Positions 1 through 64,000 of a stretch of 64,000 nucleotides of DNA are shown here, piece after piece (the stretch's first letter is position 1; each line of letters opens with the position of its first letter). The position numbers and the translations under genes were made by a program. The stretch is from Lonsdalea populi. Its GTDB lineage: Bacteria > Pseudomonadota > Gammaproteobacteria > Enterobacterales > Enterobacteriaceae. Below the pieces are notes generated by a model. That model ran no database searches. It had not been told where the DNA came from and saw nothing but the letters and a program-made list of their open reading frames with translations. Where the stretch lies: assembly GCF_015999465.1 (NCBI RefSeq), contig NZ_CP065534.1, forward strand, positions 1,922,001-1,986,000. Reading direction: 5' to 3'.

Positions 1-403
1 GCGTATGGGCAAAGTTGGACACAATCACCATCGCGCTGGCGCCGCTGTCGTTCAATTGGTGCTCCAGCTCTCGCGGCGTATAGAGCGGATTGACGTTCAC
101 CACGACCATCCCCGCCCGGAGGACGCCGAACAGTGCCACCGGATATTGCAACAGGTTGGGCATCATCAGCGCGACGCGGTCGCCCTTCTGCAATTTAAGC
201 TGATGCTGTAAATAGGCGGCAAATGCCCGGCTACGCTCATCCAACTGACGAAAGGTCATTGTCTCGCCCATATTGATAAACGCAGGCCGCTCGGCATTTC
301 GCGCCATCGAATTTTCGAACAGTTCCATCAATGACGAATAGCGATCCGGATCAATCTCTGCGGGAACATCGGCCGGATAGCGCGCTAACCAAATTTTTTC
401 CAA
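1..403 (-). CDS. fadD: Long-chain fatty-acid--CoA ligase FadD, N-terminal part (cut by window edge)
   Basis: Only the first ~134 residues are inside the window. The frame reads [14 protein letters not shown] and continues through the family's N-terminal stretch including [20 protein letters not shown] and [15 protein letters not shown], nearly identical to E. coli FadD. The start is a TTG at 401-403 preceded by a GGAG-like site; E. coli fadD also uses UUG. The enzyme activates long-chain fatty acids to acyl-CoA at the inner face of the membrane for beta-oxidation. The adenylation motifs lie outside the window. It is followed on the same strand by nothing visible; yeaY lies just upstream on the same strand, as in E. 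coli. Confidence 0.95.
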
Positions 404-535
404 GACTTAACTCCATAGGTCTTCTTAGACGGCGAACGGACCGGCGAGATGTCGCATTACCCAGTCCCCGACAAAGAGAGCGTCTCGCCCTTCAACAAAC
501 GTTCAACCGCCTATGTCATCATCCACAAAAAATAA

Positions 536-551
536 GGTGACCGGAGTCACC
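536..551. repeat. Short perfect inverted repeat upstream of fadD
   Basis: GGTGAC-CGGA-GTCACC, a 6-bp stem with a 4-nt loop in the space between yeaY and fadD. It could be a weak terminator for yeaY or an operator for fadD. It does not match the FadR consensus as I know it. Confidence 0.3.
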
Positions 552-653
552 CTAGTTAATCATTGCGTCGGTAATGGCTACCCAGAGGTCCCTCACTCGA
601 AAGATAGTGCCGCACATCATTCTTCGTGCGAGGGACTACGGTTGGCAGCGCTA

Positions 654-1238
654 TCATTCCGTGACTAACATTTCCAGTCTGGCCGGTCCCGGCCACTCGT
701 CCCATCCCCATCGAGGCCCCCAGCCGGGACGGCCGCGATACCCCCACCACGGATCGTACATACCGGCAGACGGCGCCAGTTGCTGCACAACACGCCAGCG
801 TTTATAGCGGTCGGCCTGCACGACGACAAAGCGGTATGGGCGGTTGCCGATCTTACCCTGTTCGGAGCCGGTGATAGGCCCCACGACGGTGACCAGTTGA
901 TTGGTGTAATCCGTCGGCTCAAGGAAGCCATTAACATAAGCCACGAAACGGCCTTCCGACGGCGCGCCTAAAACAGGTCTGGCGCCGGCATCCAGCGGCA
1001 TGCTGCTGATTTCGAGACGGGTGCGATTCGCCTCGTTGCTTACCGCCACCACTTTGCCCCCCAGACGCGACTCCTGGCCGACGTAAACCGCGGGCGCGCT
1101 CATCACCCTGACCAAATCCATCTGCGGCGTCTCCGATGTGCCACGCAAGGACTCGGGTACGGTCACGCACGCGCTCAGCGTGCCCAGCGAAAGCAGCAGC
1201 AGGCCACAACGGCCCGACCTGCAGACAACGCGTTTCAT
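654..1238 (-). CDS. yeaY: Slp-family outer membrane lipoprotein YeaY
   Basis: 194 residues, matching the ~193 aa of E. coli YeaY. The N-terminus [12 protein letters not shown] is followed by a hydrophobic stretch and a lipobox ending LSAC, so the mature protein should be acylated on that Cys. The body has the Slp-family segments [30 protein letters not shown] and [11 protein letters not shown], and the tail is rich in Gly, Trp and Pro before ending VVTE-like. The chosen start (1236-1238) gives the family length and has GGAG upstream; an alternative ATG at 1266-1268 with AGAGG six bases upstream would add ten residues. Function is unknown beyond membership of this starvation/stress lipoprotein family. 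Confidence 0.9.
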
Positions 1239-1334
1239 CCGACGACTCCACTGCCGTTCACTCGACATAGCATGCCTCTTCTTTAATAGCCTGGTGATTT
1301 GACTATAAGCCATGCAATAAGTTGCGGTTATCGG

Positions 1335-2036
1335 TTATTCACGCCCCGGCAATTTTTTCCATGCGACCTCATTACGCAGGTAACGCGGCTGCGCCTGCTC
1401 TACGCGCAATGTCGCGCCTGACTGCCAGCGCTGCAACGCCAGCGGTAGCATATCTTCCGCCTGCGGTAATAAACAGTGGCTATCTTGCAACACCGCGTCG
1501 GCGGGTTGGGCCAAATCGGGGTACGTCTGCCAGCCGGTGCCGGCCGTCGCCCATTCACCGTTGAGAGCTGCCGTCTGCGTCTGCACCTGCGAGGGCGCGA
1601 GCACGGCTTCCGTCTCCTCACCGCGCCAGATACCCTGTTCGTCGCGGCGATACTGCGCCCAGTAGACTTCGCTCATGCGCGCATCTATCGCCGTGAGCGC
1701 CTGGGTCGCGCCGGTCAGACGGAAAGCGCCCTGCGCCAGGGTGGCCAGCGTGGAGACGCCAATCATCGGCAAGTCGGCGCCCAGCGCCAGCCCTTGAGCG
1801 ATGCCGATACCGATACGCACGCCGGTAAAACTGCCGGGGCCAAGGCCAAACGCCAAGGCATCCATATCGCTCAGCGTGAGGCCGTGTTCGCTCAGGATCT
1901 GCTGAACCATCGGCAAAATACGCTGGGTATGTTCGCGGGGACAAACTTCAGATAATGCGTGGATTTCACCTTCATTCCACAACGCAACGGAACAGGCTTC
2001 CGTTGCGGTATCAAGCGCTAAAATTCGCGTAGACAT
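1335..2036 (-). CDS. tsaB: tRNA t6A37 biosynthesis protein TsaB
   Basis: 233 residues (E. coli 231). It begins [19 protein letters not shown], the ASKHA-fold phosphate-1 type motif, with [13 protein letters not shown] near residue 68, both diagnostic of TsaB/YeaZ. TsaB is a non-catalytic partner that holds TsaD and TsaE in the cytoplasmic complex that adds threonylcarbamoyl to A37 of ANN-decoding tRNAs; it is essential in E. coli. It sits between yoaA and yeaY on the same strand, the order seen in E. coli. No anomaly. Confidence 0.97.
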
Positions 2037-2099
2037 GCCAACCTCAGGCGGGAAATAAACCTATAACGGCGCGCATGATAGCACAGAGTCGGAACGCCG

Positions 2100-4055
2100 C
2101 TACGCTTTGCGCGTCAGGAAAGCCACCGCCTGCGGCAGGCTTCGCGTGCGCGGCGCGGGCGGTAAACTATTGAGAAAGACTTCGCCGTAGGGACGCATGA
2201 CCAGCCGATTATCGCAGATCACCAACACGCCGCGATCGTCGACGTCGCGGATCAACCGTCCCACGCCCTGCTTGAGAGTAATCACCGCGTCCGGCAACTG
2301 CACATCATTAAAGGGATCGCCGCCGCGCAGGCGGCAGTCCTCCATCCGCGCCTTCAGCAGCGGATCGTCGGGCGAGGTAAACGGCAGCTTATCGATGATG
2401 ACGCAGGACAACGCATCGCCGCGCACGTCCACCCCTTCCCAGAAACTGCTGGTCGCCACCAGCAGCGCGTTGCCCGCCGCCAGAAACTGCGACAACAATT
2501 GGGTTTTGCTGGTCTCGCCCTGCAGTAATACCGGCAGGGTCAGACTGGCGCGAAACTCCGCCGCCAGCTCACGCATCATCAAATGCGAGGTGCACAGCAT
2601 AAAGCAGCGTCCCTGATTCGCCTGAATCAGCGGCGTCAACATCTGCGCCAGCTGCTTGCCGCTGCCCCGACGCCCGGTTTCCGGCAGAAAACGCGGGACG
2701 CACAGCAGCGCCTGGCGGGCATAGTCGAAGGGGCTCGGCAGCAGCAACGTTTCCGCCTCTTCCAGCCCCAATCGCGCAATGAAATGATCCATTTTCTCGT
2801 TCACGGACAAGGTGGCGGAGGTGAAGATCCAGCTCGCGGCTTTCTCTTTCATCACGTCATGAAAGCGGTCAGATACCGACAGCGGCGTCAATGCCAGCAC
2901 AAAGTGACGACGGGTGCATTCATACCAATAGCTGTAGCCGGGCTGTTGCACATCCTGCAGCCGTTTTAGCCGATTGCGATAAACAGTGACGCGCTCAAAC
3001 GCGGCATCCAGCAGCGTGGAGCGCCCAAGCGAGAGTTTTACGACGTCGTAACACAGCTCTAGCGCATCATCGAGCCACAGGAGTGCGCGCTGCAGCCCGG
3101 CATCCGTGACAACGTCACGAAGGTTGCCGCGATAACCGGGATCGCCGAGCGCCAGGCGAAAATCCTGCGTGCTTTGCGACAGCCGATCCGCACTTTTCTG
3201 CAACTGAGCCGCGTCGCGCACTTCGGTGCGATAGGCGATGATCATATCTCGCGCCAAATCGAACAACTGCCGGCTGCTCAACTGCTGACCGAAATACTGG
3301 CTGGCGATATCGGGAATCTGATGGGCCTCATCGAAAATCACGACGTCGCCGTCGGGGATCAGCTCAGCAAAACCGCTCTCCTTCACCACCCGGTCCGCCA
3401 GATACAGATGGTGGTTGACCACCACGACATCGGCGTCCATCGCCCGGCGGCGCGCTTTGACCACGAAACACGCTTTATAATGCGGGCAGTCATTGCCGAG
3501 GCAGTTGTCATTGGTGCTGGTGACCAGCGGCCAGATGTGGCTATCTTCCGGCACATCGCGGCAGGCGCTGGTATCGCCATCGTCAGTCAGCGAGGACCAG
3601 CCGCGCAGCTTGACCAACTCGCGCAGGTTATCTTTGGAAAGATCGCCCCCCGTCATTGACTGCTGTTCCAGCCGTTCAATGCACAGATAGTTGGAGCGCC
3701 CTTTCAGCAGCGCCAGTTTGCCGGGATAGTTGAGCGCACGCGCCACGGTCGGCAGATCGCGGCTGTAGAGCTGATCTTGTAACGCTTTAGAACCGGTGGA
3801 GATGATCACCTTCTTTTCGGCGCGCAGCGCGGGCGCAAGATAGGCATAGGTTTTTCCCGTCCCGGTTCCCGCTTCGACCACCAGCGGCTTCTGCCGGGCG
3901 ATGGCGTCGGCGACGGCAGCCGCCATTTGCCGCTGCGGTTCTCGGGGTTTAAATCCCTTGATGGCCTTTGCCAATGCGCCCTCCGGGGCAAAATCATCGT
4001 TCTCGATTGCTGCTGCAGCCACGCTCTCTCTCTTTGCTGGGGAATAGGTCGGCAT
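2100..4055 (-). CDS. yoaA: DinG/XPD-type Fe-S helicase YoaA
   Basis: 651 residues from the ATG at 4053-4055 (MPTYSPAKRES); a longer open frame exists upstream but this start has GGAG in front and fits the family. Walker A is VEAGTGTGKT near residue 55, the DEAH box is IFDEAHQ, and motif VI is QGVGRLIRDVDDRG. The four cysteines of the 4Fe-4S cluster domain are visible in the stretch TSACRDV ... NCLGNDCPHYKACF. In E. coli YoaA works with HolC (chi) in tolerance of replication-blocking lesions. It lies between yoaH and tsaB on the same strand. Confidence 0.96.
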   Translation of the reverse strand: MPTYSPAKRESVAAAAIENDDFAPEGALAKAIKGFKPREPQRQMAAAVADAIARQKPLVVEAGTGTGKTYAYLAPALRAEKKVIISTGSKALQDQLYSRDLPTVARALNYPGKLALLKGRSNYLCIERLEQQSMTGGDLSKDNLRELVKLRGWSSLTDDGDTSACRDVPEDSHIWPLVTSTNDNCLGNDCPHYKACFVVKARRRAMDADVVVVNHHLYLADRVVKESGFAELIPDGDVVIFDEAHQIPDIASQYFGQQLSSRQLFDLARDMIIAYRTEVRDAAQLQKSADRLSQSTQDFRLALGDPGYRGNLRDVVTDAGLQRALLWLDDALELCYDVVKLSLGRSTLLDAAFERVTVYRNRLKRLQDVQQPGYSYWYECTRRHFVLALTPLSVSDRFHDVMKEKAASWIFTSATLSVNEKMDHFIARLGLEEAETLLLPSPFDYARQALLCVPRFLPETGRRGSGKQLAQMLTPLIQANQGRCFMLCTSHLMMRELAAEFRASLTLPVLLQGETSKTQLLSQFLAAGNALLVATSSFWEGVDVRGDALSCVIIDKLPFTSPDDPLLKARMEDCRLRGGDPFNDVQLPDAVITLKQGVGRLIRDVDDRGVLVICDNRLVMRPYGEVFLNSLPPAPRTRSLPQAVAFLTRKA

Positions 4056-4278
4056 CGGAGGCTCCAATGCGAGTGGGAGGATTATGCCAAGCCCGCCCCC
4101 CGGCCTCCACCTTAATATGTTTGATCGCCGCATTAGGAAGCACGCAAAGAGTACGCATTGCCTGCGTTAACTCAGGGCATTATCCAGGCGTGACACGGGC
4201 AACGCCGAGCGATCAGTGGCCGAGAGGATAGTCAGCCTGAGGCGTTATTCCCCAGAGCGGAGAGATCAATGGCGGCGC

Positions 4279-4470
4279 TTACTGCGATTCATCCTCCTCG
4301 TCATCTTCAAAACGCGCGACAACGCGCTCTCCCTGATGTTCCTGGCGGAGTGCCTGCGCCACGCGGGTGATAGCTTCGCCGCTGCTCATCCCTTCTGAAA
4401 TCAAGCGGTGGATTTCTTCTACGGCCTGCTGCTGCTGTTCATGCGTGAGCGACGGAATACCTGCAAACAT
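4279..4470 (-). CDS. yoaH: UPF0181 protein YoaH
   Basis: 63 residues starting [20 protein letters not shown], with GGAGATAAC just before the ATG. The core [25 protein letters not shown] is the UPF0181 signature and the C-terminus is acidic (EDDEEDESQ). No biochemical role is established. It is divergent from pabB and followed by yoaA, as in E. coli. Confidence 0.93.
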
Positions 4471-4620
4471 TGTTATCTCCTGAATCTGGCGGGATCGTCC
4501 CGGCATCATAGACGTCGCGCTTCTCACGCGTGTGGTACGCTTGCATTTTATGATGCCTTCGTGCCTGTGCGACAGGTATAATTCCGGTCACTACCCGTAT
4601 GAGATCGCCCGAAAATCTAT

Positions 4621-5985
4621 ATGCCAATGTCGTTAGTCTACCATGCTCTGCCTTATCAACCGGACGCTTTGTTAACCCAATTCGCCTCGCTCTCCGAGCA
4701 GCCCTGGGCGATGCTGCTGCACTCCGGCACCGCTGAACATACTCATAATCGGTTCGATATCCTGGTCGCCGATCCGCGCGTCACATTACAGACCCGTGGC
4801 GATACCACAGAGATAACCGAAGATGGCAAGGTTCGGGTTTCACCGGCAGATCCATTCGAGCTGCTGCAACAGCAGGTGGAACGATTAGGTCTGGCCGCAG
4901 CGCCCTCGCCGGATCTGCCGTTTCAGGGCGGCGCGCTGGGACTGTTCGGCTACGATCTGGGCCGACGCGTGGAACGCCTGCCGTCGCGGGCCGCGCAGGA
5001 TATTGATATCCCCGATATGGCCGTAGGCCTGTATGACTGGGCGCTGGTTGCCGACCATCATCAGCACAGGCTGACGCTGATCACACGGGGCGACCCGGCG
5101 CCGCGTTTGGCGTGGCTGAAAGCGCAGCGGAATACGTCTAACGACGCCTTTACGCTGACTTCCGAATGGCAGGCCAACATGTCACGAGAGGAGTACGGTG
5201 CCAAGTTTCGTCAGGTTCAGGATTATCTGCACGCAGGCGACTGCTATCAGGTCAATCTGGCGCAACGCTTTCAGGCCCGCTATGCAGGCAGCGAGTGGCA
5301 GGCGTTCCTGCGTCTTTCCGCCAGCAATCGCGCGCCCTTTTCGGCCTTTATCCGGCTGCCGCATAACACGGTCATCAGCGTGTCGCCCGAGCGTTTTTTA
5401 TGGCTGAACGACCGTCATATTCAGACTCGCCCGATTAAAGGCACGCTGCCCCGGCTACCCGATGCCGCTGACGACGCCAGGCAAGCGGAGCGTTTGGCGG
5501 AGTCCACCAAAGATCGGGCGGAAAACCTGATGATCGTCGATCTGCTGCGCAACGATATAGGCCGCGTGGCCTTGCCCGGCAGCGTGAGCGTGCCGGAATT
5601 GTTTGTGGTAGAACCGTTTCCGGCGGTTCACCACCTGGTGAGCACCATTGAGGCCCAACTGCCCGTGGAGCTGCATGCGGCCGATCTGCTGCGGGCCTGT
5701 TTCCCCGGCGGCTCGATTACCGGCGCGCCAAAAGTCCGGGCGATGGAGATCATTGAAGAGCTGGAGCCTCAGCGCAGGACCGCTTATTGCGGCAGCATCG
5801 GTTACCTAAGCGTCTGCGGCACGATGGATACCAATATCACCATCCGCACGCTCGTCACCGACCGGGGTTCGATTTACTGCTGGGCCGGCGGCGGGATTGT
5901 CGCGGACAGCGAAGAGCAGGCGGAATATCAGGAAACCTTCGATAAGGTCGGACGTATTCTGCCGTTGCTGGCGTCCCACTCTTAA
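4621..5985 (+). CDS. pabB: Aminodeoxychorismate synthase component I PabB
   Basis: 454 residues (E. coli 453). With PabA it turns chorismate and glutamine-derived ammonia into 4-amino-4-deoxychorismate for folate. The chorismate-binding core is complete: RPIKGTLPR carrying the catalytic Lys, KDRAENLMIVDLLRNDIGRV, FPGGSITGAPKVRAMEIIEELEP, and the C-terminal GGGIVADS with YQETFDKV. The start at 4621 has only a poor ribosome site; an in-frame ATG six bases on (4627) is equally possible. nudL begins 22 bases after the stop, so the two are probably co-transcribed. Confidence 0.96.
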   Translation: MPMSLVYHALPYQPDALLTQFASLSEQPWAMLLHSGTAEHTHNRFDILVADPRVTLQTRGDTTEITEDGKVRVSPADPFELLQQQVERLGLAAAPSPDLPFQGGALGLFGYDLGRRVERLPSRAAQDIDIPDMAVGLYDWALVADHHQHRLTLITRGDPAPRLAWLKAQRNTSNDAFTLTSEWQANMSREEYGAKFRQVQDYLHAGDCYQVNLAQRFQARYAGSEWQAFLRLSASNRAPFSAFIRLPHNTVISVSPERFLWLNDRHIQTRPIKGTLPRLPDAADDARQAERLAESTKDRAENLMIVDLLRNDIGRVALPGSVSVPELFVVEPFPAVHHLVSTIEAQLPVELHAADLLRACFPGGSITGAPKVRAMEIIEELEPQRRTAYCGSIGYLSVCGTMDTNITIRTLVTDRGSIYCWAGGGIVADSEEQAEYQETFDKVGRILPLLASHS

Positions 5986-6007
5986 TGACTCTTCGGCGAG
6001 GAGCGGC

Positions 6008-6574
6008 GTGACACACTTCATCCTGCAAAACCATTCGGCGGCCGCAGAGACCGTGCCGTCTTTCAATCTGGCGCAGTTCATCACCCGCTTTCAGTTGCAA
6101 GCACCGGAAGAGACGCCGCCCAGCCGCTATCAGCGGCAGGCCGCCGTGCTGGTGCCGATTATACGCCGTCACGAACCCACGCTGCTGCTAACCCGCCGCG
6201 CAGCGAATCTTCGCACGCATGCGGGCCAGGTAGCCTTTCCCGGCGGCGCGGCCGACCGGGAAGATCGTTCCCTGATCGCCACCGCGTTGAGGGAAGCGTA
6301 TGAAGAGGTCGCGATCCCGACGTCCCGCGTTCAAGTGCTAGGTACGCTACCCTCTCAGGACAGCATTAGCGGTTTTCAAGTCACGCCGGTCGTCGGCCTG
6401 TTGCCCCCCGATATCACGCTGACGGCGCAGGCGGACGAAGTGGCCGCCTTGTTCGAGATGCCGTTGCGGGAAGCCTTCGCCTTGCATCGTTACCACTCTC
6501 TGGAATTCGAGCGCGAGCACCGTCGACATCGCGTTTATCTCCGCAGCTATCAGCATCAGTGGGTCTGGGGCTGA
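6008..6574 (+). CDS. nudL: CoA pyrophosphatase NudL, C-terminus lost by frameshift
   Basis: 188 residues from the GTG at 6008, preceded by GAGGAG. It contains the NuCoA motif LLTRRAANLRTHAGQVAFPGG and the Nudix helix ending ALREAYEEVAI, so the catalytic core that hydrolyses CoA to 3',5'-ADP and phosphopantetheine is intact. The frame stops at TGA (6572-6574) right after QHQWVWG. The expected ending continues in the next frame from 6571 to 6621 as LTATIIRQLALQVAAP, matching E. coli MTAGIIRELALQIGVKP. One missing base near 6571 explains this. Either a true recent truncation of ~17 residues or a sequencing error at the GGGG run. Confidence 0.88.
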   Translation: MTHFILQNHSAAAETVPSFNLAQFITRFQLQAPEETPPSRYQRQAAVLVPIIRRHEPTLLLTRRAANLRTHAGQVAFPGGAADREDRSLIATALREAYEEVAIPTSRVQVLGTLPSQDSISGFQVTPVVGLLPPDITLTAQADEVAALFEMPLREAFALHRYHSLEFEREHRRHRVYLRSYQHQWVWG

Positions 6575-6958
6575 CCGCGACGATTATCCGCCAGTTAGCA
6601 TTGCAGGTCGCGGCACCTTAAATTATCGACGCGCTTTTCTTATTTTTGCCCCATCCTCCCCTATTTACTTCGATCGAGGGCCAGTGCGGCCGCAGCTGCA
6701 CTGCGCGTTTTTCCGCGAAGCGTATCGTCTTGGCCCTACTTTACGTAATGACTGCTTTTTATCTGGATAACTCGCACAGCCGCTGCACATCCCGCTGTCT
6801 TGCCCTGTCCGACATTAGATTTTTGTGCTCTTCATTGCGGAGTTAAATAAATTTATTTCATGCGAAAAGACGCCTTCAGACCATGTATTGCCACTACAAT
6901 AGCGCCCATATTTAGCCGCCTGACAAAGGCGTTCGATAGACGTTTGAAGGAGTGGTAC
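6575..6958. other. Intergenic region between nudL and sdaA
   Basis: 384 bases. The first ~47 bases are the out-of-frame tail of nudL. The remainder should carry the sdaA promoter and leader; AT-rich stretches occur near 6840-6860, but I see no operator or hairpin clear enough to name and no convincing small gene. Confidence 0.6.
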
Positions 6959-8320
6959 GTGATAAGCGTTTTCGACATGTACAAGATCGGCATCGGCCCT
7001 TCCAGTTCTCATACTATTGGACCGATGAAGGCCGGTAAGCAGTTCGTCGATGAATTAGAACAGGCCGGTCTTCTCGCCAACGTTGATAGCGTAAAGGTTG
7101 ATGTTTATGGGTCGCTGGCGCTGACCGGCAAAGGCCACCACACGGATATCGCGATCATGCTGGGGCTCGCCGGCAATCAACCGGACACCGTAGATATCGA
7201 TGCCATTCCTACGTTCATTCAGGATGTCGTCCTCCACCAGCGTTTGCCGCTGAACGGGCGGCATGAAGTGACGTTTTCCCAGGCCGACGGCCTGACGTTC
7301 CACTCGGACAACCTGCCGTTGCATGAAAATGGCATGACGCTAAGCGCATACGCGGGCGCTGCGTTGATTTACCGCCAGACTTATTACTCTATCGGCGGCG
7401 GATTTATCATCGACGAGGCTCACTTTAGCCAGCCCGTCATCACCCCCGTGGAAGTGCCCTATCCGTATCATTCGGCACAACAGCTGCTCGCATTGTGTAA
7501 AGCCAACGGTCTGTCCATCTCCGCGCTGATGTTACGTAATGAGCGCGCTATTCGCCCGCAGGCCGAGATCGATGACTATTTCGCGGCTGTTTGGCGCGCC
7601 ATGAGCCAGTGCATCGACCGCGGTCTTAATACCGAAGGACTGTTACCCGGGCCGTTGCGCGTACCTCGCCGTGCCGCCGCGCTGCGACGCATGCTCATGT
7701 CGACCGATGCCCTGACCCGCGATCCCATGTCCGTCGTGGACTGGGTCAATATGTTTGCTCTGGCCGTCAATGAAGAAAATGCGGCAGGCGGTCGCGTCGT
7801 GACGGCGCCGACCAACGGGGCCTGCGGTATCGTTCCCGCCGTACTGGCCTATTACGATCGCTTCATCGAGCCCGTCGGTACGCAGGTGTTCCTGCCCTAT
7901 TTCATGACGACGGGGGCTATCGGTATTCTGTACAAAATGAATGCCTCTATTTCGGGAGCAGAAGTCGGCTGTCAGGGCGAAGTGGGCGTAGCCTGTTCGA
8001 TGGCCGCCGCCGGTCTGACCGAACTGCTGGGCGGCAGCCCTGAACAGGTCTGCGTCGCGGCGGAAATTGGAATGGAGCACAATCTGGGTCTGACCTGCGA
8101 TCCCGTCGCCGGTCAGGTACAGGTGCCCTGTATTGAGCGCAATGCGATTGCGGCCGTTAAAGCGATCAATGCGTCGCGTATGGCGATGCGGCGTACGTCC
8201 GAGCCTCGCGTGTCATTAGATAAAGTGATCGAAACGATGTATGAAACGGGTAAGGATATGAATGCAAAATATCGGGAAACATCACGTGGCGGGTTGGCGA
8301 TCAAAGTCCAATGTGATTAA
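6959..8320 (+). CDS. sdaA: L-serine ammonia-lyase SdaA
   Basis: 453 residues from GTG at 6959 (E. coli 454), chosen because VISVFDMYKIGIGPSSSHT matches the family N-terminus and GAAGGAG lies just upstream; the open frame extends 33 codons further without homology. It deaminates L-serine to pyruvate in the cytoplasm. The Fe-S cluster cysteines are present in EVGCQGEVGVACSM and in LTCDPVAGQVQVPC. The substrate motifs SSSHT and TNGACGIVPAV are intact. E. coli has pdeD between sdaA and yoaE; that gene is absent here. Confidence 0.97.
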   Translation: MISVFDMYKIGIGPSSSHTIGPMKAGKQFVDELEQAGLLANVDSVKVDVYGSLALTGKGHHTDIAIMLGLAGNQPDTVDIDAIPTFIQDVVLHQRLPLNGRHEVTFSQADGLTFHSDNLPLHENGMTLSAYAGAALIYRQTYYSIGGGFIIDEAHFSQPVITPVEVPYPYHSAQQLLALCKANGLSISALMLRNERAIRPQAEIDDYFAAVWRAMSQCIDRGLNTEGLLPGPLRVPRRAAALRRMLMSTDALTRDPMSVVDWVNMFALAVNEENAAGGRVVTAPTNGACGIVPAVLAYYDRFIEPVGTQVFLPYFMTTGAIGILYKMNASISGAEVGCQGEVGVACSMAAAGLTELLGGSPEQVCVAAEIGMEHNLGLTCDPVAGQVQVPCIERNAIAAVKAINASRMAMRRTSEPRVSLDKVIETMYETGKDMNAKYRETSRGGLAIKVQCD

Positions 8321-8338
8321 ACGGCGCTGAATATAAAA

Positions 8339-8362
8339 GGCTGTGCGCGAACGCGCACAGCC
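8339..8362. terminator. Hairpin between convergent sdaA and yoaE
   Basis: Perfect 10-bp stem GGCTGTGCGC / GCGCACAGCC around a 4-nt loop. On the minus strand it is followed by TTTTATATT, so it is a good terminator for yoaE; on the plus strand it has no U tract. Confidence 0.75.
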
Positions 8363-8385
8363 GATAGCACCGATAGCAAAGCGAT

Positions 8386-9945
8386 TTACGCTTCTTCGTC
8401 CTGAGCCTGCTGGTCGACAATGCGCTCAATATGTACCAGTTCGATACGGTATTCGCTGGCCGCCATAATGGTAAATCTTAGGTGGCTGAACTCCAGCACT
8501 TCCCCGATATGCGGGAACTCATTGCTGTGCGCCAGCAGCAGTCCGGCGAGCGAGGTGTAATCCTCTTTCGGGTCCACCAGATCTTGCATGTCCAACGCCT
8601 GCTGCAGCGAATGTAAATCGGTGCTGCCCTTCACCAGCCAGCCGGTAGCATCGGCGACAATCTCTGGCGTTTCATCCTCGTCGGGGAATTCACCGGCAAT
8701 CGCTTCCAGCACGTCCAGCGGCGTAACCAGACCCTGCACGACGCCAAATTCGTTGGTCACCATCACCAGGCTGCCTTTTGCACGTCGCAATACCGGCAGC
8801 AAATTGATGACATCCAACGTTTCCGGCACCACGATGGGCGATGTCACGGCGGCGAAGGTTTCCACATCCCGTCCCTCTTCCAGCGCTACCAGCAGATCCT
8901 TCGCGCGCACGACGCCCACCAGCTCATCCAGATCCCCACGGCAGACAGGAAAGAGGCTATGCGGCGTATCCAGCAGTTGAATGCGGATCTCTTCCGTGGA
9001 GCGTTCGCTATCGACCCAGGAAATTTCGGTCCGCGGCGTCATGACGCTGCGCAGTGAACGCGAGGCCAGCGTCAAAACGCCGCTGATCATATAGCGCTCT
9101 TCCTCGGCGAACGTCTCTTCGATGTGCTGCTGAGGTTCTTTTTCATCATCCTGTTCGCGGTTTTTTGCCCGTGCGCCCATTAGCCGCAAAATCGCTTCGG
9201 CAGTACGCTCACGCATAGGGCGATGCGACTGGTGCTTGGCGAAGTTGTGACGCGCAATTTGATTGAACAGTTCGATGATGATGGAGAAGCCAATCGCTGC
9301 GTAGAGGTATCCCTTGGGAATATGGAAACCAAAGCCTTCGGCCACCAGGCTAAGCCCGATCATTAGCAGGAAGCTCAGGCACAGCACGACTACCGTGGGG
9401 TGTTCGTTTACGAAGCGCGTCAGCGGTTTCGACGCCAGCAGCATCACCCCCATGGCGATGATCACCGCGGTCATCATGATACCCAGGTGGTTGACCATAC
9501 CGACGGCGGTTATCACTGCATCGAGCGAGAACACCGCATCCAGAATCACGATCTGAATCACGACAGCCCAGAAATTTGCGTGTTCACGGCTGGCATTGGG
9601 ATCGTGCGGACGGTTTTCCAGCCGCTCGTGCAGCTCCATCGTCGCCTTGAAGAGAAGGAATATCCCCCCGGCAAGCAGGATCAGGTCTCGGCCGGCGAAG
9701 CTAAACTCGCCGACGTGGAACAGCGGACGCGTCAGCGTCACCATCCAGGAAATCAACGAAAGCAGCCCCAGACGCATCAACAATGCGAGCGACAGGCCGA
9801 TGATTCGAGCCTTGTCACGCTGTTTTGGCGGGAGTTTATCCGCCAAAATAGCAATAAATACCAGGTTATCGATGCCCAGAACAATTTCGAGTACCACCAA
9901 CGTCAGTAAGCCTGCCCAGATTGAAGGATCTAGCAAAAATTCCAT
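8386..9945 (-). CDS. yoaE: TerC-family membrane protein with CBS pair YoaE
   Basis: 519 residues (E. coli 518). The N-terminal ~240 residues are a seven-helix TerC-like domain ([35 protein letters not shown] with the conserved acidic GIDN). A cytoplasmic part follows with two CBS motifs (about 300-420) and a CorC/HlyC-type transporter-associated domain at the C-terminus. TerC-family members are linked to metal export or metalation of secreted proteins; the substrate of YoaE is not settled. It is divergent from manXYZ, as in E. coli. Confidence 0.93.
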
Positions 9946-10540
9946 GTCAGACTCCGAAAAAATGAACCAGCTAATGACATTAATGCCACAGCGTTTTTGA
10001 ATAAGGTTGAGATGTGTGCACGATCGGCTTGAGGCTGATGTGGGCCAGAATGGCCAGTTAAGAAGTACCTATCACCTGCCGCAGCCGGTGTAATAGAAAT
10101 GAATCTTCGATGACGGTCCATAGGAAAGGCGTTCGCCTGTAACTCCTCTTTCATTGTAAGAAAGTTAACTTTAGCAGGTTGTTTCTGGTTTTAACAAAGT
10201 TTTCTATAGACGTACCTTCTTCGTCAATATTGATAACAAGGCCACACTTTTAAGTATTCGAATAACAGATCGCATTCTGCCCCCAAGAATTGGGGAGCAG
10301 CGTCACACTTTTTATTTTTTCGCAACATAAAATAATTCACGGCTGGGCAAGACACTTCCGAACAGTTTGAATCGATTCACAGTACGTTCCAGGCCGGATC
10401 CGCTTTCCTAGTGAAGCAGACTAAGAAAAGCATTTTTGAACTATTGTCAACAAGACGGGAAACCATTCATTGAGATGCGTTTCCCTGCACTCTCTGTACA
10501 CAGCACACCTGATAAAGGGTGTTAAACGAGGAGGTAGCAA
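9946..10540. promoter_or_regulatory. Divergent control region between yoaE and manX
   Basis: 595 bases without a convincing gene. It holds a CCCCAA-GAA-TTGGGG hairpin at 10281-10295 followed by T-rich sequence, a Cra-like palindrome at 10368-10379, and an inverted repeat GGGAAAC...GTTTCCC near 10457-10485. E. coli manXYZ is controlled by Mlc and CRP; I could not find a clean Mlc or CRP site by eye. The manX start is preceded by GAGGAGG. Confidence 0.55.
10368..10379. promoter_or_regulatory. Candidate Cra (FruR) operator
   Basis: TGAATCGATTCA is a perfect palindrome and fits the core of the Cra consensus TGAAWCSNTHHW. It lies ~160 bases before manX, where catabolite control would be expected. 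Sequence match only. Confidence 0.4.
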
Positions 10541-11497
10541 GTGAGTATCGCAATTGTCTTATGCACTCACGGTGCCACTGCCGGGCCCCTGCTCAATACG
10601 GCTGAAATGATCCTGGGAAAGCAGGACAATGTCGGCTGGATTGATTTTGTTCCCGGTGAAAACGCAGAAACGCTGTTGGAAAAATACGAGACCAAACTCA
10701 GCGAGCTGGATACGGCTCAGGGCGTTATTTTCCTGGTCGATACCTGGGGAGGAAGCCCTTTCAACGCAGCCAGCCGTCTGGTGACGGATAAAAACAACCA
10801 TGACGTGGTCACCGGCGCCAACATCCCCATGCTGGTCGAAACCTTTATGGCACGTGACGATGACCCGGACTTTGCCAATTTGGTGGCTATCGCACTCGAA
10901 GCGGGCCGCGCGGGCGTCAAGGCGCTTAAAACGGTGGATGCTGCCCCAGCTAAACCCGCAGCGAAACCATCCGCCGCGCCCGTAGCCGCCCCTGGCCCCG
11001 GCGGCCACATGAAAATCGGTCTGGCGCGCATCGACGACCGGTTGATTCATGGTCAGGTAGCTACCCGCTGGACTAAAGAGACCAACGTCAACCGCATTAT
11101 CGTCGTCAGCAATGAAGTTGCTGCGGACAATGTGCGCAAAACGTTGTTGACGCAGGTGGCGCCTCCCGGAGTAAGCGCACATGTGGTGGATGTCGCAAAA
11201 GCGATTCGTGTCTACAACAACCCCAAATACGCGGGCGACCGCGTCATGCTGCTGTTTACCAATCCGACCGATGTCGAAACGCTGGTGGAAGCCGGTGTGG
11301 ATTTGCCGTCGGTCAATATTGGCGGCATGGCCTACCGACAAGGAAAAATACAGGTCAATAACGCCGTATCCATAGATGAAAAAGATATTGAGGCATTCCG
11401 CAAGCTGGCTGAGCGCGGTATTGAATTGGAGGTCCGTAAAGTTTCCAGCGATAGCAAGATCAATATGATGGATTTAATCAATAAGGCGGCTCGCTAA
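10541..11497 (+). CDS. manX: Mannose PTS EIIAB component ManX
   Basis: 318 residues (E. coli 323), GTG start at 10541 behind GAGGAGG. The IIA domain (1-135) has the phospho-accepting His10 in IVLCTHGA. An Ala/Pro-rich linker around 135-160 joins it to the IIB domain, which carries its His in ARIDDRLIHGQVATRW. Phosphate passes HPr to IIA to IIB to the sugar crossing ManYZ; E. coli ManXYZ takes mannose, glucose, glucosamine and related hexoses. It is the first gene of manX-manY-manZ-yobD. Confidence 0.97.
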   Translation: MSIAIVLCTHGATAGPLLNTAEMILGKQDNVGWIDFVPGENAETLLEKYETKLSELDTAQGVIFLVDTWGGSPFNAASRLVTDKNNHDVVTGANIPMLVETFMARDDDPDFANLVAIALEAGRAGVKALKTVDAAPAKPAAKPSAAPVAAPGPGGHMKIGLARIDDRLIHGQVATRWTKETNVNRIIVVSNEVAADNVRKTLLTQVAPPGVSAHVVDVAKAIRVYNNPKYAGDRVMLLFTNPTDVETLVEAGVDLPSVNIGGMAYRQGKIQVNNAVSIDEKDIEAFRKLAERGIELEVRKVSSDSKINMMDLINKAAR

Positions 11498-11563
11498 TAT
11501 ACCCGAAATAGTGATGCGTAACGATTTAAAGACTCAGAACGCTATTCATACAGGAGAAGTACA

Positions 11564-12364
11564 ATGGAGATCACCACGCTTCAGATTGTGCTGATATTTA
11601 TCGTAGCTTGTATCTCAGGGATGGGTTCCATTCTTGATGAGTTCCAGTTTCACCGTCCTTTGGTCGCCTGTACCTTAATTGGTTTTGTTCTCGGCGATAT
11701 TAAGACCGGTATTATTATCGGCGGGACATTGGAAATGATTGCCTTGGGCTGGATGAATATCGGGGCCGCCGTGGCGCCCGATGCCGCCCTGGCTTCCATC
11801 ATTTCCACCATTCTGGTTATTGCTGGCGGACAGAGCGTCGGCGCCGGAATCGCGCTGGCTATCCCACTGGCGGCGGCCGGTCAGGTGCTGACGATTATCG
11901 TGCGTACCATTACCGTGGCTTTCCAGCATGCGGCGGACAGCGCGGCCGAGCGCGGCAACCTGTCGGCCATCAGTTGGCTCCACATCTCCGCTCTGCTGTT
12001 GCAGGCCATGCGTATCGCTGTCCCGTCCGTACTCGTCGCGATTTCCGTCGGGACCGAAGTGGTGCATACCCTGCTTTCCTCTATACCGGACGTCGTGACC
12101 AACGGCCTGAATATCGCGGGCGGCATGATTGTCGTGGTTGGTTACGCGATGGTAATCAACATGATGCGCGCCGGCTATCTGATGCCTTTCTTCTATCTCG
12201 GTTTCGTCACTGCGGCCTTCACCAACTTCAACCTGGTGGCGCTGGGGGTGATTGGCATCGTGATGGCCGTGCTGTATATCCAGCTCAGCCCGAAATACAA
12301 CAAGATTCAAGGCGCGGCGGCTCCCACCCAAGGCAATAACGATCTCGATAACGAACTGGATTAA
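11564..12364 (+). CDS. manY: Mannose PTS EIIC component ManY
   Basis: 266 residues, the same as E. coli ManY. It is a hydrophobic inner-membrane protein of the mannose-type IIC family, starting MEITTLQIVLIFIVACISGMGSI with a strong AGGAGAAG site. With ManZ it forms the sugar channel; in E. coli the ManYZ pair is also the entry route for phage lambda DNA and the target of several bacteriocins. It is 66 bases after manX and 13 before manZ. Confidence 0.97.
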   Translation: MEITTLQIVLIFIVACISGMGSILDEFQFHRPLVACTLIGFVLGDIKTGIIIGGTLEMIALGWMNIGAAVAPDAALASIISTILVIAGGQSVGAGIALAIPLAAAGQVLTIIVRTITVAFQHAADSAAERGNLSAISWLHISALLLQAMRIAVPSVLVAISVGTEVVHTLLSSIPDVVTNGLNIAGGMIVVVGYAMVINMMRAGYLMPFFYLGFVTAAFTNFNLVALGVIGIVMAVLYIQLSPKYNKIQGAAAPTQGNNDLDNELD

Positions 12365-12377
12365 CAGGAGTGAAATT

Positions 12378-13220
12378 ATGACTGATTCAACCCAAGTAAA
12401 AAAACTCACTGCCAGCGACATACGGGGCGTGTTTATTCGCTCTAACCTGTTTCAGGGATCGTGGAACTTCGAACGTATGCAGGCGCTCGGCTTTTGTTTC
12501 TCGATGGTGCCCGTCATCCGCCGCTTGTACCCAGAAAATACGGATGAACGCAAGCAGGCCATCAAGCGTCACCTGGAGTTTTTTAATACCCATCCTTTCG
12601 CCGCCGCCCCAATTCTGGGTGTGACGATGGCGATGGAAGAACAGCGGGCAAACGGCGCCCCCATCGACGATGGCGCCATCAACGGCCTTAAAGTCGGACT
12701 GATGGGACCGCTGGCCGGCGTCGGCGATCCTATTTTTTGGGGAACCGCCCGCCCGGTATTCGCCGCACTTGGCGCCGGGATTGCCATGACGGGGAGCCTG
12801 CTCGGCCCGATCCTGTTCTTCGTGCTCTTTAATCTGGTACGTCTGCTGGTGCGCTACTATGGCGTCGCCTACGGTTACAAAAAAGGCGCGGACATCGTTA
12901 GCGATATGGGTGGCGGCTTCCTGCAAAAAATGACGGAGGGTGCGTCGATTCTCGGTCTGTTCGTCATGGGGGCGTTGGTGAACAAATGGACGCACGTTAA
13001 CATCCCTTTGGTCGTGTCACGCGTGACCGGTCAGGATGGGAAGATCACGGTCACGACCGTGCAATCCATTCTGGATCAGTTGATGCCGGGCTTGGTGCCG
13101 CTGCTGCTGACTTTCGGCTGTATGTGGCTGCTTCGCCGCAAGGTGAATGCGCTTTGGCTGATCATGGGGTTCTTCGCGATCGGCATCTTCGGTTACTGGA
13201 TTGGTCTTCTGGGTCTGTGA
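12378..13220 (+). CDS. manZ: Mannose PTS EIID component ManZ
   Basis: 280 residues (E. coli 283-286). The family signatures RSNLFQGSWNFERMQALGFCF near the N-terminus and GLKVGLMGPLAGVGDPIFWGT in the middle are complete, and the end is hydrophobic. IID subunits occur only in the mannose-type PTS and pair with IIC in the membrane. The AACAGGAG site is just before the ATG. Confidence 0.97.
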   Translation: MTDSTQVKKLTASDIRGVFIRSNLFQGSWNFERMQALGFCFSMVPVIRRLYPENTDERKQAIKRHLEFFNTHPFAAAPILGVTMAMEEQRANGAPIDDGAINGLKVGLMGPLAGVGDPIFWGTARPVFAALGAGIAMTGSLLGPILFFVLFNLVRLLVRYYGVAYGYKKGADIVSDMGGGFLQKMTEGASILGLFVMGALVNKWTHVNIPLVVSRVTGQDGKITVTTVQSILDQLMPGLVPLLLTFGCMWLLRRKVNALWLIMGFFAIGIFGYWIGLLGL

Positions 13221-13274
13221 CGCTGTCCAGCCGGGGATGGTTGCCGCTGTCCCCGGCCTATTTATGGAGTCCTC

Positions 13275-13733
13275 ATGAGTTTCACCGATATCGTCATCAT
13301 CCTCTGTATCGCCCTCACCCTCATTTATGCCATATATGATGAATTTATAATGGACCGCTGCAAAGGCCCTACGCGCCTGCGAATTTTATTACGCCGCCGT
13401 AGCCATTTAGATGCGTTGATTTATATCGGGTTAATTGGAATTTTAATATATAAAAACGTCACGAGTTACGGGAGCACATTAACAACTGTATTACTGTTCT
13501 CGCTGATATTAATGGTTATTTATCTTTCCTTCATTAGATATCCCAAACTGTTATTTAAACCGCAAGGTTTCTTTCATGAGAATATCTTTATTTTTTATAG
13601 GAGAATAAAAAACATCATGTTATCTGAAGACGGTACTCTGTTTATTTCTCTAGAGAAAAAATCGTTGAAAATCAGCGTCAGAGAATTAGATGACCTGGAA
13701 AAAATATACCATTTTTTGATTGAAAATCAATGA
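13275..13733 (+). CDS. yobD: DUF986 inner-membrane protein YobD
   Basis: 152 residues, identical in length to E. coli YobD. There is an N-terminal transmembrane helix ([21 protein letters not shown]), two more hydrophobic segments around 50-90, and a cytoplasmic C-terminus. The 3' half is richer in A/T than manZ. It follows manZ by 54 bases with its own TGGAG site and is likely in the same transcript. Function unknown. Confidence 0.92.
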
Positions 13734-13932
13734 ATTGAAAACGTTTAGACCAATGAGGAATGACTGAAAAATAATCAGCACCATGTTTTCCGGTTATAAT
13801 CCCTGCGGTTTATGCTGTCATTTATCTAAATTGTTTCACAGATGTCAAAGGTGAAAATAATTATCAGTTGCATTTATTTTCCTCAATATGTTTAGTGTTG
13901 TTTATCCCGGAAATAATATGTTAAGGTTGCGC

Positions 13933-14060
13933 GGTCATTTGGGGAGTAGCCAATTCCTGACTCTTTTTTATCAGGATTGTTCGTGTCAACATGCTCGTTT
14001 TTCTAAAAAACGTGGTGCGAACGGCCAGACAGGCAGGCGAGACCATATGCACGCGATCTA
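13933..14060 (+). promoter_or_regulatory. yybP-ykoY manganese riboswitch
   Basis: The conserved elements of this riboswitch are in order: GGGGAGTAGC (13941-13950), a variable hairpin (AATTCCTGA ... TCAGGATT), GTCAACATGCTCG (13985-13997), then GGCGAGACC (14036-14044). The motif binds Mn2+ and in E. coli allows translation of mntP when manganese is high. It ends ~60 bases before the mntP start. Limits of the outer helix are estimated. Confidence 0.9.
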
Positions 14061-14120
14061 TTATCTGGTTGGGGGATAGATAGCGTGATATGGAGAAACG
14101 CCCCGCCGAGGCTATTTACA

Positions 14121-14696
14121 ATGAATCTATCCGCAACGTTAGTTCTTGCCTTTGGCATGTCTATGGATGCTTTCGCCGCTTCAATCGGTAAAGGCGCCGC
14201 CTTACACAAGCCTCGCTTCAGCGAAGCCATCCGCACCGGACTCATTTTCGGTCTCATAGAAGCCATTACGCCTTTGATCGGTTGGGGCCTCGGCTTTTAC
14301 GCCAGTCGCTTCATCATCGAATGGGATCACTGGGTCGCTTTCAGCCTGCTGTTTATCCTCGGCGCACGCATGATTGTCGAAGGATTCAAGGGTGAAGGCA
14401 CGTCGTCTCAATCTGTAAAAATCCGCAAGCACGGTCTCTTCACGTTAGTCTGCACCGCTATCGCCACCAGTCTCGACGCCATGGCGATAGGCGTGGGACT
14501 CGCTTTCTTGCAGGTCAATATCGTTCACACTGCAATGGTGATTGGATGCGCGACCATGATTATGGTGACCTTCGGAATGATGATTGGCCGATACGTCGGA
14601 CCATTGCTCGGCAAAAAGGCCGAAATTGTGGGAGGCGTGGTGTTGATTGGTATCGGCTGTAATATTCTCTACAGCCATCTGTTCAGTCTGGCCTGA
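14121..14696 (+). CDS. mntP: Manganese efflux pump MntP
   Basis: 191 residues from ATG at 14121 (E. coli 188). Two repeats of three helices each carry the family's acidic motifs: [17 protein letters not shown] in the first and [15 protein letters not shown] in the second. It exports Mn2+ across the inner membrane. The start was chosen over the upstream in-frame ATG at 14085 because [14 protein letters not shown] matches the family start and the earlier codon falls close to the riboswitch. Regulated by the riboswitch just upstream; MntR control is known in E. coli but I did not find its site here. Confidence 0.96.
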
Positions 14697-14747
14697 TTAA
14701 CGAGGCAGGTGGCGTGGTTCTTACGCTCGCCTGCCTATCCATTGCCG

Positions 14748-15566
14748 CTACGATTTGCGGTGCGTTCGAATCAGAAAATCAGTTTCACATTCAAACAATG
14801 ATTCTGTAGTTAATGACGTCATCACTTCCGACGTCGCCTTCCACGCAAAAGGCGTCATTTGCAGCAGTGCCGCCGCTTCCTCTCCTGTCAGCGACAGGGT
14901 ATAGCGAAGCGTCGTGGTGTCTTCCAGCTCAAATCCCTCCAGCATTTCTTCCTTCGTCAGATGCAGTTTTACATCTCGATAAATGCGCTCTTTCAACTGA
15001 TATAAATGCCGTGGTCCGGGAGAGACCGTCATCACCAATCCACCCGACTTCACGACGCGCCCCAGCTCTTTATCGTTACACGGGGCGTAAATCTTCAACG
15101 CTGCATCTAATGAGTCCGCGTTGAACGGCAGACGCTGACTGGATGCAACACAAAAATTCACCTGACGATAGCGGCGAGCAGCGCGTTGGATCGCGACTTT
15201 TGAGACATCCAAGCCAAAAACCTGTACGCCGATATCGGCCAAACACGATGACAATGCATCGGTGTAATACCCTTCGCCACAGCCAATATCCAGTACCGAT
15301 TCAACTTGCCCCGACAGTCGTCTCATCAGCGCCTCACAAAGATGATGGCGTAGAGGCGAATAATGGCCCGCATCCAGGAAGGCGCGGCGGGCCTTCATCA
15401 TCTCCGCGTTGTCTCCGGGCTGTTTTGAGCGCTTGAACTGCACCGGTAGGAGGTTGACATACCCTTCTTTCGCGCGATCAAAATGGTGTTGTCCACAAGT
15501 CCAGCGGGAGGGTTCTGGTTGAAGGGGCTGATGGCACAGGGGGCATTGATACGGCGCAGACGACAT
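14748..15566 (-). CDS. rlmA: 23S rRNA (guanine745-N1)-methyltransferase RlmA
   Basis: 272 residues from ATG 15564-15566 (MSSAPYQCPLCHQ), with AAGG eight bases upstream; E. coli has 269. The N-terminal zinc finger has its cysteines in CPLC and the later TCGQHHF. The SAM-binding motif I is VLDIGCGEGYY near residue 90. The enzyme methylates N1 of G745 in helix 35 of 23S rRNA. It lies between mntP and cspC, as in E. coli. Confidence 0.96.
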   Translation of the reverse strand: MSSAPYQCPLCHQPLQPEPSRWTCGQHHFDRAKEGYVNLLPVQFKRSKQPGDNAEMMKARRAFLDAGHYSPLRHHLCEALMRRLSGQVESVLDIGCGEGYYTDALSSCLADIGVQVFGLDVSKVAIQRAARRYRQVNFCVASSQRLPFNADSLDAALKIYAPCNDKELGRVVKSGGLVMTVSPGPRHLYQLKERIYRDVKLHLTKEEMLEGFELEDTTTLRYTLSLTGEEAAALLQMTPFAWKATSEVMTSLTTESLFECETDFLIRTHRKS

Positions 15567-15610
15567 TTTGTTACCTTTTTGTTGCATACTTCGGCTGACG
15601 ACAAAAACAA

Positions 15611-15634
15611 AAAACCCGCATCGAGGCGGGTTTT
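15611..15634 (-). terminator. Terminator after cspC
   Basis: AAAACCCGC / GCGGGTTTT, 9-bp stem with a 6-nt loop, 20 bases downstream of the cspC stop. The minus-strand 3' arm runs into a T-rich stretch (TTTTTGTTTTTGT). Confidence 0.85.
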
Positions 15635-15653
15635 ATTACGCAGAATGTGTAAA

Positions 15654-15863
15654 TTACAGTGCAGTCACGTTTACTGCTGAAGGACCTTTCTGACCATCCT
15701 GAATTTCAAACTCAACGTTCTGGCCTTCAGCCAGAGTTTTGAAGCCATTACCCTGAATTGCAGAGAAATGTACGAATACATCTTTGCTGCCGTCAGCCGG
15801 AGTAATGAAGCCAAAACCTTTAGACTCGTTGAACCACTTAACCTGACCTTTAATCTTTGCCAT
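15654..15863 (-). CDS. cspC: Cold-shock-like protein CspC
   Basis: 69 residues, differing from E. coli CspC at only a couple of positions (start [16 protein letters not shown], end [10 protein letters not shown]). RNP1 (KGFGFI) and RNP2 (VFVHF) are intact. It is a single-domain nucleic-acid chaperone affecting mRNA stability and rpoS expression in E. coli. It is preceded by yobF on the same strand, 22 bases away, and the two are a known operon. Confidence 0.98.
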
Positions 15864-15885
15864 TTCAATATTTCCTTTAAACGTT

Positions 15886-16020
15886 CTAGACCGCCCGAAA
15901 GCGTTGTACAGATAAACTTGAGTCGTTGCTGCTTGAGGCACCAAAGTAAGGATCGACAGAGAAGTGGTATTCAACGTGAACGTTAGTACTCAAGACTTCT
16001 TTACGGAAAATGCCATTCAT
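15886..16020 (-). CDS. yobF: Small protein YobF (44 aa)
   Basis: A short gene immediately upstream of cspC. It reads [20 protein letters not shown] and then [16 protein letters not shown] before ending at TAG. This aligns over its length with E. coli YobF (47 aa), which shares GIF.KEVLS, VEY.FS, PY.GAS and SN.S. YobF is a heat-shock-responsive small protein of unknown role in E. coli. The C-terminal few residues differ. Confidence 0.9.
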
Positions 16021-16486
16021 ATACAGAACTGAACCTCGTTTCATCCAAATGCGTTATCACATACTCTGTGATCCTTGGCAAGCCATTTTTTACCAATGCC
16101 CGGCACAACGCACAGATTCGTCTATTTTCTGCTTCATTCGCATATCTATTTCTAATACCTAGCATTATTAGCGCACAGTTTGATGACGAAAATGAATATG
16201 CGAGATAACCTCACCTTGGATAATATTATTATGGCACCCTAACGGCAGGTCGCCACCATCCTGATTAATTAAATTTTAATTATTGGTAAATGGCATGAAA
16301 TGTGATTGAACATTAAAATATCAGCGACTAGAAGCACTAAAAAATGCCTGGTCTTAAATACAACTTCCTCTCCTTCTTCTTCCATTACACGGTCATTTCA
16401 CCTTTGACAGAATCGATTCACATTAAAGCCGGCACCTTCGTATTTCGATAACGATACACAAGAAATCAGCATCAGTTGTACTGCTT
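16021..16486. other. AT-rich leader/intergenic DNA upstream of yobF-cspC
   Basis: About 465 bases with no gene I can support. The yobF side must hold the yobF-cspC promoter and 5' leader. At 16409-16422 lies AGAATCGATTCACA, a near copy of the Cra-like site before manX. The DNA is a synteny junction: in E. coli yebO would follow here. Confidence 0.5.
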
Positions 16487-16789
16487 TGATCCTAACCACG
16501 CCCGCACGATAGGACTGCCGCTAATCTGACTGCTCTATGGAATGCTATGCCTGTTGTCACTGACTATCTTCACCACCACGGTGTCCGTTTATCGTGCGTG
16601 TCCGAAACGCTGTTCAGCTTTTATATCGATGGCTCAACCGGTCCTTGCATCGTCATTATTCAGGCATGTTTATTTGCTGCCGCACTGAGTTATCACCAAC
16701 TGAAGTCTCACCGCCCACGCATCAGCATTAAACCGCACAAATTCAGACCGTCGACCGTGACAAGCGATCAAGGTTGGCGGTATGGTTAA
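16487..16789 (+). pseudogene. Likely 3' remnant of a metal (Mn/Fe/Zn) ABC transporter permease
   Basis: An open frame without a credible start reads LSCVSETLFSFYIDGSTGPC followed by IVIIQACLFAAALSYHQLKS. The pattern SFYxDxxTGPxIVxxQxxLF is how the last helices of SitD/ZnuB-type permeases end. Nothing upstream in the frame before the stop near 16486 continues the protein and no partner ATPase or binding protein is nearby, so I read it as the tail of a deleted gene. It sits at the junction where local order departs from E. coli. Identification is from memory of the family pattern. Confidence 0.4.
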
Positions 16790-16913
16790 GCCAGTGCCGT
16801 TTCTTTAATCACCCGCGCTTTTATACCCAAACCGTAGCGACGGTGACGAATTTCAGGGGACATAAACCGCTAGCGTAACGATATATCGCATCATTCCAAC
16901 AGGAGGTTTCTCT

Positions 16914-17786
16914 ATGTGGCACTCGATCGGTCAATTATTGGCAGAACACCTGGGGCCGGGAGAATTAAAGGATCGCAGGGAACTGCCGGGCGGGGAGATT
17001 CATTCCGCATGGTATCTCCGTTATGGCAAGCACGATGTCTTTATTAAGAGTGACTCTCGGGATATGTTGCCGAAATTTCGGGCGGAAGCAGAGCAGCTTG
17101 AGCTACTCGCCCGCAGCGAAACAGTACACATTCCACAGGTGTATGGCGTTGGCAACCATCGGGATGTCAGCTTCCTTTTAATGCAATATATCGAATTTAA
17201 ACCCATGGATGCGCACGGAGCATGGCGTCTCGGCGAACAGTTGGCGCGCCTGCACCAATGGAGCGAGCAACTCCAGTTCGGTTTTGACTTCGATAATGAC
17301 CTTTCCACCACCCCGCAACCCAATGCCTGGCAACGCCGCTGGTCAAGTTTTTTCGCCGAACAGCGTATCGGCTGGCAACTACAGCTGGCCGCAGAAAAAG
17401 GGATGTCTTTCGGAGATATTGATAGGTTAATCGCCGCCGCAGAACAGAGACTGTCCGGCCACCAACCGCAGCCTTCGCTGCTGCATGGCGATTTGTGGTC
17501 CAACAATTGGGGGAACAGCGCCGGCGGCGTCTATTTGTTCGACCCGGCCTGCTATTGGGGCGATCGGGAATGCGATCTGGCGATGCTCCCGCTCCACCCG
17601 GAACTGCCCCCGCAAGTCTATGATGGTTACCAGAACGTCTGGCCCTTGGAAAAAGGGTTTGTAGAGCGGCAGCCGGTTTACCAGATCTACACTCTGCTCA
17701 ATCGGGCTAATCTTTTCGGCGGGGAGTTCATCGCCGCGGCTCAACGGGTGATCGATGCCCAGTTGCACTCCGTTGACTCCCATTGA
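16914..17786 (+). CDS. yniA: Fructosamine kinase family protein YniA
   Basis: 290 residues (E. coli 286), ATG behind AGGAGG. It has an APH-like kinase fold: LPGGEIHSAWYLRYG with the P-loop region, LLHGDLWSNNWG as the catalytic loop and FDPACYWGDRECDLAML as the metal-binding segment. Members phosphorylate ketoamines on glycated proteins; the substrate of YniA itself is uncertain. Followed convergently by yniB. Confidence 0.93.
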   Translation: MWHSIGQLLAEHLGPGELKDRRELPGGEIHSAWYLRYGKHDVFIKSDSRDMLPKFRAEAEQLELLARSETVHIPQVYGVGNHRDVSFLLMQYIEFKPMDAHGAWRLGEQLARLHQWSEQLQFGFDFDNDLSTTPQPNAWQRRWSSFFAEQRIGWQLQLAAEKGMSFGDIDRLIAAAEQRLSGHQPQPSLLHGDLWSNNWGNSAGGVYLFDPACYWGDRECDLAMLPLHPELPPQVYDGYQNVWPLEKGFVERQPVYQIYTLLNRANLFGGEFIAAAQRVIDAQLHSVDSH

Positions 17787-17819
17787 CGGAGTGGGGCTCG
17801 CCCACTCCCATTTGCGTCA

Positions 17820-18368
17820 TCAGGCAATCAGGCCGATGACTTTTAACACGACATAGCCAATCGCAGCGACGATAATCGGCAAAATATATAGCGGGAAAAA
17901 CTGCAGCAGAACGGTGTTACGAGGAAGTTTGACCCGATGTTCCAACTCTTTACGGGTTTTGCCGTCATTACCTTTGGCATTTTCCAGGATCATCTGATCT
18001 TCCAGGCCTTCACGAATATGCTTCACCTGCCGCGAAATACGTGCGCCGGACACCTGCAACGCCAGCCCGACAAAGATCAGGATATAAATCAGCCAGAACA
18101 TCATGTTCGGAGAGGAGAATACCCGGTTAAAGTCCGGCACCGGCGAGTTATACCAGAAGAGATTGAAAAACGGCGTGTTGAAGCGAAGCACTTCCACGAC
18201 CAGATGCAAAAAGTCCTGAATCACCCCATTAATCCCCTGCTTTCTCTCGGTGAAATCATAAATGACATTCGCCAGCGAAATGATCGTTGAAAGCACGGCC
18301 GGAATAAAGATGATCCATCCCGCGATACGTTTAACCACGGCGATGAGCCCTGCCTGTTGATACGTCAT
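17820..18368 (-). CDS. yniB: YniB family membrane protein
   Basis: 182 residues from ATG 18366-18368 (MTYQQAGLIAVVKRIAGW); E. coli YniB has 178. Hydrophobic segments lie near residues 8-30, 85-105 and 155-178, with a charged cytoplasmic stretch between. Function unknown. It is between yniA and hxpB as in E. coli and divergent from hxpB. Confidence 0.9.
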   Translation of the reverse strand: MTYQQAGLIAVVKRIAGWIIFIPAVLSTIISLANVIYDFTERKQGINGVIQDFLHLVVEVLRFNTPFFNLFWYNSPVPDFNRVFSSPNMMFWLIYILIFVGLALQVSGARISRQVKHIREGLEDQMILENAKGNDGKTRKELEHRVKLPRNTVLLQFFPLYILPIIVAAIGYVVLKVIGLIA

Positions 18369-18526
18369 AGGTTCCCCTTGATGAGTGACGCAGCCTAAAT
18401 ATCTCAACGAGATAACACAGAGTGTAGACACAAAAAACTCGTTAGCAGGGTACTTGAGGTTTCTTATGAGTCAACGTTTTCTTGCGGGATGGCCTTTTGA
18501 AGCAATGATTTAGCGTATAACTGGTT

Positions 18527-18532
18527 TATAAT
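18527..18532 (+). promoter_or_regulatory. -10 element for hxpB
   Basis: TATAAT 41 bases before the hxpB ATG. No good -35 at normal spacing is visible, so this is a tentative call. Confidence 0.35.
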
Positions 18533-18572
18533 TGCAGCTCTTTTGATTACCCCGCCACAGGAACCCAACCCT

Positions 18573-19238
18573 ATGCCTGCTATTTACCCCATTGACGCGG
18601 CCATTTTTGACATGGACGGATTGCTGATTGACTCCGAACCGTTCTGGGAGCGTTCTATACATGAAGTCATCAGCAGATTGGGCGTGGACATGTCATCGAC
18701 CGACGGCATGCCGGACCTGCTGGGTCTGCGCATCGATATGGTCGTTGCGCTCTGGTATCAGCACTCTCCCTGGAAAGGCCCCAGCAAAGAAGAAGTAACC
18801 ACCCGCATCATCAATCGCACCATTCAGTGCGTGGAAGAAACACGCCCTTTATTGCCGGGCGTGGAGCAGGCTTTGCGGCTGTGCCGCGGTCAAAACCTGA
18901 AGATCGGTCTGGCCTCCGCCTCTCCGCTGTTTATGCTGGAACAGGTACTGGAGATGTTTAACCTGCGCGGTTACTTTGACACGCTAATGTCCGCCGACTT
19001 ACTCCCCTACAGCAAACCTCATCCCGAAGTGTATCTGCGCGCCGCAGAAGCGCTAGATGTTAATCCACTCTCCTGCGTCACCCTGGAAGATTCGGTCAAC
19101 GGCATGATCGCGACCAAGGCCGCCCGCATGCGCTCGATCGTCGTTCCGGCGGCAGAGATGCGCAACGACGCGCGTTGGGCATTAGCTGACGTCAAACTGG
19201 AGTCGTTGCAACAGCTCACCGCCGCCCATATTTCCTGA
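18573..19238 (+). CDS. hxpB: Hexitol/2-deoxyglucose-6-phosphate phosphatase HxpB (YniC)
   Basis: 221 residues from ATG 18573 (E. coli 222). It is a HAD hydrolase with the nucleophile Asp in AIFDMDGLLIDSEP near residue 13, the Ser motif in GLASASP, the Lys in YSKPHPEVYL and the acidic metal motif in TLEDSVNGM. E. coli YniC dephosphorylates 2-deoxyglucose-6-phosphate and sugar-alcohol phosphates. AGGAAC precedes the chosen start. Confidence 0.95.
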   Translation: MPAIYPIDAAIFDMDGLLIDSEPFWERSIHEVISRLGVDMSSTDGMPDLLGLRIDMVVALWYQHSPWKGPSKEEVTTRIINRTIQCVEETRPLLPGVEQALRLCRGQNLKIGLASASPLFMLEQVLEMFNLRGYFDTLMSADLLPYSKPHPEVYLRAAEALDVNPLSCVTLEDSVNGMIATKAARMRSIVVPAAEMRNDARWALADVKLESLQQLTAAHIS

Positions 19239-19248
19239 ACAACCTTGC

Positions 19249-19272
19249 GGTGCTCAGTCAGTCGGGAGCACC
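19249..19272 (+). terminator. Hairpin after hxpB
   Basis: GGTGCTC / GAGCACC, 7-bp stem with a 10-nt loop, 11 bases after the hxpB stop. There is no T run, so termination is uncertain. Confidence 0.4.
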
Positions 19273-19473
19273 CGCTCATTCCGTTTCTCTCCAGCATTCC
19301 TGCACCCGGCGTTTCCTTACAAAAGCAGTAATGTGATCTTCATCGTCAAAACGGTTTTAACATATATATCAAACTGTTAATGAGAATGAATTTGCTTCTT
19401 CTTTCACATTTTTTATCTCACCGATATGCTACGCTTACTGTCGATATACCACCAATACAACGGAGATGGTTTC

Positions 19474-20496
19474 ATGATGATGAAAGCAGCAGTCGCAAAA
19501 GCCTTTGGACAGCCTCTGGTTATCGAGCAAGTGCCAGTGCCGGAAGTGGGTCCGGGTCAGATATTGGTTAAAATTGCCGCAACCGGCGTATGCCACACCG
19601 ATCTCCACGCCGTTGAAGGCGACTGGCCGGTTAAACCCAATCCCCCTTTTATTCCAGGTCACGAAGGTGTCGGGCACGTGGTTAAAATCGGCGCGGGCGT
19701 CACTCACCTGAAAGAAGGCGATCGTGTGGGCGTTCCCTGGCTGTATTCCGCCTGTGGACACTGTGATTACTGTCTGGACGGTTGGGAAACGCTGTGTGAA
19801 AAACAGCAGAACTCCGGATATTCCGTTAACGGCAGCTTCGCCGAATATTGCCTGGCCGATGCCGACTACGTCGGTATCCTGCCGGACGACGTCGAGTTCA
19901 ACGAAATCGCCCCGATTCTCTGTGCAGGCGTAACGGTCTATAAAGGTCTTAAAATGACCGACACCAAACCGGGCGACTGGGTGGTCATTTCCGGTATCGG
20001 CGGTCTGGGCCATCTGGCGGTTCAGTACGCTAAAGCGATGGGCCTGAACGTTGCCGCCGTCGATATCGACGACAGCAAGCTGGAGTTCGCCAAACGTCTT
20101 GGCGCTACCGTCACCGTCAACGCCAAAAACACCGACCCGGTTGCGTATCTGAAAAAAGAAATCGGCGGCGCGCACGGCGTGCTGGTCACCGCGGTCTCAC
20201 CGAAGGCGTTCGAACAGGCAATCGGTATGGCCCGCCGCGGCGGCACCATTGCTCTCAACGGTCTACCTCCGGGCAAGTTCGACCTGTCGATCTTCGACAT
20301 GGTGCTGGACGGCATTACCGTTCGTGGTTCCATCGTGGGCACGCGTAAAGACCTGCAGGAGTCACTGGACTTCGCCAGCAAAGGCAAAGTGAAAGCGAAT
20401 ATCGCCGTTGAACCGTTAGAAAACATCAACGACATTTTCGCACGTATGCATGCCGGTAAGATTGAAGGCCGTATTGTCATCGACCTGGCGCTATAA
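19474..20496 (+). CDS. adhP: Zinc-dependent alcohol dehydrogenase AdhP type
   Basis: 340 residues from the ATG at 19474 ([15 protein letters not shown]), with CGGAG upstream; the ATGs at 19477 and 19480 are alternatives. Catalytic zinc ligands are in GVCHTDLH and GHEGVGHV, the structural zinc cysteines in [15 protein letters not shown], and the NAD-binding motif is [18 protein letters not shown]. The enzyme interconverts ethanol and acetaldehyde in this family. It stands between hxpB and ydjM, where E. coli has no such gene. Confidence 0.93.
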
Positions 20497-20504
20497 CGTC
20501 TCTT

Positions 20505-20526
20505 CCCCGTGGATTTCACCACGGGG
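20505..20526 (+). terminator. Terminator after adhP
   Basis: CCCCGTGG / CCACGGGG, 8-bp stem, 6-nt loop, nine bases after the adhP stop. The U tract is poor. Confidence 0.6.
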
Positions 20527-20666
20527 ATAGCATTTCCCTGTCATTCCGACGTCCTTTTTTGTTCCGTAGGCCTCAGTACCTCTGCTCAAACTCGCCTGCT
20601 AACAATCCCTATTGTCACAAAGAGTTACGCCGTCACGTCTTTCGCTTCTCGTCACATTCTTTTATA

Positions 20667-20682
20667 CTGTATAAAATAACAG
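20667..20682 (+). promoter_or_regulatory. LexA (SOS) box of ydjM
   Basis: CTGTATAAAATAACAG fits CTGT-N8-ACAG exactly, with TA on the left flank. It ends 16 bases before the ydjM start. E. coli ydjM is a member of the LexA regulon, so the site is expected. Confidence 0.88.
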
Positions 20683-20698
20683 TCTCCTGAGATATCGC

Positions 20699-21301
20699 AT
20701 GACCGCCGAAGGCCACCTTCTATTCGCTGTTGCCTGCGCCATTTTCGCTAGAAAAGCAGAGCTTTCTCCCGCGCTTGCGGCCGGAGATTGGTGGCACATC
20801 ATTCCTGCGGCTATGTTGACGTCACTGCTGCCGGATATCGACCACCCCAAGTCGGTACTGGGCCAACGCTTGAAGTGGATATCGATTCCAGTGGCGCGCC
20901 TGTGTGGACATCGCGGCTTCACCCATAGCCTGTTGGCGATTATCGCCGGGCTATACATTATCCACACTCAGCTCCCCGCGAGTTGGCCCATTCCGGGCGA
21001 CGTCTACCATGCTATGATCGTGGGCTATCTCAGCCATATCATGGCGGATATGCTGACGTCCGCAGGCGTACCGCTTCTGTGGCCGTGCCGCTGGCGATTT
21101 CGCTTTCCTATACTCCAAAGCGAAAAAGGCAATCAGCTCGAACGAATGCTGTGTTCGGGCCTTATTGTATTGTCGTTATGGCAGCCCCAGCGGTCGCTGG
21201 AAAGCTGGCTCCCCCCGCAGCCGACAAACTGGCTTCAGGGTTTCAGTTTAAAACTTCACCAGTTGCTCACACCGCAACGCAGCACCTTGCTTCGTTTCTA
21301 A
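20699..21301 (+). CDS. ydjM: SOS-inducible membrane-bound hydrolase-like protein YdjM
   Basis: 200 residues (E. coli 196). MTAEGHLLFAVACAIFARKAEL, LLPDIDHPKSVLGQRLKWIS and HRGFTHSLL are the YdjM/YfhO-like metal-dependent hydrolase motifs, with conserved His and Asp residues among hydrophobic helices. The molecular role is unknown; induction by DNA damage is known in E. coli and is supported here by the LexA box. Confidence 0.94.
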   Translation: MTAEGHLLFAVACAIFARKAELSPALAAGDWWHIIPAAMLTSLLPDIDHPKSVLGQRLKWISIPVARLCGHRGFTHSLLAIIAGLYIIHTQLPASWPIPGDVYHAMIVGYLSHIMADMLTSAGVPLLWPCRWRFRFPILQSEKGNQLERMLCSGLIVLSLWQPQRSLESWLPPQPTNWLQGFSLKLHQLLTPQRSTLLRF

Positions 21302-21416
21302 GTGCAACCTTCCCAGTTTGCCGGTAACACCTACCGATAAGACCTGCTATTCTAGCGCGCCTGTATCCCCACGCCGGGGAGCAAGATAAAAGATAACCAA
21401 CGAGGGAGAAGTAGAG

Positions 21417-22808
21417 ATGAATTTTCCGCTCATACTGAATATTATCATTTTCGCCCTGCTGCTGATTACGCTGAGTTACTGCGGCAACGCACGCTGGAGT
21501 CTGGCAAAGAAAGTGCTGCTAGGTCTGGTGCTCGGCGTGTTATTAGGTCTGGGGCTGCACCTTATCTACGGTAGTAACGCACCGGTCATTACTCAGTCGA
21601 TAGCCTGGTTCAATATCGTCGGCATTGGCTATGTTCAATTGTTGCAGATGATCGTTATGCCGCTGGTTTTTGTGTCTATTCTCAGTTCGGTCGCCAAATT
21701 GCACAACGCTTCGTCGCTCGGGAAAATCAGCCTTCTAACTATCGGTACGCTGCTTTTTACCACGTTGATCGCCGCGCTGGTCGGAGTTTTCGTCACCAAC
21801 CTGTTCGGACTGAACGCTTCGGGACTCGTGCAAGGGGCACAGGAAACGGCCCGGTTGTCAGCAATTGAAAGCAACTATGCGGGTAAAGTCGCCGATCTTT
21901 CCGTGCCGAAGTTAATCCTGTCTCTTCTCCCCAAAAATCCCTTCGCCGATCTAACCGGCGGCAGTCCGACAGCCATTATCAGCGTGGTCATCTTCGCCGC
22001 GTTTCTGGGTGTCGCCGCGCTCCAATTGCTGAAAGAAGACGCCGAAAAAGGCCAGCGGGTTTTAACCGCTATCGATACGCTTCAGTCGTGGGTGATGAAG
22101 CTTGTGCGACTGGTTATGCGCCTGACGCCATACGGCGTGCTTGCGTTAATGACCAAGATGGTGGCCAGCTCAAACCTGCAGGACATCATCAAGCTTGGCA
22201 GCTTCGTGGTTGCCTCTTATCTGGGGCTGGCCATGATGTTCGTCGTTCACGCCCTGCTGCTCTCGCTGACCGGCATCAACCCGGCTCGCTTCTTCCGTAA
22301 AGTTGGCCCGGTACTGTCTTTTGCCTTTACCAGCCGCTCCAGCGCGGCCACGATTCCACTGAGTATTGAAGCGCAAACCCGACGTCTGGGTATACCGGAG
22401 TCTATCGCCAGCTTCGCCGCCTCTTTCGGCACCACCATCGGTCAAAACGGTTGTGCGGGGTTGTATCCGGCCATGCTGGCGGTGATGATCGCGCCAACGG
22501 TTGGCATGAACCCGCTGGACCCGGTTTGGATTGCCACGCTGGTGGGCATCGTCACCATCAGTTCCGCCGGCGTCGCTGGCGTGGGCGGTGGCGCGACCTT
22601 CGCGGCACTGATCGTCCTGCCTGCGATGGGGCTTCCGGTCACGCTAGTGGCTCTGCTTATTTCAATCGAACCCCTGATTGATATGGGGCGTACTGCGTTG
22701 AACGTCAGCGGCTCGATGACGGCGGGGACGGTGACCAGTCAGTTACTGAAACAAACCGACAAGCAGGTGTTTGATTCGCGGGAAGACGTGGAATTGAAGC
22801 AGCAGTAA
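21417..22808 (+). CDS. tcyP: L-cystine/cation symporter TcyP
   Basis: 463 residues, exactly the length of E. coli TcyP (YdjN). It is a DAACS (SLC1-like) transporter: the helical hairpin motif [20 protein letters not shown] and the following [20 protein letters not shown] are complete. It brings cystine and related sulfur compounds across the inner membrane. A GAGGGAGAAG site precedes the ATG. It follows ydjM as in E. coli. Confidence 0.97.
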
Positions 22809-22835
22809 GTCTGCTGGAAAGCGTTTAAAAACCAA

Positions 22836-22864
22836 AAAGCCGAACAATACGTTCGGCTTTTTTT
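22836..22864 (+). terminator. Terminator between tcyP and osmE
   Basis: AAAGCCGAAC-AATAC-GTTCGGCTTT followed by TTTT; also has an A run on the left, so it may serve convergent osmE. Confidence 0.93.
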
Positions 22865-22885
22865 GTCACGCTGACCCGTCCTGCA

Positions 22886-23215
22886 TTAGCGCTGAGGGTG
22901 GGTATCGTATTCCTGACAGCTCTGGAAGCCCTTGTTCAGGACATGGCCGGTTTCATCGAAGCTGACGAAGTAGTACTGTATTTTCTTATCTTTTGTGCCC
23001 AGGATGTAAGTGTTACAGGTACCCCGCGCATTGATCATTGTGGCCTCTGTGGAGGCTGGACCTGCTATTTGATTGACCTGCTGTTTGGTCATCCCTTTTT
23101 TGACGTCTTTTACCACCGGCTTGGTAAAGTAATTCTCCGCACGATCATATGCCGTACAACCCGAAAGGAGCACCAGCCCTGCAGCAATACACATTAATAA
23201 TCGATTCTTGTTCAT
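22886..23215 (-). CDS. osmE: Osmotically inducible lipoprotein OsmE
   Basis: 109 residues from ATG 23213-23215 (E. coli 112). The signal peptide [20 protein letters not shown] ends in a lipobox. The mature part shows the SmpA/OmlA-like fold: [30 protein letters not shown], and the C-terminal CQEYDT. E. coli OsmE is induced by osmotic stress and in stationary phase. It is divergent from nadE as in E. coli. Confidence 0.95.
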
Positions 23216-23436
23216 TGCATTACCTCTTTTGGTATTAGTTAGCTTAAGGCTAGATGGCAAGAGGCGCTTTTTCAACCCGGTCTCAATGCTTTAGTGAACT
23301 GATTGTGAGTAAGAAAATAGGCTACCGAGAGCAATCCTATCCCGCCCACTGGTTCTTTTACTCCGTGGGAAGTCACGTTAAACTGGAACAATCGTTCTAA
23401 TTATGCTGCCGTATCAATAGGTTCAGGAGAGACGAA

Positions 23437-24261
23437 ATGTCATTACAGCAGAGTATCATTCAGGCACTCGGCGTCAAAAGCACGATCGATCCCGCACAGG
23501 AGGTCCGTGTTAGCGTTGATTTTTTAAAGAATTATCTTAAGGAGCATCCTTTCGTCAAAAGCCTGGTGCTTGGCATCAGCGGCGGCCAGGATTCCACGCT
23601 GACGGGTAAAATCTGCCAAACCTCCATCAATGAACTGCGTGCTGAAACCGGCAACTCAGCGTATCAGTTTATCGCTGTCCGCCTGCCCTATGGCGTGCAG
23701 GCCGACGAGCAGGACTGTCAGGATGCCATTCAATTTATCCAGCCGGACCGCGTGTTAACCGTCAACATCAAACCCGCCGTCGATGCCAGCGAAGCCACGC
23801 TCCGTGAGCTCGGCATTGAGCTGTCTGATTTTGTGAAGGGTAACGAGAAAGCGCGTGAGCGTATGAAAGCGCAATACAGCATCGCAGGAATGAATGCCGG
23901 GATCGTCGTGGGTACGGACCATGCTGCAGAAGCAGTTACAGGTTTTTTTACGAAATACGGCGATGGCGGTACGGATATCAACCCTATTTTTCGCTTGAAC
24001 AAGCGTCAGGGTAAAGCACTACTGAAATTTCTTGGCTGCCCTTCCCATCTCTATACCAAAGCGCCTACCGCGGATCTGGAAGAAAATCGTCCTGCATTAC
24101 CGGACGAGGTTGCGTTGGGCGTCACCTACGAGAGTATCGACTATTATCTGGAAGGTAAAATTATCGATCAGCGCGATGCGGCGATTATTGAGGAGTGGTA
24201 CCGCAAAACGGAGCATAAACGCCGTCCACCGATCACGGTTTTCGACGATTTCTGGAAATGA
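23437..24261 (+). CDS. nadE: NH3-dependent NAD+ synthetase NadE
   Basis: 274 residues (E. coli 275). The ATP pyrophosphatase P-loop is [11 protein letters not shown] near residue 45, followed by [13 protein letters not shown] and [22 protein letters not shown]. It amidates nicotinic acid adenine dinucleotide to NAD+ with ammonia in the cytoplasm. CAGGAGAG precedes the ATG. Confidence 0.98.
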
Positions 24262-24307
24262 TCGGAGTTTTACCTGCAGTCTAATCAGCGTTATCTCTTA
24301 AACATTC

Positions 24308-24337
24308 ACGGCAGCCTGACTGCCGTTTTCTTTTCTG
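24308..24337 (+). terminator. Terminator after nadE
   Basis: ACGGCAG-CCTGA-CTGCCGT followed by TTTTCTTTTCT, 47 bases after the nadE stop. Confidence 0.92.
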
Positions 24338-24407
24338 TGCGTACCGTAGGCTTCAAGTCATACAATTCCGACTACACTGTGAGTTAAAGCACTAACGTGA
24401 GATAACA

Positions 24408-24812
24408 ATGATGCGCCGCCCTCCTCCGGGGAAACGAATTCAGCGCGAGATTCGCACTGTCGAACAGATGATCACACTGTATGCGAAATGTCATCCAGTC
24501 CCCGACGGCAATGACCGCTATACGGTGCTGTTTCGCTATGCGATAAACCGTCTCAATAAGTGTTATTTCGGAGAAGAAAAACCGGCCTGTAAGCAGTGTC
24601 CCATCCACTGTTACCAACCGGCCCAACGCGAAATGATGAAACTCATCATGCGTTGGTCAGGACCAAAAATGCTACTGCATCATCCGGTGCTCGCCATCCT
24701 ACACCTTTGGGACGACCGTCGCCCGGTTCCGGATCTCCCACCAGCCAAAACGAAAATACCGAGTCTACCAGACAACTTTTCAGAGGATTCCGCAAAAGAA
24801 AAAGGCCGCTAA
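24408..24812 (+). CDS. ygbA: Nitrous-oxide-stimulated-promoter family protein (YgbA-like)
   Basis: 134 residues. The core matches the YgbA_NO family: KRIQREIRTVEQMITLYAKCHP, NRLNKCYFGEEKPACKQCPIHCY with a Cys cluster that looks metal-binding, then MRWSGPKMLLHHPVLAILHL. E. coli ygbA is controlled by the NO sensor NsrR; I did not see a clear NsrR site here. The C-terminal ~25 residues are low complexity. The stop codon lies inside the terminator shared with ihfA. Confidence 0.8.
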   Translation: MMRRPPPGKRIQREIRTVEQMITLYAKCHPVPDGNDRYTVLFRYAINRLNKCYFGEEKPACKQCPIHCYQPAQREMMKLIMRWSGPKMLLHHPVLAILHLWDDRRPVPDLPPAKTKIPSLPDNFSEDSAKEKGR

Positions 24813-24822
24813 AGCGGCCTTT
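24801..24822. terminator. Bidirectional terminator between ygbA and ihfA
   Basis: AAAGGCCGC-TAAA-GCGGCCTTT, with A-rich sequence on the left and TTTT on the right. It overlaps the ygbA stop codon. Confidence 0.88.
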
Positions 24823-24840
24823 TCGTTTACTTAAACTTAC

Positions 24841-25137
24841 TCAGTCTTTAGGTGAAGCATTCTCAACCCGACTTTTTAACTTCTGCCCCGGACGGAATGT
24901 GACCACACGGCGCGCCGTAATCGGAATATCCTCGCCTGTTTTTGGGTTACGTCCCGGCCGTTGGTTTTTGTCTCGCAGATCAAAATTGCCGAACCCTGAC
25001 AACTTGACCTGCTCGCCATTTTCCAAAGCGCGACGAACTTCTTCAAAAAACAACTCGACTAGCTCTTTGGCATCCCGTTTACTCAGCCCAAGCTTTTCAA
25101 ACAGGTATTCTGACATTTCAGCTTTTGTAAGCGCCAT
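24841..25137 (-). CDS. ihfA: Integration host factor alpha subunit IhfA
   Basis: 98 residues (E. coli 99), starting [20 protein letters not shown]. The DNA-bending arm contains the conserved [25 protein letters not shown]. It pairs with IhfB to bend DNA sharply at WATCAANNNNTTR sites. It starts four bases after pheT stops, so it is the last gene of the pheST operon and is probably also transcribed from a promoter inside pheT, as in E. coli. Confidence 0.98.
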
Positions 25138-25141
25138 AGGT

Positions 25142-27529
25142 TTAATCCCTCAAGGATGCTTGGAATCGCTGTTTCAGTGCTGCCACGCATTTCGCGACTG
25201 TGGCGGCAATTTCCTCTTCTGCCAGTGTACGAGCGGTATCCTGCAATACCAGACTGATAGCCAGACTCTTATATCCGTCTTCCACGCCCTTACCTCGGTA
25301 CACGTCAAACAAGTTTACGCCAACTAACTGATTTGCGCCAACTTTCTTGCACTCAGCCAGAATATCTCCCGCAGGCACGTTTTCAGCGACGACAACGGCG
25401 ATATCACGACGGTTAGCCGGGAAGCGAGAAACATCCGCAGCTTCAGGCAAAACTCGGTCTGAAATTTTGTCCCAGAGAACTTCAAATACGACGGTACGAC
25501 CATTTAAATCTAACTTACGTTCAAGTTCTGGGTGAATAACCCCAATGAAACCAATACGTTGTCCATCCAGATAAATTGCAGCGCTTTGGCCCGGATGCAG
25601 CGCGGCATTCGCTTCAGCTCTGAATTCAACGGCAGAAAGTTTACCCGTCAAAGCCAGTACAGATTCAAAATCACCTTTTAAATCATAGAAGTCAACTGGC
25701 TGTCGTGCCAGGTCCCAATGTTCTTCAAATCGGGAACCGGTGATCACACCGGCTAACATCATTTCCTGACGGATGCCCTGCTCCGCATCGCTGTCGGGAA
25801 CAAAGCGCAAACCGCTCTCAAAAATACGGATACGGCCCTGTTGACGATTCTGGTTATACACAACCGCGCCCAGCAAACCGGTCCACAGCGACAAACGCAT
25901 AGCCGACATATCAACCGAGATCGGGCTAGGCAGAATCAGCGCTTCTTCGCCAGGATGTACCAGCGCTTGAATTTTAGGGTCCACAAAGCTGTAGGTGATC
26001 GCTTCCTGATAGCCGTGGTCCACCAGCATCGTTTTCACACGTTTCAGCGACAAATTGGCTTCACGGTGGCTCGTCATTTTCAGCGGCGCCAGTGCGGCTT
26101 CGTTAGGAATATTGTCATAACCGTAGATGCGAGCGACTTCCTCGACCAGATCTTCTTCAATTTCCATATCGAAACGCCAGCTCGGCGCCGTCGCCTGCCA
26201 GCCGTCATCGGTGCGTGCAACCTGGCAGCCCAGATGTTCCAGAATATCGCTCACCTTGTCGTCAGCAATGTGATGGCCGATCAGGCGATCTAATTTTTCA
26301 CGACGCAGCGCGATAGTAGCGCGAACAGGCAGATTTTTATCGTGAGTGACATCGACAACCGGACCGACTTCGCCGCCGCAAATATCCAGCAGCAAACGAG
26401 TCGCGCGCTCCATTGCCTGATACTGCAGCTCGGGGTCAACGCCACGCTCATAGCGATGAGAAGCCTCCGTGTGCAAGCCGTAGCGGCGCGCACGACCGGT
26501 GATCGCCAACGGGTTGAAGAAGGCGCATTCAAGCAAAATGTCCTGCGTTTCTTCATTTACGCCGGAGTGTTCACCGCCGAAAATACCGGCCATTGCCAGC
26601 GCTTTGCTGCTGTCGGCAATAACCAGCGTCTCTGCGTTCAGTTTCGCATCGTTACCGTCCAGCAAACGCAACGTTTCGCCTTCCTGAGCGGTGCGCACAG
26701 TGATGTTCCCATCCAGGCGGCCGAGATCGAAAGCGTGCATCGGTTGGCCGAGCTCTAACAGAACATAGTTGGTGACATCGACAACCGGATCGATAGACCG
26801 GATGCCACAACGACGCAGTTTTTCACGCATCCACAGCGGCGTAGTCGCCTTCATATTGATCCCTTTCACCACGCGACCGAGATAACGAGGACAAGCCTCT
26901 GAGGCATCAACGTTGATGGGGAAAGTATCGGTGATTGTCGGTTTGACGGGCGTGATTTCCGGAGCGGTGAAGGCAACGCCATTTAACACAGCAACATCGC
27001 GAGCGACGCCCTGCAGGCTCAAGCAGTCTGCACGGTTAGGCGTGACGCTGATCTCAATGATGTTGTCATCCAGTTTCAGGTATTCACGCAGGTCGGTTCC
27101 AACTGGCGCATCGGCAGGCAGTTCTAGTATTCCGTTATGGTCGTCGGCAATACCGAGCTCGGAAAACGAGCACAGCATCCCTTCGGAGGGTTCACCGCGA
27201 AGTTTGGCGGCTTTGATCTTGAAATCGCCCGGCAATACCGCTCCGATGATCGCAACGGCAACCTTCAAACCTTTACGGCAGTTAGGCGCGCCGCAGACGA
27301 TATCCAAGAGGCGTTCGCCACCCACATTCACTTTGGTGACGCGCAATTTGTCGGCATTGGGATGCTGACCGCATTCAACCACGTCACCCACAACCACACC
27401 GCTAAACGCACCGGCTGCAGGCTCTACGCCATCGACTTCCAAGCCGGCCATCGTGATTTGTTCAGATAAGGCTTCGCTGCTGATAGCTGGGTTAACCCAT
27501 TCCCGTAACCAGAGTTCACTGAATTTCAT
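25142..27529 (-). CDS. pheT: Phenylalanyl-tRNA synthetase beta subunit PheT
   Basis: 795 residues, the same as E. coli. Domains in order: N-terminal tRNA-binding OB fold (about 40-150, with [15 protein letters not shown]), B3/B4 editing domain with [13 protein letters not shown] segment [17 protein letters not shown]5 domain near 400-475, synthetase-like region, and the C-terminal ferredoxin-like anticodon-binding domain ending QRFQASLRD. It forms the alpha2-beta2 enzyme with PheS. 15 bases separate it from pheS. Confidence 0.98.
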
Positions 27530-27544
27530 AATGCTATTCCTGCC

Positions 27545-28606
<1,062 letters not shown>

Positions 28607-28635
28607 TTAATATGGTCCCGGCCCTTTCCCTGACC

Positions 28636-28663
28636 AATAAAAAAGCCTCCGCACGGGAGGCTT
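28636..28663 (-). terminator. pheST attenuator terminator
   Basis: On the minus strand AAGCCTCC-CGTGC-GGAGGCTT followed by TTTT. The upstream sequence GGAGGCTTT, just past the pheM stop (28697-28704 region), can pair with the AAGCCTCC arm to form the competing antiterminator. Ribosome stalling on the Phe codons of pheM would then allow read-through. Confidence 0.93.
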
Positions 28664-28709
28664 AAGCGCTACTTTTCGTTTCTTTTTTTACGCGCAAAGC
28701 CTCCTGAAT

Positions 28710-28754
28710 TCAGGCGCTAAAGTAAAAAAAGAAACGGAATATAGCAGTTTTCAT
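28710..28754 (-). CDS. pheM: pheST leader peptide PheM
   Basis: A 14-codon gene reading [14 protein letters not shown] with five Phe codons in an eight-residue stretch. E. coli PheM is [14 protein letters not shown], so the match is nearly complete. It is the sensor of charged tRNA-Phe in the attenuation control of pheST. Confidence 0.96.
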   Translation of the reverse strand: [14 protein letters not shown]

Positions 28755-28861
28755 ACTTGCGTTACCTTGTCGTTATCAATACCTGAGGGGTTAAACGCTA
28801 CGATCAAACATCTAAGATTTTATGACGAATGACTGGCGCGTCTTACCAGCCCAAAAATCAA

Positions 28862-28883
28862 AAGAGGGAGCAAGCTCCCTCTT
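28862..28883 (-). terminator. Terminator after rplT
   Basis: AAGAGGGAGC / GCTCCCTCTT with a 2-base centre, followed on the minus strand by TTTGATTTTT. It lies nine bases past the rplT stop and separates it from pheM. Confidence 0.9.
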
Positions 28884-28892
28884 CTAACCGGC

Positions 28893-29267
<375 letters not shown>

Positions 29268-29289
29268 TTATTCTGAATGAAAAGGTAAC

Positions 29290-29508
<219 letters not shown>

Positions 29509-29583
29509 TTAATAAAACGAATCAGATAAGGCGAACGGAACCGCGCTACGCGAGCATAACGCGGACTCGATTACTTGAATGCC

Positions 29584-30129
<546 letters not shown>

Positions 30130-32058
30130 TTATTCCTCCAATTGATGAAGACTACGGCTGCGAATCTCTTGTTGCAGCTTACTGATAACTTCGCTGACAT
30201 CCAGACTCCCCAAATCTTTGCCCCGGCGTGTGCGGACAGCAACTTTACCTGCCTCCACTTCTTTATCGCCACAGACCAGCATATAGGGAACACGCCGCAA
30301 TGTGTGCTCGCGGATTTTAAAGCCAATCTTCTCATTTCTCAAGTCTGCTTTGACGCGAATGCCCGCTTCTTGCAATTTTTGTGTCAATTCGCTGACATAA
30401 TCAGACTGACTATCGGTGATATTCATAATCACCACCTGTACCGGAGCCAACCAGGTCGGGAAGAATCCCGCAAATTCTTCGGTAAGAATCCCGATAAAGC
30501 GCTCCATTGAACCTAGTATAGCCCGGTGAATCATGACCGGGACCTGACGTTCGTTGTTTTCGCCAACGTAAGACGCACTTAGACGGTTCGGCAACGAAAA
30601 GTCGAGCTGTACAGTACCACACTGCCACGCACGATCCAGGCAGTCATGTAAAGTAAACTCGATTTTCGGACCGTAAAAGGCCCCTTCTCCCGGCTGATAT
30701 TCGAATGGGATCTCATTTTCAGCCAGCGCCGCCGCCAGATCTTCTTCCGCACGGGCCCACGTTTCATCAGAGCCGATACGTTTATCCGGACGGGTAGACA
30801 ATTTCACCTCGACTTTTTCAAAACCGAAGGTGCTATACACATCATAAACCATTTTAATACAGTTATTTACTTCAGAACGAACCTGATCTTCCGTACAAAA
30901 GATATGAGCATCATCCTGAGTAAATCCACGAACGCGCATCAAGCCATGCAGAGAACCCGAAGGCTCGTTACGATGGCAGCTACCGAACTCAGCCATACGC
31001 AGTGGCAGATCCCGGTAAGATTTCAATCCCTGATTGAATATCTGTACGTGACCCGGGCAGTTCATCGGCTTGATGCAATATTCACGGTTTTCAGACGAGG
31101 TGGTAAACATCGCGTCTTTATAATTGTCCCAGTGGCCGGTTTTTTCCCACAGTACGCGGTCCATCATGAACGGACCTTTAACTTCTTGATACTTGTACTC
31201 TTTCAGCTTGAGGCGAACAAACGCTTCTAGCTCACGGAAAACCGTCCAGCCGTCATTGTGCCAGAACACCATACCCGGCGCTTCTTCCTGCATATGATAC
31301 AGATCAAGCTGCTTACCAATCTTACGATGGTCACGCTTAGACGCCTCTTCCAACCGCTGCAGATATGCATTCAGCTGTTTTTTATCTGCCCATGCAGTAC
31401 CGTAAATACGCTGCAGCATTTTATTGCTGCTGTCTCCGCGCCAATACGCACCAGAAGTTTTCTGCAGTTTGAAATGATGGCAGAAACGCATATTGGGAAC
31501 ATGCGGGCCGCGGCACATATCGATATATTCTTCATGATGATACAGGCCCGGACGGTCGTCGTGACTGATGTTTTCATCCAGAATAGCAACTTTATAGATT
31601 TCGCCGCGTGATACGAAAGTATCGCGCGCTTCCTGCCAGTTCGCGGTCTTCTTGATAACGTCATAGTCTTTATTGGACAGCTCATGCATCCGCTTTTCGA
31701 GCAGTTCCACGTCTTCCTGCGTCAGCGTATGGTCCAAATCGACATCGTAATAGAAACCGTTATCAATCACCGGACCGATGGCCATTTTGGTATCCGGCCA
31801 TAGCTGTTTAATTGCATGGCCCAGCAAATGCGCGCAGGAGTGTCGAATGATTTCAAGACCCGCTTCATCCTTTGCCGTGATGATCGCCAGTTGCGCATCA
31901 GATTCAATCAGATCTGTTGCATCGGTCAGTTCACCATTAACCCGGCCGGCAATACAAGCTTTTGCCAGACCCGGACCGATATCCAAGGCGACATCAAGAG
32001 GGGAGACGGCGTGGTCATAATGACGCTGGCTGCCGTCGGGAAGCGTAATAACAGGCAT
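30130..32058 (-). CDS. thrS: Threonyl-tRNA synthetase ThrS
   Basis: 642 residues from ATG 32056-32058 ([16 protein letters not shown]), equal to E. coli. TGS domain 1-60; editing domain with His73 and His77 in HSCAHLLGH; catalytic class II core with the zinc Cys in [10 protein letters not shown]; anticodon-binding C-terminus ending [25 protein letters not shown] precedes the ATG. E. coli ThrS represses its own translation through a tRNA-like operator in the leader. Confidence 0.98.
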
Positions 32059-32452
32059 GATAATTCCCTTATTTGCAGTGGTGACCCACACGCAAGATCA
32101 CATACAAAAGATAATTGTGTTTATTTCAGTTGTCGGCAGCGTGTTTAACCCACAATTGTTAAAACGCGGCCACGACAGTTGTTAGTAGCGGGATAACAAA
32201 GACGGCAACATCATTAATGATATTCGCAGCAAGCCCCTATAACCCGACGGCGTAGAGTACCATCATGGCTCCACACATGCCACCAGCGGCCGGAAATAGG
32301 CTGATAAAACAGTGAAGTATTTGAGCGACTGACGACGGTAAGAGGAAGGAATAATGCTGATGACACCCGCCGTTTTTTCTTTGATACCTATAATAGACAA
32401 AATCAAAGGCTATATTCCACTTTACGGCAGACAGCCTATGAACAGCCGCCAA
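32059..32452. other. thrS leader and region behind yebO
   Basis: 394 bases. On the minus strand the 100 bases before thrS should be its leader; AATTGTG (32113-32119) and CACAATT (32151-32157) can pair and enclose a ~31-nt arm, which may be part of a ThrS operator. A 71-codon open frame at 32237-32452 matches nothing I know and lacks a good start site. MgrB was looked for here and not found. Confidence 0.45.
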
Positions 32453-32725
32453 TCAACGCTCAGGAATAACGTTCCTAAAGTAAACGTCCGTATCGTTGTC
32501 TTCATGCTTAGTCTCAGTCACAGGCTCTGCGCTCGACGTAACAGGAATAAGGGTTTGCATCAAAGAAAGCTGCTGCTTTTGCTGTTTGACGATTTCCTGC
32601 AGAAGTCTGATTTGCTCATTGGCCCGCACGCTCGCGCGGTTCATGAAGAACCATACCACCAGCGCCAGCAAAATGATCAGCATCACCAGAACCATTTCTA
32701 ACATGTTCGATACCACCCCACTCAT
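32453..32725 (-). CDS. yebO: YebO family membrane protein
   Basis: 90 residues (E. coli 95). The N-terminal helix MLEMVLVMLIILLALVVWFF is followed by the conserved MNRASVRANEQIRLLQEIVKQQKQQ, a probable coiled coil, and an acidic C-terminus ending VIPER (E. coli LVAER). Function unknown. In E. coli it sits between yobF and mgrB; here yobF is 16 kb away and mgrB is missing. Confidence 0.85.
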   Translation of the reverse strand: MSGVVSNMLEMVLVMLIILLALVVWFFMNRASVRANEQIRLLQEIVKQQKQQLSLMQTLIPVTSSAEPVTETKHEDNDTDVYFRNVIPER

Positions 32726-32891
32726 GCTTAAAACCTACGACGTTTTGACTAAGAGCGCATTTTACCATTGAGTTCACCAGCAATTCGATAACAGCACGAT
32801 AATTTACATCTCAAACGGTTAGCGGCGAATGATTACGGACGCAGAGAACACGGCATACGAACCCCGCAGCAATCACATCCCACGAATAACA

Positions 32892-32911
32892 AAGGCCCCG
32901 CAGGGCCTTTG
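32892..32911 (-). terminator. Terminator after htpX
   Basis: AAAGGCCC / GGGCCTTT-type hairpin, 20 bases downstream of htpX on the minus strand, followed by TTTGTTATT. Confidence 0.75.
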
Positions 32912-32930
32912 TACAAATCACAAAGTGAAA

Positions 32931-33812
32931 TTACTTCAGATAAGCTCCGCTACGCAACGCCTCAATACGTTTGTCCAGCGGAGGATGCGACAGGAATAAT
33001 TCGCTGAAGGACTTCGATTTGCCGTTGATGCAGAACGCCATCATGCTGCTTTCTTCCTGAGGCTCATTACTGGTTTTCAAGCGCTGCAACGCCGCAATCA
33101 TTTTCTCACGGCCCACCAGCTTGGCGGACCCGGCGTCCGCATGAAATTCCCGATAACGAGAGAACCACATGGTGATGATACTGGCCAAAATACCAAACAC
33201 CAATTCCAGCACGGTCGCCACGGCAAAATAGATCAACGGATTGCCGTTGCTACTTTCGCTATTATCACGGTTTCCGGACAGGAAGCCCGACGCCACTTGG
33301 GCAAGCAAGCGCGAAATGAAAATCACGAAAGTGTTCACAACCCCCTGAATCAGCGTCATAGTTACCATGTCGCCATTAGCCACATGGCTGATTTCATGTG
33401 CGATAACTGCTTCTGCTTCATCGCGGCTCATATTCTGGAGCAACCCGGAGCTCACGGCCACCAGGGACGAATTCCGACGGGCTCCGGTCGCAAAGGCATT
33501 AATATCAGGTGCCTGATAGATCGCAACCTGCGGCATGGCAATCCCTACCTGCTGAGACTGCGCACGCACCGTTTCGACTAACCAGCGCTCGGTTTCATTA
33601 CGCGGCTGCTCAATGACTTCACCGCCCACAGAGCGCAGCGCCATCCATTTTGACATCAGCAATGAAACGATCGCACCGCCAAAGCCAAACAGACCGGCCA
33701 TAATCATTAAGCCGTAAGTACTACTGGGCCGAATGCCCGTTAAGCTAAGTACTAGCCCAAAAACCAACATCACCGCCAGGTTGGTGATTAGGAAAAGCGC
33801 AATACGCATCAT
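32931..33812 (-). CDS. htpX: Membrane zinc protease HtpX
   Basis: 293 residues from ATG 33810-33812 ([19 protein letters not shown]), equal to E. coli. Two N-terminal helices, the zinc motif HEISH in [15 protein letters not shown], two further hydrophobic segments and the third zinc ligand region [14 protein letters not shown]. It degrades damaged inner-membrane proteins together with FtsH. In E. coli prc follows htpX; here prc is 18 kb away, so a rearrangement separates them. The ribosome site is weak. Confidence 0.97.
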
Positions 33813-34168
33813 ATAAGTCTGATTTCCTCTCTCAGGCAAAAACAACAATTGGGATGCAACGCTAACATGGTATGGGCTGCTATGGCATTTTCAAGCATTC
33901 TTAACATCTAATTCACCGAATTAACATAACTTTACGTTTTAAGATTTTGCATCGCATAAAAGGTCGGCAATCCGCGTAAAATCGATGCGCTACGGACAAT
34001 AAGGCAGGGGAGGCAGTCAGCAGACGTCGCAGGATCACCAGAGACATCCTGTAAACACCGCCAGTCCCGCCAATAAGCAATAACGATAAGGTTTTTACAC
34101 GTTACCGAGGACATGAATCCTTTCGTGTCGACGCCACTCAATACCGTTATTAATGAACGACTAAGAAA
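33813..34168. other. Intergenic region between htpX and the GGDEF-EAL gene
   Basis: 356 bases. It must contain the htpX promoter (CpxR-controlled in E. coli). I see AT-rich stretches around 33895-33950 but no site, hairpin or small gene that I would name. Confidence 0.5.
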
Positions 34169-36334
34169 TCAGGGCTTCGCCACACCTAATTGGCGCGCAA
34201 ATTCAGAGGCTGACATCGGACGTCCAAACAGATACCCCTGCGCCTGCTCGCATCCTTTATTCCTCAATCGTTCACACTGCTCCTGCGTTTCCACTCCCTC
34301 AGCAATAACATCTAGCCGAAAGCTTTTGCCGAGATATAAAATGGCCCTCACGATGGCCGCATCCGGCGGAGACTCGCACATAGCACGCACGAAAGTCTGA
34401 TCGATTTTGAGGCGGGTAACCGGGTAGTTCTTCAACATACTCAATGAAGCGTATCCCGTACCGTAATCGTCAAATGCGATGCCTATACCTTCATTTCGCA
34501 ACTCATTGAGGGGACTAAGCATATTTTCGTCGTACCGAATGATGATGTTTTCAGTGATCTCGAGCTCCAAAGCGCTCGGAGGCAGTCCGGTCTTTTCCAG
34601 CACGGACCTGATTTTCTGTGACAACATGCCGGAGCGGAACTGGGCGGCGAACAGATTGATACTGATACAGAAATTATCGGCTCCCGCCTTGCGCCATTCC
34701 GCCGCCTGCTGACAAGCCTGCAGCACAACCCAATCGCCAATGCGCTCCGCCCAGGGACCTTTCTCAAGCGCGGTTAAAAAAGCGCCGGGCGCCAACAGGC
34801 CTTTATAGGGATGCTGCCAGCGCAGCAATGCTTCAGCGCCGACGATTTCATTATTCATCAAACTCACTTGGGGCTGGTAGAACACCTCGAATTCATTTTT
34901 TTCATAGGCGCGTATGAATTCCAGATGGAATGCATGTTTGGCCTGAAAGATTTCTCGCAGTTCGCGCGTGAAAAAGCGGTGGCAGTTGCGCCCATCGGCT
35001 TTCGCCTGATAGAGGGCCAAATCAGCGCTGGTCAACAACTCCTGAGTCGTAACGCCACGGGAACGAAACATCACCAGTCCTATACTGGCGCTAGTGATGA
35101 CTTGCTTATCTCCGACAACAACCGTCTGGGAAATATCGTGATTAATCTGCCGGGCCATTTTTTCCACCACCTGGAGATCTTCCAGTTGCGGAAATAATAT
35201 CGCGAATTCATCACCGCCCATACGGGCCACCACATCGCCCTGCCTGACGTTGGCCAACAGTTTTTTCGCCACGCTGACCAGAATTTCGTCCCCGCTGGCA
35301 TGGCCCAGACTATCATTAATATCTTTGAAGCCATCAATATCGACGATCATGAGGCAACCGGAAGGATGCTGTTTTAGGAGTTGATTCAGCGACGTGGCCA
35401 ATAACGAACGGTTGATGAGTCCTGTAAGAGGATCACGATGCGCCTGTAAGAACAGCCTTTCTTCGTAACGCCTGCGTTCGGAGGTATCGCGCAGAATCAG
35501 GCTGTAATTCTCCTCCTCCCCGTTTTGCCACATGCCGACGGACAGCCCGACCGACAGCAGAGCGCCACTTTGGGTCGCCACATCCAGCTCAATTTGGTTG
35601 CCTTTCGACTGCGCGGTTTCGTCAGTAGACAAATGATGCAACTGCACAATAAACATATCCGGCACAACGCTGCTGATATGTTGTCCCACTATCTGCTCTT
35701 TGGAATATTCCAGCAGATTTTCGGCTGCCTCATTCCAGAAAGTAATAATTCCCTGGTGATTAACACACAGGATGGCATCGGGCGACAACCTGGCCACCCG
35801 TTCAAAGCTTGTCTGGTCCGTTTTTCTGGCCACCTCAAGACGCCGCATTTCCAGTTTGTCCATGACCAGCGAGGACAAATCCTGCAGGTTATGAGCATCA
35901 CGCGCACTCAAGCCGACTCTCGGCTTGAGATCGATGATATTCAACGTGCCGATAGTTTGGCCCAAAGGTGATCGCAAAGGTATGCCGGCATAAAACCGGA
36001 TATGAGGGTCGCCGGTCACTAACGGATTATGTTTGAATCGGGGATCTCGGCGCGCATCGGGCACCACAAAAATACCTTTCTTTAGGATGGCATAGTTGCA
36101 AAAAGAGTCGTCCCGCGCCGTTTGGCAAACGGGAAAACCCACGCTTGCCACAAAAAATTGACGATCTGCATCCAGAATAGAGACAGCAACGATGGGGACA
36201 TTAAACACATTCGCCGACAGTGTGATCAGATTTTCCAGTTCAGAGTTATCAGACAACGGGCCATCGATGCCGTACTCACGCACCGCGTCGAGTCGACTAC
36301 TCTCATCTTTTTTATTCACTGGGGCTCGGCTCAT
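34169..36334 (-). CDS. GAF-PAS-GGDEF-EAL cyclic-di-GMP synthase/phosphodiesterase
   Basis: 721 residues. GAF domain about 25-165 (DADRQFFVASVGF, DARRDPRFKHNPLVTG), PAS about 175-290 (ILCVNHQGIITFWNEAAENLL), GGDEF about 300-455 and EAL about 470-715. The cyclase site GGDEF (373-377) is intact and RQGD (364-367) sits five residues before it, the inhibitory I-site. EAL (501-503) and the other phosphodiesterase motifs (FDDYGTGYASLSML, KIDQTFV, IAEGVETQEQ, QGYLFGRPM) are all present. Both activities are therefore possible; which dominates cannot be told. No membrane segment, so it is cytosolic. AGGGGAAC precedes the ATG. It stands alone between htpX and icd. Confidence 0.9.
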   Translation of the reverse strand: MSRAPVNKKDESSRLDAVREYGIDGPLSDNSELENLITLSANVFNVPIVAVSILDADRQFFVASVGFPVCQTARDDSFCNYAILKKGIFVVPDARRDPRFKHNPLVTGDPHIRFYAGIPLRSPLGQTIGTLNIIDLKPRVGLSARDAHNLQDLSSLVMDKLEMRRLEVARKTDQTSFERVARLSPDAILCVNHQGIITFWNEAAENLLEYSKEQIVGQHISSVVPDMFIVQLHHLSTDETAQSKGNQIELDVATQSGALLSVGLSVGMWQNGEEENYSLILRDTSERRRYEERLFLQAHRDPLTGLINRSLLATSLNQLLKQHPSGCLMIVDIDGFKDINDSLGHASGDEILVSVAKKLLANVRQGDVVARMGGDEFAILFPQLEDLQVVEKMARQINHDISQTVVVGDKQVITSASIGLVMFRSRGVTTQELLTSADLALYQAKADGRNCHRFFTRELREIFQAKHAFHLEFIRAYEKNEFEVFYQPQVSLMNNEIVGAEALLRWQHPYKGLLAPGAFLTALEKGPWAERIGDWVVLQACQQAAEWRKAGADNFCISINLFAAQFRSGMLSQKIRSVLEKTGLPPSALELEITENIIIRYDENMLSPLNELRNEGIGIAFDDYGTGYASLSMLKNYPVTRLKIDQTFVRAMCESPPDAAIVRAILYLGKSFRLDVIAEGVETQEQCERLRNKGCEQAQGYLFGRPMSASEFARQLGVAKP

Positions 36335-37053
36335 GGGGGGTTCCCCTTACTGTTCCATTATTATTACTGTCAAAAATATCGGTTGTCACGGCGAGAGGTA
36401 ACTTGATGTATTAGCACACCTCAACGCCATTCAATGAAGAGAATCCCGGCGTCGTTCAAGTCAATACCGTGTTCTTATACCAGCCCGGCGTCATTCCCTT
36501 GTCTGGCAGAAAGCGTTCGCTTCATATATAGAATTTTTCTTTTCCACAATAAAGAATAGCAAATTGCCGTCACAGAGGGAGCGCAGCCTAAAGAATTTGT
36601 GTACCTGCACAATATCGAACCGGAAATTGCTCTGGTTTCACCCGCGTATACTTTGGCGCGCTTCCATAATAGACCGTGTGTCATATTTAGATGGGTAGCA
36701 CACGATGACTTTGCGAGCAGACATCGTAAATCAAATGGAAATAGCTAGTCAGTCCAATACTCACGGGGTAGAACCTTTTAATTGCAGATTTAAGACTATC
36801 AACAGACCTTCGTGAAGCTCTGCACAAAATAGACAGTACCTAAAGTCTGAGGGACGCCCCTTTAGGGATAGCCCTCGCGGGCGCTGTGTTCCGACACGGG
36901 GATAGACAAATCAAAATCATCATCGCCGGTGGGTTGAGGCACGAGACGAGATTGTGACTCGCCAAACACCTTGTCGCTACAACCAGCATGATTGGGTTAC
37001 GTTGAGAGGAATTCACTCTGGCGATAGGTTGTAAGGGGCAAGCGACAAATAAT
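36335..37053. other. Gene-poor stretch between the GGDEF-EAL gene and icd
   Basis: About 720 bases without a recognisable gene. A plus-strand open frame without a start codon runs 36560-36748 and includes EGAQPKEFVYLHNIEPEIAL, which reads like real protein but matches nothing I can name. Minus-strand frames at 36475-36684 and 36840-37103 look like chance. This could be eroded coding DNA. Confidence 0.4.
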
Positions 37054-37076
37054 TTGGGGACCACGCAGGTCCCCAA
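37054..37076 (-). terminator. Terminator after icd
   Basis: TTGGGGACC-ACGCA-GGTCCCCAA, 9-bp perfect stem, 24 bases past the icd stop, followed on the minus strand by ATTATTTG. Confidence 0.75.
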
Positions 37077-37099
37077 GGCTTCATTCTGCACGATCAATA

Positions 37100-38353
37100 T
37101 CACATGTGTTCGATGATAGCGTCGCCGAATTCAGAGCATTTCAACAGATTAGCCCCATCCATCAGACGTTCAAAATCATAGGTCACGGTTTTATTTTTAA
37201 TCGCGCCTTCTACGCCCTTGATGATCAAGTCCGCCGCTTCGAACCAACCCAAATGACGCAACATCATTTCAGCTGAGAGAATAACGGAACCCGGATTCAC
37301 TTTATCCTGACCCGCGTATTTCGGCGCGGTACCGTGCGTAGCTTCGAACAGTGCGCATTCATCGCCGATATTCGCGCCGGGCGCGATGCCGATCCCCCCC
37401 ACCTGTGCGGCTAATGCGTCAGAGATGTAATCACCGTTCAGGTTCATACAGGCGATAACGTCGTATTCCGCCGGACGCAGCAAAATCTGTTGCAGGAACG
37501 CATCCGCAATCACATCTTTGACGATGATGTCTTTGCCGGTGTTTGGATTCTTGATTTTCACCCATGGACCGCCGTCAATCAGCTCACCGCCGAACTCTTC
37601 GCGCGCCAGCTGGTAGCCCCAGTCTTTGAAAGCGCCTTCGGTGAATTTCATGATGTTGCCTTTGTGCACCAGCGTCACGGAGTCGCGCTCGTTGGTGATA
37701 GCGTAGTGAATGGCTGCCCGAACCAGGCGTTTGGTGCCCTCTTCGGAACACGGTTTGATCCCAATACCGCACTGCTGCGGGAAACGGATTTTAGTGACGC
37801 CCATCTCATCGCGCAGGAATTTGATGACCCTGTCGGCTTCGGGTGAACCCGCTTTCCACTCGATGCCCGCATAAATATCTTCGGCATTTTCACGAAAAAT
37901 AACCATGTCCGTGAGTTCAGGGTGTTTCACTGGGCTTGGCGTGCCGTCAAAGTAGCGAACCGGACGAAGGCAGATATACAAATCTAGCTGCTGGCGCAGA
38001 GCGACGTTGAGAGAGCGGATGCCACCGCCGACGGGCGTGGTCAATGGGCCTTTAATGGCGACGCGGTATTCGCGAATGAGATCCAGTGTTTCTTCCGGCA
38101 GCCACACATCTTTACCGTAGACCTGAGTCGATTTTTCGCCGGTGTAAATTTCCATCCAGGAAATAGCGCGTTGGCCCGAGTAAGCCTTTTTCACTGCGGC
38201 ATCCACAACATTAATCATTGTTGGCGTGACGTCAACGCCGATTCCATCCCCTTCAATGAAAGGAATAATCGGGTTATCCGGCACAATCAGTTTTCCTTCT
38301 ATATCTGCCGTAATTTTCTGACCTTTAGCCGGTACAACTACTTTGCTTTCCAT
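37100..38353 (-). CDS. icd: NADP-dependent isocitrate dehydrogenase
   Basis: 417 residues from ATG 38351-38353 behind GGAGAGG (E. coli 416). It oxidises isocitrate to 2-oxoglutarate in the TCA cycle. Substrate-binding Ser114 lies in [14 protein letters not shown]; in E. coli the same Ser is phosphorylated by AceK to divert carbon to the glyoxylate path. [16 protein letters not shown] and [21 protein letters not shown] complete the active site and the NADP site. Divergent from rluE as in E. coli. Confidence 0.98.
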
Positions 38354-38448
38354 TAACCTCTCCTTAGAGCGCATTTTGTTAATGAGATGTAATATGTATA
38401 TTAATACTACTGGAATATCTAACCCGCGCCAACCGCAACCCTTTCGAG

Positions 38449-38454
38449 TATAAT
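38449..38454 (+). promoter_or_regulatory. -10 box that decides the rluE start
   Basis: A perfect TATAAT overlaps the first in-frame ATG (38453). If this is the promoter, that ATG is not in the message and translation must begin at 38474 or 38483. Confidence 0.5.
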
Positions 38455-38473
38455 GGCTTTGTCACTCTCAGCC

Positions 38474-39109
38474 ATGAATAAAATGAACACAATCCCTGTT
38501 AAAAATCACAAAGTTAAACGATTCAGTTCACGTTTTAACGTAAAAAAAGACGCGTCGCCGAAACCACGTCGAATCATCCTGTTCAACAAACCTTTCGATG
38601 TGCTTTCTCAGTTCACTGACGACTCAGGCCGCGCCACCTTGAAAGACTTTATTCCCATCGGCGACATTTATGCCGCCGGACGTCTGGATCGAGACAGCGA
38701 AGGACTTATGGTGCTCACCAATGCTGGCGCATTGCAAGCACGCCTGACTCAGCCGGGAAAGAGAACGGCCAAAATTTACTATGCGCAGGTTGAGGGGGTT
38801 CCCGACCCCGATGCGCTGGCACGATTTCGTGCGGGACTGACGCTCAACGACGGCATTACCCTGCCCGCGGATGTCGAATTAGTGGACGAACCCGACTGGT
38901 TGTGGCCGCGCAACCCGCCAATACGCGAACGAAAATCCATTCCGGTGAGCTGGCTGAAAATTACGTTGCAGGAAGGTCGCAACCGCCAGGTCCGCCGCAT
39001 GACGGCGCACATTGGTTTCCCAACGCTGCGTTTAATCCGCTACAGTATGGCTAATCAGACTCTGGCCGGGTTATCGCCCGGGGAATGGAAGGAAATCACG
39101 CATGTTTAA
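38474..39109 (+). CDS. rluE: 23S rRNA pseudouridine(2457) synthase RluE
   Basis: 211 residues from ATG 38474. RluA/RsuA-type synthase: the catalytic Asp is in [17 protein letters not shown], followed by [16 protein letters not shown] and [23 protein letters not shown]. It makes pseudouridine 2457 in 23S rRNA. The basic N-terminus ([16 protein letters not shown]) matches E. coli. The earlier ATG at 38453 overlaps a TATAAT, so I rejected it; 38483 aligns best with the conserved E. coli MQK. Overlaps nudJ by eight bases. Confidence 0.94.
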
Positions 39110-39554
39110 ACCTCATGTCACCGTCGCCAACATCGTCCAGGCAGAAGGCCGTTTTTTGGTGGTGGAAGAAACCGTCAACGGCAAAAGCCTCTGGAATCAG
39201 CCAGCGGGTCACCTCGAAGCTGAGGAAACGCTGATTCAGGCTGCCAGCCGCGAGCTGTATGAAGAAACGGGCGTCAAAGCGCAGCCTCAGCATTTCCTCC
39301 AGCTTCATCAATGGGTGGCTCCCGACGGCACGCCCTTCTTGCGCTTCAGCTTTACGATTGATCTGTCTCACCAGGTCGTCACCGTGCCTCAGGACAGTGA
39401 CATTGACTGCTGCCACTGGCTGAGCGCCGAGGAAATTCTTCGCTCCAATAGATTGCGCTCGCCGCTGGTCGCGGAAAGCATTCGCTGCTATCAAAGCGGC
39501 ACCCGATATCCTTTGAGCGTGCTGGGCGCGTTCAACTGGCCTTATCAGACCTAG
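39102..39554 (+). CDS. nudJ: Nudix phosphatase NudJ
   Basis: 150 residues (E. coli 153). The Nudix box is [23 protein letters not shown] at about residues 37-59. E. coli NudJ (YmfB) releases phosphate from nucleoside di- and triphosphates and from HMP pyrophosphate, a thiamin precursor. It starts within the end of rluE, so the two are translationally linked, and mnmA follows 102 bases on. Confidence 0.96.
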
Positions 39555-39656
39555 TCGTTGGCCGTGGTGCGACGCTGCGGCCAATGTGCTACCCTATGCG
39601 GCCTATCATTTTGCCCTTATTTGTTGCATTAAATATTTTCTATTCGCGAGACTGCC

Positions 39657-40781
39657 ATGTCAGATAACAGCCAGAAAAAAGTCATTGTCGGCATGTCCGG
39701 CGGCGTTGATTCTTCCGTTTCCGCATACCTCCTCCAACAGCAGAATTATCAGGTCGAAGGCCTGTTCATGAAAAACTGGGAGGAGGACGACGACACAGAA
39801 TATTGTTCTGCGGCTGCCGATTTGGCCGATGCACAGGCTGTCTGCGACAAACTCGGCATGGAACTGCATACCGTCAACTTCGCGGCGGAATATTGGGACA
39901 ACGTGTTCGAGCACTTCCTGGAAGAGTACAAAGCCGGTCGCACCCCTAACCCCGATATCCTGTGCAACAAGGAAATTAAATTCAAAGCGTTCCTGGAATT
40001 CGCCGCCGAAGATTTGGGCGCGGATTATATTGCCACCGGCCACTACGTGCGACGTCAGGATATCGACGGTAAAAGCCGACTGTTGCGCGGTCTGGATGGC
40101 AATAAAGACCAGAGTTATTTCCTGTACACCCTCAGCCATGAGCAATTGGCCCAAAGCCTGTTCCCGGTCGGCGAGCTGGAAAAAACCGAGGTGCGAAAAA
40201 TTGCCGAACAGTTAGATCTGGCAACGGCCAAGAAGAAAGATTCCACTGGGATTTGCTTCATCGGCAAACGCAAATTCCGCGACTTCTTGGCCCGCTACCT
40301 TCCTGCTCAACCCGGCCCTATCATCGCCGTGGATGACGGCGGTACCATGGGCCGGCATCAGGGTCTGATGTATCACACACTGGGGCAGCGTAAAGGCCTC
40401 GGCATCGGCGGCGTTAAAGAAGGCGGCGACGATCCCTGGTATGTCGTCGATAAAGACGTGGCGAACAACGTGCTATACGTTGCGCAGGGCCACGAACATC
40501 CGCGGCTGATGTCCAACGGGTTGATCGCTCAGCAGTTGTACTGGGTTGACCGTGACAATGTCACTGAACCCTTCCGCTGTGTGGTGAAAACTCGTTATCG
40601 TCAGGCCGATATCCCCTGCACCGTTACGCCGTTGGGCGCCGAACGTATCGAAGTTCGCTTTGATGAGCCGGTCGCCGCCGTCACGCCGGGCCAGTCCGCC
40701 GTATTTTATCGGGGCGAAATCTGTCTTGGCGGAGGTGTTATCGAGGAGCGTCTGTGCGATAGCTCATCGGATTACGCCTGA
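39657..40781 (+). CDS. mnmA: tRNA-specific 2-thiouridylase MnmA
   Basis: 374 residues. The PP-loop GMSGGVDSS lies at residues 12-20; the two catalytic cysteines are in [12 protein letters not shown] and [12 protein letters not shown]. It adds sulfur to U34 of tRNA Lys, Glu and Gln, receiving it from the TusE relay. Gene order rluE-nudJ-mnmA-hflD-purB is as in E. coli. Confidence 0.97.
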
Positions 40782-40929
40782 ATACCTCTCGAGACGGCTG
40801 ATTCAAGAGCACGGCGCAACTAACCGCCCTGTTTCTAGCAGCGTCGTATCTCGTTTAACGCTCTCCACGTGGATAGCACGCTCCTGACGTCCCCGACGTC
40901 ATGGAGCACTAAGAATGACAGGAGCCACC

Positions 40930-41568
40930 GTGGCCAAAAACTATTACGACATTACGCTGGCGCTGGCAGGCATTTGCCAATCGGCCAGTTTGGTGCAGCA
41001 GCTTGCGACGACGGGGACCTGCCAGCAGGCGGCGTTGCAGACGTCGCTCAACAGCGTTCTGGTAATGAAAGCGGCCAGCACGCTGGAGATTTTTGGTAAC
41101 GACGAGAACAATCTGAAGCTGGGCGTTGAAACCCTGCTGGGCATCCTCAGTTCGTCGTCGCGCGAAAAAATCGGTGCCGACCAGTCCCGCTATACCTTAA
41201 GCCTCATGGCGCTGGAACGTCGTTTGCACAAAAACGGCAATGCCCTCAATGAACTCGGCAACCGTGTCGACCAGCTAGACCGCCAGTTGGAACACTATGA
41301 ATTATTATCCGACCCGATGATTAACGTGCTGGCAGGTATCTACGTGGACGTCATCAGTCCACTGGGACCGCGCATTCAGGTCACCGGCTCACAGGAAGTC
41401 CTGAAAAATGCGCAGGTCCAGGCCAAAGTGCGCGCCATTTTGCTGGCGGGCATGCGCGCCGCCGTACTCTGGCAGCAAATTGGTGGAGGACGCCTGCAGC
41501 TTATGTTTTCCCGCGCCGCGTTGGTGAAACAGGCACGGCAGATTTTGTCGCGTTGCCGCGACCAATAG
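40930..41568 (+). CDS. hflD: High-frequency lysogenisation protein HflD
   Basis: 212 residues from GTG 40930, preceded by CAGGAG six bases upstream; [19 protein letters not shown] is the E. coli N-terminus (E. coli 213 aa). The ATG 15 bases earlier has no such site. HflD is a peripheral inner-membrane protein; in E. coli it binds lambda CII and lowers lysogeny. [18 protein letters not shown] is the signature stretch. Confidence 0.96.
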
Positions 41569-41643
41569 ACAGGCCGGCGGACGACGATTCCGGTTCGTTC
41601 GCCATCATGAGATACTTGTAGCCACGCTTTTGTCTTTTATTAA

Positions 41644-43038
<1,395 letters not shown>

Positions 43039-43097
43039 CCGGCAATCGGACAGGCGGAACACATTCCGCCTGTCCTCTCTCCCCCATTCCCGCGGTT

Positions 43098-43114
43098 TGT
43101 TGACCCTAAGTTTA
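43098..43114 (+). promoter_or_regulatory. Candidate PhoP box of phoPQ
   Basis: TGTTGA-CCCTA-AGTTTA fits the tandem (T/G)GTTTA-N5-(T/G)GTTTA pattern with one mismatch per half. A -10-like GAATAAT begins 11 bases later, the spacing of PhoP-activated promoters, suggesting autoregulation. Confidence 0.6.
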
Positions 43115-43226
43115 TTGCCCTGGTGAATAATGTGTTTTTCAATCAAGCCCGCTAAACCGACAATCCGAAGCCAGCCAATCTTCGGATAAGCCGGGTTAAT
43201 CAACATCCTTTGATAGGAAAAACACT

Positions 43227-43910
43227 ATGCGAATTCTGGTCGTCGAAGATAACGTTCTTTTACGTCATCACTTAACTGTTCAGATGAACGAAATGGGCCA
43301 CCAGGTTGATGCCGCCGCAGACGCTAAAGAAGCCAACTACTTTTTGCATGAACATGCGCCGGATATCGCTGTCGTCGATCTTGGTCTACCCGACGAAGAC
43401 GGCGTCAGCCTGATTCGCCGTTGGCGTTCTCAGCAGGTCAAAATACCCATACTGGTCTTAACCGCGCGCGAAAGCTGGCAAGAAAAAGTTATCGTGCTGG
43501 AAGCCGGTGCCGACGACTATGTGACCAAACCTTTTCATCTGGAAGAAGTGATGGCGCGAGTGCAGGCCTTGATGCGTCGTAACAGCGGATTGGCGTCTCA
43601 GGTCATTAGCATGCCGCCATTCGAGGTTGACCTGTCGCGACGTGAACTGCTCGTAAACAGCTCACCGATAAAACTCACCGCTTTCGAATACACGATTATC
43701 GAAACGCTCATCCGCAACCACGGCAAAGTCGTCAGCAAAGAGTCGCTGATGCTGCAACTCTACCCGGACGCGGAGTTACGCGAAAGCCATACCATTGATG
43801 TCCTGATGGGGCGTCTGCGTAAAAAATTGCAGGCCGCCGACTCACATGAAGTCATCACGACCGTGCGCGGTCAGGGCTATCGCTTCGATATTCAGGCCCG
43901 CCGGGACTGA
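43227..43910 (+). CDS. phoP: Response regulator PhoP
   Basis: 227 residues (E. coli 223). OmpR family: receiver domain with Glu7/Asp8, phospho-acceptor Asp51 in [11 protein letters not shown] and Lys101; winged-helix C-terminus with [17 protein letters not shown] and [10 protein letters not shown]. It answers low Mg2+, acid and other envelope stress through PhoQ and controls lipid A changes and Mg transport; in soft-rot bacteria it also affects virulence enzymes. phoQ starts three bases after it. Confidence 0.98.
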
Positions 43911-43913
43911 CAC

Positions 43914-45365
43914 ATGAGCAAGAAATCACCGCTATCGTTGCGCTTTCGTTTTTTAATCGCCACCGCCGCCGTCGTACTGGCGCTCACCTTATCCTACGGT
44001 GGCGTGGCCATTGTCGGCTACAGCGTTAGCTTCGATAAAACGTCTTTCCGCCTACTTCGAGGGGAAAGCAACCTGTTCTACAGTTTGATCCAGTGGCGGG
44101 AAAATCGACTGACTATCGCCCCGCCGCCCGAAATCGATATTAACTATCCAACGCTGGTGTTCATTTACGATCATGGCGGAAAACTGCTGTGGCGCGATCG
44201 TGCGGTGCCCGAGCTGGAGTCGCAGTTCAAGCCGGAGTGGCTGACGAAAACCGATTATCATGAGCTGGATACCGACACCGGCACCAGCAACGCCGTGCTG
44301 CAAGGCAGCCCGGCCATTCAGGATCGCCTGCGCGGTTATCATTCGGAAGACAAAACCCCCTTCACACACTCTGTGGCCGTCAATGTCTATCCTGCAACCG
44401 ATCGCCTGCCGCCGTTGACTATCGTCGTTGTCGACCGAGTTCCGCAGGAGTTGCAGCAGGCAGATGTCGTCTGGGAATGGTTCCGCTACGTCTTTATCGC
44501 CCATCTTCTACTGGTGCTCCCCCTGCTGTGGCTAGCGGCCCACTGGAGTTTGAGGCCAATTAAAAATCTGGCTAATCAGATACAGGAACTTGAAAACGGC
44601 AGTCGCGAGAATCTGGATGAGCGGCCGCCTCAGGAGCTGAACAGCCTGGTCCGCAACCTAAACACCCTGCTGAAAAACGAACGACAGCGCTACCACAAAT
44701 ACCGTACCGCGTTGACAGACCTGACCCACAGTCTCAAAACGCCGCTGGCCGTGCTGCAAACCACACTACGGTCCCTGCGCACGGGCAAAGAGCTCACCAT
44801 CGAACAGGCGGAGCCCGTGATGCTGACGCAGATTAGTCGGATATCTCAGCAGATAGGCTATTACCTGCATCGCGCCAGCGTTCATACGGATCACCTCAGC
44901 ATTACCCGGGAAGTTCAGTCGGTGCCTGCGATGCTGGACGGTCTTTGCTTCGCGCTCAATAAGGTGTATCAGCGTAAAGGCGTCTCTTTGTCACTCGATA
45001 TCGCGCCAGAGACCACGTTCATCGGCGAGAAAAATGACTTTATGGAAGTAATGGGCAATATCCTCGATAACGCCTGTAAATACAGTCTCGAATTCGTCGA
45101 GATCAGCGCCCAGTATTCCGGCCACATGCTGCATTTGATCGTTGAAGACGACGGTCCCGGCATCCTGAAGAGCAAACGCGAAGTCATATTCCAGCGGGGC
45201 CAACGCGCGGATACGTTGCGTCCCGGTCAAGGCATCGGTCTCGCCGTGGCGGTAGAGATTATCGAGCAATATCAGGGAGAGATTATCATCGGCGAGAGCC
45301 CCTTGGGCGGTGCCAAAGTCGAAGCCATTTTTGGTGGTCAGTACCTCAATCAAAACGACCGTTGA
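43914..45365 (+). CDS. phoQ: Sensor histidine kinase PhoQ
   Basis: 483 residues (E. coli 486). Two membrane helices (about 12-38 and 190-212) flank the periplasmic PAS-like sensor. HAMP follows, then the phospho-acceptor His272 in [14 protein letters not shown], and the ATPase domain with NILDNACKY and EDDGPGI. The acidic patch that E. coli PhoQ has just before [11 protein letters not shown] is replaced by [10 protein letters not shown], with only two acidic residues. Otherwise the protein is close to E. coli. Confidence 0.97.
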
Positions 45366-45431
45366 AAGGTCCGCACAGTCACGGCGGTTCCGCTATAATC
45401 GCCTTCAGCCCTCTGATAATGGAAATGCACG

Positions 45432-46553
45432 ATGGACTACCAACTTAATCTCGACTGGCCGGATTTTCTGGCTCGCTACTGGCAAAAACGCCCTGTGGTG
45501 ATCAAAGGCGGCTTTACGTCGTTTGTCGATCCCCTCAGCCCTGACGAGCTGGCCGGTCTGGCGCTGGAAAACGAGGTGGATAGCCGCCTGGTCAGTCATC
45601 AGGACGGACGCTGGGCCGTCAGCCACGGCCCCTTCGACAGCTACGATCACCTCGGTGAAACCAACTGGTCGCTGCTGGTGCAGGCGGTAGATCATTGGCA
45701 TGAGCCGTCGTCTGCGTTGATGCGCCCTTTTCGCCATCTTCCCGACTGGCGTATCGACGACCTGATGATCTCATTCTCCGTCCCCGGCGGCGGCGTGGGG
45801 CCGCATCTCGATCAGTACGATGTTTTCATTATTCAGGGCACGGGTCGGCGCCGCTGGCGTGTCGGCGAAAAGGTGCCGATGAAGCAACACTGCCCGCATC
45901 CCGACCTGCTGCAGGTCGAGCCGTTCGAGGCCATCATCGATGAAGAGCTGCTGCCGGGCGATATTCTGTATATTCCGCCGGCGTTCCCGCATGAAGGCTA
46001 TGCGCTGGAAAATTCGATGAACTACTCCGTAGGATTTCGTGCGCCCAGCGCACGAGAGTTGGTCAGCGGCTTTGCGGATTACGTGCTGGCGCGCGAGCTG
46101 GGCAGTCACCGCTACAGCGATCCGGATATCACGCCGCGCGAACATCCGGCTATCGTGCAAACAGCAGAACTGGACCGCCTCCAGCAGATGATGCTGGATC
46201 TGGTGCAGCAGCCGGAGTCGTTCCGGCTGTGGTTCGGCGAGTTCATTTCCCAGGCGCGCCACGAATTGGATTTGTCGCCGCCGGAGCCCCCTTATCAATC
46301 AGGAGAAATCTACGAGTTGATGCAACAGGGCGAAACACTGCGCCGACTCGGCGGTTTGCGCGTGATCTGGCTGGAGGGTCGCTGTTTCATCAATGGCGAA
46401 CCGTTAAACAGTCCACACCAAGGGGCGCTGTCGGCGTTGGCGGAACATGACGTCATCGACGGCGAAATGCTTGAGGGCGCGTTGGACGATCCGTCCTTCC
46501 TCACCGAGCTGACCGCATTGGTTAATAACGGCTACTGGTACTTCGCGGATTAA
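45432..46553 (+). CDS. roxA: 50S ribosomal protein L16 3-hydroxylase RoxA
   Basis: 373 residues, equal to E. coli YcfD. It is a JmjC-type 2-oxoglutarate/Fe(II) oxygenase that hydroxylates Arg81 of L16. The iron ligands are His and Asp in GGGVGPHLDQYDVF, and the second His follows in PPAFPHEGYAL. It follows phoQ by 66 bases and is probably separately promoted (GCTATAATCG just before). Confidence 0.97.
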   Translation: MDYQLNLDWPDFLARYWQKRPVVIKGGFTSFVDPLSPDELAGLALENEVDSRLVSHQDGRWAVSHGPFDSYDHLGETNWSLLVQAVDHWHEPSSALMRPFRHLPDWRIDDLMISFSVPGGGVGPHLDQYDVFIIQGTGRRRWRVGEKVPMKQHCPHPDLLQVEPFEAIIDEELLPGDILYIPPAFPHEGYALENSMNYSVGFRAPSARELVSGFADYVLARELGSHRYSDPDITPREHPAIVQTAELDRLQQMMLDLVQQPESFRLWFGEFISQARHELDLSPPEPPYQSGEIYELMQQGETLRRLGGLRVIWLEGRCFINGEPLNSPHQGALSALAEHDVIDGEMLEGALDDPSFLTELTALVNNGYWYFAD

Positions 46554-46654
46554 CCACCGATACGCCAATTCAGCAACGCGTCCCTAAGTCGGGATGCGTC
46601 GCTTCTATCCCTCAGCCTCTTGCACGCAGAATCATGACGTCGCAAGAGACGCGC

Positions 46655-47923
46655 TTAGAGCTTGACCACAGCAGGATGTTTCATTGGGGATAATTCAAGC
46701 GTGTTCTTCGCGGACAGTTCGGCGATATTCATGATGACGGACACGGCACTTTCCATGCCCTCTACCGTGACGAATTCATGTTTGCCGTGGTAGTTGTAGC
46801 CGCCGGTGAACAGATTAGGGCACGGTAATCCACGAAACGACAGCTGCGCGCCATCCGTTCCGCCGCGAATCGGCTTCATCACCGGCTCGATCCCGCACTT
46901 GCGCATGGCCTGCTGCGCCAGAACAATGACATGCGGATGCTGTTCAACCTGCTCGCGCATGTTGTAATAGCTGTCGGTCATGCTCAGTTCGATATAGCAC
47001 TCAGGATGAAGGCCTTCACCGACCTTTTCGGCGATATCCATCAGGGTCTTTTTACGTTGTTCGAATCCGCTGCGTTCAAAGTCGCGAATGATGTATTTCA
47101 TTTCAGCCCGTTCGACCGTGCCTTTGAGGCTGTGAAGGTGATAGAAGCCCTGATAGCCTTCGGTATGTTCCGGAGACTCGTCGGCCGGAACCCACTGGTG
47201 GAAACGCGTCGCTAACGTCAGCGCGTTGACCATCACGCCCTTGGCGCTGCCGGGATGAACGTTGTTGCCGACGATTTTCACCGTCGCAGAAGCCGCGTTG
47301 AAATTCTCGAACTCCAGCTCGCCGATACCACCGCCATCCACGGTGTATGCCCACTCAGCTCCAAAGCCGTCCACATCGAAATACTGGGTGCCTTTGCCCA
47401 CTTCCTCATCCGGCGTGAAGGCGATGCAAATATCGCCGTGCGGGATCTGCCGTTTTTTCAGCCGCGCTATTGCAGTGATGATCTCGGCAATGCCGGCCTT
47501 GTCGTCAGCGCCCAGCAATGTTTTACCGTCGGTAGTAATCAGCGTATGCCCCAGCAGTTGATGCAGCACGGGGAACATCACCGGCGACAGCACCTCCTCG
47601 CCCACGCCCAGCGCAATGTCGCCGCCGCGGTAGTTTTCGACGATCTGCGGATTCACATGTTTAGCGGTGTAATCCGGGGAGGTGTCCATATGGGCGATAA
47701 AACCGATGGTGGGCACAGACCAGGCGACATTGCTCGGCAGCGTCGCGGTAACACATCCATATTTTCCGACCGTTACCTGCTCCAATCCCAAGGCGGTCAG
47801 CTCTTGCTGTAAGAGATGTGCCAGCTTCCATTGCCCTTCGGTGCTCGGCACCTGCCGGACGCCGGATTTGGATTGGGTATCATAGGATACGTAGTTCAAA
47901 AAACGATCGAGTAATTTTTCCAT
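46655..47923 (-). CDS. pepT: Peptidase T (tripeptidase) PepT
   Basis: 422 residues (E. coli 408). M20 zinc peptidase: [42 protein letters not shown] and the dimer region [15 protein letters not shown]. It removes the N-terminal residue of tripeptides. The C-terminus carries about 14 extra residues ([16 protein letters not shown]). GGAGTTAAAG precedes the ATG. E. coli pepT is induced by anaerobiosis through FNR; I did not find a site. Confidence 0.96.
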
Positions 47924-48151
47924 CTTTAACTCCCTTGGATGGATCGCAGGTTACATTATGAATAGGGCTCTCCGGGTAGATATTGCGTCACATCAGTTTT
48001 TATTAGTTTCGCTACATAACGATAGCCTATAAATCGCCGCCGAAGCCGCAGCACGCCGGAAAAGGAGACGCAGGTGAGAATGCATGTAGCAAAACCGCCG
48101 CGAGAAATAACGTAAGAGGTACGTTTACATAACAAAAAAGAAACAGGAAAA

Positions 48152-48182
48152 TCCCGCTAAACCTGGCGGAGACCCAGCGGGA
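48152..48182 (-). terminator. Terminator of the feo operon
   Basis: TCCCGCT / AGCGGGA outer stem with an inner CTGG/CCAG pairing, followed on the minus strand by TTTTCCTGTTTCTTTTTT, just after feoC. Confidence 0.82.
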
Positions 48183-48198
48183 GATGAGATAGGGGCAA

Positions 48199-48447
48199 TC
48201 AGCGCGATGCGAACTTGGAGGGCGTCTCCAGCCACTCATAATACTGGCTGAGACTTTTGTCACAAGAACAGCAACTGCCGCATTGAGTGCTCACAGCCAC
48301 CGCGTGGAAGCGAACCAACCCTTTTCTAACCCAAATCGCCATCATGCCGTCAATCACGCCGGGTTCGATATGGAATGCGGCGCTAATGTCATGTACCGAG
48401 ACTTTATGTTTTGCGCGAACGAAATCACGTAACTCTATTAAGGTCAT
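48199..48447 (-). CDS. feoC: Fe(II) transport protein FeoC
   Basis: 82 residues (E. coli 78). A winged-helix fold (IELRDFVRAKHKVSVHDISAAFHIEP) is followed by the cysteine loop TQCGSCCSC, the proposed Fe-S or oxygen-sensing site. FeoC protects or regulates FeoB. It is the last gene of feoA2-feoA-feoB-feoC, 36 bases after feoB. Confidence 0.93.
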   Translation of the reverse strand: MTLIELRDFVRAKHKVSVHDISAAFHIEPGVIDGMMAIWVRKGLVRFHAVAVSTQCGSCCSCDKSLSQYYEWLETPSKFASR

Positions 48448-48483
48448 GCGTTACTCTCTTGAGACTCATTAACTGAAGCCGGG

Positions 48484-50805
48484 TTATTGCGCATCCTGCG
48501 CCAGCCGCTGCTGCGATAAACTACGACGACGCAGCAATAGCGCCGTCACGCTCCACATCACGACAACTCCGGCAATTGCGGCCATCGAGTACAGCGGGTG
48601 TTGAGCAAAGCGGCCCACCTGATACACCAACACGGCGGCGCCATAGCCCAGTTCTGTCGTCCAGACGACGCAGAACAATGTCCAGCCGGTCCCCACCTCG
48701 CGCCAAATCGCGGAAACGGCCGCAATACAGGGCACGTAAAGCAGCACCATCAGCAAATAGCTGAATGCGCCTAATCGGCCATCGAACAGTTGAGTAATCA
48801 CCGTCAGTGAGGTCACGGAAAACTCATTGTCCTTTGCGACGGCCGCCGTATCACTGAGATCGCCAATGTCGATTCCAAGCGGATTAAGTAACGCGTCGCC
48901 GAGCTTGCCGACGTTTTCCGGCAGCGTCGCCAACGCCTCTTGAACACCGCCCCACAGGCTAAATGGCGCGTCTTCTTCGCCCTCAGTGCCACTTTGCTGG
49001 CTTGCCATCGTGCCGTAAAGTGAATCCAACGTACCGACGACCGCTTCTTTGGCAAAAATGCCCGTAAATACACCGACGGCCGCCGGCCAGTTTTCCTGCG
49101 AGATCCCCATAGGTTTGAATACCGGTACAATCTCCTGACCAATCGCCGAGAGGACTGATTTCTGGGTATCCTGGTTGCCAAAAGTGCCGTCTGTCCCCAG
49201 CGAATTGAAGAAGCTCAGCACCGTGACCACCACGACAATCATTTTGCCAGCCCGCAGTACAAAGCCCTTCAGGCGCTCCCAGGTTCTGACCATCACGCTG
49301 TTCAGGCCGGGTAAGTGGTAGGGCGGGATTTCCATGACAAAAGACGAGGCATCGCCTTGCAGCGCAGTCTTTTTCAGCAGAAATCCCGTGCCGATAGCAG
49401 CGGCAATACCAATCAGGTAAAGACCGAAGACCAGATTCTGCCCGCCCTGGGTGAATAACGCCGTCGCGAACAGCACATACACCGGCAAACGTGCGCCGCA
49501 GGACATGAAGGGTGCCATCATCACCGTGACGATTCTGTCGCTGTGTTTTTCCATTGTGCGCGTCGCCATCACGGCAGGCACGTTACAGCCGAAACCGACG
49601 ATCAGCGGCACGAAGGCTTTACCCGGCAGCCCGATACTGCGCATGAGGCGATCCATAACAAATGCGGCTCGCGCCATATATCCGGAGTCTTCCAGATAGG
49701 ACAGGAATAGGTACAAGCAGGCAATCACCGGAATAAAGGTCGATACGGTCTGAATCCCGGAGCCTACCCCATCGGCAAGCAACGTCTTAAGCCATTCGGG
49801 ACTATGAAGCGCCAGCAAGAGTTCGCCGAATCCTTTGACAAAAATCGTTTCAGACAATTTGTCGAAGAAGTCGATGAAGGCGCTGCCAATGTTGATGGTG
49901 AAGATAAACATCAGGTACATCATCAGCAGGAAAATCGGGATCCCCAGAAAACGGTGCAGAACAATCCGGTCAATTTTATCAGTCAACGTGGCCGACACCT
50001 CGCCACGACGGACCACCACATGGTGGGCAATCGACGCGACGAAACGATAACGGGCATCCGCTAGGAAGATATCCAGTTCATCGCCGTATTGCTCTTCCAG
50101 CACTGCAACCTTTTCATCGGCCGCCGCGAGTACATCAACCGGGATTTGACTGCGCACGGTGATATCGCGCTCCAGCAGTTGGAGCGCCGACCAGTAGGCG
50201 TTCACCGTTGACGATTGGCGTTTTAGCAGCTCGGCTATCGACAGTGCCGCCTCATGCAATGGCGGATCGTAAGGAACACCAACCGGAGGAACCTCAGGAT
50301 GGTCCAGCGCTTCCTGGCACATTTCCTTCAGCACGTCTATCCCCCGCTTCTGCGTCGCGGTAATTGCGGTGACCGGACAGCCCAACGCGCTTCGCAGCAC
50401 TTCCACGTTGATGTCCAACTTGCGGGACATGGCGATGTCCATCATGTTCACCGCCACGACCACCGGCACCTTCATGTCCAATAGCTGTGAAGTGAGGTAC
50501 AAATTGCGCTCCAGATTGGAGGCATCGACAATATTCAACACCAGTTGGGCTTTACCAGTCAGAATGTAATCCCGCGCGACGCGTTCATCTTCCGAACTTT
50601 CGGAAGCCGGGTTGAGCGAGTAGACACCCGGCAGATCCACCAAGGTTATCTGACGGTTCTTAAGAAGGCATTCGCCGACTTTTTTTTCAACCGTCACGCC
50701 CGGCCAGTTGCCGACCGTCTGTTTGCTCCCAGTTAATGCGTTGAAAAGCGTGGTTTTACCGCAGTTGGGATTGCCTACGACACATATAACGGATTGCGTA
50801 TCCAT
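48484..50805 (-). CDS. feoB: Fe(II) transporter FeoB
   Basis: 773 residues, equal to E. coli. N-terminal G domain: P-loop GNPNCGKTT at 11-19, DLPGVYSL (G3) and NMMD (G4), then a GDI-like helical domain to ~270. The membrane part has the two Gate repeats with conserved Cys (GFGCNVPAVMATRTME and the later GIFAKEAVVGTL). It imports Fe2+ across the inner membrane when oxygen is low. Confidence 0.98.
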   Translation of the reverse strand: MDTQSVICVVGNPNCGKTTLFNALTGSKQTVGNWPGVTVEKKVGECLLKNRQITLVDLPGVYSLNPASESSEDERVARDYILTGKAQLVLNIVDASNLERNLYLTSQLLDMKVPVVVAVNMMDIAMSRKLDINVEVLRSALGCPVTAITATQKRGIDVLKEMCQEALDHPEVPPVGVPYDPPLHEAALSIAELLKRQSSTVNAYWSALQLLERDITVRSQIPVDVLAAADEKVAVLEEQYGDELDIFLADARYRFVASIAHHVVVRRGEVSATLTDKIDRIVLHRFLGIPIFLLMMYLMFIFTINIGSAFIDFFDKLSETIFVKGFGELLLALHSPEWLKTLLADGVGSGIQTVSTFIPVIACLYLFLSYLEDSGYMARAAFVMDRLMRSIGLPGKAFVPLIVGFGCNVPAVMATRTMEKHSDRIVTVMMAPFMSCGARLPVYVLFATALFTQGGQNLVFGLYLIGIAAAIGTGFLLKKTALQGDASSFVMEIPPYHLPGLNSVMVRTWERLKGFVLRAGKMIVVVVTVLSFFNSLGTDGTFGNQDTQKSVLSAIGQEIVPVFKPMGISQENWPAAVGVFTGIFAKEAVVGTLDSLYGTMASQQSGTEGEEDAPFSLWGGVQEALATLPENVGKLGDALLNPLGIDIGDLSDTAAVAKDNEFSVTSLTVITQLFDGRLGAFSYLLMVLLYVPCIAAVSAIWREVGTGWTLFCVVWTTELGYGAAVLVYQVGRFAQHPLYSMAAIAGVVVMWSVTALLLRRRSLSQQRLAQDAQ

Positions 50806-50829
50806 AACATCCTTGCTCGCTGAGCAGCA

Positions 50830-51057
50830 TTAACACTGTTCCAAGATCATGATTTTAGCTTCTTTTTTACGCACGCTGATGGCGGAGCCTCGCACACGCA
50901 GTTCGATGGGGTCTCCCAGCGGAGCCACACGCGATACCCAAAATTCGACGCCCGGGGTGACGCCAAGCGCCAGTAAGCGCTTACGGTAATCCGCAGCACC
51001 TTTTTGATATCCCAAGACTTTCCAGCGCGTTCCCGCGGTCAGCGTTTCTTCTGACAT
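50830..51057 (-). CDS. feoA: Fe(II) transport accessory protein FeoA
   Basis: 75 residues, the E. coli length. SH3-like fold with the conserved LLALGVTPGVEFWVSRVAPLGDPIELRVRG. It supports FeoB activity from the cytoplasm. It lies between a second FeoA-like gene (one base upstream) and feoB (24 bases downstream). Confidence 0.96.
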   Translation of the reverse strand: MSEETLTAGTRWKVLGYQKGAADYRKRLLALGVTPGVEFWVSRVAPLGDPIELRVRGSAISVRKKEAKIMILEQC

Positions 51058-51058
51058 G

Positions 51059-51313
51059 TTATGCGCTCCTTCCTGACTGCTGTGACGACACCCACACCTG
51101 TTTGCCCATATCCCAGTTGATGGCGATTCGGCTGTCGCCAGCGGCCAGCATCAACGGCTGGTTCGCTTCACGTTGAATCACCCGGACGTCTCGTCCGATG
51201 CAGATCCCCAGCTCCATTAAGCGTTGCTGCTGTTCGTCTGCAAGCCGAATGCGCGCGACCACGCCATGAGTATTAAGAGGAATATCGAGTAGTGTTTGAA
51301 TACGTAAGGTCAT
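51059..51313 (-). CDS. Additional FeoA-domain protein at the head of the feo operon
   Basis: 84 residues. The middle reads QQQRLMELGICIGRDVRVIQREANQPLMLAAGDSRIAIN, the FeoA SH3-like pattern (RLxxLGxxxGxxVxVxxxxxxxPxxxxxGxxxxxxxxxxA). It is not a duplicate copy of feoA: the two share only the fold pattern. Its stop is one base from the feoA start, so both are translated together. E. coli has no such gene. It may be a second FeoB partner. Confidence 0.85.
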   Translation of the reverse strand: MTLRIQTLLDIPLNTHGVVARIRLADEQQQRLMELGICIGRDVRVIQREANQPLMLAAGDSRIAINWDMGKQVWVSSQQSGRSA

Positions 51314-51387
51314 CCGCAGACCTCCAATCTGTCCCGGCGATACGGGAGTGTGCTGACACAGCTGTCTTCTTGAGATAAAAAGACAAG

Positions 51388-51402
51388 TAAGAATAATTCT
51401 TA
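51388..51402. promoter_or_regulatory. Candidate Fur box for feo
   Basis: TAAGAATAATTCTTA is a perfect 7-1-7 palindrome and matches TGATAAT-N-ATTATCA at 10 of 14 positions. It lies ~75 bases before the first feo gene. Confidence 0.65.
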
Positions 51403-51428
51403 ATATATTTCAGTCAGCAGATTGGCGT

Positions 51429-51442
51429 TTGACGCATGTCAA
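51429..51442. promoter_or_regulatory. Candidate FNR site for feo
   Basis: TTGAC-GCAT-GTCAA, a palindrome matching TTGAT-N4-ATCAA except for the inner C/G pair. Upstream of the Fur box relative to feo transcription. FNR and Fur both control E. coli feo. Confidence 0.65.
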
Positions 51443-51482
51443 AGCAAGGATAGGTAGGTGAAATAAAACAGTGATAGAAACA

Positions 51483-51515
51483 AACAGGCCCCGGCTGACG
51501 ATGCCGGGGCCTGTT
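51483..51515 (-). terminator. Terminator after prc
   Basis: AACAGGCCCCGGC / GCCGGGGCCTGTT, a 13-bp perfect stem with a 7-nt loop, 20 bases past the prc stop. Confidence 0.9.
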
Positions 51516-51534
51516 ACTCATACTGCGGGGATCA

Positions 51535-53553
51535 TCATTTAATCTGCTGTTGCTGAGCTAAATCTTCAGCGATCTGCACCGTCTGATCCAGATAGGGATC
51601 CGGTTCCTGATAATCCTTGGGCAAGGTATCTAAGGTCTTTAACGTCGGCTTGCCCTGACGGGTCAAACGCTCATTGATTCGCTGCAGACGAATGGCTTCA
51701 TCATCGTTATTCTCTTTCTGACGTTGAACCAGATTCAGAGAAACACGATCGCGTTTGTCTTTGAGCGCCTTGAATCGGGCAACATCCTGTTGGATGTATT
51801 GGAACTCCGGATCTTTAGCGATACGCTGGTCGTAATTCGTCTTCAGGACCGGCAGCAGCGAGGTGAAATCCCCCATTTTGGCGTAATCAGCCGGCTTGAT
51901 GCTGTCCCACGGCAACGCGTTATCCTCGAATTGCTCTCCGGTCTCAATGGTTTCCAGCCCTGTTGGCATGATGATGTCAGGCGTAACACCTTTACGCTGG
52001 GTGCTGCCGCCATCGATACGATAGAACTTCTGGATGGTGTACTGCACCGAGCCAAGTGCCGGCCATTCCGGACGCAGCATCTGGTCATAAATACGATTCA
52101 GCGACCGATATTGCTGCACCGTGCCTTTGCCAAAGGTCGGTTCGCCCACAATCAATGCGCGTCCGTAATCCTGCATCGCGGCGGCAAAGATTTCCGACGC
52201 TGAGGCGCTAAAGCGATCGACCAATACCACCAACGGGCCTTTATAATACAGGGTAGCATCGGTATCGCTATCTTCACGGATCTTCCCGTTATTATCACGA
52301 ATTTGCACTACGGGACCGCTCGGAATAAACAGTCCGGACAGGCTGACGGCTTCGGTCAGCGCACCACCGCCGTTGCCGCGCAGGTCGATGATAACGCTGC
52401 TGACGTTCTCAGCTTCCAGTTTCTGGAGCTGAACTTTCACATCGTCAGTCAGGCCCACGTAAAAACCGGGGATATCCAGCACGCCGACTTTGTCCTGACC
52501 GGCATGTTTGATGGTCATTTTGACCGCGCGATCTTCAAGCCGGATACGCTCACGCGTCAGCGTGACCGTTTTAGCTTTCGTGCCCTTGCCGGCCGGGAGG
52601 ATCTCAAGGCGCACCTTGCTGCCTTTTGGTCCCTTGATCAACGCGACGACATCGTCCAACCGCCATCCGATAACGTCTACCATGGGTTTTCCCGTCTGAC
52701 CGACAGCGACAATCTTGTCGCCAACCACAATTCTCTTACTTTTCATGGCAGGGCCGCCCGGCACCATGGAATTGATTACGGCGTAGTCTTCATCCATTTG
52801 CAATACGGCGCCGATGCCTTCAAGAGACAGGCTCATTTCCGTATTGAACTGTTCGGTATTGCGCGGGGAGAGATAGCTGGTATGCGGGTCGATTTCACGC
52901 GCGAGCGAGTTCATCACCAACTGGAAAACGTCTTCGCTGTTGGTCTGAACCAGACGACGAAGAGAAGCCTGATAGCGCTTAGTCAGGATATCCTTGACCT
53001 CGCTATCGCTTTTTTCCGTCAGTTTCAGACTGAGCCAGTCGAATTTGACCTTTGCATCCCAGAGACGATTTAGCTCATCCTGCGATTGCGGCCACGGCGC
53101 TTTATCTCGATCGAGGTCAATGTAATCATTGCCTGTGAGGTTTATCGGTTTGTTCAGCAGCGATAATGCATACTGATAGCGCTCAAAACGGCGTTTCTGC
53201 GCCAGGTTATACAACGCATAAGGCAAGTCTAATCGACCGTTGTTCAGGTCTTGACCTAGCTGACCTTTCCGCTTGTCGAACTGCGCTACATCTGACGCCA
53301 GCAGCACGTTATGGCTGTAGTCGAGCATGTTGAGGTAGCGAGCGAAAATTTTATCTGAGAACTGCTCATCCAGCATGAATTGCCGGTAATGAGAACGCAA
53401 AAACCGTGACGAGACGCGCTCGCTGACTGTGGCATCCTGCGCTTCCGGCTGCAATTGTGGAATCTGATCGACCCGCGTGATGTTCTCATTAGCATAGCTG
53501 CTGCCCGCCAATAGAAGACAGCCCAACACGGTCGATTTTACGAATTTGTTCAT
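51535..53553 (-). CDS. prc: Tail-specific periplasmic protease Prc
   Basis: 672 residues (E. coli 682). The signal peptide is MNKFVKSTVLGCLLLAGSSYA. A PDZ domain lies around 235-320. The Ser-Lys dyad is Ser451 in DRFSASASEIF and Lys476 in GEPTFGKGTVQ. It trims the C-terminus of FtsI and degrades MepS with NlpI, controlling cell-wall growth. 19 bases separate it from proQ upstream. Confidence 0.98.
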   Translation of the reverse strand: MNKFVKSTVLGCLLLAGSSYANENITRVDQIPQLQPEAQDATVSERVSSRFLRSHYRQFMLDEQFSDKIFARYLNMLDYSHNVLLASDVAQFDKRKGQLGQDLNNGRLDLPYALYNLAQKRRFERYQYALSLLNKPINLTGNDYIDLDRDKAPWPQSQDELNRLWDAKVKFDWLSLKLTEKSDSEVKDILTKRYQASLRRLVQTNSEDVFQLVMNSLAREIDPHTSYLSPRNTEQFNTEMSLSLEGIGAVLQMDEDYAVINSMVPGGPAMKSKRIVVGDKIVAVGQTGKPMVDVIGWRLDDVVALIKGPKGSKVRLEILPAGKGTKAKTVTLTRERIRLEDRAVKMTIKHAGQDKVGVLDIPGFYVGLTDDVKVQLQKLEAENVSSVIIDLRGNGGGALTEAVSLSGLFIPSGPVVQIRDNNGKIREDSDTDATLYYKGPLVVLVDRFSASASEIFAAAMQDYGRALIVGEPTFGKGTVQQYRSLNRIYDQMLRPEWPALGSVQYTIQKFYRIDGGSTQRKGVTPDIIMPTGLETIETGEQFEDNALPWDSIKPADYAKMGDFTSLLPVLKTNYDQRIAKDPEFQYIQQDVARFKALKDKRDRVSLNLVQRQKENNDDEAIRLQRINERLTRQGKPTLKTLDTLPKDYQEPDPYLDQTVQIAEDLAQQQQIK

Positions 53554-53572
53554 GCCGAGGTTGGCCTCCGTA

Positions 53573-54265
53573 TCAGAACTGCAAGTGTTCTGCGCGTACG
53601 ATCATCGCCATTCCTGAAGCCAACTGAACTCTGACTCCATCTTTGGCGACTTCAAGCACAGTGGCATCCATGGCACTTTTGCCCGCTCTGACTTTGATTT
53701 CCTGGCCGATATGCAGGCTGGAAATATCCGTCACAGCCTGTCGAGGCTGGTGCGATTGATCCGATAAAGAAGTCTGCGCTGTACGGGAAGAAGCCTGGCG
53801 TGTCTTACGTGCGGTGGAAGCGGCGTTGTCGCGGCGGGGCGCATTTTTACCGGCGGAAGGACGCTTACGCACGGGTTCGGCGACATCCCCCCGTTCGGCC
53901 CGTTTTTTCGCCTGCTGTTCGGTACGACGTGCCTGTACACGGGCTTTCGCTTCTTCCAACTGTTTGCGCGCATGTTCTACGTGCTGCTCTTCCAGTTCTC
54001 CGCAAGACGAACCGTCCAGATCGACACGCTGGGCTCCCAGCTTGATGCCATACAGATAACGCCAGCTAGAGGTATAAAGCCTCAATGCTGAACGCAACTG
54101 CGTTTTACTGATGTTGTCGGACTCGGGCACGCGGGTGACCAGATCCTGAAAAATACCGATTTTTAACGGCCGAGCTTCGCCTTCGAGAGAGAAACAGAGC
54201 GGGAAATGCTCTGCCAGATAAGCGATGACTTCTTTACTACTCTTCAACTTAGGTTGATTTTCCAT
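53573..54265 (-). CDS. proQ: RNA chaperone ProQ
   Basis: 230 residues (E. coli 232). The FinO-like RNA-binding domain covers about 1-120 ([36 protein letters not shown]). A Lys/Arg/Gln-rich linker follows (120-175) and an SH3-like C-terminus ([29 protein letters not shown]). It binds many structured small RNAs and mRNA 3' ends. In front of prc on the same strand as in E. coli. Confidence 0.97.
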
Positions 54266-54360
54266 GAAATTTCCTGATTACAACGGGTTCGCCAACCGGC
54301 GCAGGCATGAACAGGCGTCATTATAATGACGCTATCGGCAATTGCTACGTTATCCGTGTC

Positions 54361-54858
54361 TCAACTGAGAGAATTGATGAAACTAAGTACATCACTGTTC
54401 GCCAGTTGAGTATTCAGCGTTGAGACAACGGCCCTTAACCCAGCTTCATCATCGGCATCAAACCGCTGATATTCCGGGCTATCAATGTCCAGTACGCCAA
54501 TGAGTTGTCCATTGACCACCAGCGGCAATACGATTTCTGCATTGCTTGCCGCATCACAGGCGATATGGCCGGGAAATGAGTGAACGTCCCCCACCCGCTG
54601 TACCTGTTTTTCCGTCATCGCCCGACCACACACGCCTTTACCCGCTGGAATGCGAACGCAAGCGACGCGCCCCTGAAACGGGCCAAGGAACAACGTGTCC
54701 CGCTCAAGCAGGTAAAAACCGGCCCAGTTTACGTGTTCGAGGCGTTCGAACAGCAAGGCGCTGCTGTTTGCCAGTATAGTAATAAAACGGTTTTCACCCG
54801 CGATCAGTGACGACAAATCCCTCACCAACTCTTCGTAAAATTCTTGTTTTTTCATCAT
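54361..54858 (-). CDS. msrC: Free methionine-(R)-sulfoxide reductase MsrC
   Basis: 165 residues, equal to E. coli YebR. It is a GAF-domain enzyme; the catalytic cysteines are in GRVACVRIPAGKGVCGRA and GHIACDAASNAEIV. It reduces free Met-R-sulfoxide. MKKQ could start one codon later. Divergent from rsmF, with yebS and yebT of E. coli missing between them. Confidence 0.96.
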   Translation of the reverse strand: MMKKQEFYEELVRDLSSLIAGENRFITILANSSALLFERLEHVNWAGFYLLERDTLFLGPFQGRVACVRIPAGKGVCGRAMTEKQVQRVGDVHSFPGHIACDAASNAEIVLPLVVNGQLIGVLDIDSPEYQRFDADDEAGLRAVVSTLNTQLANSDVLSFINSLS

Positions 54859-55137
54859 ACGGTAAGATTATCTTTCCAAACTGCCCGATGGCTTACACCA
54901 ACGTGCCATTAAATAAGTATATAGGCCAGGATGCTACTAGATTTCTTCACTAGCATAAAATCAACAAATGCAGTTCCGGCAGAATTTGAGATAGTCTTAC
55001 TTCCCAACAGACACCAATTGGAGTCCCAGCGGCCTCGCGCGTGCAGCGTCCAGGCTATAAAGGCCGTCCCCGGGACGGCTTGTCATAACTTTTATGCTAA
55101 AATCCGCGCTTTGCTTTTGCCCTAACGGAAATTGCCA

Positions 55138-56586
55138 GTGGCCAAACACATACCAGCAACGCTCTCAGCCGAATTTATCGATGCGACTCAGCGCATCATG
55201 CCAGGCCATCTGTCCATGGATGACTTCGTTGCGGCCTGCCAACGACCTCTGCGGCGCAGTATCCGGGTTAATACCCTCAAAATTAGCGTAACGGACTTCT
55301 GCGCATTTGCCTCCGCTCACGGGTGGAAGCTGGAACCCATTCCCTGGTGTGATACAGGATTTTGGATTTCGAATGCGGACGAAGAAGTCGTGCGGCTCGG
55401 CAATACGCTTGAACACCTCGCTGGATTGTTTTATATCCAGGAGGCCAGCTCGATGCTGCCCGTCAGCGCCCTGTTCTCTAACGGTTCTCAGCCGCAACGC
55501 GTGCTGGATGTGGCAGCAGCTCCCGGGTCCAAAACGACGCAAATCGCCGCATTGATGAATAATGAGGGCGGCATCGTCGCTAACGAGTACGCGGCCAGCC
55601 GGGTCAAAGTGTTGCATGCCAATTTGCACCGATGCGGCGTCAGTAATACCGCTCTGACGCATTTCGACGGACGCGTATTCGGCGGCGCGTTGCCGGAAAG
55701 CTTTGACGCAGTACTGCTGGATGCCCCCTGCTCGGGCGAAGGCGTGGTCAGAAAAGATCCCGCGGCGATGAGTCATTGGTCGCTGGAAAGCATCGCGAGC
55801 ATCGCTGCAACCCAGCGCGAGCTGATCGTGAGCGCGTTCCATGCGTTAAAGCCCGGAGGAGCGCTGATTTACTCCACCTGCACACTCAACCACCAGGAAA
55901 ACCAAGATGTTTGCCACTGGCTATTGGCACAATTCCCGGACGCTTGTGAGATTGAATCTTTAGGCAAGCTGTTCCATACGGCACATAAGGCTGCGACAGA
56001 GGACGGTTTTTTGCACGTATTCCCTCAGATTTTTGATAGCGAAGGGTTCTTCGTCGCACGCCTGAGAAAAACCGCCAGCATAGCTTCCTTGCCGCATCCC
56101 GGCTTCAAAACGGGCAAATTCCCGTTTAGTCCGCTGCATGGCAAAGTGGCGCAATCGTTGATTGCCGCAGCTCGCCAGCAGGGAATAGAGTGGAGTGAAG
56201 ACCAGCTTCAACTGTGGCAACGCGATGATGAAATCTGGCTATTCCCTAACGCGTTAACGCCATTGCTCGGAAAAGTCCGCTTTTCAAGAGTGGGTATCAA
56301 GCTAGCCGAGCGCTTCGCCAAAGGCTATCGCTGGCAGCATGAAGCCATTGTCGCGTTAGGAAATAAGATCGCCTCGGCAGCATTTGAACTGAATGCCGCA
56401 GAGGCCCAAGCCTGGTTTCAGGGAAAGGATGTGTATCCCGAAGCAATGCCCGATGTCAGTGAAGCTCTGCTGATTTGGCGCAATGCGCCTTTAGGGATAG
56501 CTAAACGGATAGGTAGCCGATTTAAAAATACGCTACCCCGCGAGTTGGTCCGCGATGGCGCCAGCGCCGTGCCTTATGGCGACTAA
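55138..56586 (+). CDS. rsmF: 16S rRNA (cytosine1407-C5)-methyltransferase RsmF
   Basis: 482 residues from GTG 55138 ([16 protein letters not shown]); a TTG two codons earlier is less likely. SAM motif [18 protein letters not shown], the two catalytic cysteine motifs [14 protein letters not shown] and [11 protein letters not shown], and the C-terminal PUA-like part with [14 protein letters not shown] and GYRWQHEA. It methylates C5 of C1407 in 16S rRNA. Confidence 0.97.
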
Positions 56587-56599
56587 CCTCATCACGTCT

Positions 56600-56626
56600 G
56601 GGATGCTGATCCGGCATCCCCTTTTT
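56600..56626 (+). terminator. Terminator after rsmF
   Basis: GGGATGC / GCATCCC with a 7-nt loop, followed by CTTTTT, 13 bases past the rsmF stop. Confidence 0.9.
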
Positions 56627-56703
56627 CCCGCATTTTCAACTACACTTCCTGCGTTAGCCTGTTAGATCTTAAGCTCTCAGTCATACCAAGAGGAAGACAT
56701 CGC

Positions 56704-56895
56704 ATGTTCGCATTGGTGATTTTTGTCTGCTATTTGGGCGGGAGTTGTGAAGACCTGGTTGCGGGCGTTTATGAGACAGAAACACAATGTCTGAAAACCA
56801 TGAGTGAGCAACGTATTCGAAATGGTGGATGCTATCCCATTGAAGATTTTATCGACGGGTTCTGGCACCCGGCAAAAGAGTATCGAGATATGTAA
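56704..56895 (+). CDS. yebW: DUF1482 small protein YebW
   Basis: 63 residues, equal to E. coli YebW. MFALVIFVCYLGGSCEDLV and NGGCYPIEDFIDGFWHPAKEY are the conserved parts, with four cysteines. Function unknown. GAGGAAG precedes the ATG. yebV, between rsmF and yebW in E. coli, is absent. Confidence 0.93.
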   Translation: MFALVIFVCYLGGSCEDLVAGVYETETQCLKTMSEQRIRNGGCYPIEDFIDGFWHPAKEYRDM

Positions 56896-57077
56896 CGACC
56901 CGCTATGGCCCCTACTGCATCACAAGCCAAGGCGGAAAAATCACCAGGCACTGCGGCTAAGATGCGGCGAACACACCTCCCACTTACACGCTAAGCTCCT
57001 TTGTTAATCCCGCTCCAGCCAATGGATAACCATTTCAATTGCGTGAGGCAGAGCGAAACGATAGACGCTTCACTCCG

Positions 57078-57947
57078 TCAAGCATTACGGGTGATCGTGA
57101 GCAGTACCAGCCCTACTGGCGAAACTTCATCCGCGCCGCACTGAAACTGAGCAGCGTTGCCGGTAACGGAGATCTTCTTCCCCGGCAGCAGAGAAACGTC
57201 ATAGATGTCGTTTCTGCCGTCTATGTCTAGCAGCCAGCGTCCGTTCCCCAGGCAGGACACGCCGGTGTCCACCAGCCATGACGCCGTAGTCCCTTCCACG
57301 AGGAGAGGTGAATGCACGCCAGCAGGTAAGAATGCGTTATCCGCTTTCCAGTCACATGACTCCTGCAATTTACCGGCCTTGAGCGTCTTCCGCGGCACCA
57401 GAACGGTATCTCCCGTGTCGTTTGCATCGTGATGTCCTATATGGTGGGGAGATCCTTTACCTATCGCCAACCACTCCAGCGATACCCCAGTATCCAGCGC
57501 GCACGCCACCACAACGTCACCCGGAAAGAAATCACGACGGATCCAGGTGCTGATAGTGCCTGGCGCAATATCCAGCAGCTCACCGAGCTCTTTTTGCGTG
57601 CTAAAGCCATAGGCATCAAGCATACGCCGTAACACCGCTCGGCCGCCTGAAGCCAAAATCTGATCATAGAGCGCTTTGCCCTTAAGGTTCACGTCTTGAT
57701 GCAGCATCTCAGGCGTATCGATAAATTCGCCGGTCACCAACCACCCCGCATCGACGCCATTATCAAGCGCGCATTTGAGGATAATATTGCCGGGGATACT
57801 GCCTCGCTGAACCCAATTGCTAATGGTATTTGCCGGAATGCCTGTTGCTTCGCTCAATTCCTTTTGTGTTTTTACCCCATAGCTTGACAGGATTCGCCCC
57901 AGCATAGACACCGTTGCTGTGGTATTACTTTCTCTGTTCAAAAACAC
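57078..57947 (-). CDS. CI-type repressor with two tandem helix-turn-helix domains
   Basis: 289 residues. Two copies of the Bacteriophage-CI HTH domain follow each other: residues ~12-80 (MLGRILSSYGVKTQKELSEA, NTISNWVQRGSIPG, GVDAGWLVTGE) and ~103-167 (RRMLDAYGFSTQKELGELLD, GTISTWIRRDFFPG, GVSLEWLAIGKG). The C-terminal ~85 residues (LVDTGVSCLGNGRWLLDIDG, DVSLLPGKKISVTG, VGLVLLTI) resemble the S24/LexA C-terminal fold, but I do not see a clear Ser-Lys protease pair or Ala-Gly cleavage site. The start is uncertain: GTG 57945-57947, TTG two codons on, or ATG at residue 15. Phage 186 CI is a member of the same HTH family. Target unknown. Confidence 0.8.
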   Translation of the reverse strand: MFLNRESNTTATVSMLGRILSSYGVKTQKELSEATGIPANTISNWVQRGSIPGNIILKCALDNGVDAGWLVTGEFIDTPEMLHQDVNLKGKALYDQILASGGRAVLRRMLDAYGFSTQKELGELLDIAPGTISTWIRRDFFPGDVVVACALDTGVSLEWLAIGKGSPHHIGHHDANDTGDTVLVPRKTLKAGKLQESCDWKADNAFLPAGVHSPLLVEGTTASWLVDTGVSCLGNGRWLLDIDGRNDIYDVSLLPGKKISVTGNAAQFQCGADEVSPVGLVLLTITRNA

Positions 57948-58351
57948 CTCTTGAGCATGGAAATAGATGCGTTGTATGTCTTAACCGCCCTAAAAACCGT
58001 CACCGCTGCAATTGTCGAAGAAAAATCATGCGGCGTCTGATGATATTACAATTTTATCCCTTCCCAGCATGAAAATAATGAGGCCTTTTATCCAAAATTC
58101 CAGTGCAAAGGCTCAGTTAACTTACTTACTAATTGAAAAAATTGCCGCATTCGACCGCAAACCCGGCTTTTCAAGCTTCACAAGGATAAACGATGTAACG
58201 ATTCATTTTTAATCAATGTGTTATAATCATAGATCCCGTCTTTAGCTGTAAGAAGCCGCCTCTGAAACCCCGTGGACAGTTATGGGTTGACGAATATAGC
58301 ATTCTATAAAATACTGTATATAAATACAGTCATAAAAACAGGCAGACTATT
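57948..58351. promoter_or_regulatory. Divergent region between the CI-type repressor and the SOS-boxed gene
   Basis: 404 bases, AT-rich. It must hold the repressor promoter; a -35-like TTGACG lies at 58287-58292 and a LexA box at 58314-58329 in front of the rightward gene. A 66-codon TTG-started frame at 58012-58212 has no homologue I know and is not called. Confidence 0.5.
58314..58329 (+). promoter_or_regulatory. Near-consensus LexA (SOS) box
   Basis: CTGTATATAAATACAG; with flanks TACTGTATATAAATACAGTC, differing from the 20-base LexA consensus TACTGTATATATATACAGTA at only two positions. It ends 22 bases before the GTG of the 73-aa gene. Confidence 0.92.
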
Positions 58352-58573
58352 GTGGAACATCTCAAAAACCAAGAATTGACACTGGCCAGAATCAGGCTGA
58401 TTGCGGATATGACGTTAATATCTCAAATCCGTCCTGACGAGATGCAAGCAGCGATATCGTTGATTGCCGATCTGGCTCATGGTGCGGTAGAAACGGAAGA
58501 CTTCCAACAGGCGCTACAGGATAGCGGCGACATTCAATGGTTCAAAGCCTGGTTCGAGCAGCACTCCATTTAG
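58352..58573 (+). CDS. Unknown 73-aa protein, predicted LexA-controlled
   Basis: 73 residues from GTG 58352 with an AGG-containing site nine bases upstream. Starts MEHLKNQELTLARIRLIADM and ends FKAWFEQHSI; predicted helical, acidic, no Cys, no membrane segment. I do not recognise a family; it is not DinI, YebG, TisB or SymE. The strong SOS box just upstream and the divergent CI-type repressor next door suggest a phage-derived DNA-damage switch, possibly an anti-repressor like Tum of phage 186. That role is inference. Confidence 0.7.
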   Translation: MEHLKNQELTLARIRLIADMTLISQIRPDEMQAAISLIADLAHGAVETEDFQQALQDSGDIQWFKAWFEQHSI

Positions 58574-58770
58574 ACAAGATCCCCCACGGCATCCCTTAAT
58601 GGCTGAATGTTGCAGACAAGGTATAATCTTGGTCGACTACATTCACTTGCCGCCATTTACGACATTTATCATCATCGACGTAGAGGTTAATGAATCTATT
58701 TTCTTTATACGACCCATTAAAAATAGTTCCATTTCTACTTGATGTCTATTGACCAGATGACGATTCCTAC

Positions 58771-58800
58771 TAAAGGCTATTAAAGGCTATTAAAGGCTAT
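58771..58800. repeat. Three direct copies of a 10-bp unit
   Basis: TAAAGGCTAT occurs three times head to tail without mismatch, followed by a degenerate TTGGG. It may be a slippage product or an operator array. Confidence 0.9.
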
Positions 58801-58906
58801 TTGGGATTCTCTGGGTTGGTCATTTGATGAAAAACTGACACTCCCGCCTCATTACCTCTATTGGTGATATTCCGTTTTTCACCTAAAAAAACAGGGAATT
58901 CACGCA

Positions 58907-59107
58907 ATGCGCAATGTTATCAGAAGCATAAGAAATGGGAGTATTGATATTTCATCAACCCCTCCCCTTTTATTTCTCAAACCCTCTGAAAAAAACTTCC
59001 GCTCATTAAACCGGATAAAAAAACACCTTTTTTATTGTCTTATATTCATGCTTATCCCGCTGATCATATTACCAATCCCTGTACTGAAAACATTCACCAA
59101 GCAGTAG
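58907..59107 (+). CDS. Possible small membrane protein (66 aa), unknown
   Basis: ATG start with AGGGAA nine bases upstream. A basic N-terminal half (RNVIRSIRNGS, SEKNFRSLNRIKKH) is followed by one hydrophobic helix LFYCLIFMLIPLIILPIPVL and a short polar tail. No homologue recognised. Could be chance in AT-rich DNA. Confidence 0.3.
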   Translation: MRNVIRSIRNGSIDISSTPPLLFLKPSEKNFRSLNRIKKHLFYCLIFMLIPLIILPIPVLKTFTKQ

Positions 59108-59424
59108 CTGATAATATAATTTCGAACCAGAGCATGGCAAAAATGAATATAAAGTAGCTACACACCTATTTAATTTTAGGAAATAATTGATACCGTGCGC
59201 GCCTTTATCACATGATAACTTCACATATTGAAGTTCCATTGCTTATCTTACGGGGTCAATAGTGGTGCGATATCATATCCCGCAGGTGTGATGCTATTAT
59301 GCGATAAAGAAATGAGGACCAGGAAAAAGCTTGGAGCAGCAGGATAAACAATACCTGCACCGGTTCTCCAGCGTCTGGTTCCCGGCCACCTCCACCCTGG
59401 CGCTCAAGACAATACTGCTGAGGT

Positions 59425-60768
59425 TCAATGAATGAAAGCGACGGAACGATGACGACAGACAAACTGACCTTTCGCCAAAATCATCAAGGCCGTCAGAAAA
59501 GCCGGTAGTGCCAGAACAGCAAACATCACACCGAAGCTCCATTCCATGCCCAGCACCTGTGCACCGGCAAATGCGCTTATGATGGCGCCCATCCGCCCAA
59601 CGCCGTGCATCCATCCCGAACCAGTCGCACGCGCGATCGTCGGATAGAAACGTGCGGAAAGCGCATTCATGCCGGTATTCGCGCCGTTAAGGCAAAAACC
59701 ACTGAACGATGCCAGCAAAGCCAGTAAAACAAAATAGGATTCCGACAGCCCGATCAGCGCCGTCGCCACACCGCCCACCGCATAGATAACGCCAAGGGCC
59801 AGATGCGGATTGATACGATCCATTAGCCAACCGGCGAACAGCGAGCCGAAAGCGCCGCCGAACTGATACAAAGCGGTGATGACCGTCGCCTGAGTGACCG
59901 TCATCCCCGCCTCTTTGATCACAGTAGGTAGCCAACTGCCTAACAAGTACACCATAAACAACCCGAGGAAATAGCCGCCCCACAGCATGAAACTGCCAAA
60001 ACGGTACTCTTTAGACAGCACTAACCGCATGGCGAACAACGCTTTTTTGTTTTCAGCAGGCATAGCGAACCGAGTGCCGAGTTGGCTAACACCCGGCGCA
60101 ATTTTGTCGACGATGCGGTGAATGCGTTCAGAATTCGCGCGTTTGGTCACCAGAAATCTGACGGACTCAGGCAGTTTGACCACCAAAAACGGCAGCAGCA
60201 GCAGCGGCAAAATGCCTCCCATGATAAGAACCGTATGCCAGCCCCACTTTGGGATCAGCCAGGAAGCGGCAAACCCACCCGCCGCCGCGCCCACGCTAAA
60301 GCCGCAAAACACGATGGTGATGATAAACGAGCGTTTTTTTTCCGGCGCATATTCCGCAACCAGCGTTCCTACGTTGGGCATAGCGGCCCCCAGCCCCAGC
60401 CCGGTCAGGAAGCGGAAAATTACCAGGTGCTGTACATTTTGGGAGAACGCTGCTAACAGCGTCCATAAGCCGAATAGGAATACGCTGCTGATGATGACCA
60501 CTTTGCGTCCACGCCAGTCGGCCAGAGGTCCAGAAATCATGGCCCCCAGAGCCAGCCCCACCAATGCCGCGCTGATGACAATTGCCAGCTCAGCGTTGCC
60601 AATTCCCCACGCTGCTTTGAGCGAAGGACCGATAAAGCCCATGATGGCGATATCCATACCGTCCAATGCAATAATGCAGAATGAAAGGATGATAATCAGC
60701 TTTTGATAGGCGCCGAGGGGGCGTTCGTTAATGAGCTGGCGAACGTCTAAGGGGGTGGAACCTGTCAC
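59425..60768 (-). CDS. MFS transporter, aromatic acid:H+ symporter (AAHS) type
   Basis: 447 residues from GTG 60766-60768 with GGAG seven bases upstream. Twelve helices; helix 1 has the DGMD motif (IIALDGMDIAIMGFIGPSL) and the loop after helix 2 GPLADWRGRK, both typical of the PcaK/MucK/MhpT group that imports benzoate-like acids. The last ~15 residues (KGQFVCRHRSVAFIH) are unlike the family and may be a replaced tail. No aromatic catabolic genes are nearby, so the substrate is unknown. Confidence 0.87.
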   Translation of the reverse strand: MTGSTPLDVRQLINERPLGAYQKLIIILSFCIIALDGMDIAIMGFIGPSLKAAWGIGNAELAIVISAALVGLALGAMISGPLADWRGRKVVIISSVFLFGLWTLLAAFSQNVQHLVIFRFLTGLGLGAAMPNVGTLVAEYAPEKKRSFIITIVFCGFSVGAAAGGFAASWLIPKWGWHTVLIMGGILPLLLLPFLVVKLPESVRFLVTKRANSERIHRIVDKIAPGVSQLGTRFAMPAENKKALFAMRLVLSKEYRFGSFMLWGGYFLGLFMVYLLGSWLPTVIKEAGMTVTQATVITALYQFGGAFGSLFAGWLMDRINPHLALGVIYAVGGVATALIGLSESYFVLLALLASFSGFCLNGANTGMNALSARFYPTIARATGSGWMHGVGRMGAIISAFAGAQVLGMEWSFGVMFAVLALPAFLTALMILAKGQFVCRHRSVAFIH

Positions 60769-61184
60769 GCTTAGTCTCCAATAACTCTTCTTCGGGCTGT
60801 TAACCTGGGCTTACACTGTAAACAAATATTTCCGACAGTAAAACAGCCCGACCATAATAAATTTGCTGTCCAGACGGATTCCGTGACGTAGCGCGCAGAT
60901 GATATCCAACGCGCTCCGCCAATGAAAGCACCAAACCAATACCTGCTCTTTTTAGACCCAAGCAGAGAAAAACTCATAATGTGAATTATTTAAGTCACAA
61001 CACCGAGTTACTCTTCACGAGGGGTAAGTAACTTTATTTCTTAAAAACAATATATTACATATAATTCACCGAAAAATACGAAGATATGAATTTATTTTTT
61101 TCGAAATTTATTTGCAAATTCAAACGGAAAATTTCACCATAAAAGATATGTTGAATAGATGAATCTGTTTAAGGAGATACCACC
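60769..61184. other. AT-rich region between the MFS gene and ogr
   Basis: 416 bases; strongly A/T-rich from 60985 to 61165. It should hold the promoters of both divergent genes. No site or gene named with confidence. Confidence 0.5.
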
Positions 61185-61394
61185 ATGATGCATTGCCCTT
61201 TATGCCACCATGCCGCCCATGCGCGTTCCAGCCGATATCTGTCGGATGGCGCCAAGGAGCGCTACCACCAATGTACCAACGTCAATTGCGGGCATACATT
61301 CGTTACACTGGAAGCCGTCACCCGTTCGATCATGGTGCCAGGCAAAGTCGACCCCGTAGAGGCCCCCGCCGGTAACCCGCCTCCGCCGCCCTAA
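61185..61394 (+). CDS. ogr: Ogr/Delta-like zinc-finger late activator (P2-type)
   Basis: 69 residues. MHCPLCHHAAHARSSRYLSD, KERYHQCTNVNCGHTFVTLE: the four zinc cysteines (CPLC ... CTNVNC) and most of the sequence match phage P2 Ogr, which turns on P2 late genes. The C-terminus ends in a proline run (NPPPPP). AAGGAGATACCACC precedes the ATG. No other P2 structural or replication gene is in the window, so it is an orphan from a P2-like prophage. Confidence 0.9.
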   Translation: MMHCPLCHHAAHARSSRYLSDGAKERYHQCTNVNCGHTFVTLEAVTRSIMVPGKVDPVEAPAGNPPPPP

Positions 61395-61734
61395 TTACTC
61401 CATCATCCCTACCGGGTTAGGGGGGCGGTTTTCCCCCTCCCGTGCGATTTCTTGAGACCCACCGTTTCCCGCGTAGTCTCAATCATCTTCGACCTTTCAG
61501 TCGCCCGCTTTATTGACGCCCGCCGGCCCCTGCTTTTAGTATCAAGTGGCGTTTACTGATTTTCAGCCACTTGCACACAGATCAGTCCCCATGCAGGACT
61601 GCGCCAGCAAGAAGACGAATTGCTGCCGCAGGAGAACACACTCAAAAATCAGCCGATGTTTTCCATTGCCATCAATGAATGTTCTGAGACCTTATTTATG
61701 GACAAATCTATCGAATCTTTTCATGGAGGAGTGA
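61395..61734. other. Intergenic region before guaD
   Basis: 340 bases. GGGGG/CCCCC arms at about 61419-61439 may end ogr transcription. CAAGTGGC (61543-61550) and GCCACTTG (61566-61573) form a perfect 8-bp inverted repeat. A small open frame with ATG at 61656 runs to a stop at 61742, overlapping the guaD start. Confidence 0.5.
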
Positions 61735-63054
61735 ATGATTGATGCCGTTGAAACTCAGGCGTACCGCGCCAGCCTGCTTTATTTCACCGCCGACCCACGG
61801 CACCACCCAGAAGAAGCCACCCACTTTATTGACGATGGTTTGTTGATTGTCCGGAATGGTAAGGTGCTAAAGGCGATGAATTATGCAGACGTCGCCGCCG
61901 ACGAATTGGTCCCTATGGCGGTAAGGGATTATCGGGGTCAGTTGATCATGCCCGGCTTCATCGATACTCACGTCCATTTTCCCCAGGTCGAAATGATCGC
62001 CTCCTACGGTGAACAACTGCTGGAATGGCTGAATACCTATACGTTCCCGACCGAGCAAAAATATGCGGATGCCGACTATGCCCACCAAATGTCCCACGTG
62101 TTTATCCGTGAACTCCTGCGACACGGCACCACCAGCGCGATGGTTTTTGCGACGATGCATCCCCAGTCCGTCGACGCGCTATTTAGCGCGGCGGCAGATA
62201 AAGCGATGAGGCTGATTACCGGAAAAGTGATGATGGATCGTCACGCGCCTGCCGCGCTGTGCGATGACGCGCAACAAAGCTATCAGGACAGCCGAGCCCT
62301 GATTCGAAAATGGCATCATCATGGGCGGCTGCTGTATGCGGTAACGCCACGTTTTGCGCCGACTTCAACGCCGGAACAATTAAGACTGGCGGGTGAACTG
62401 CTGCGCGAGTTTCCGGACGTTTATATGCAAACGCATCTTAGTGAGAACAAGCAGGAAATCGCCTGGGTCAAATCCTTATTTCCCGAGCATCGCCACTATC
62501 TGGATGTCTATCACCATCACGGTCTGACCGGCCCTCGTTGTCTGTTCGCACACGCCCTTCATCTCGAAAAAGACGAAGTTGACACCTTGTCTAGCAGTCG
62601 CTCCTCCGTCGCCTTCTGCCCAAGTTCCAACCTGTTTCTGGGCAGCGGATTGTTTCCATTACACTCGCTGAAAGCAGCCGGAATCCGCGTGGGTATGGGA
62701 ACGGATGTCGGAGCAGGCACCAGTTTATCGCTGCTGCAAACGCTGAACGAGGGTTACAAGGTGCAACAGTTGCTGGGCGAGAGACTGTCCGCCCGAGAAG
62801 GTTTGTACCAGGCGACGTTAGGAGGCGCGGAGGCGCTGTCATTGGATGACAAGCTGGGAAACTTCCTGCCGGGCAAAGAAGCGGATTTCGTCGTACTCGA
62901 CTGGGCGAACACGCCATTGCAGCAACTACGCCAGGATCGGGCGACCACGCTGGATGAGAAACTGTTTGCCTTAATGATGCAAGGCGATGACCGCAATGTG
63001 GCCAAAACTTACGTTAACGGCGCCTGCGTCCACACACGCGAAGAGTCGGCATGA
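61735..63054 (+). CDS. guaD: Guanine deaminase GuaD
   Basis: 439 residues, equal to E. coli. Amidohydrolase fold with zinc ligands in FIDTHVHFPQ, MQTHLSEN, LFAHALHL and GMGTDVGAGTSLSLL. It converts guanine to xanthine and ammonia. GGAGGAG precedes the ATG. In E. coli it is next to purine transport genes; here it is alone beside phage remnants. Confidence 0.97.
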   Translation: MIDAVETQAYRASLLYFTADPRHHPEEATHFIDDGLLIVRNGKVLKAMNYADVAADELVPMAVRDYRGQLIMPGFIDTHVHFPQVEMIASYGEQLLEWLNTYTFPTEQKYADADYAHQMSHVFIRELLRHGTTSAMVFATMHPQSVDALFSAAADKAMRLITGKVMMDRHAPAALCDDAQQSYQDSRALIRKWHHHGRLLYAVTPRFAPTSTPEQLRLAGELLREFPDVYMQTHLSENKQEIAWVKSLFPEHRHYLDVYHHHGLTGPRCLFAHALHLEKDEVDTLSSSRSSVAFCPSSNLFLGSGLFPLHSLKAAGIRVGMGTDVGAGTSLSLLQTLNEGYKVQQLLGERLSAREGLYQATLGGAEALSLDDKLGNFLPGKEADFVVLDWANTPLQQLRQDRATTLDEKLFALMMQGDDRNVAKTYVNGACVHTREESA

Positions 63055-63492
63055 CGCCATAGCGAGCGTCATCGGCTGATCACCTTATTGGCATTTACGG
63101 AGTGGTTTATTGGCAAGTATGAATTGTTTTCCATATAATTTTTCTTTCTTATTAGTCAGTTCTAGTGAGAAATCTCTGGTGCATGGGAGTTTCTGGCTAT
63201 AATGCAACTCAGCAGCAGTCACTTACGCTATAAGCGGCGGACATTTTCGGCATAAAACCCCGAGTGTTGTTTTATGCCGAAATGGAACCCGTGCGTTCTC
63301 TTCCTAAGAGGCGCGTTTCTGCTGTCACTCAGCTTCAACATGCTTCCTCTTGTTTAAGGTGAACGTGCGGCCACACTGGGGTACGGGATTTTAGGCCTGA
63401 CAACCTCTATACATACCGGGATGGCTATTCTCTTATTGAACCACCCTCCATCTGGGTATTGACCACAACAGCTAATAACTTAAGGCATAACC
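63055..63492. promoter_or_regulatory. Region between guaD and the GAF gene
   Basis: 438 bases. A promoter candidate is TTGGCA (63110-63115), 18 bases, TATAAT (63134-63139); a second TATAAT is at 63198-63203. Between these and the gene lies a long inverted repeat at 63245-63282. No small gene seen. Confidence 0.5.
63245..63282. repeat. Perfect 14-bp inverted repeat
   Basis: TTTCGGCATAAAAC and GTTTTATGCCGAAA around a 10-nt loop. No T run follows, so it is not a normal terminator; an mRNA hairpin or operator in the leader of the GAF gene is possible. Confidence 0.85.
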
Positions 63493-64000
63493 ATGATTCC
63501 GCCTCTCGACGCCGGCGCACAGGAACAACGGAGTGCCCTTCTACGTATGATGAATATCCTGGATACGCGACCGGTCGAAGAATTGGAACGTATCACCCGC
63601 ATTACCCAGTCCTTCTTCGAGGTTGACAGCGTGGTGATCTCGTTAATTGACACCGACCGCCAATGGTCGCTATCACGGCGAAATTTCCCCTACTCGGAAA
63701 CACCGTTGTCGATCTCGTTTTGCGTCCACGCGGTGGCTTCCAACGCGCCGCTTATCGTTCCCGACGCGCGTAAAGATACCAGATTCAGCGCTAATCCGTT
63801 GGTGACGGGCAAGCAACAGGTCCGATTCCATGCTAGTTATCCACTACGCTCGTTCTACGGTATTCCTCTGGGGGCTCTTTGCCTTTATCACAGTCAGCCG
63901 GTTAAATTCACCAGTAAAAAACTCGAACACCTGAGCGATATGGCTTATGTGGTGCAAACCTATCTGCAGAGAGTTGAGATGCAGGCCGAAGCCGAAAGCA
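63493..64000 (+). CDS. GAF-domain signalling protein, N-terminal part (cut by window edge)
   Basis: 169 residues visible, starting MIPPLDAGAQEQRSALLRMM. It is a GAF domain of the ILDTRPVEELERITRITQSFF / SLIDTDRQWSLSRR / ISFCVHAV / VPDARKDTRFSANPLVTG type, which usually precedes GGDEF or kinase domains. The GAF resembles that of the GGDEF-EAL protein at 34-36 kb. What follows is outside the window. Confidence 0.85.
   Translation, partial: MIPPLDAGAQEQRSALLRMMNILDTRPVEELERITRITQSFFEVDSVVISLIDTDRQWSLSRRNFPYSETPLSISFCVHAVASNAPLIVPDARKDTRFSANPLVTGKQQVRFHASYPLRSFYGIPLGALCLYHSQPVKFTSKKLEHLSDMAYVVQTYLQRVEMQAEAES

Follow-up and report, generated by a model that had tools for sequence, protein, structure and literature searches.

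What kind of switch is formed by a CI-type repressor gene and a small LexA-boxed gene that face each other on the genome of Lonsdalea populi, a bacterium of tree bark, and from what has it descended? The two genes lie in a 64-kb window (the whole stretch of DNA that was analysed, and to which all positions refer unless a contig is named) of the genome of strain N-5-1, a single contig of 3,859,707 bases. We consider it likely that the locus is a reduced SOS relay of the 186/PSP3 type, in which LexA would repress tumA, TumA would inhibit CI and CI would repress ogr, and that this relay has outlived a P2/186-type prophage of the tailocin kind; the inhibition of CI by TumA and the repression of ogr by CI are steps that we infer from homology. 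A preliminary description of the locus had suggested that it could be a compact, domesticated version of the 186-type switch with a different antirepressor. The first half of this proposal agrees with what we found, namely a LexA-boxed gene facing a repressor without a protease match. The second half has to be given up, the small protein being, as judged from its sequence, a homologue of Tum's own antirepressor half.

The repressor (57078–57947, minus strand) is 289 residues long and starts with GTG. A Pfam profile search placed PF07022 on two stretches of it and PF16452 on one: the second helix-turn-helix domain (residues 104–167; 57447–57638, minus strand) is the higher-scoring head and the best PF07022 stretch, and the 186-type CI C-terminal domain (residues 184–280; 57108–57398, minus strand) matches PF16452 with an E value of 3.1e-19. 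Peptidase_S24 is absent from the 22 Pfam families that reached E ≤ 1 with the repressor. The preliminary description, which had placed the repressor frame and the small frame (58352–58573, plus strand) correctly, had thus rightly noticed two tandem CI helix-turn-helix domains and no Ser–Lys protease pair. On these domain criteria (heads and C-terminal domain present, no S24 match), the protein can be classed as a predicted 186/PSP3-type CI. The CI of phage PSP3 has the same three-domain layout and is 47% identical to it over 288 aligned positions, so that the double head is not peculiar to the window, and the idea that it might represent a new design falls. The protein also matches by sequence the solved structures of 186 CI (2fjr, 2fkd and 7jvt). 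CI relatives occur in 117 of the 343 genomes of the family; among the matches listed, at least 38, in at least 36 of these genomes, span both heads (query start ≤15 and end ≥283, the CI of L. iberica, which is in two pieces, being excluded).

The 73-residue protein had been described as belonging to no known family. A profile search assigned it to phrog_1993 (E 4.6e-17), the PHROG of PSP3 TumA, which it also matches directly (38% over 50 positions). A 16-row profile, built from the window protein and 15 other soft-rot-group rows with phage records left out, gave 41.4 bits with PSP3 TumA and 17.0 bits with 186 Tum, compared to a control ceiling of 7.1 bits among 2,000 shuffled Tum sequences and 911 ORF fragments (the two true-gene frames excepted). 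When PSP3 was included in the profile, the match spanned residues 7–50 of 186 Tum. The link to 186 is a remote one, since PSP3 TumA, used as the sole tblastn query, fails to retrieve 186 at E 0.01; with solved structures, the best E value obtained with the TumA profile was 0.5. According to PMC3121763, Tum consists of a LexA-controlled antirepressor part fused to a DinI part, the two being split in PSP3, where antirepressor activity is assigned to the upstream gene via a personal communication cited there; PMC7708051 presents 186 Tum as an anti-CI factor expressed from the LexA-regulated p95 promoter. By its sequence, the 73-residue protein is homologous to the N-terminal antirepressor half of Tum. 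No tblastn match to PSP3 TumB or to the C-terminal part of 186 Tum was found in the window and 15 locus sets at E ≤ 1, and because no DinI half was found we call the product TumA-like rather than Tum, and the gene (58352–58573, plus strand, GTG start) tumA. That it encodes an antirepressor of a new family, as first supposed, could draw on the small number of relatives found by single-sequence search (13 proteins) and on the failure of PSP3 TumA to retrieve 186 by tblastn; the phrog_1993 assignment, the direct match to PSP3 TumA and the profile match to 186 Tum contradict it, and we give it hardly any credence.

TumA relatives (E ≤ 0.001) occur in 62 of the 343 family genomes and tend to lie close to CI. 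Among the matches listed, which comprise 55 TumA places with E < 1e-9 and 63 CI places, a CI homologue lies within 12 kb of 51 of the 55 TumA places, and TumA (E < 1e-9) lies within 12 kb of 34 of the 40 strongest CI places.

The LexA box ahead of tumA, TACTGTATATAAATACAGTC (58312–58331, plus strand), departs from the 20-base consensus at two positions, as had been noted; the tumA start codon begins 21 bases after its last base, instead of the 22 previously given. A consensus scan returned it as the sole site with at most three mismatches in the window, and none of 100 shuffled sequences contained one. At the same threshold, the whole L. populi genome holds two sites, that of tumA and one in a resident prophage, and the genomes of the four other Lonsdalea strains hold 1, 1, 2 and 2, the tumA site always among them; the reversed consensus used as a control gave none in any of the five genomes. 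All 12 TumA-bearing loci have a LexA-like box ahead of tumA (13 loci were scanned, some from the same genome; L040 of genome G032, with CI and no TumA, is outside the 12). The presumed −35 box, TTGACG (58287–58292, plus strand), lies 19 bp before the LexA box, and a −35/LexA layout with a spacing of 17 or 19 was present in all 15 locus sets examined. The annotated p95 promoter of phage 186 is similar, with a LexA site that begins at the −10 hexamer. Box and −35 layout together place tumA under a predicted LexA-controlled promoter.

The spacer between CI and tumA (57948–58351, assigned to neither strand) contains conserved non-coding blocks: 275 of 406 columns are invariant in the alignment of the five Lonsdalea genomes, including uninterrupted runs that measure 24, 21, 20 and 19 bp. 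The −35 box of tumA sits within the 21-bp run, and the 24-, 20- and 19-bp blocks lie between CI and the tumA promoter. On the 3′ side of tumA, a short direct repeat (58770–58802) is visible by eye as about three copies of ttaaaggcta. A near-consensus LexA box with two mismatches also occurs in the resident P2-like prophage of L. populi (G000:C1:3253234–3253253, i.e. L089:9334–9353); the small frame that follows this box gives a weak match of 9.3 bits to the TumA profile, which is not significant.

The surroundings of the pair point to its origin. The five Lonsdalea genomes compared here (L. populi, G000, and G001–G004, which comprise two strains of L. quercina, L. britannica and L. iberica) show the gene order rsmF, yebW, CI, TumA, a smrA-like gene (absent in the window), a gene for an MFS transporter and Ogr, in which rsmF, yebW and smrA are presumed names. 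CI and TumA are adjacent in all five. In the window, the yebW-like gene (DUF1482; 56704–56895, plus strand; PF07358) forms the left flank and, being the same neighbour in related loci, marks a shared chromosomal site; the MFS transporter gene (59425–60768, minus strand; PF07690) is cargo, with a homologue inside the tail cluster in G018, G308 and G235. The smrA-like gene (phrog_8434) is what the window lacks in its interval 58574–60768; in relatives, it and the MFS gene are cargo of the tail cluster. The preliminary description had overlooked the gene that lies 2.6 kb beyond tumA (61185–61394, plus strand) and, with it, the tailocin or prophage origin of the site. The 69-residue product has a predicted Ogr_Delta zinc-finger domain (PF04606, 78.7 bits for a cut-off of 26.3; phrog_603), and the gene, ogr, which would encode an Ogr/Delta-type late activator, has an equivalent in 5 of 5 Lonsdalea genomes. 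Elsewhere in the window, RNA families are ordinary host ones, a cspA thermoregulator and a Phe leader (15608–16037 and 28636–28759).

Six related loci beside yebW, from Dickeya (G308, G235 and G125), Prodigiosinella (G085 and G211) and a relative from another genus (G018), contain after yebW a CI gene, remnants of a replication region (gene A and a DksA-like finger), TumA, P2-type tail genes and Ogr; five of them could be read through to Ogr, and the contig of G125 stops before sheath and Ogr. By contrast, none of the 13 genes of a tail/lysis panel was found at the five Lonsdalea sites (E ≤ 1e-5), where the ORFs of the G018 tail cluster had no match either (E ≤ 1e-3). In G018, G308, G235, G085 and G211 the tail cluster includes a smrA-like gene, accompanied in the first three by an MFS gene, and the order of the two in these three is inverted relative to Lonsdalea. 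In Pectobacterium brasiliense, an early region with Apl and CII adjoins yebW. Taken together, the loci beside the one host gene yebW form a series: Pectobacterium has a prophage-like early region, Dickeya and Prodigiosinella have tail clusters, and Lonsdalea has the regulators alone. We class the Lonsdalea locus not as a tailocin but as a probable derivative of the same kind of locus as the P2-type tailocins of the P2D1 kind. At other chromosomal sites, CI adjoins TumA with tail genes present in G189, and a stretch of G020 (L039:6409–10100) contains CI, TumA, tail X, lysozyme, R and Ogr, with no match to sheath or tube in the stretch read; this G020 module is possibly one for SOS-triggered lysis without a tail.

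The tail genes do not appear to have moved elsewhere in these genomes: the tubes found in G001–G003 and at G004:C33 belong, by ORF reading, to Mu-like clusters, such Mu-like tail clusters being seen in four Lonsdalea genomes (L084–L087), and the other tube of L. populi belongs to a distinct P2-like prophage, which has an Ogr and a CI of its own. This bears on a further proposal, that P2-like prophages elsewhere in the cell respond in trans to the relay. Antirepressors of Salmonella that act on non-cognate repressors (described in PMC3121763) provide a precedent, the P2-like prophage of L. populi carries perfect Ogr-type dyads, and in L. britannica a tube and an Ogr gene share a contig (G004:C29). 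However, the L. populi prophage and the L. britannica contig each have an Ogr gene of their own, and since the single tube found in each of G001, G002 and G003 lies in a Mu-like cluster, the relay would have no P2-like target in these three genomes. We regard such cross-talk as very unlikely.

Is the trio of regulators maintained, or is it simply what deletion has not yet reached? Pairwise dN/dS values among the Lonsdalea genomes are 0.042–0.100 for CI (6 pairs, L. iberica being left out because its CI frame is broken), 0.020–0.111 for Ogr and 0.114–0.403 for TumA (10 pairs each), as compared to 0.048–0.102 for rsmF, 0.032–0.140 for yebW and 0.025–0.060 for the MFS gene (10 pairs each). An excess of synonymous changes was found in the four pairs tested (p 6.5e-6 and 2.5e-3 for TumA, 5.8e-13 for Ogr and 5e-53 for CI, these values being computed on related sequences with rounded counts). 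Of the three genes, TumA shows the weakest constraint, which we count against the relay reading. In L. iberica, CI (L044:6619–7487) is split by a frame shift into two overlapping frames, TumA and Ogr being intact; the break is either genuine decay or an assembly error. CI, TumA and Ogr are under purifying selection in Lonsdalea, the CI of L. iberica being broken, and a prophage switch has thus been retained under selection after its surroundings were lost. Among the observations that the preliminary description had named as speaking against it were the two genes not being neighbours in any other genome and a small frame free of purifying selection; neither was made, because CI and TumA are neighbours in all five Lonsdalea genomes and the small frame is constrained.

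These values also weigh on two other accounts of why the trio is there. A decaying relic, whose relay controls only itself, would explain the absence of tail genes from the site, our failure to find an Ogr target (see below) and the broken CI of L. iberica. Yet the constraint on CI and Ogr equals that on the flanking rsmF (0.048–0.102) despite a synonymous divergence of up to about 0.9, and the LexA box, the promoter and the element upstream of ogr are conserved as well, so that we consider a relic rather unlikely. Alternatively, CI could have been kept as an immunity device that represses incoming 186/PSP3-like phages, with TumA and Ogr as passengers, as the strong constraint on CI and the occurrence of its relatives in 117 of 343 family genomes might suggest. 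A passenger Ogr is difficult to reconcile with a constraint equal to that of CI, and an antirepressor induced by the SOS response would reduce immunity; we hold this account to be improbable.

If the relay reading is correct, CI should be connected to ogr. In the alignment of the region upstream of ogr, the five Lonsdalea genomes agree at 68 of 168 columns, and the only 11-bp run outside the ribosome-binding region is TTTGCAAATTC (61111–61121, plus strand). This element precedes ogr unchanged in all ten loci compared (five from Lonsdalea, G018, and two each from Dickeya and Prodigiosinella) and constitutes, in Prodigiosinella, one arm of a 15-bp inverted repeat. The sequence upstream of PSP3 ogr contains TTGCAAATGCAAA, and TTTTGCAAATGCAAA is found between CI and the early genes in G308 and G235. 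In phage 186, gene B, the Ogr homologue, is transcribed from pB, which has two CI sites and is annotated as CI-repressed. TTTGCAAATTC fits a candidate CI operator that overlies the promoter of ogr; alternatively, it may be a conserved −35 region, or serve as both. The presumed link between CI and ogr rests on this one conserved element. No word of seven or more bases is conserved both in the CI–tumA spacer and upstream of ogr in the five Lonsdalea genomes, so that the supposed operator at ogr has no counterpart beside CI.

We then considered what Ogr might activate. In the relatives, the Ogr box is close to TTGTGYCA-N8-MCAH: boxes precede X in G308, G235, G125, G020, G189 and G028 and sheath in G235, and near-matches precede sheath in G018, G308, G085 and G211; the pattern was not found before X in G018, G085 and G211. 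The five Lonsdalea genomes contain 0–3 strict boxes each, versus 1–4 in the reversed control, and 30–38 perfect dyads each, versus 65–78 in the reversed control; no Ogr target was found in Lonsdalea among the strict boxes, the perfect dyads and the shared sites that were read. Several individual sites were set aside. A TGT-N12-ACA motif stands before the MFS gene in all five Lonsdalea and in G018, but in the window 29–48 bp separate it from the start codon of that gene, and by the distance rule for Ogr sites we rejected it as too close. The strict site common to four Lonsdalea genomes is inside a permease-like gene, and a second one, confined to L. britannica and L. iberica, has a secretion-protein gene on one side and a multi-copy sequence on the other and was not taken for a target. 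Of the species-shared perfect TTGT-N12-ACAA motifs, 15 stretches were read among the sites listed (G003, G004 and part of G000) and were mostly inside genes; pairs upstream of pfkA-like and PTS-like genes (named by ORF reading) had no other support.

The relay reading has thus three points counted against it besides the weaker constraint on TumA: Lonsdalea is without a found Ogr target, the CI of L. iberica is broken and no CI-operator word is shared. Serratia (NucC) and Pectobacterium (RdgA/RdgB) use regulators of phage type to couple host genes to DNA damage. We advance tentatively, as a possibility that is less likely than not, the idea that the complete SOS relay of LexA, TumA, CI and Ogr has escaped from its phage and come to govern, in Lonsdalea, one or a few host promoters; if it is true, a phage late-gene switch has been turned into a host DNA-damage regulator.

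Taken as a reduced phage relay, the locus would work as follows. A prophage or tailocin-type locus beside yebW would have lost, in Lonsdalea, its replication, lysis and tail genes and kept the three genes of the induction relay. LexA, to judge from the box and the promoter layout, would repress tumA; upon DNA damage, LexA would be cleaved and TumA made. TumA would then bind the double-headed CI and stop it from binding DNA, as established for 186 Tum and reported for PSP3 TumA, and CI would no longer repress ogr, as annotated for pB of 186. Finally, Ogr would activate promoters with an Ogr box, which in Dickeya and Prodigiosinella are presumably those of the tail operons. The CI–TumA–Ogr trio is likely to be the switch of P2D1-type tailocins.

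How does this locus compare with known systems? The switch of the Eganvirus PSP3 (CI, TumA, TumB and Ogr) is alike in its double-headed CI, its separate TumA and its Ogr homologue; PSP3, however, is a whole phage with TumB (DinI) after TumA, whereas the window has neither TumB nor a phage body. Phage 186 shares a CI with PF16452-type relatives in solved structures, a LexA-controlled Tum and CI sites at the B promoter, but its CI is shorter (a 579-bp gene) with one matched head, and its Tum is fused to a DinI half. The Dickeya tailocin P2D1 (dickeyocin) has a P2-type tail cluster, and the tail clusters beside yebW in Dickeya and Prodigiosinella come with CI, TumA and Ogr, whereas the Lonsdalea site is devoid of tail genes; the Dickeya clusters considered here are probably of the P2D1 kind. 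The main text of PMC10719855 contains no occurrence of repressor, ogr, LexA or Tum, and as of 2025 the regulators of P2D1 "remain to be elucidated" according to PMC12297226, so that the trio would supply three candidate regulators for it. In the open-access literature, most subscription papers being outside its scope, we found no earlier description of a Lonsdalea tailocin or of a CI/TumA/Ogr tailocin switch. The parts are individually known, and CI and Ogr at a tailocin locus have already been described in Xenorhabdus: at the xenorhabdicin locus, PMC13280938 counts the CI repressor, OgrK and DinI among the conserved genes, in passages that do not mention TumA, and there, unlike in Lonsdalea, the tail genes are present.
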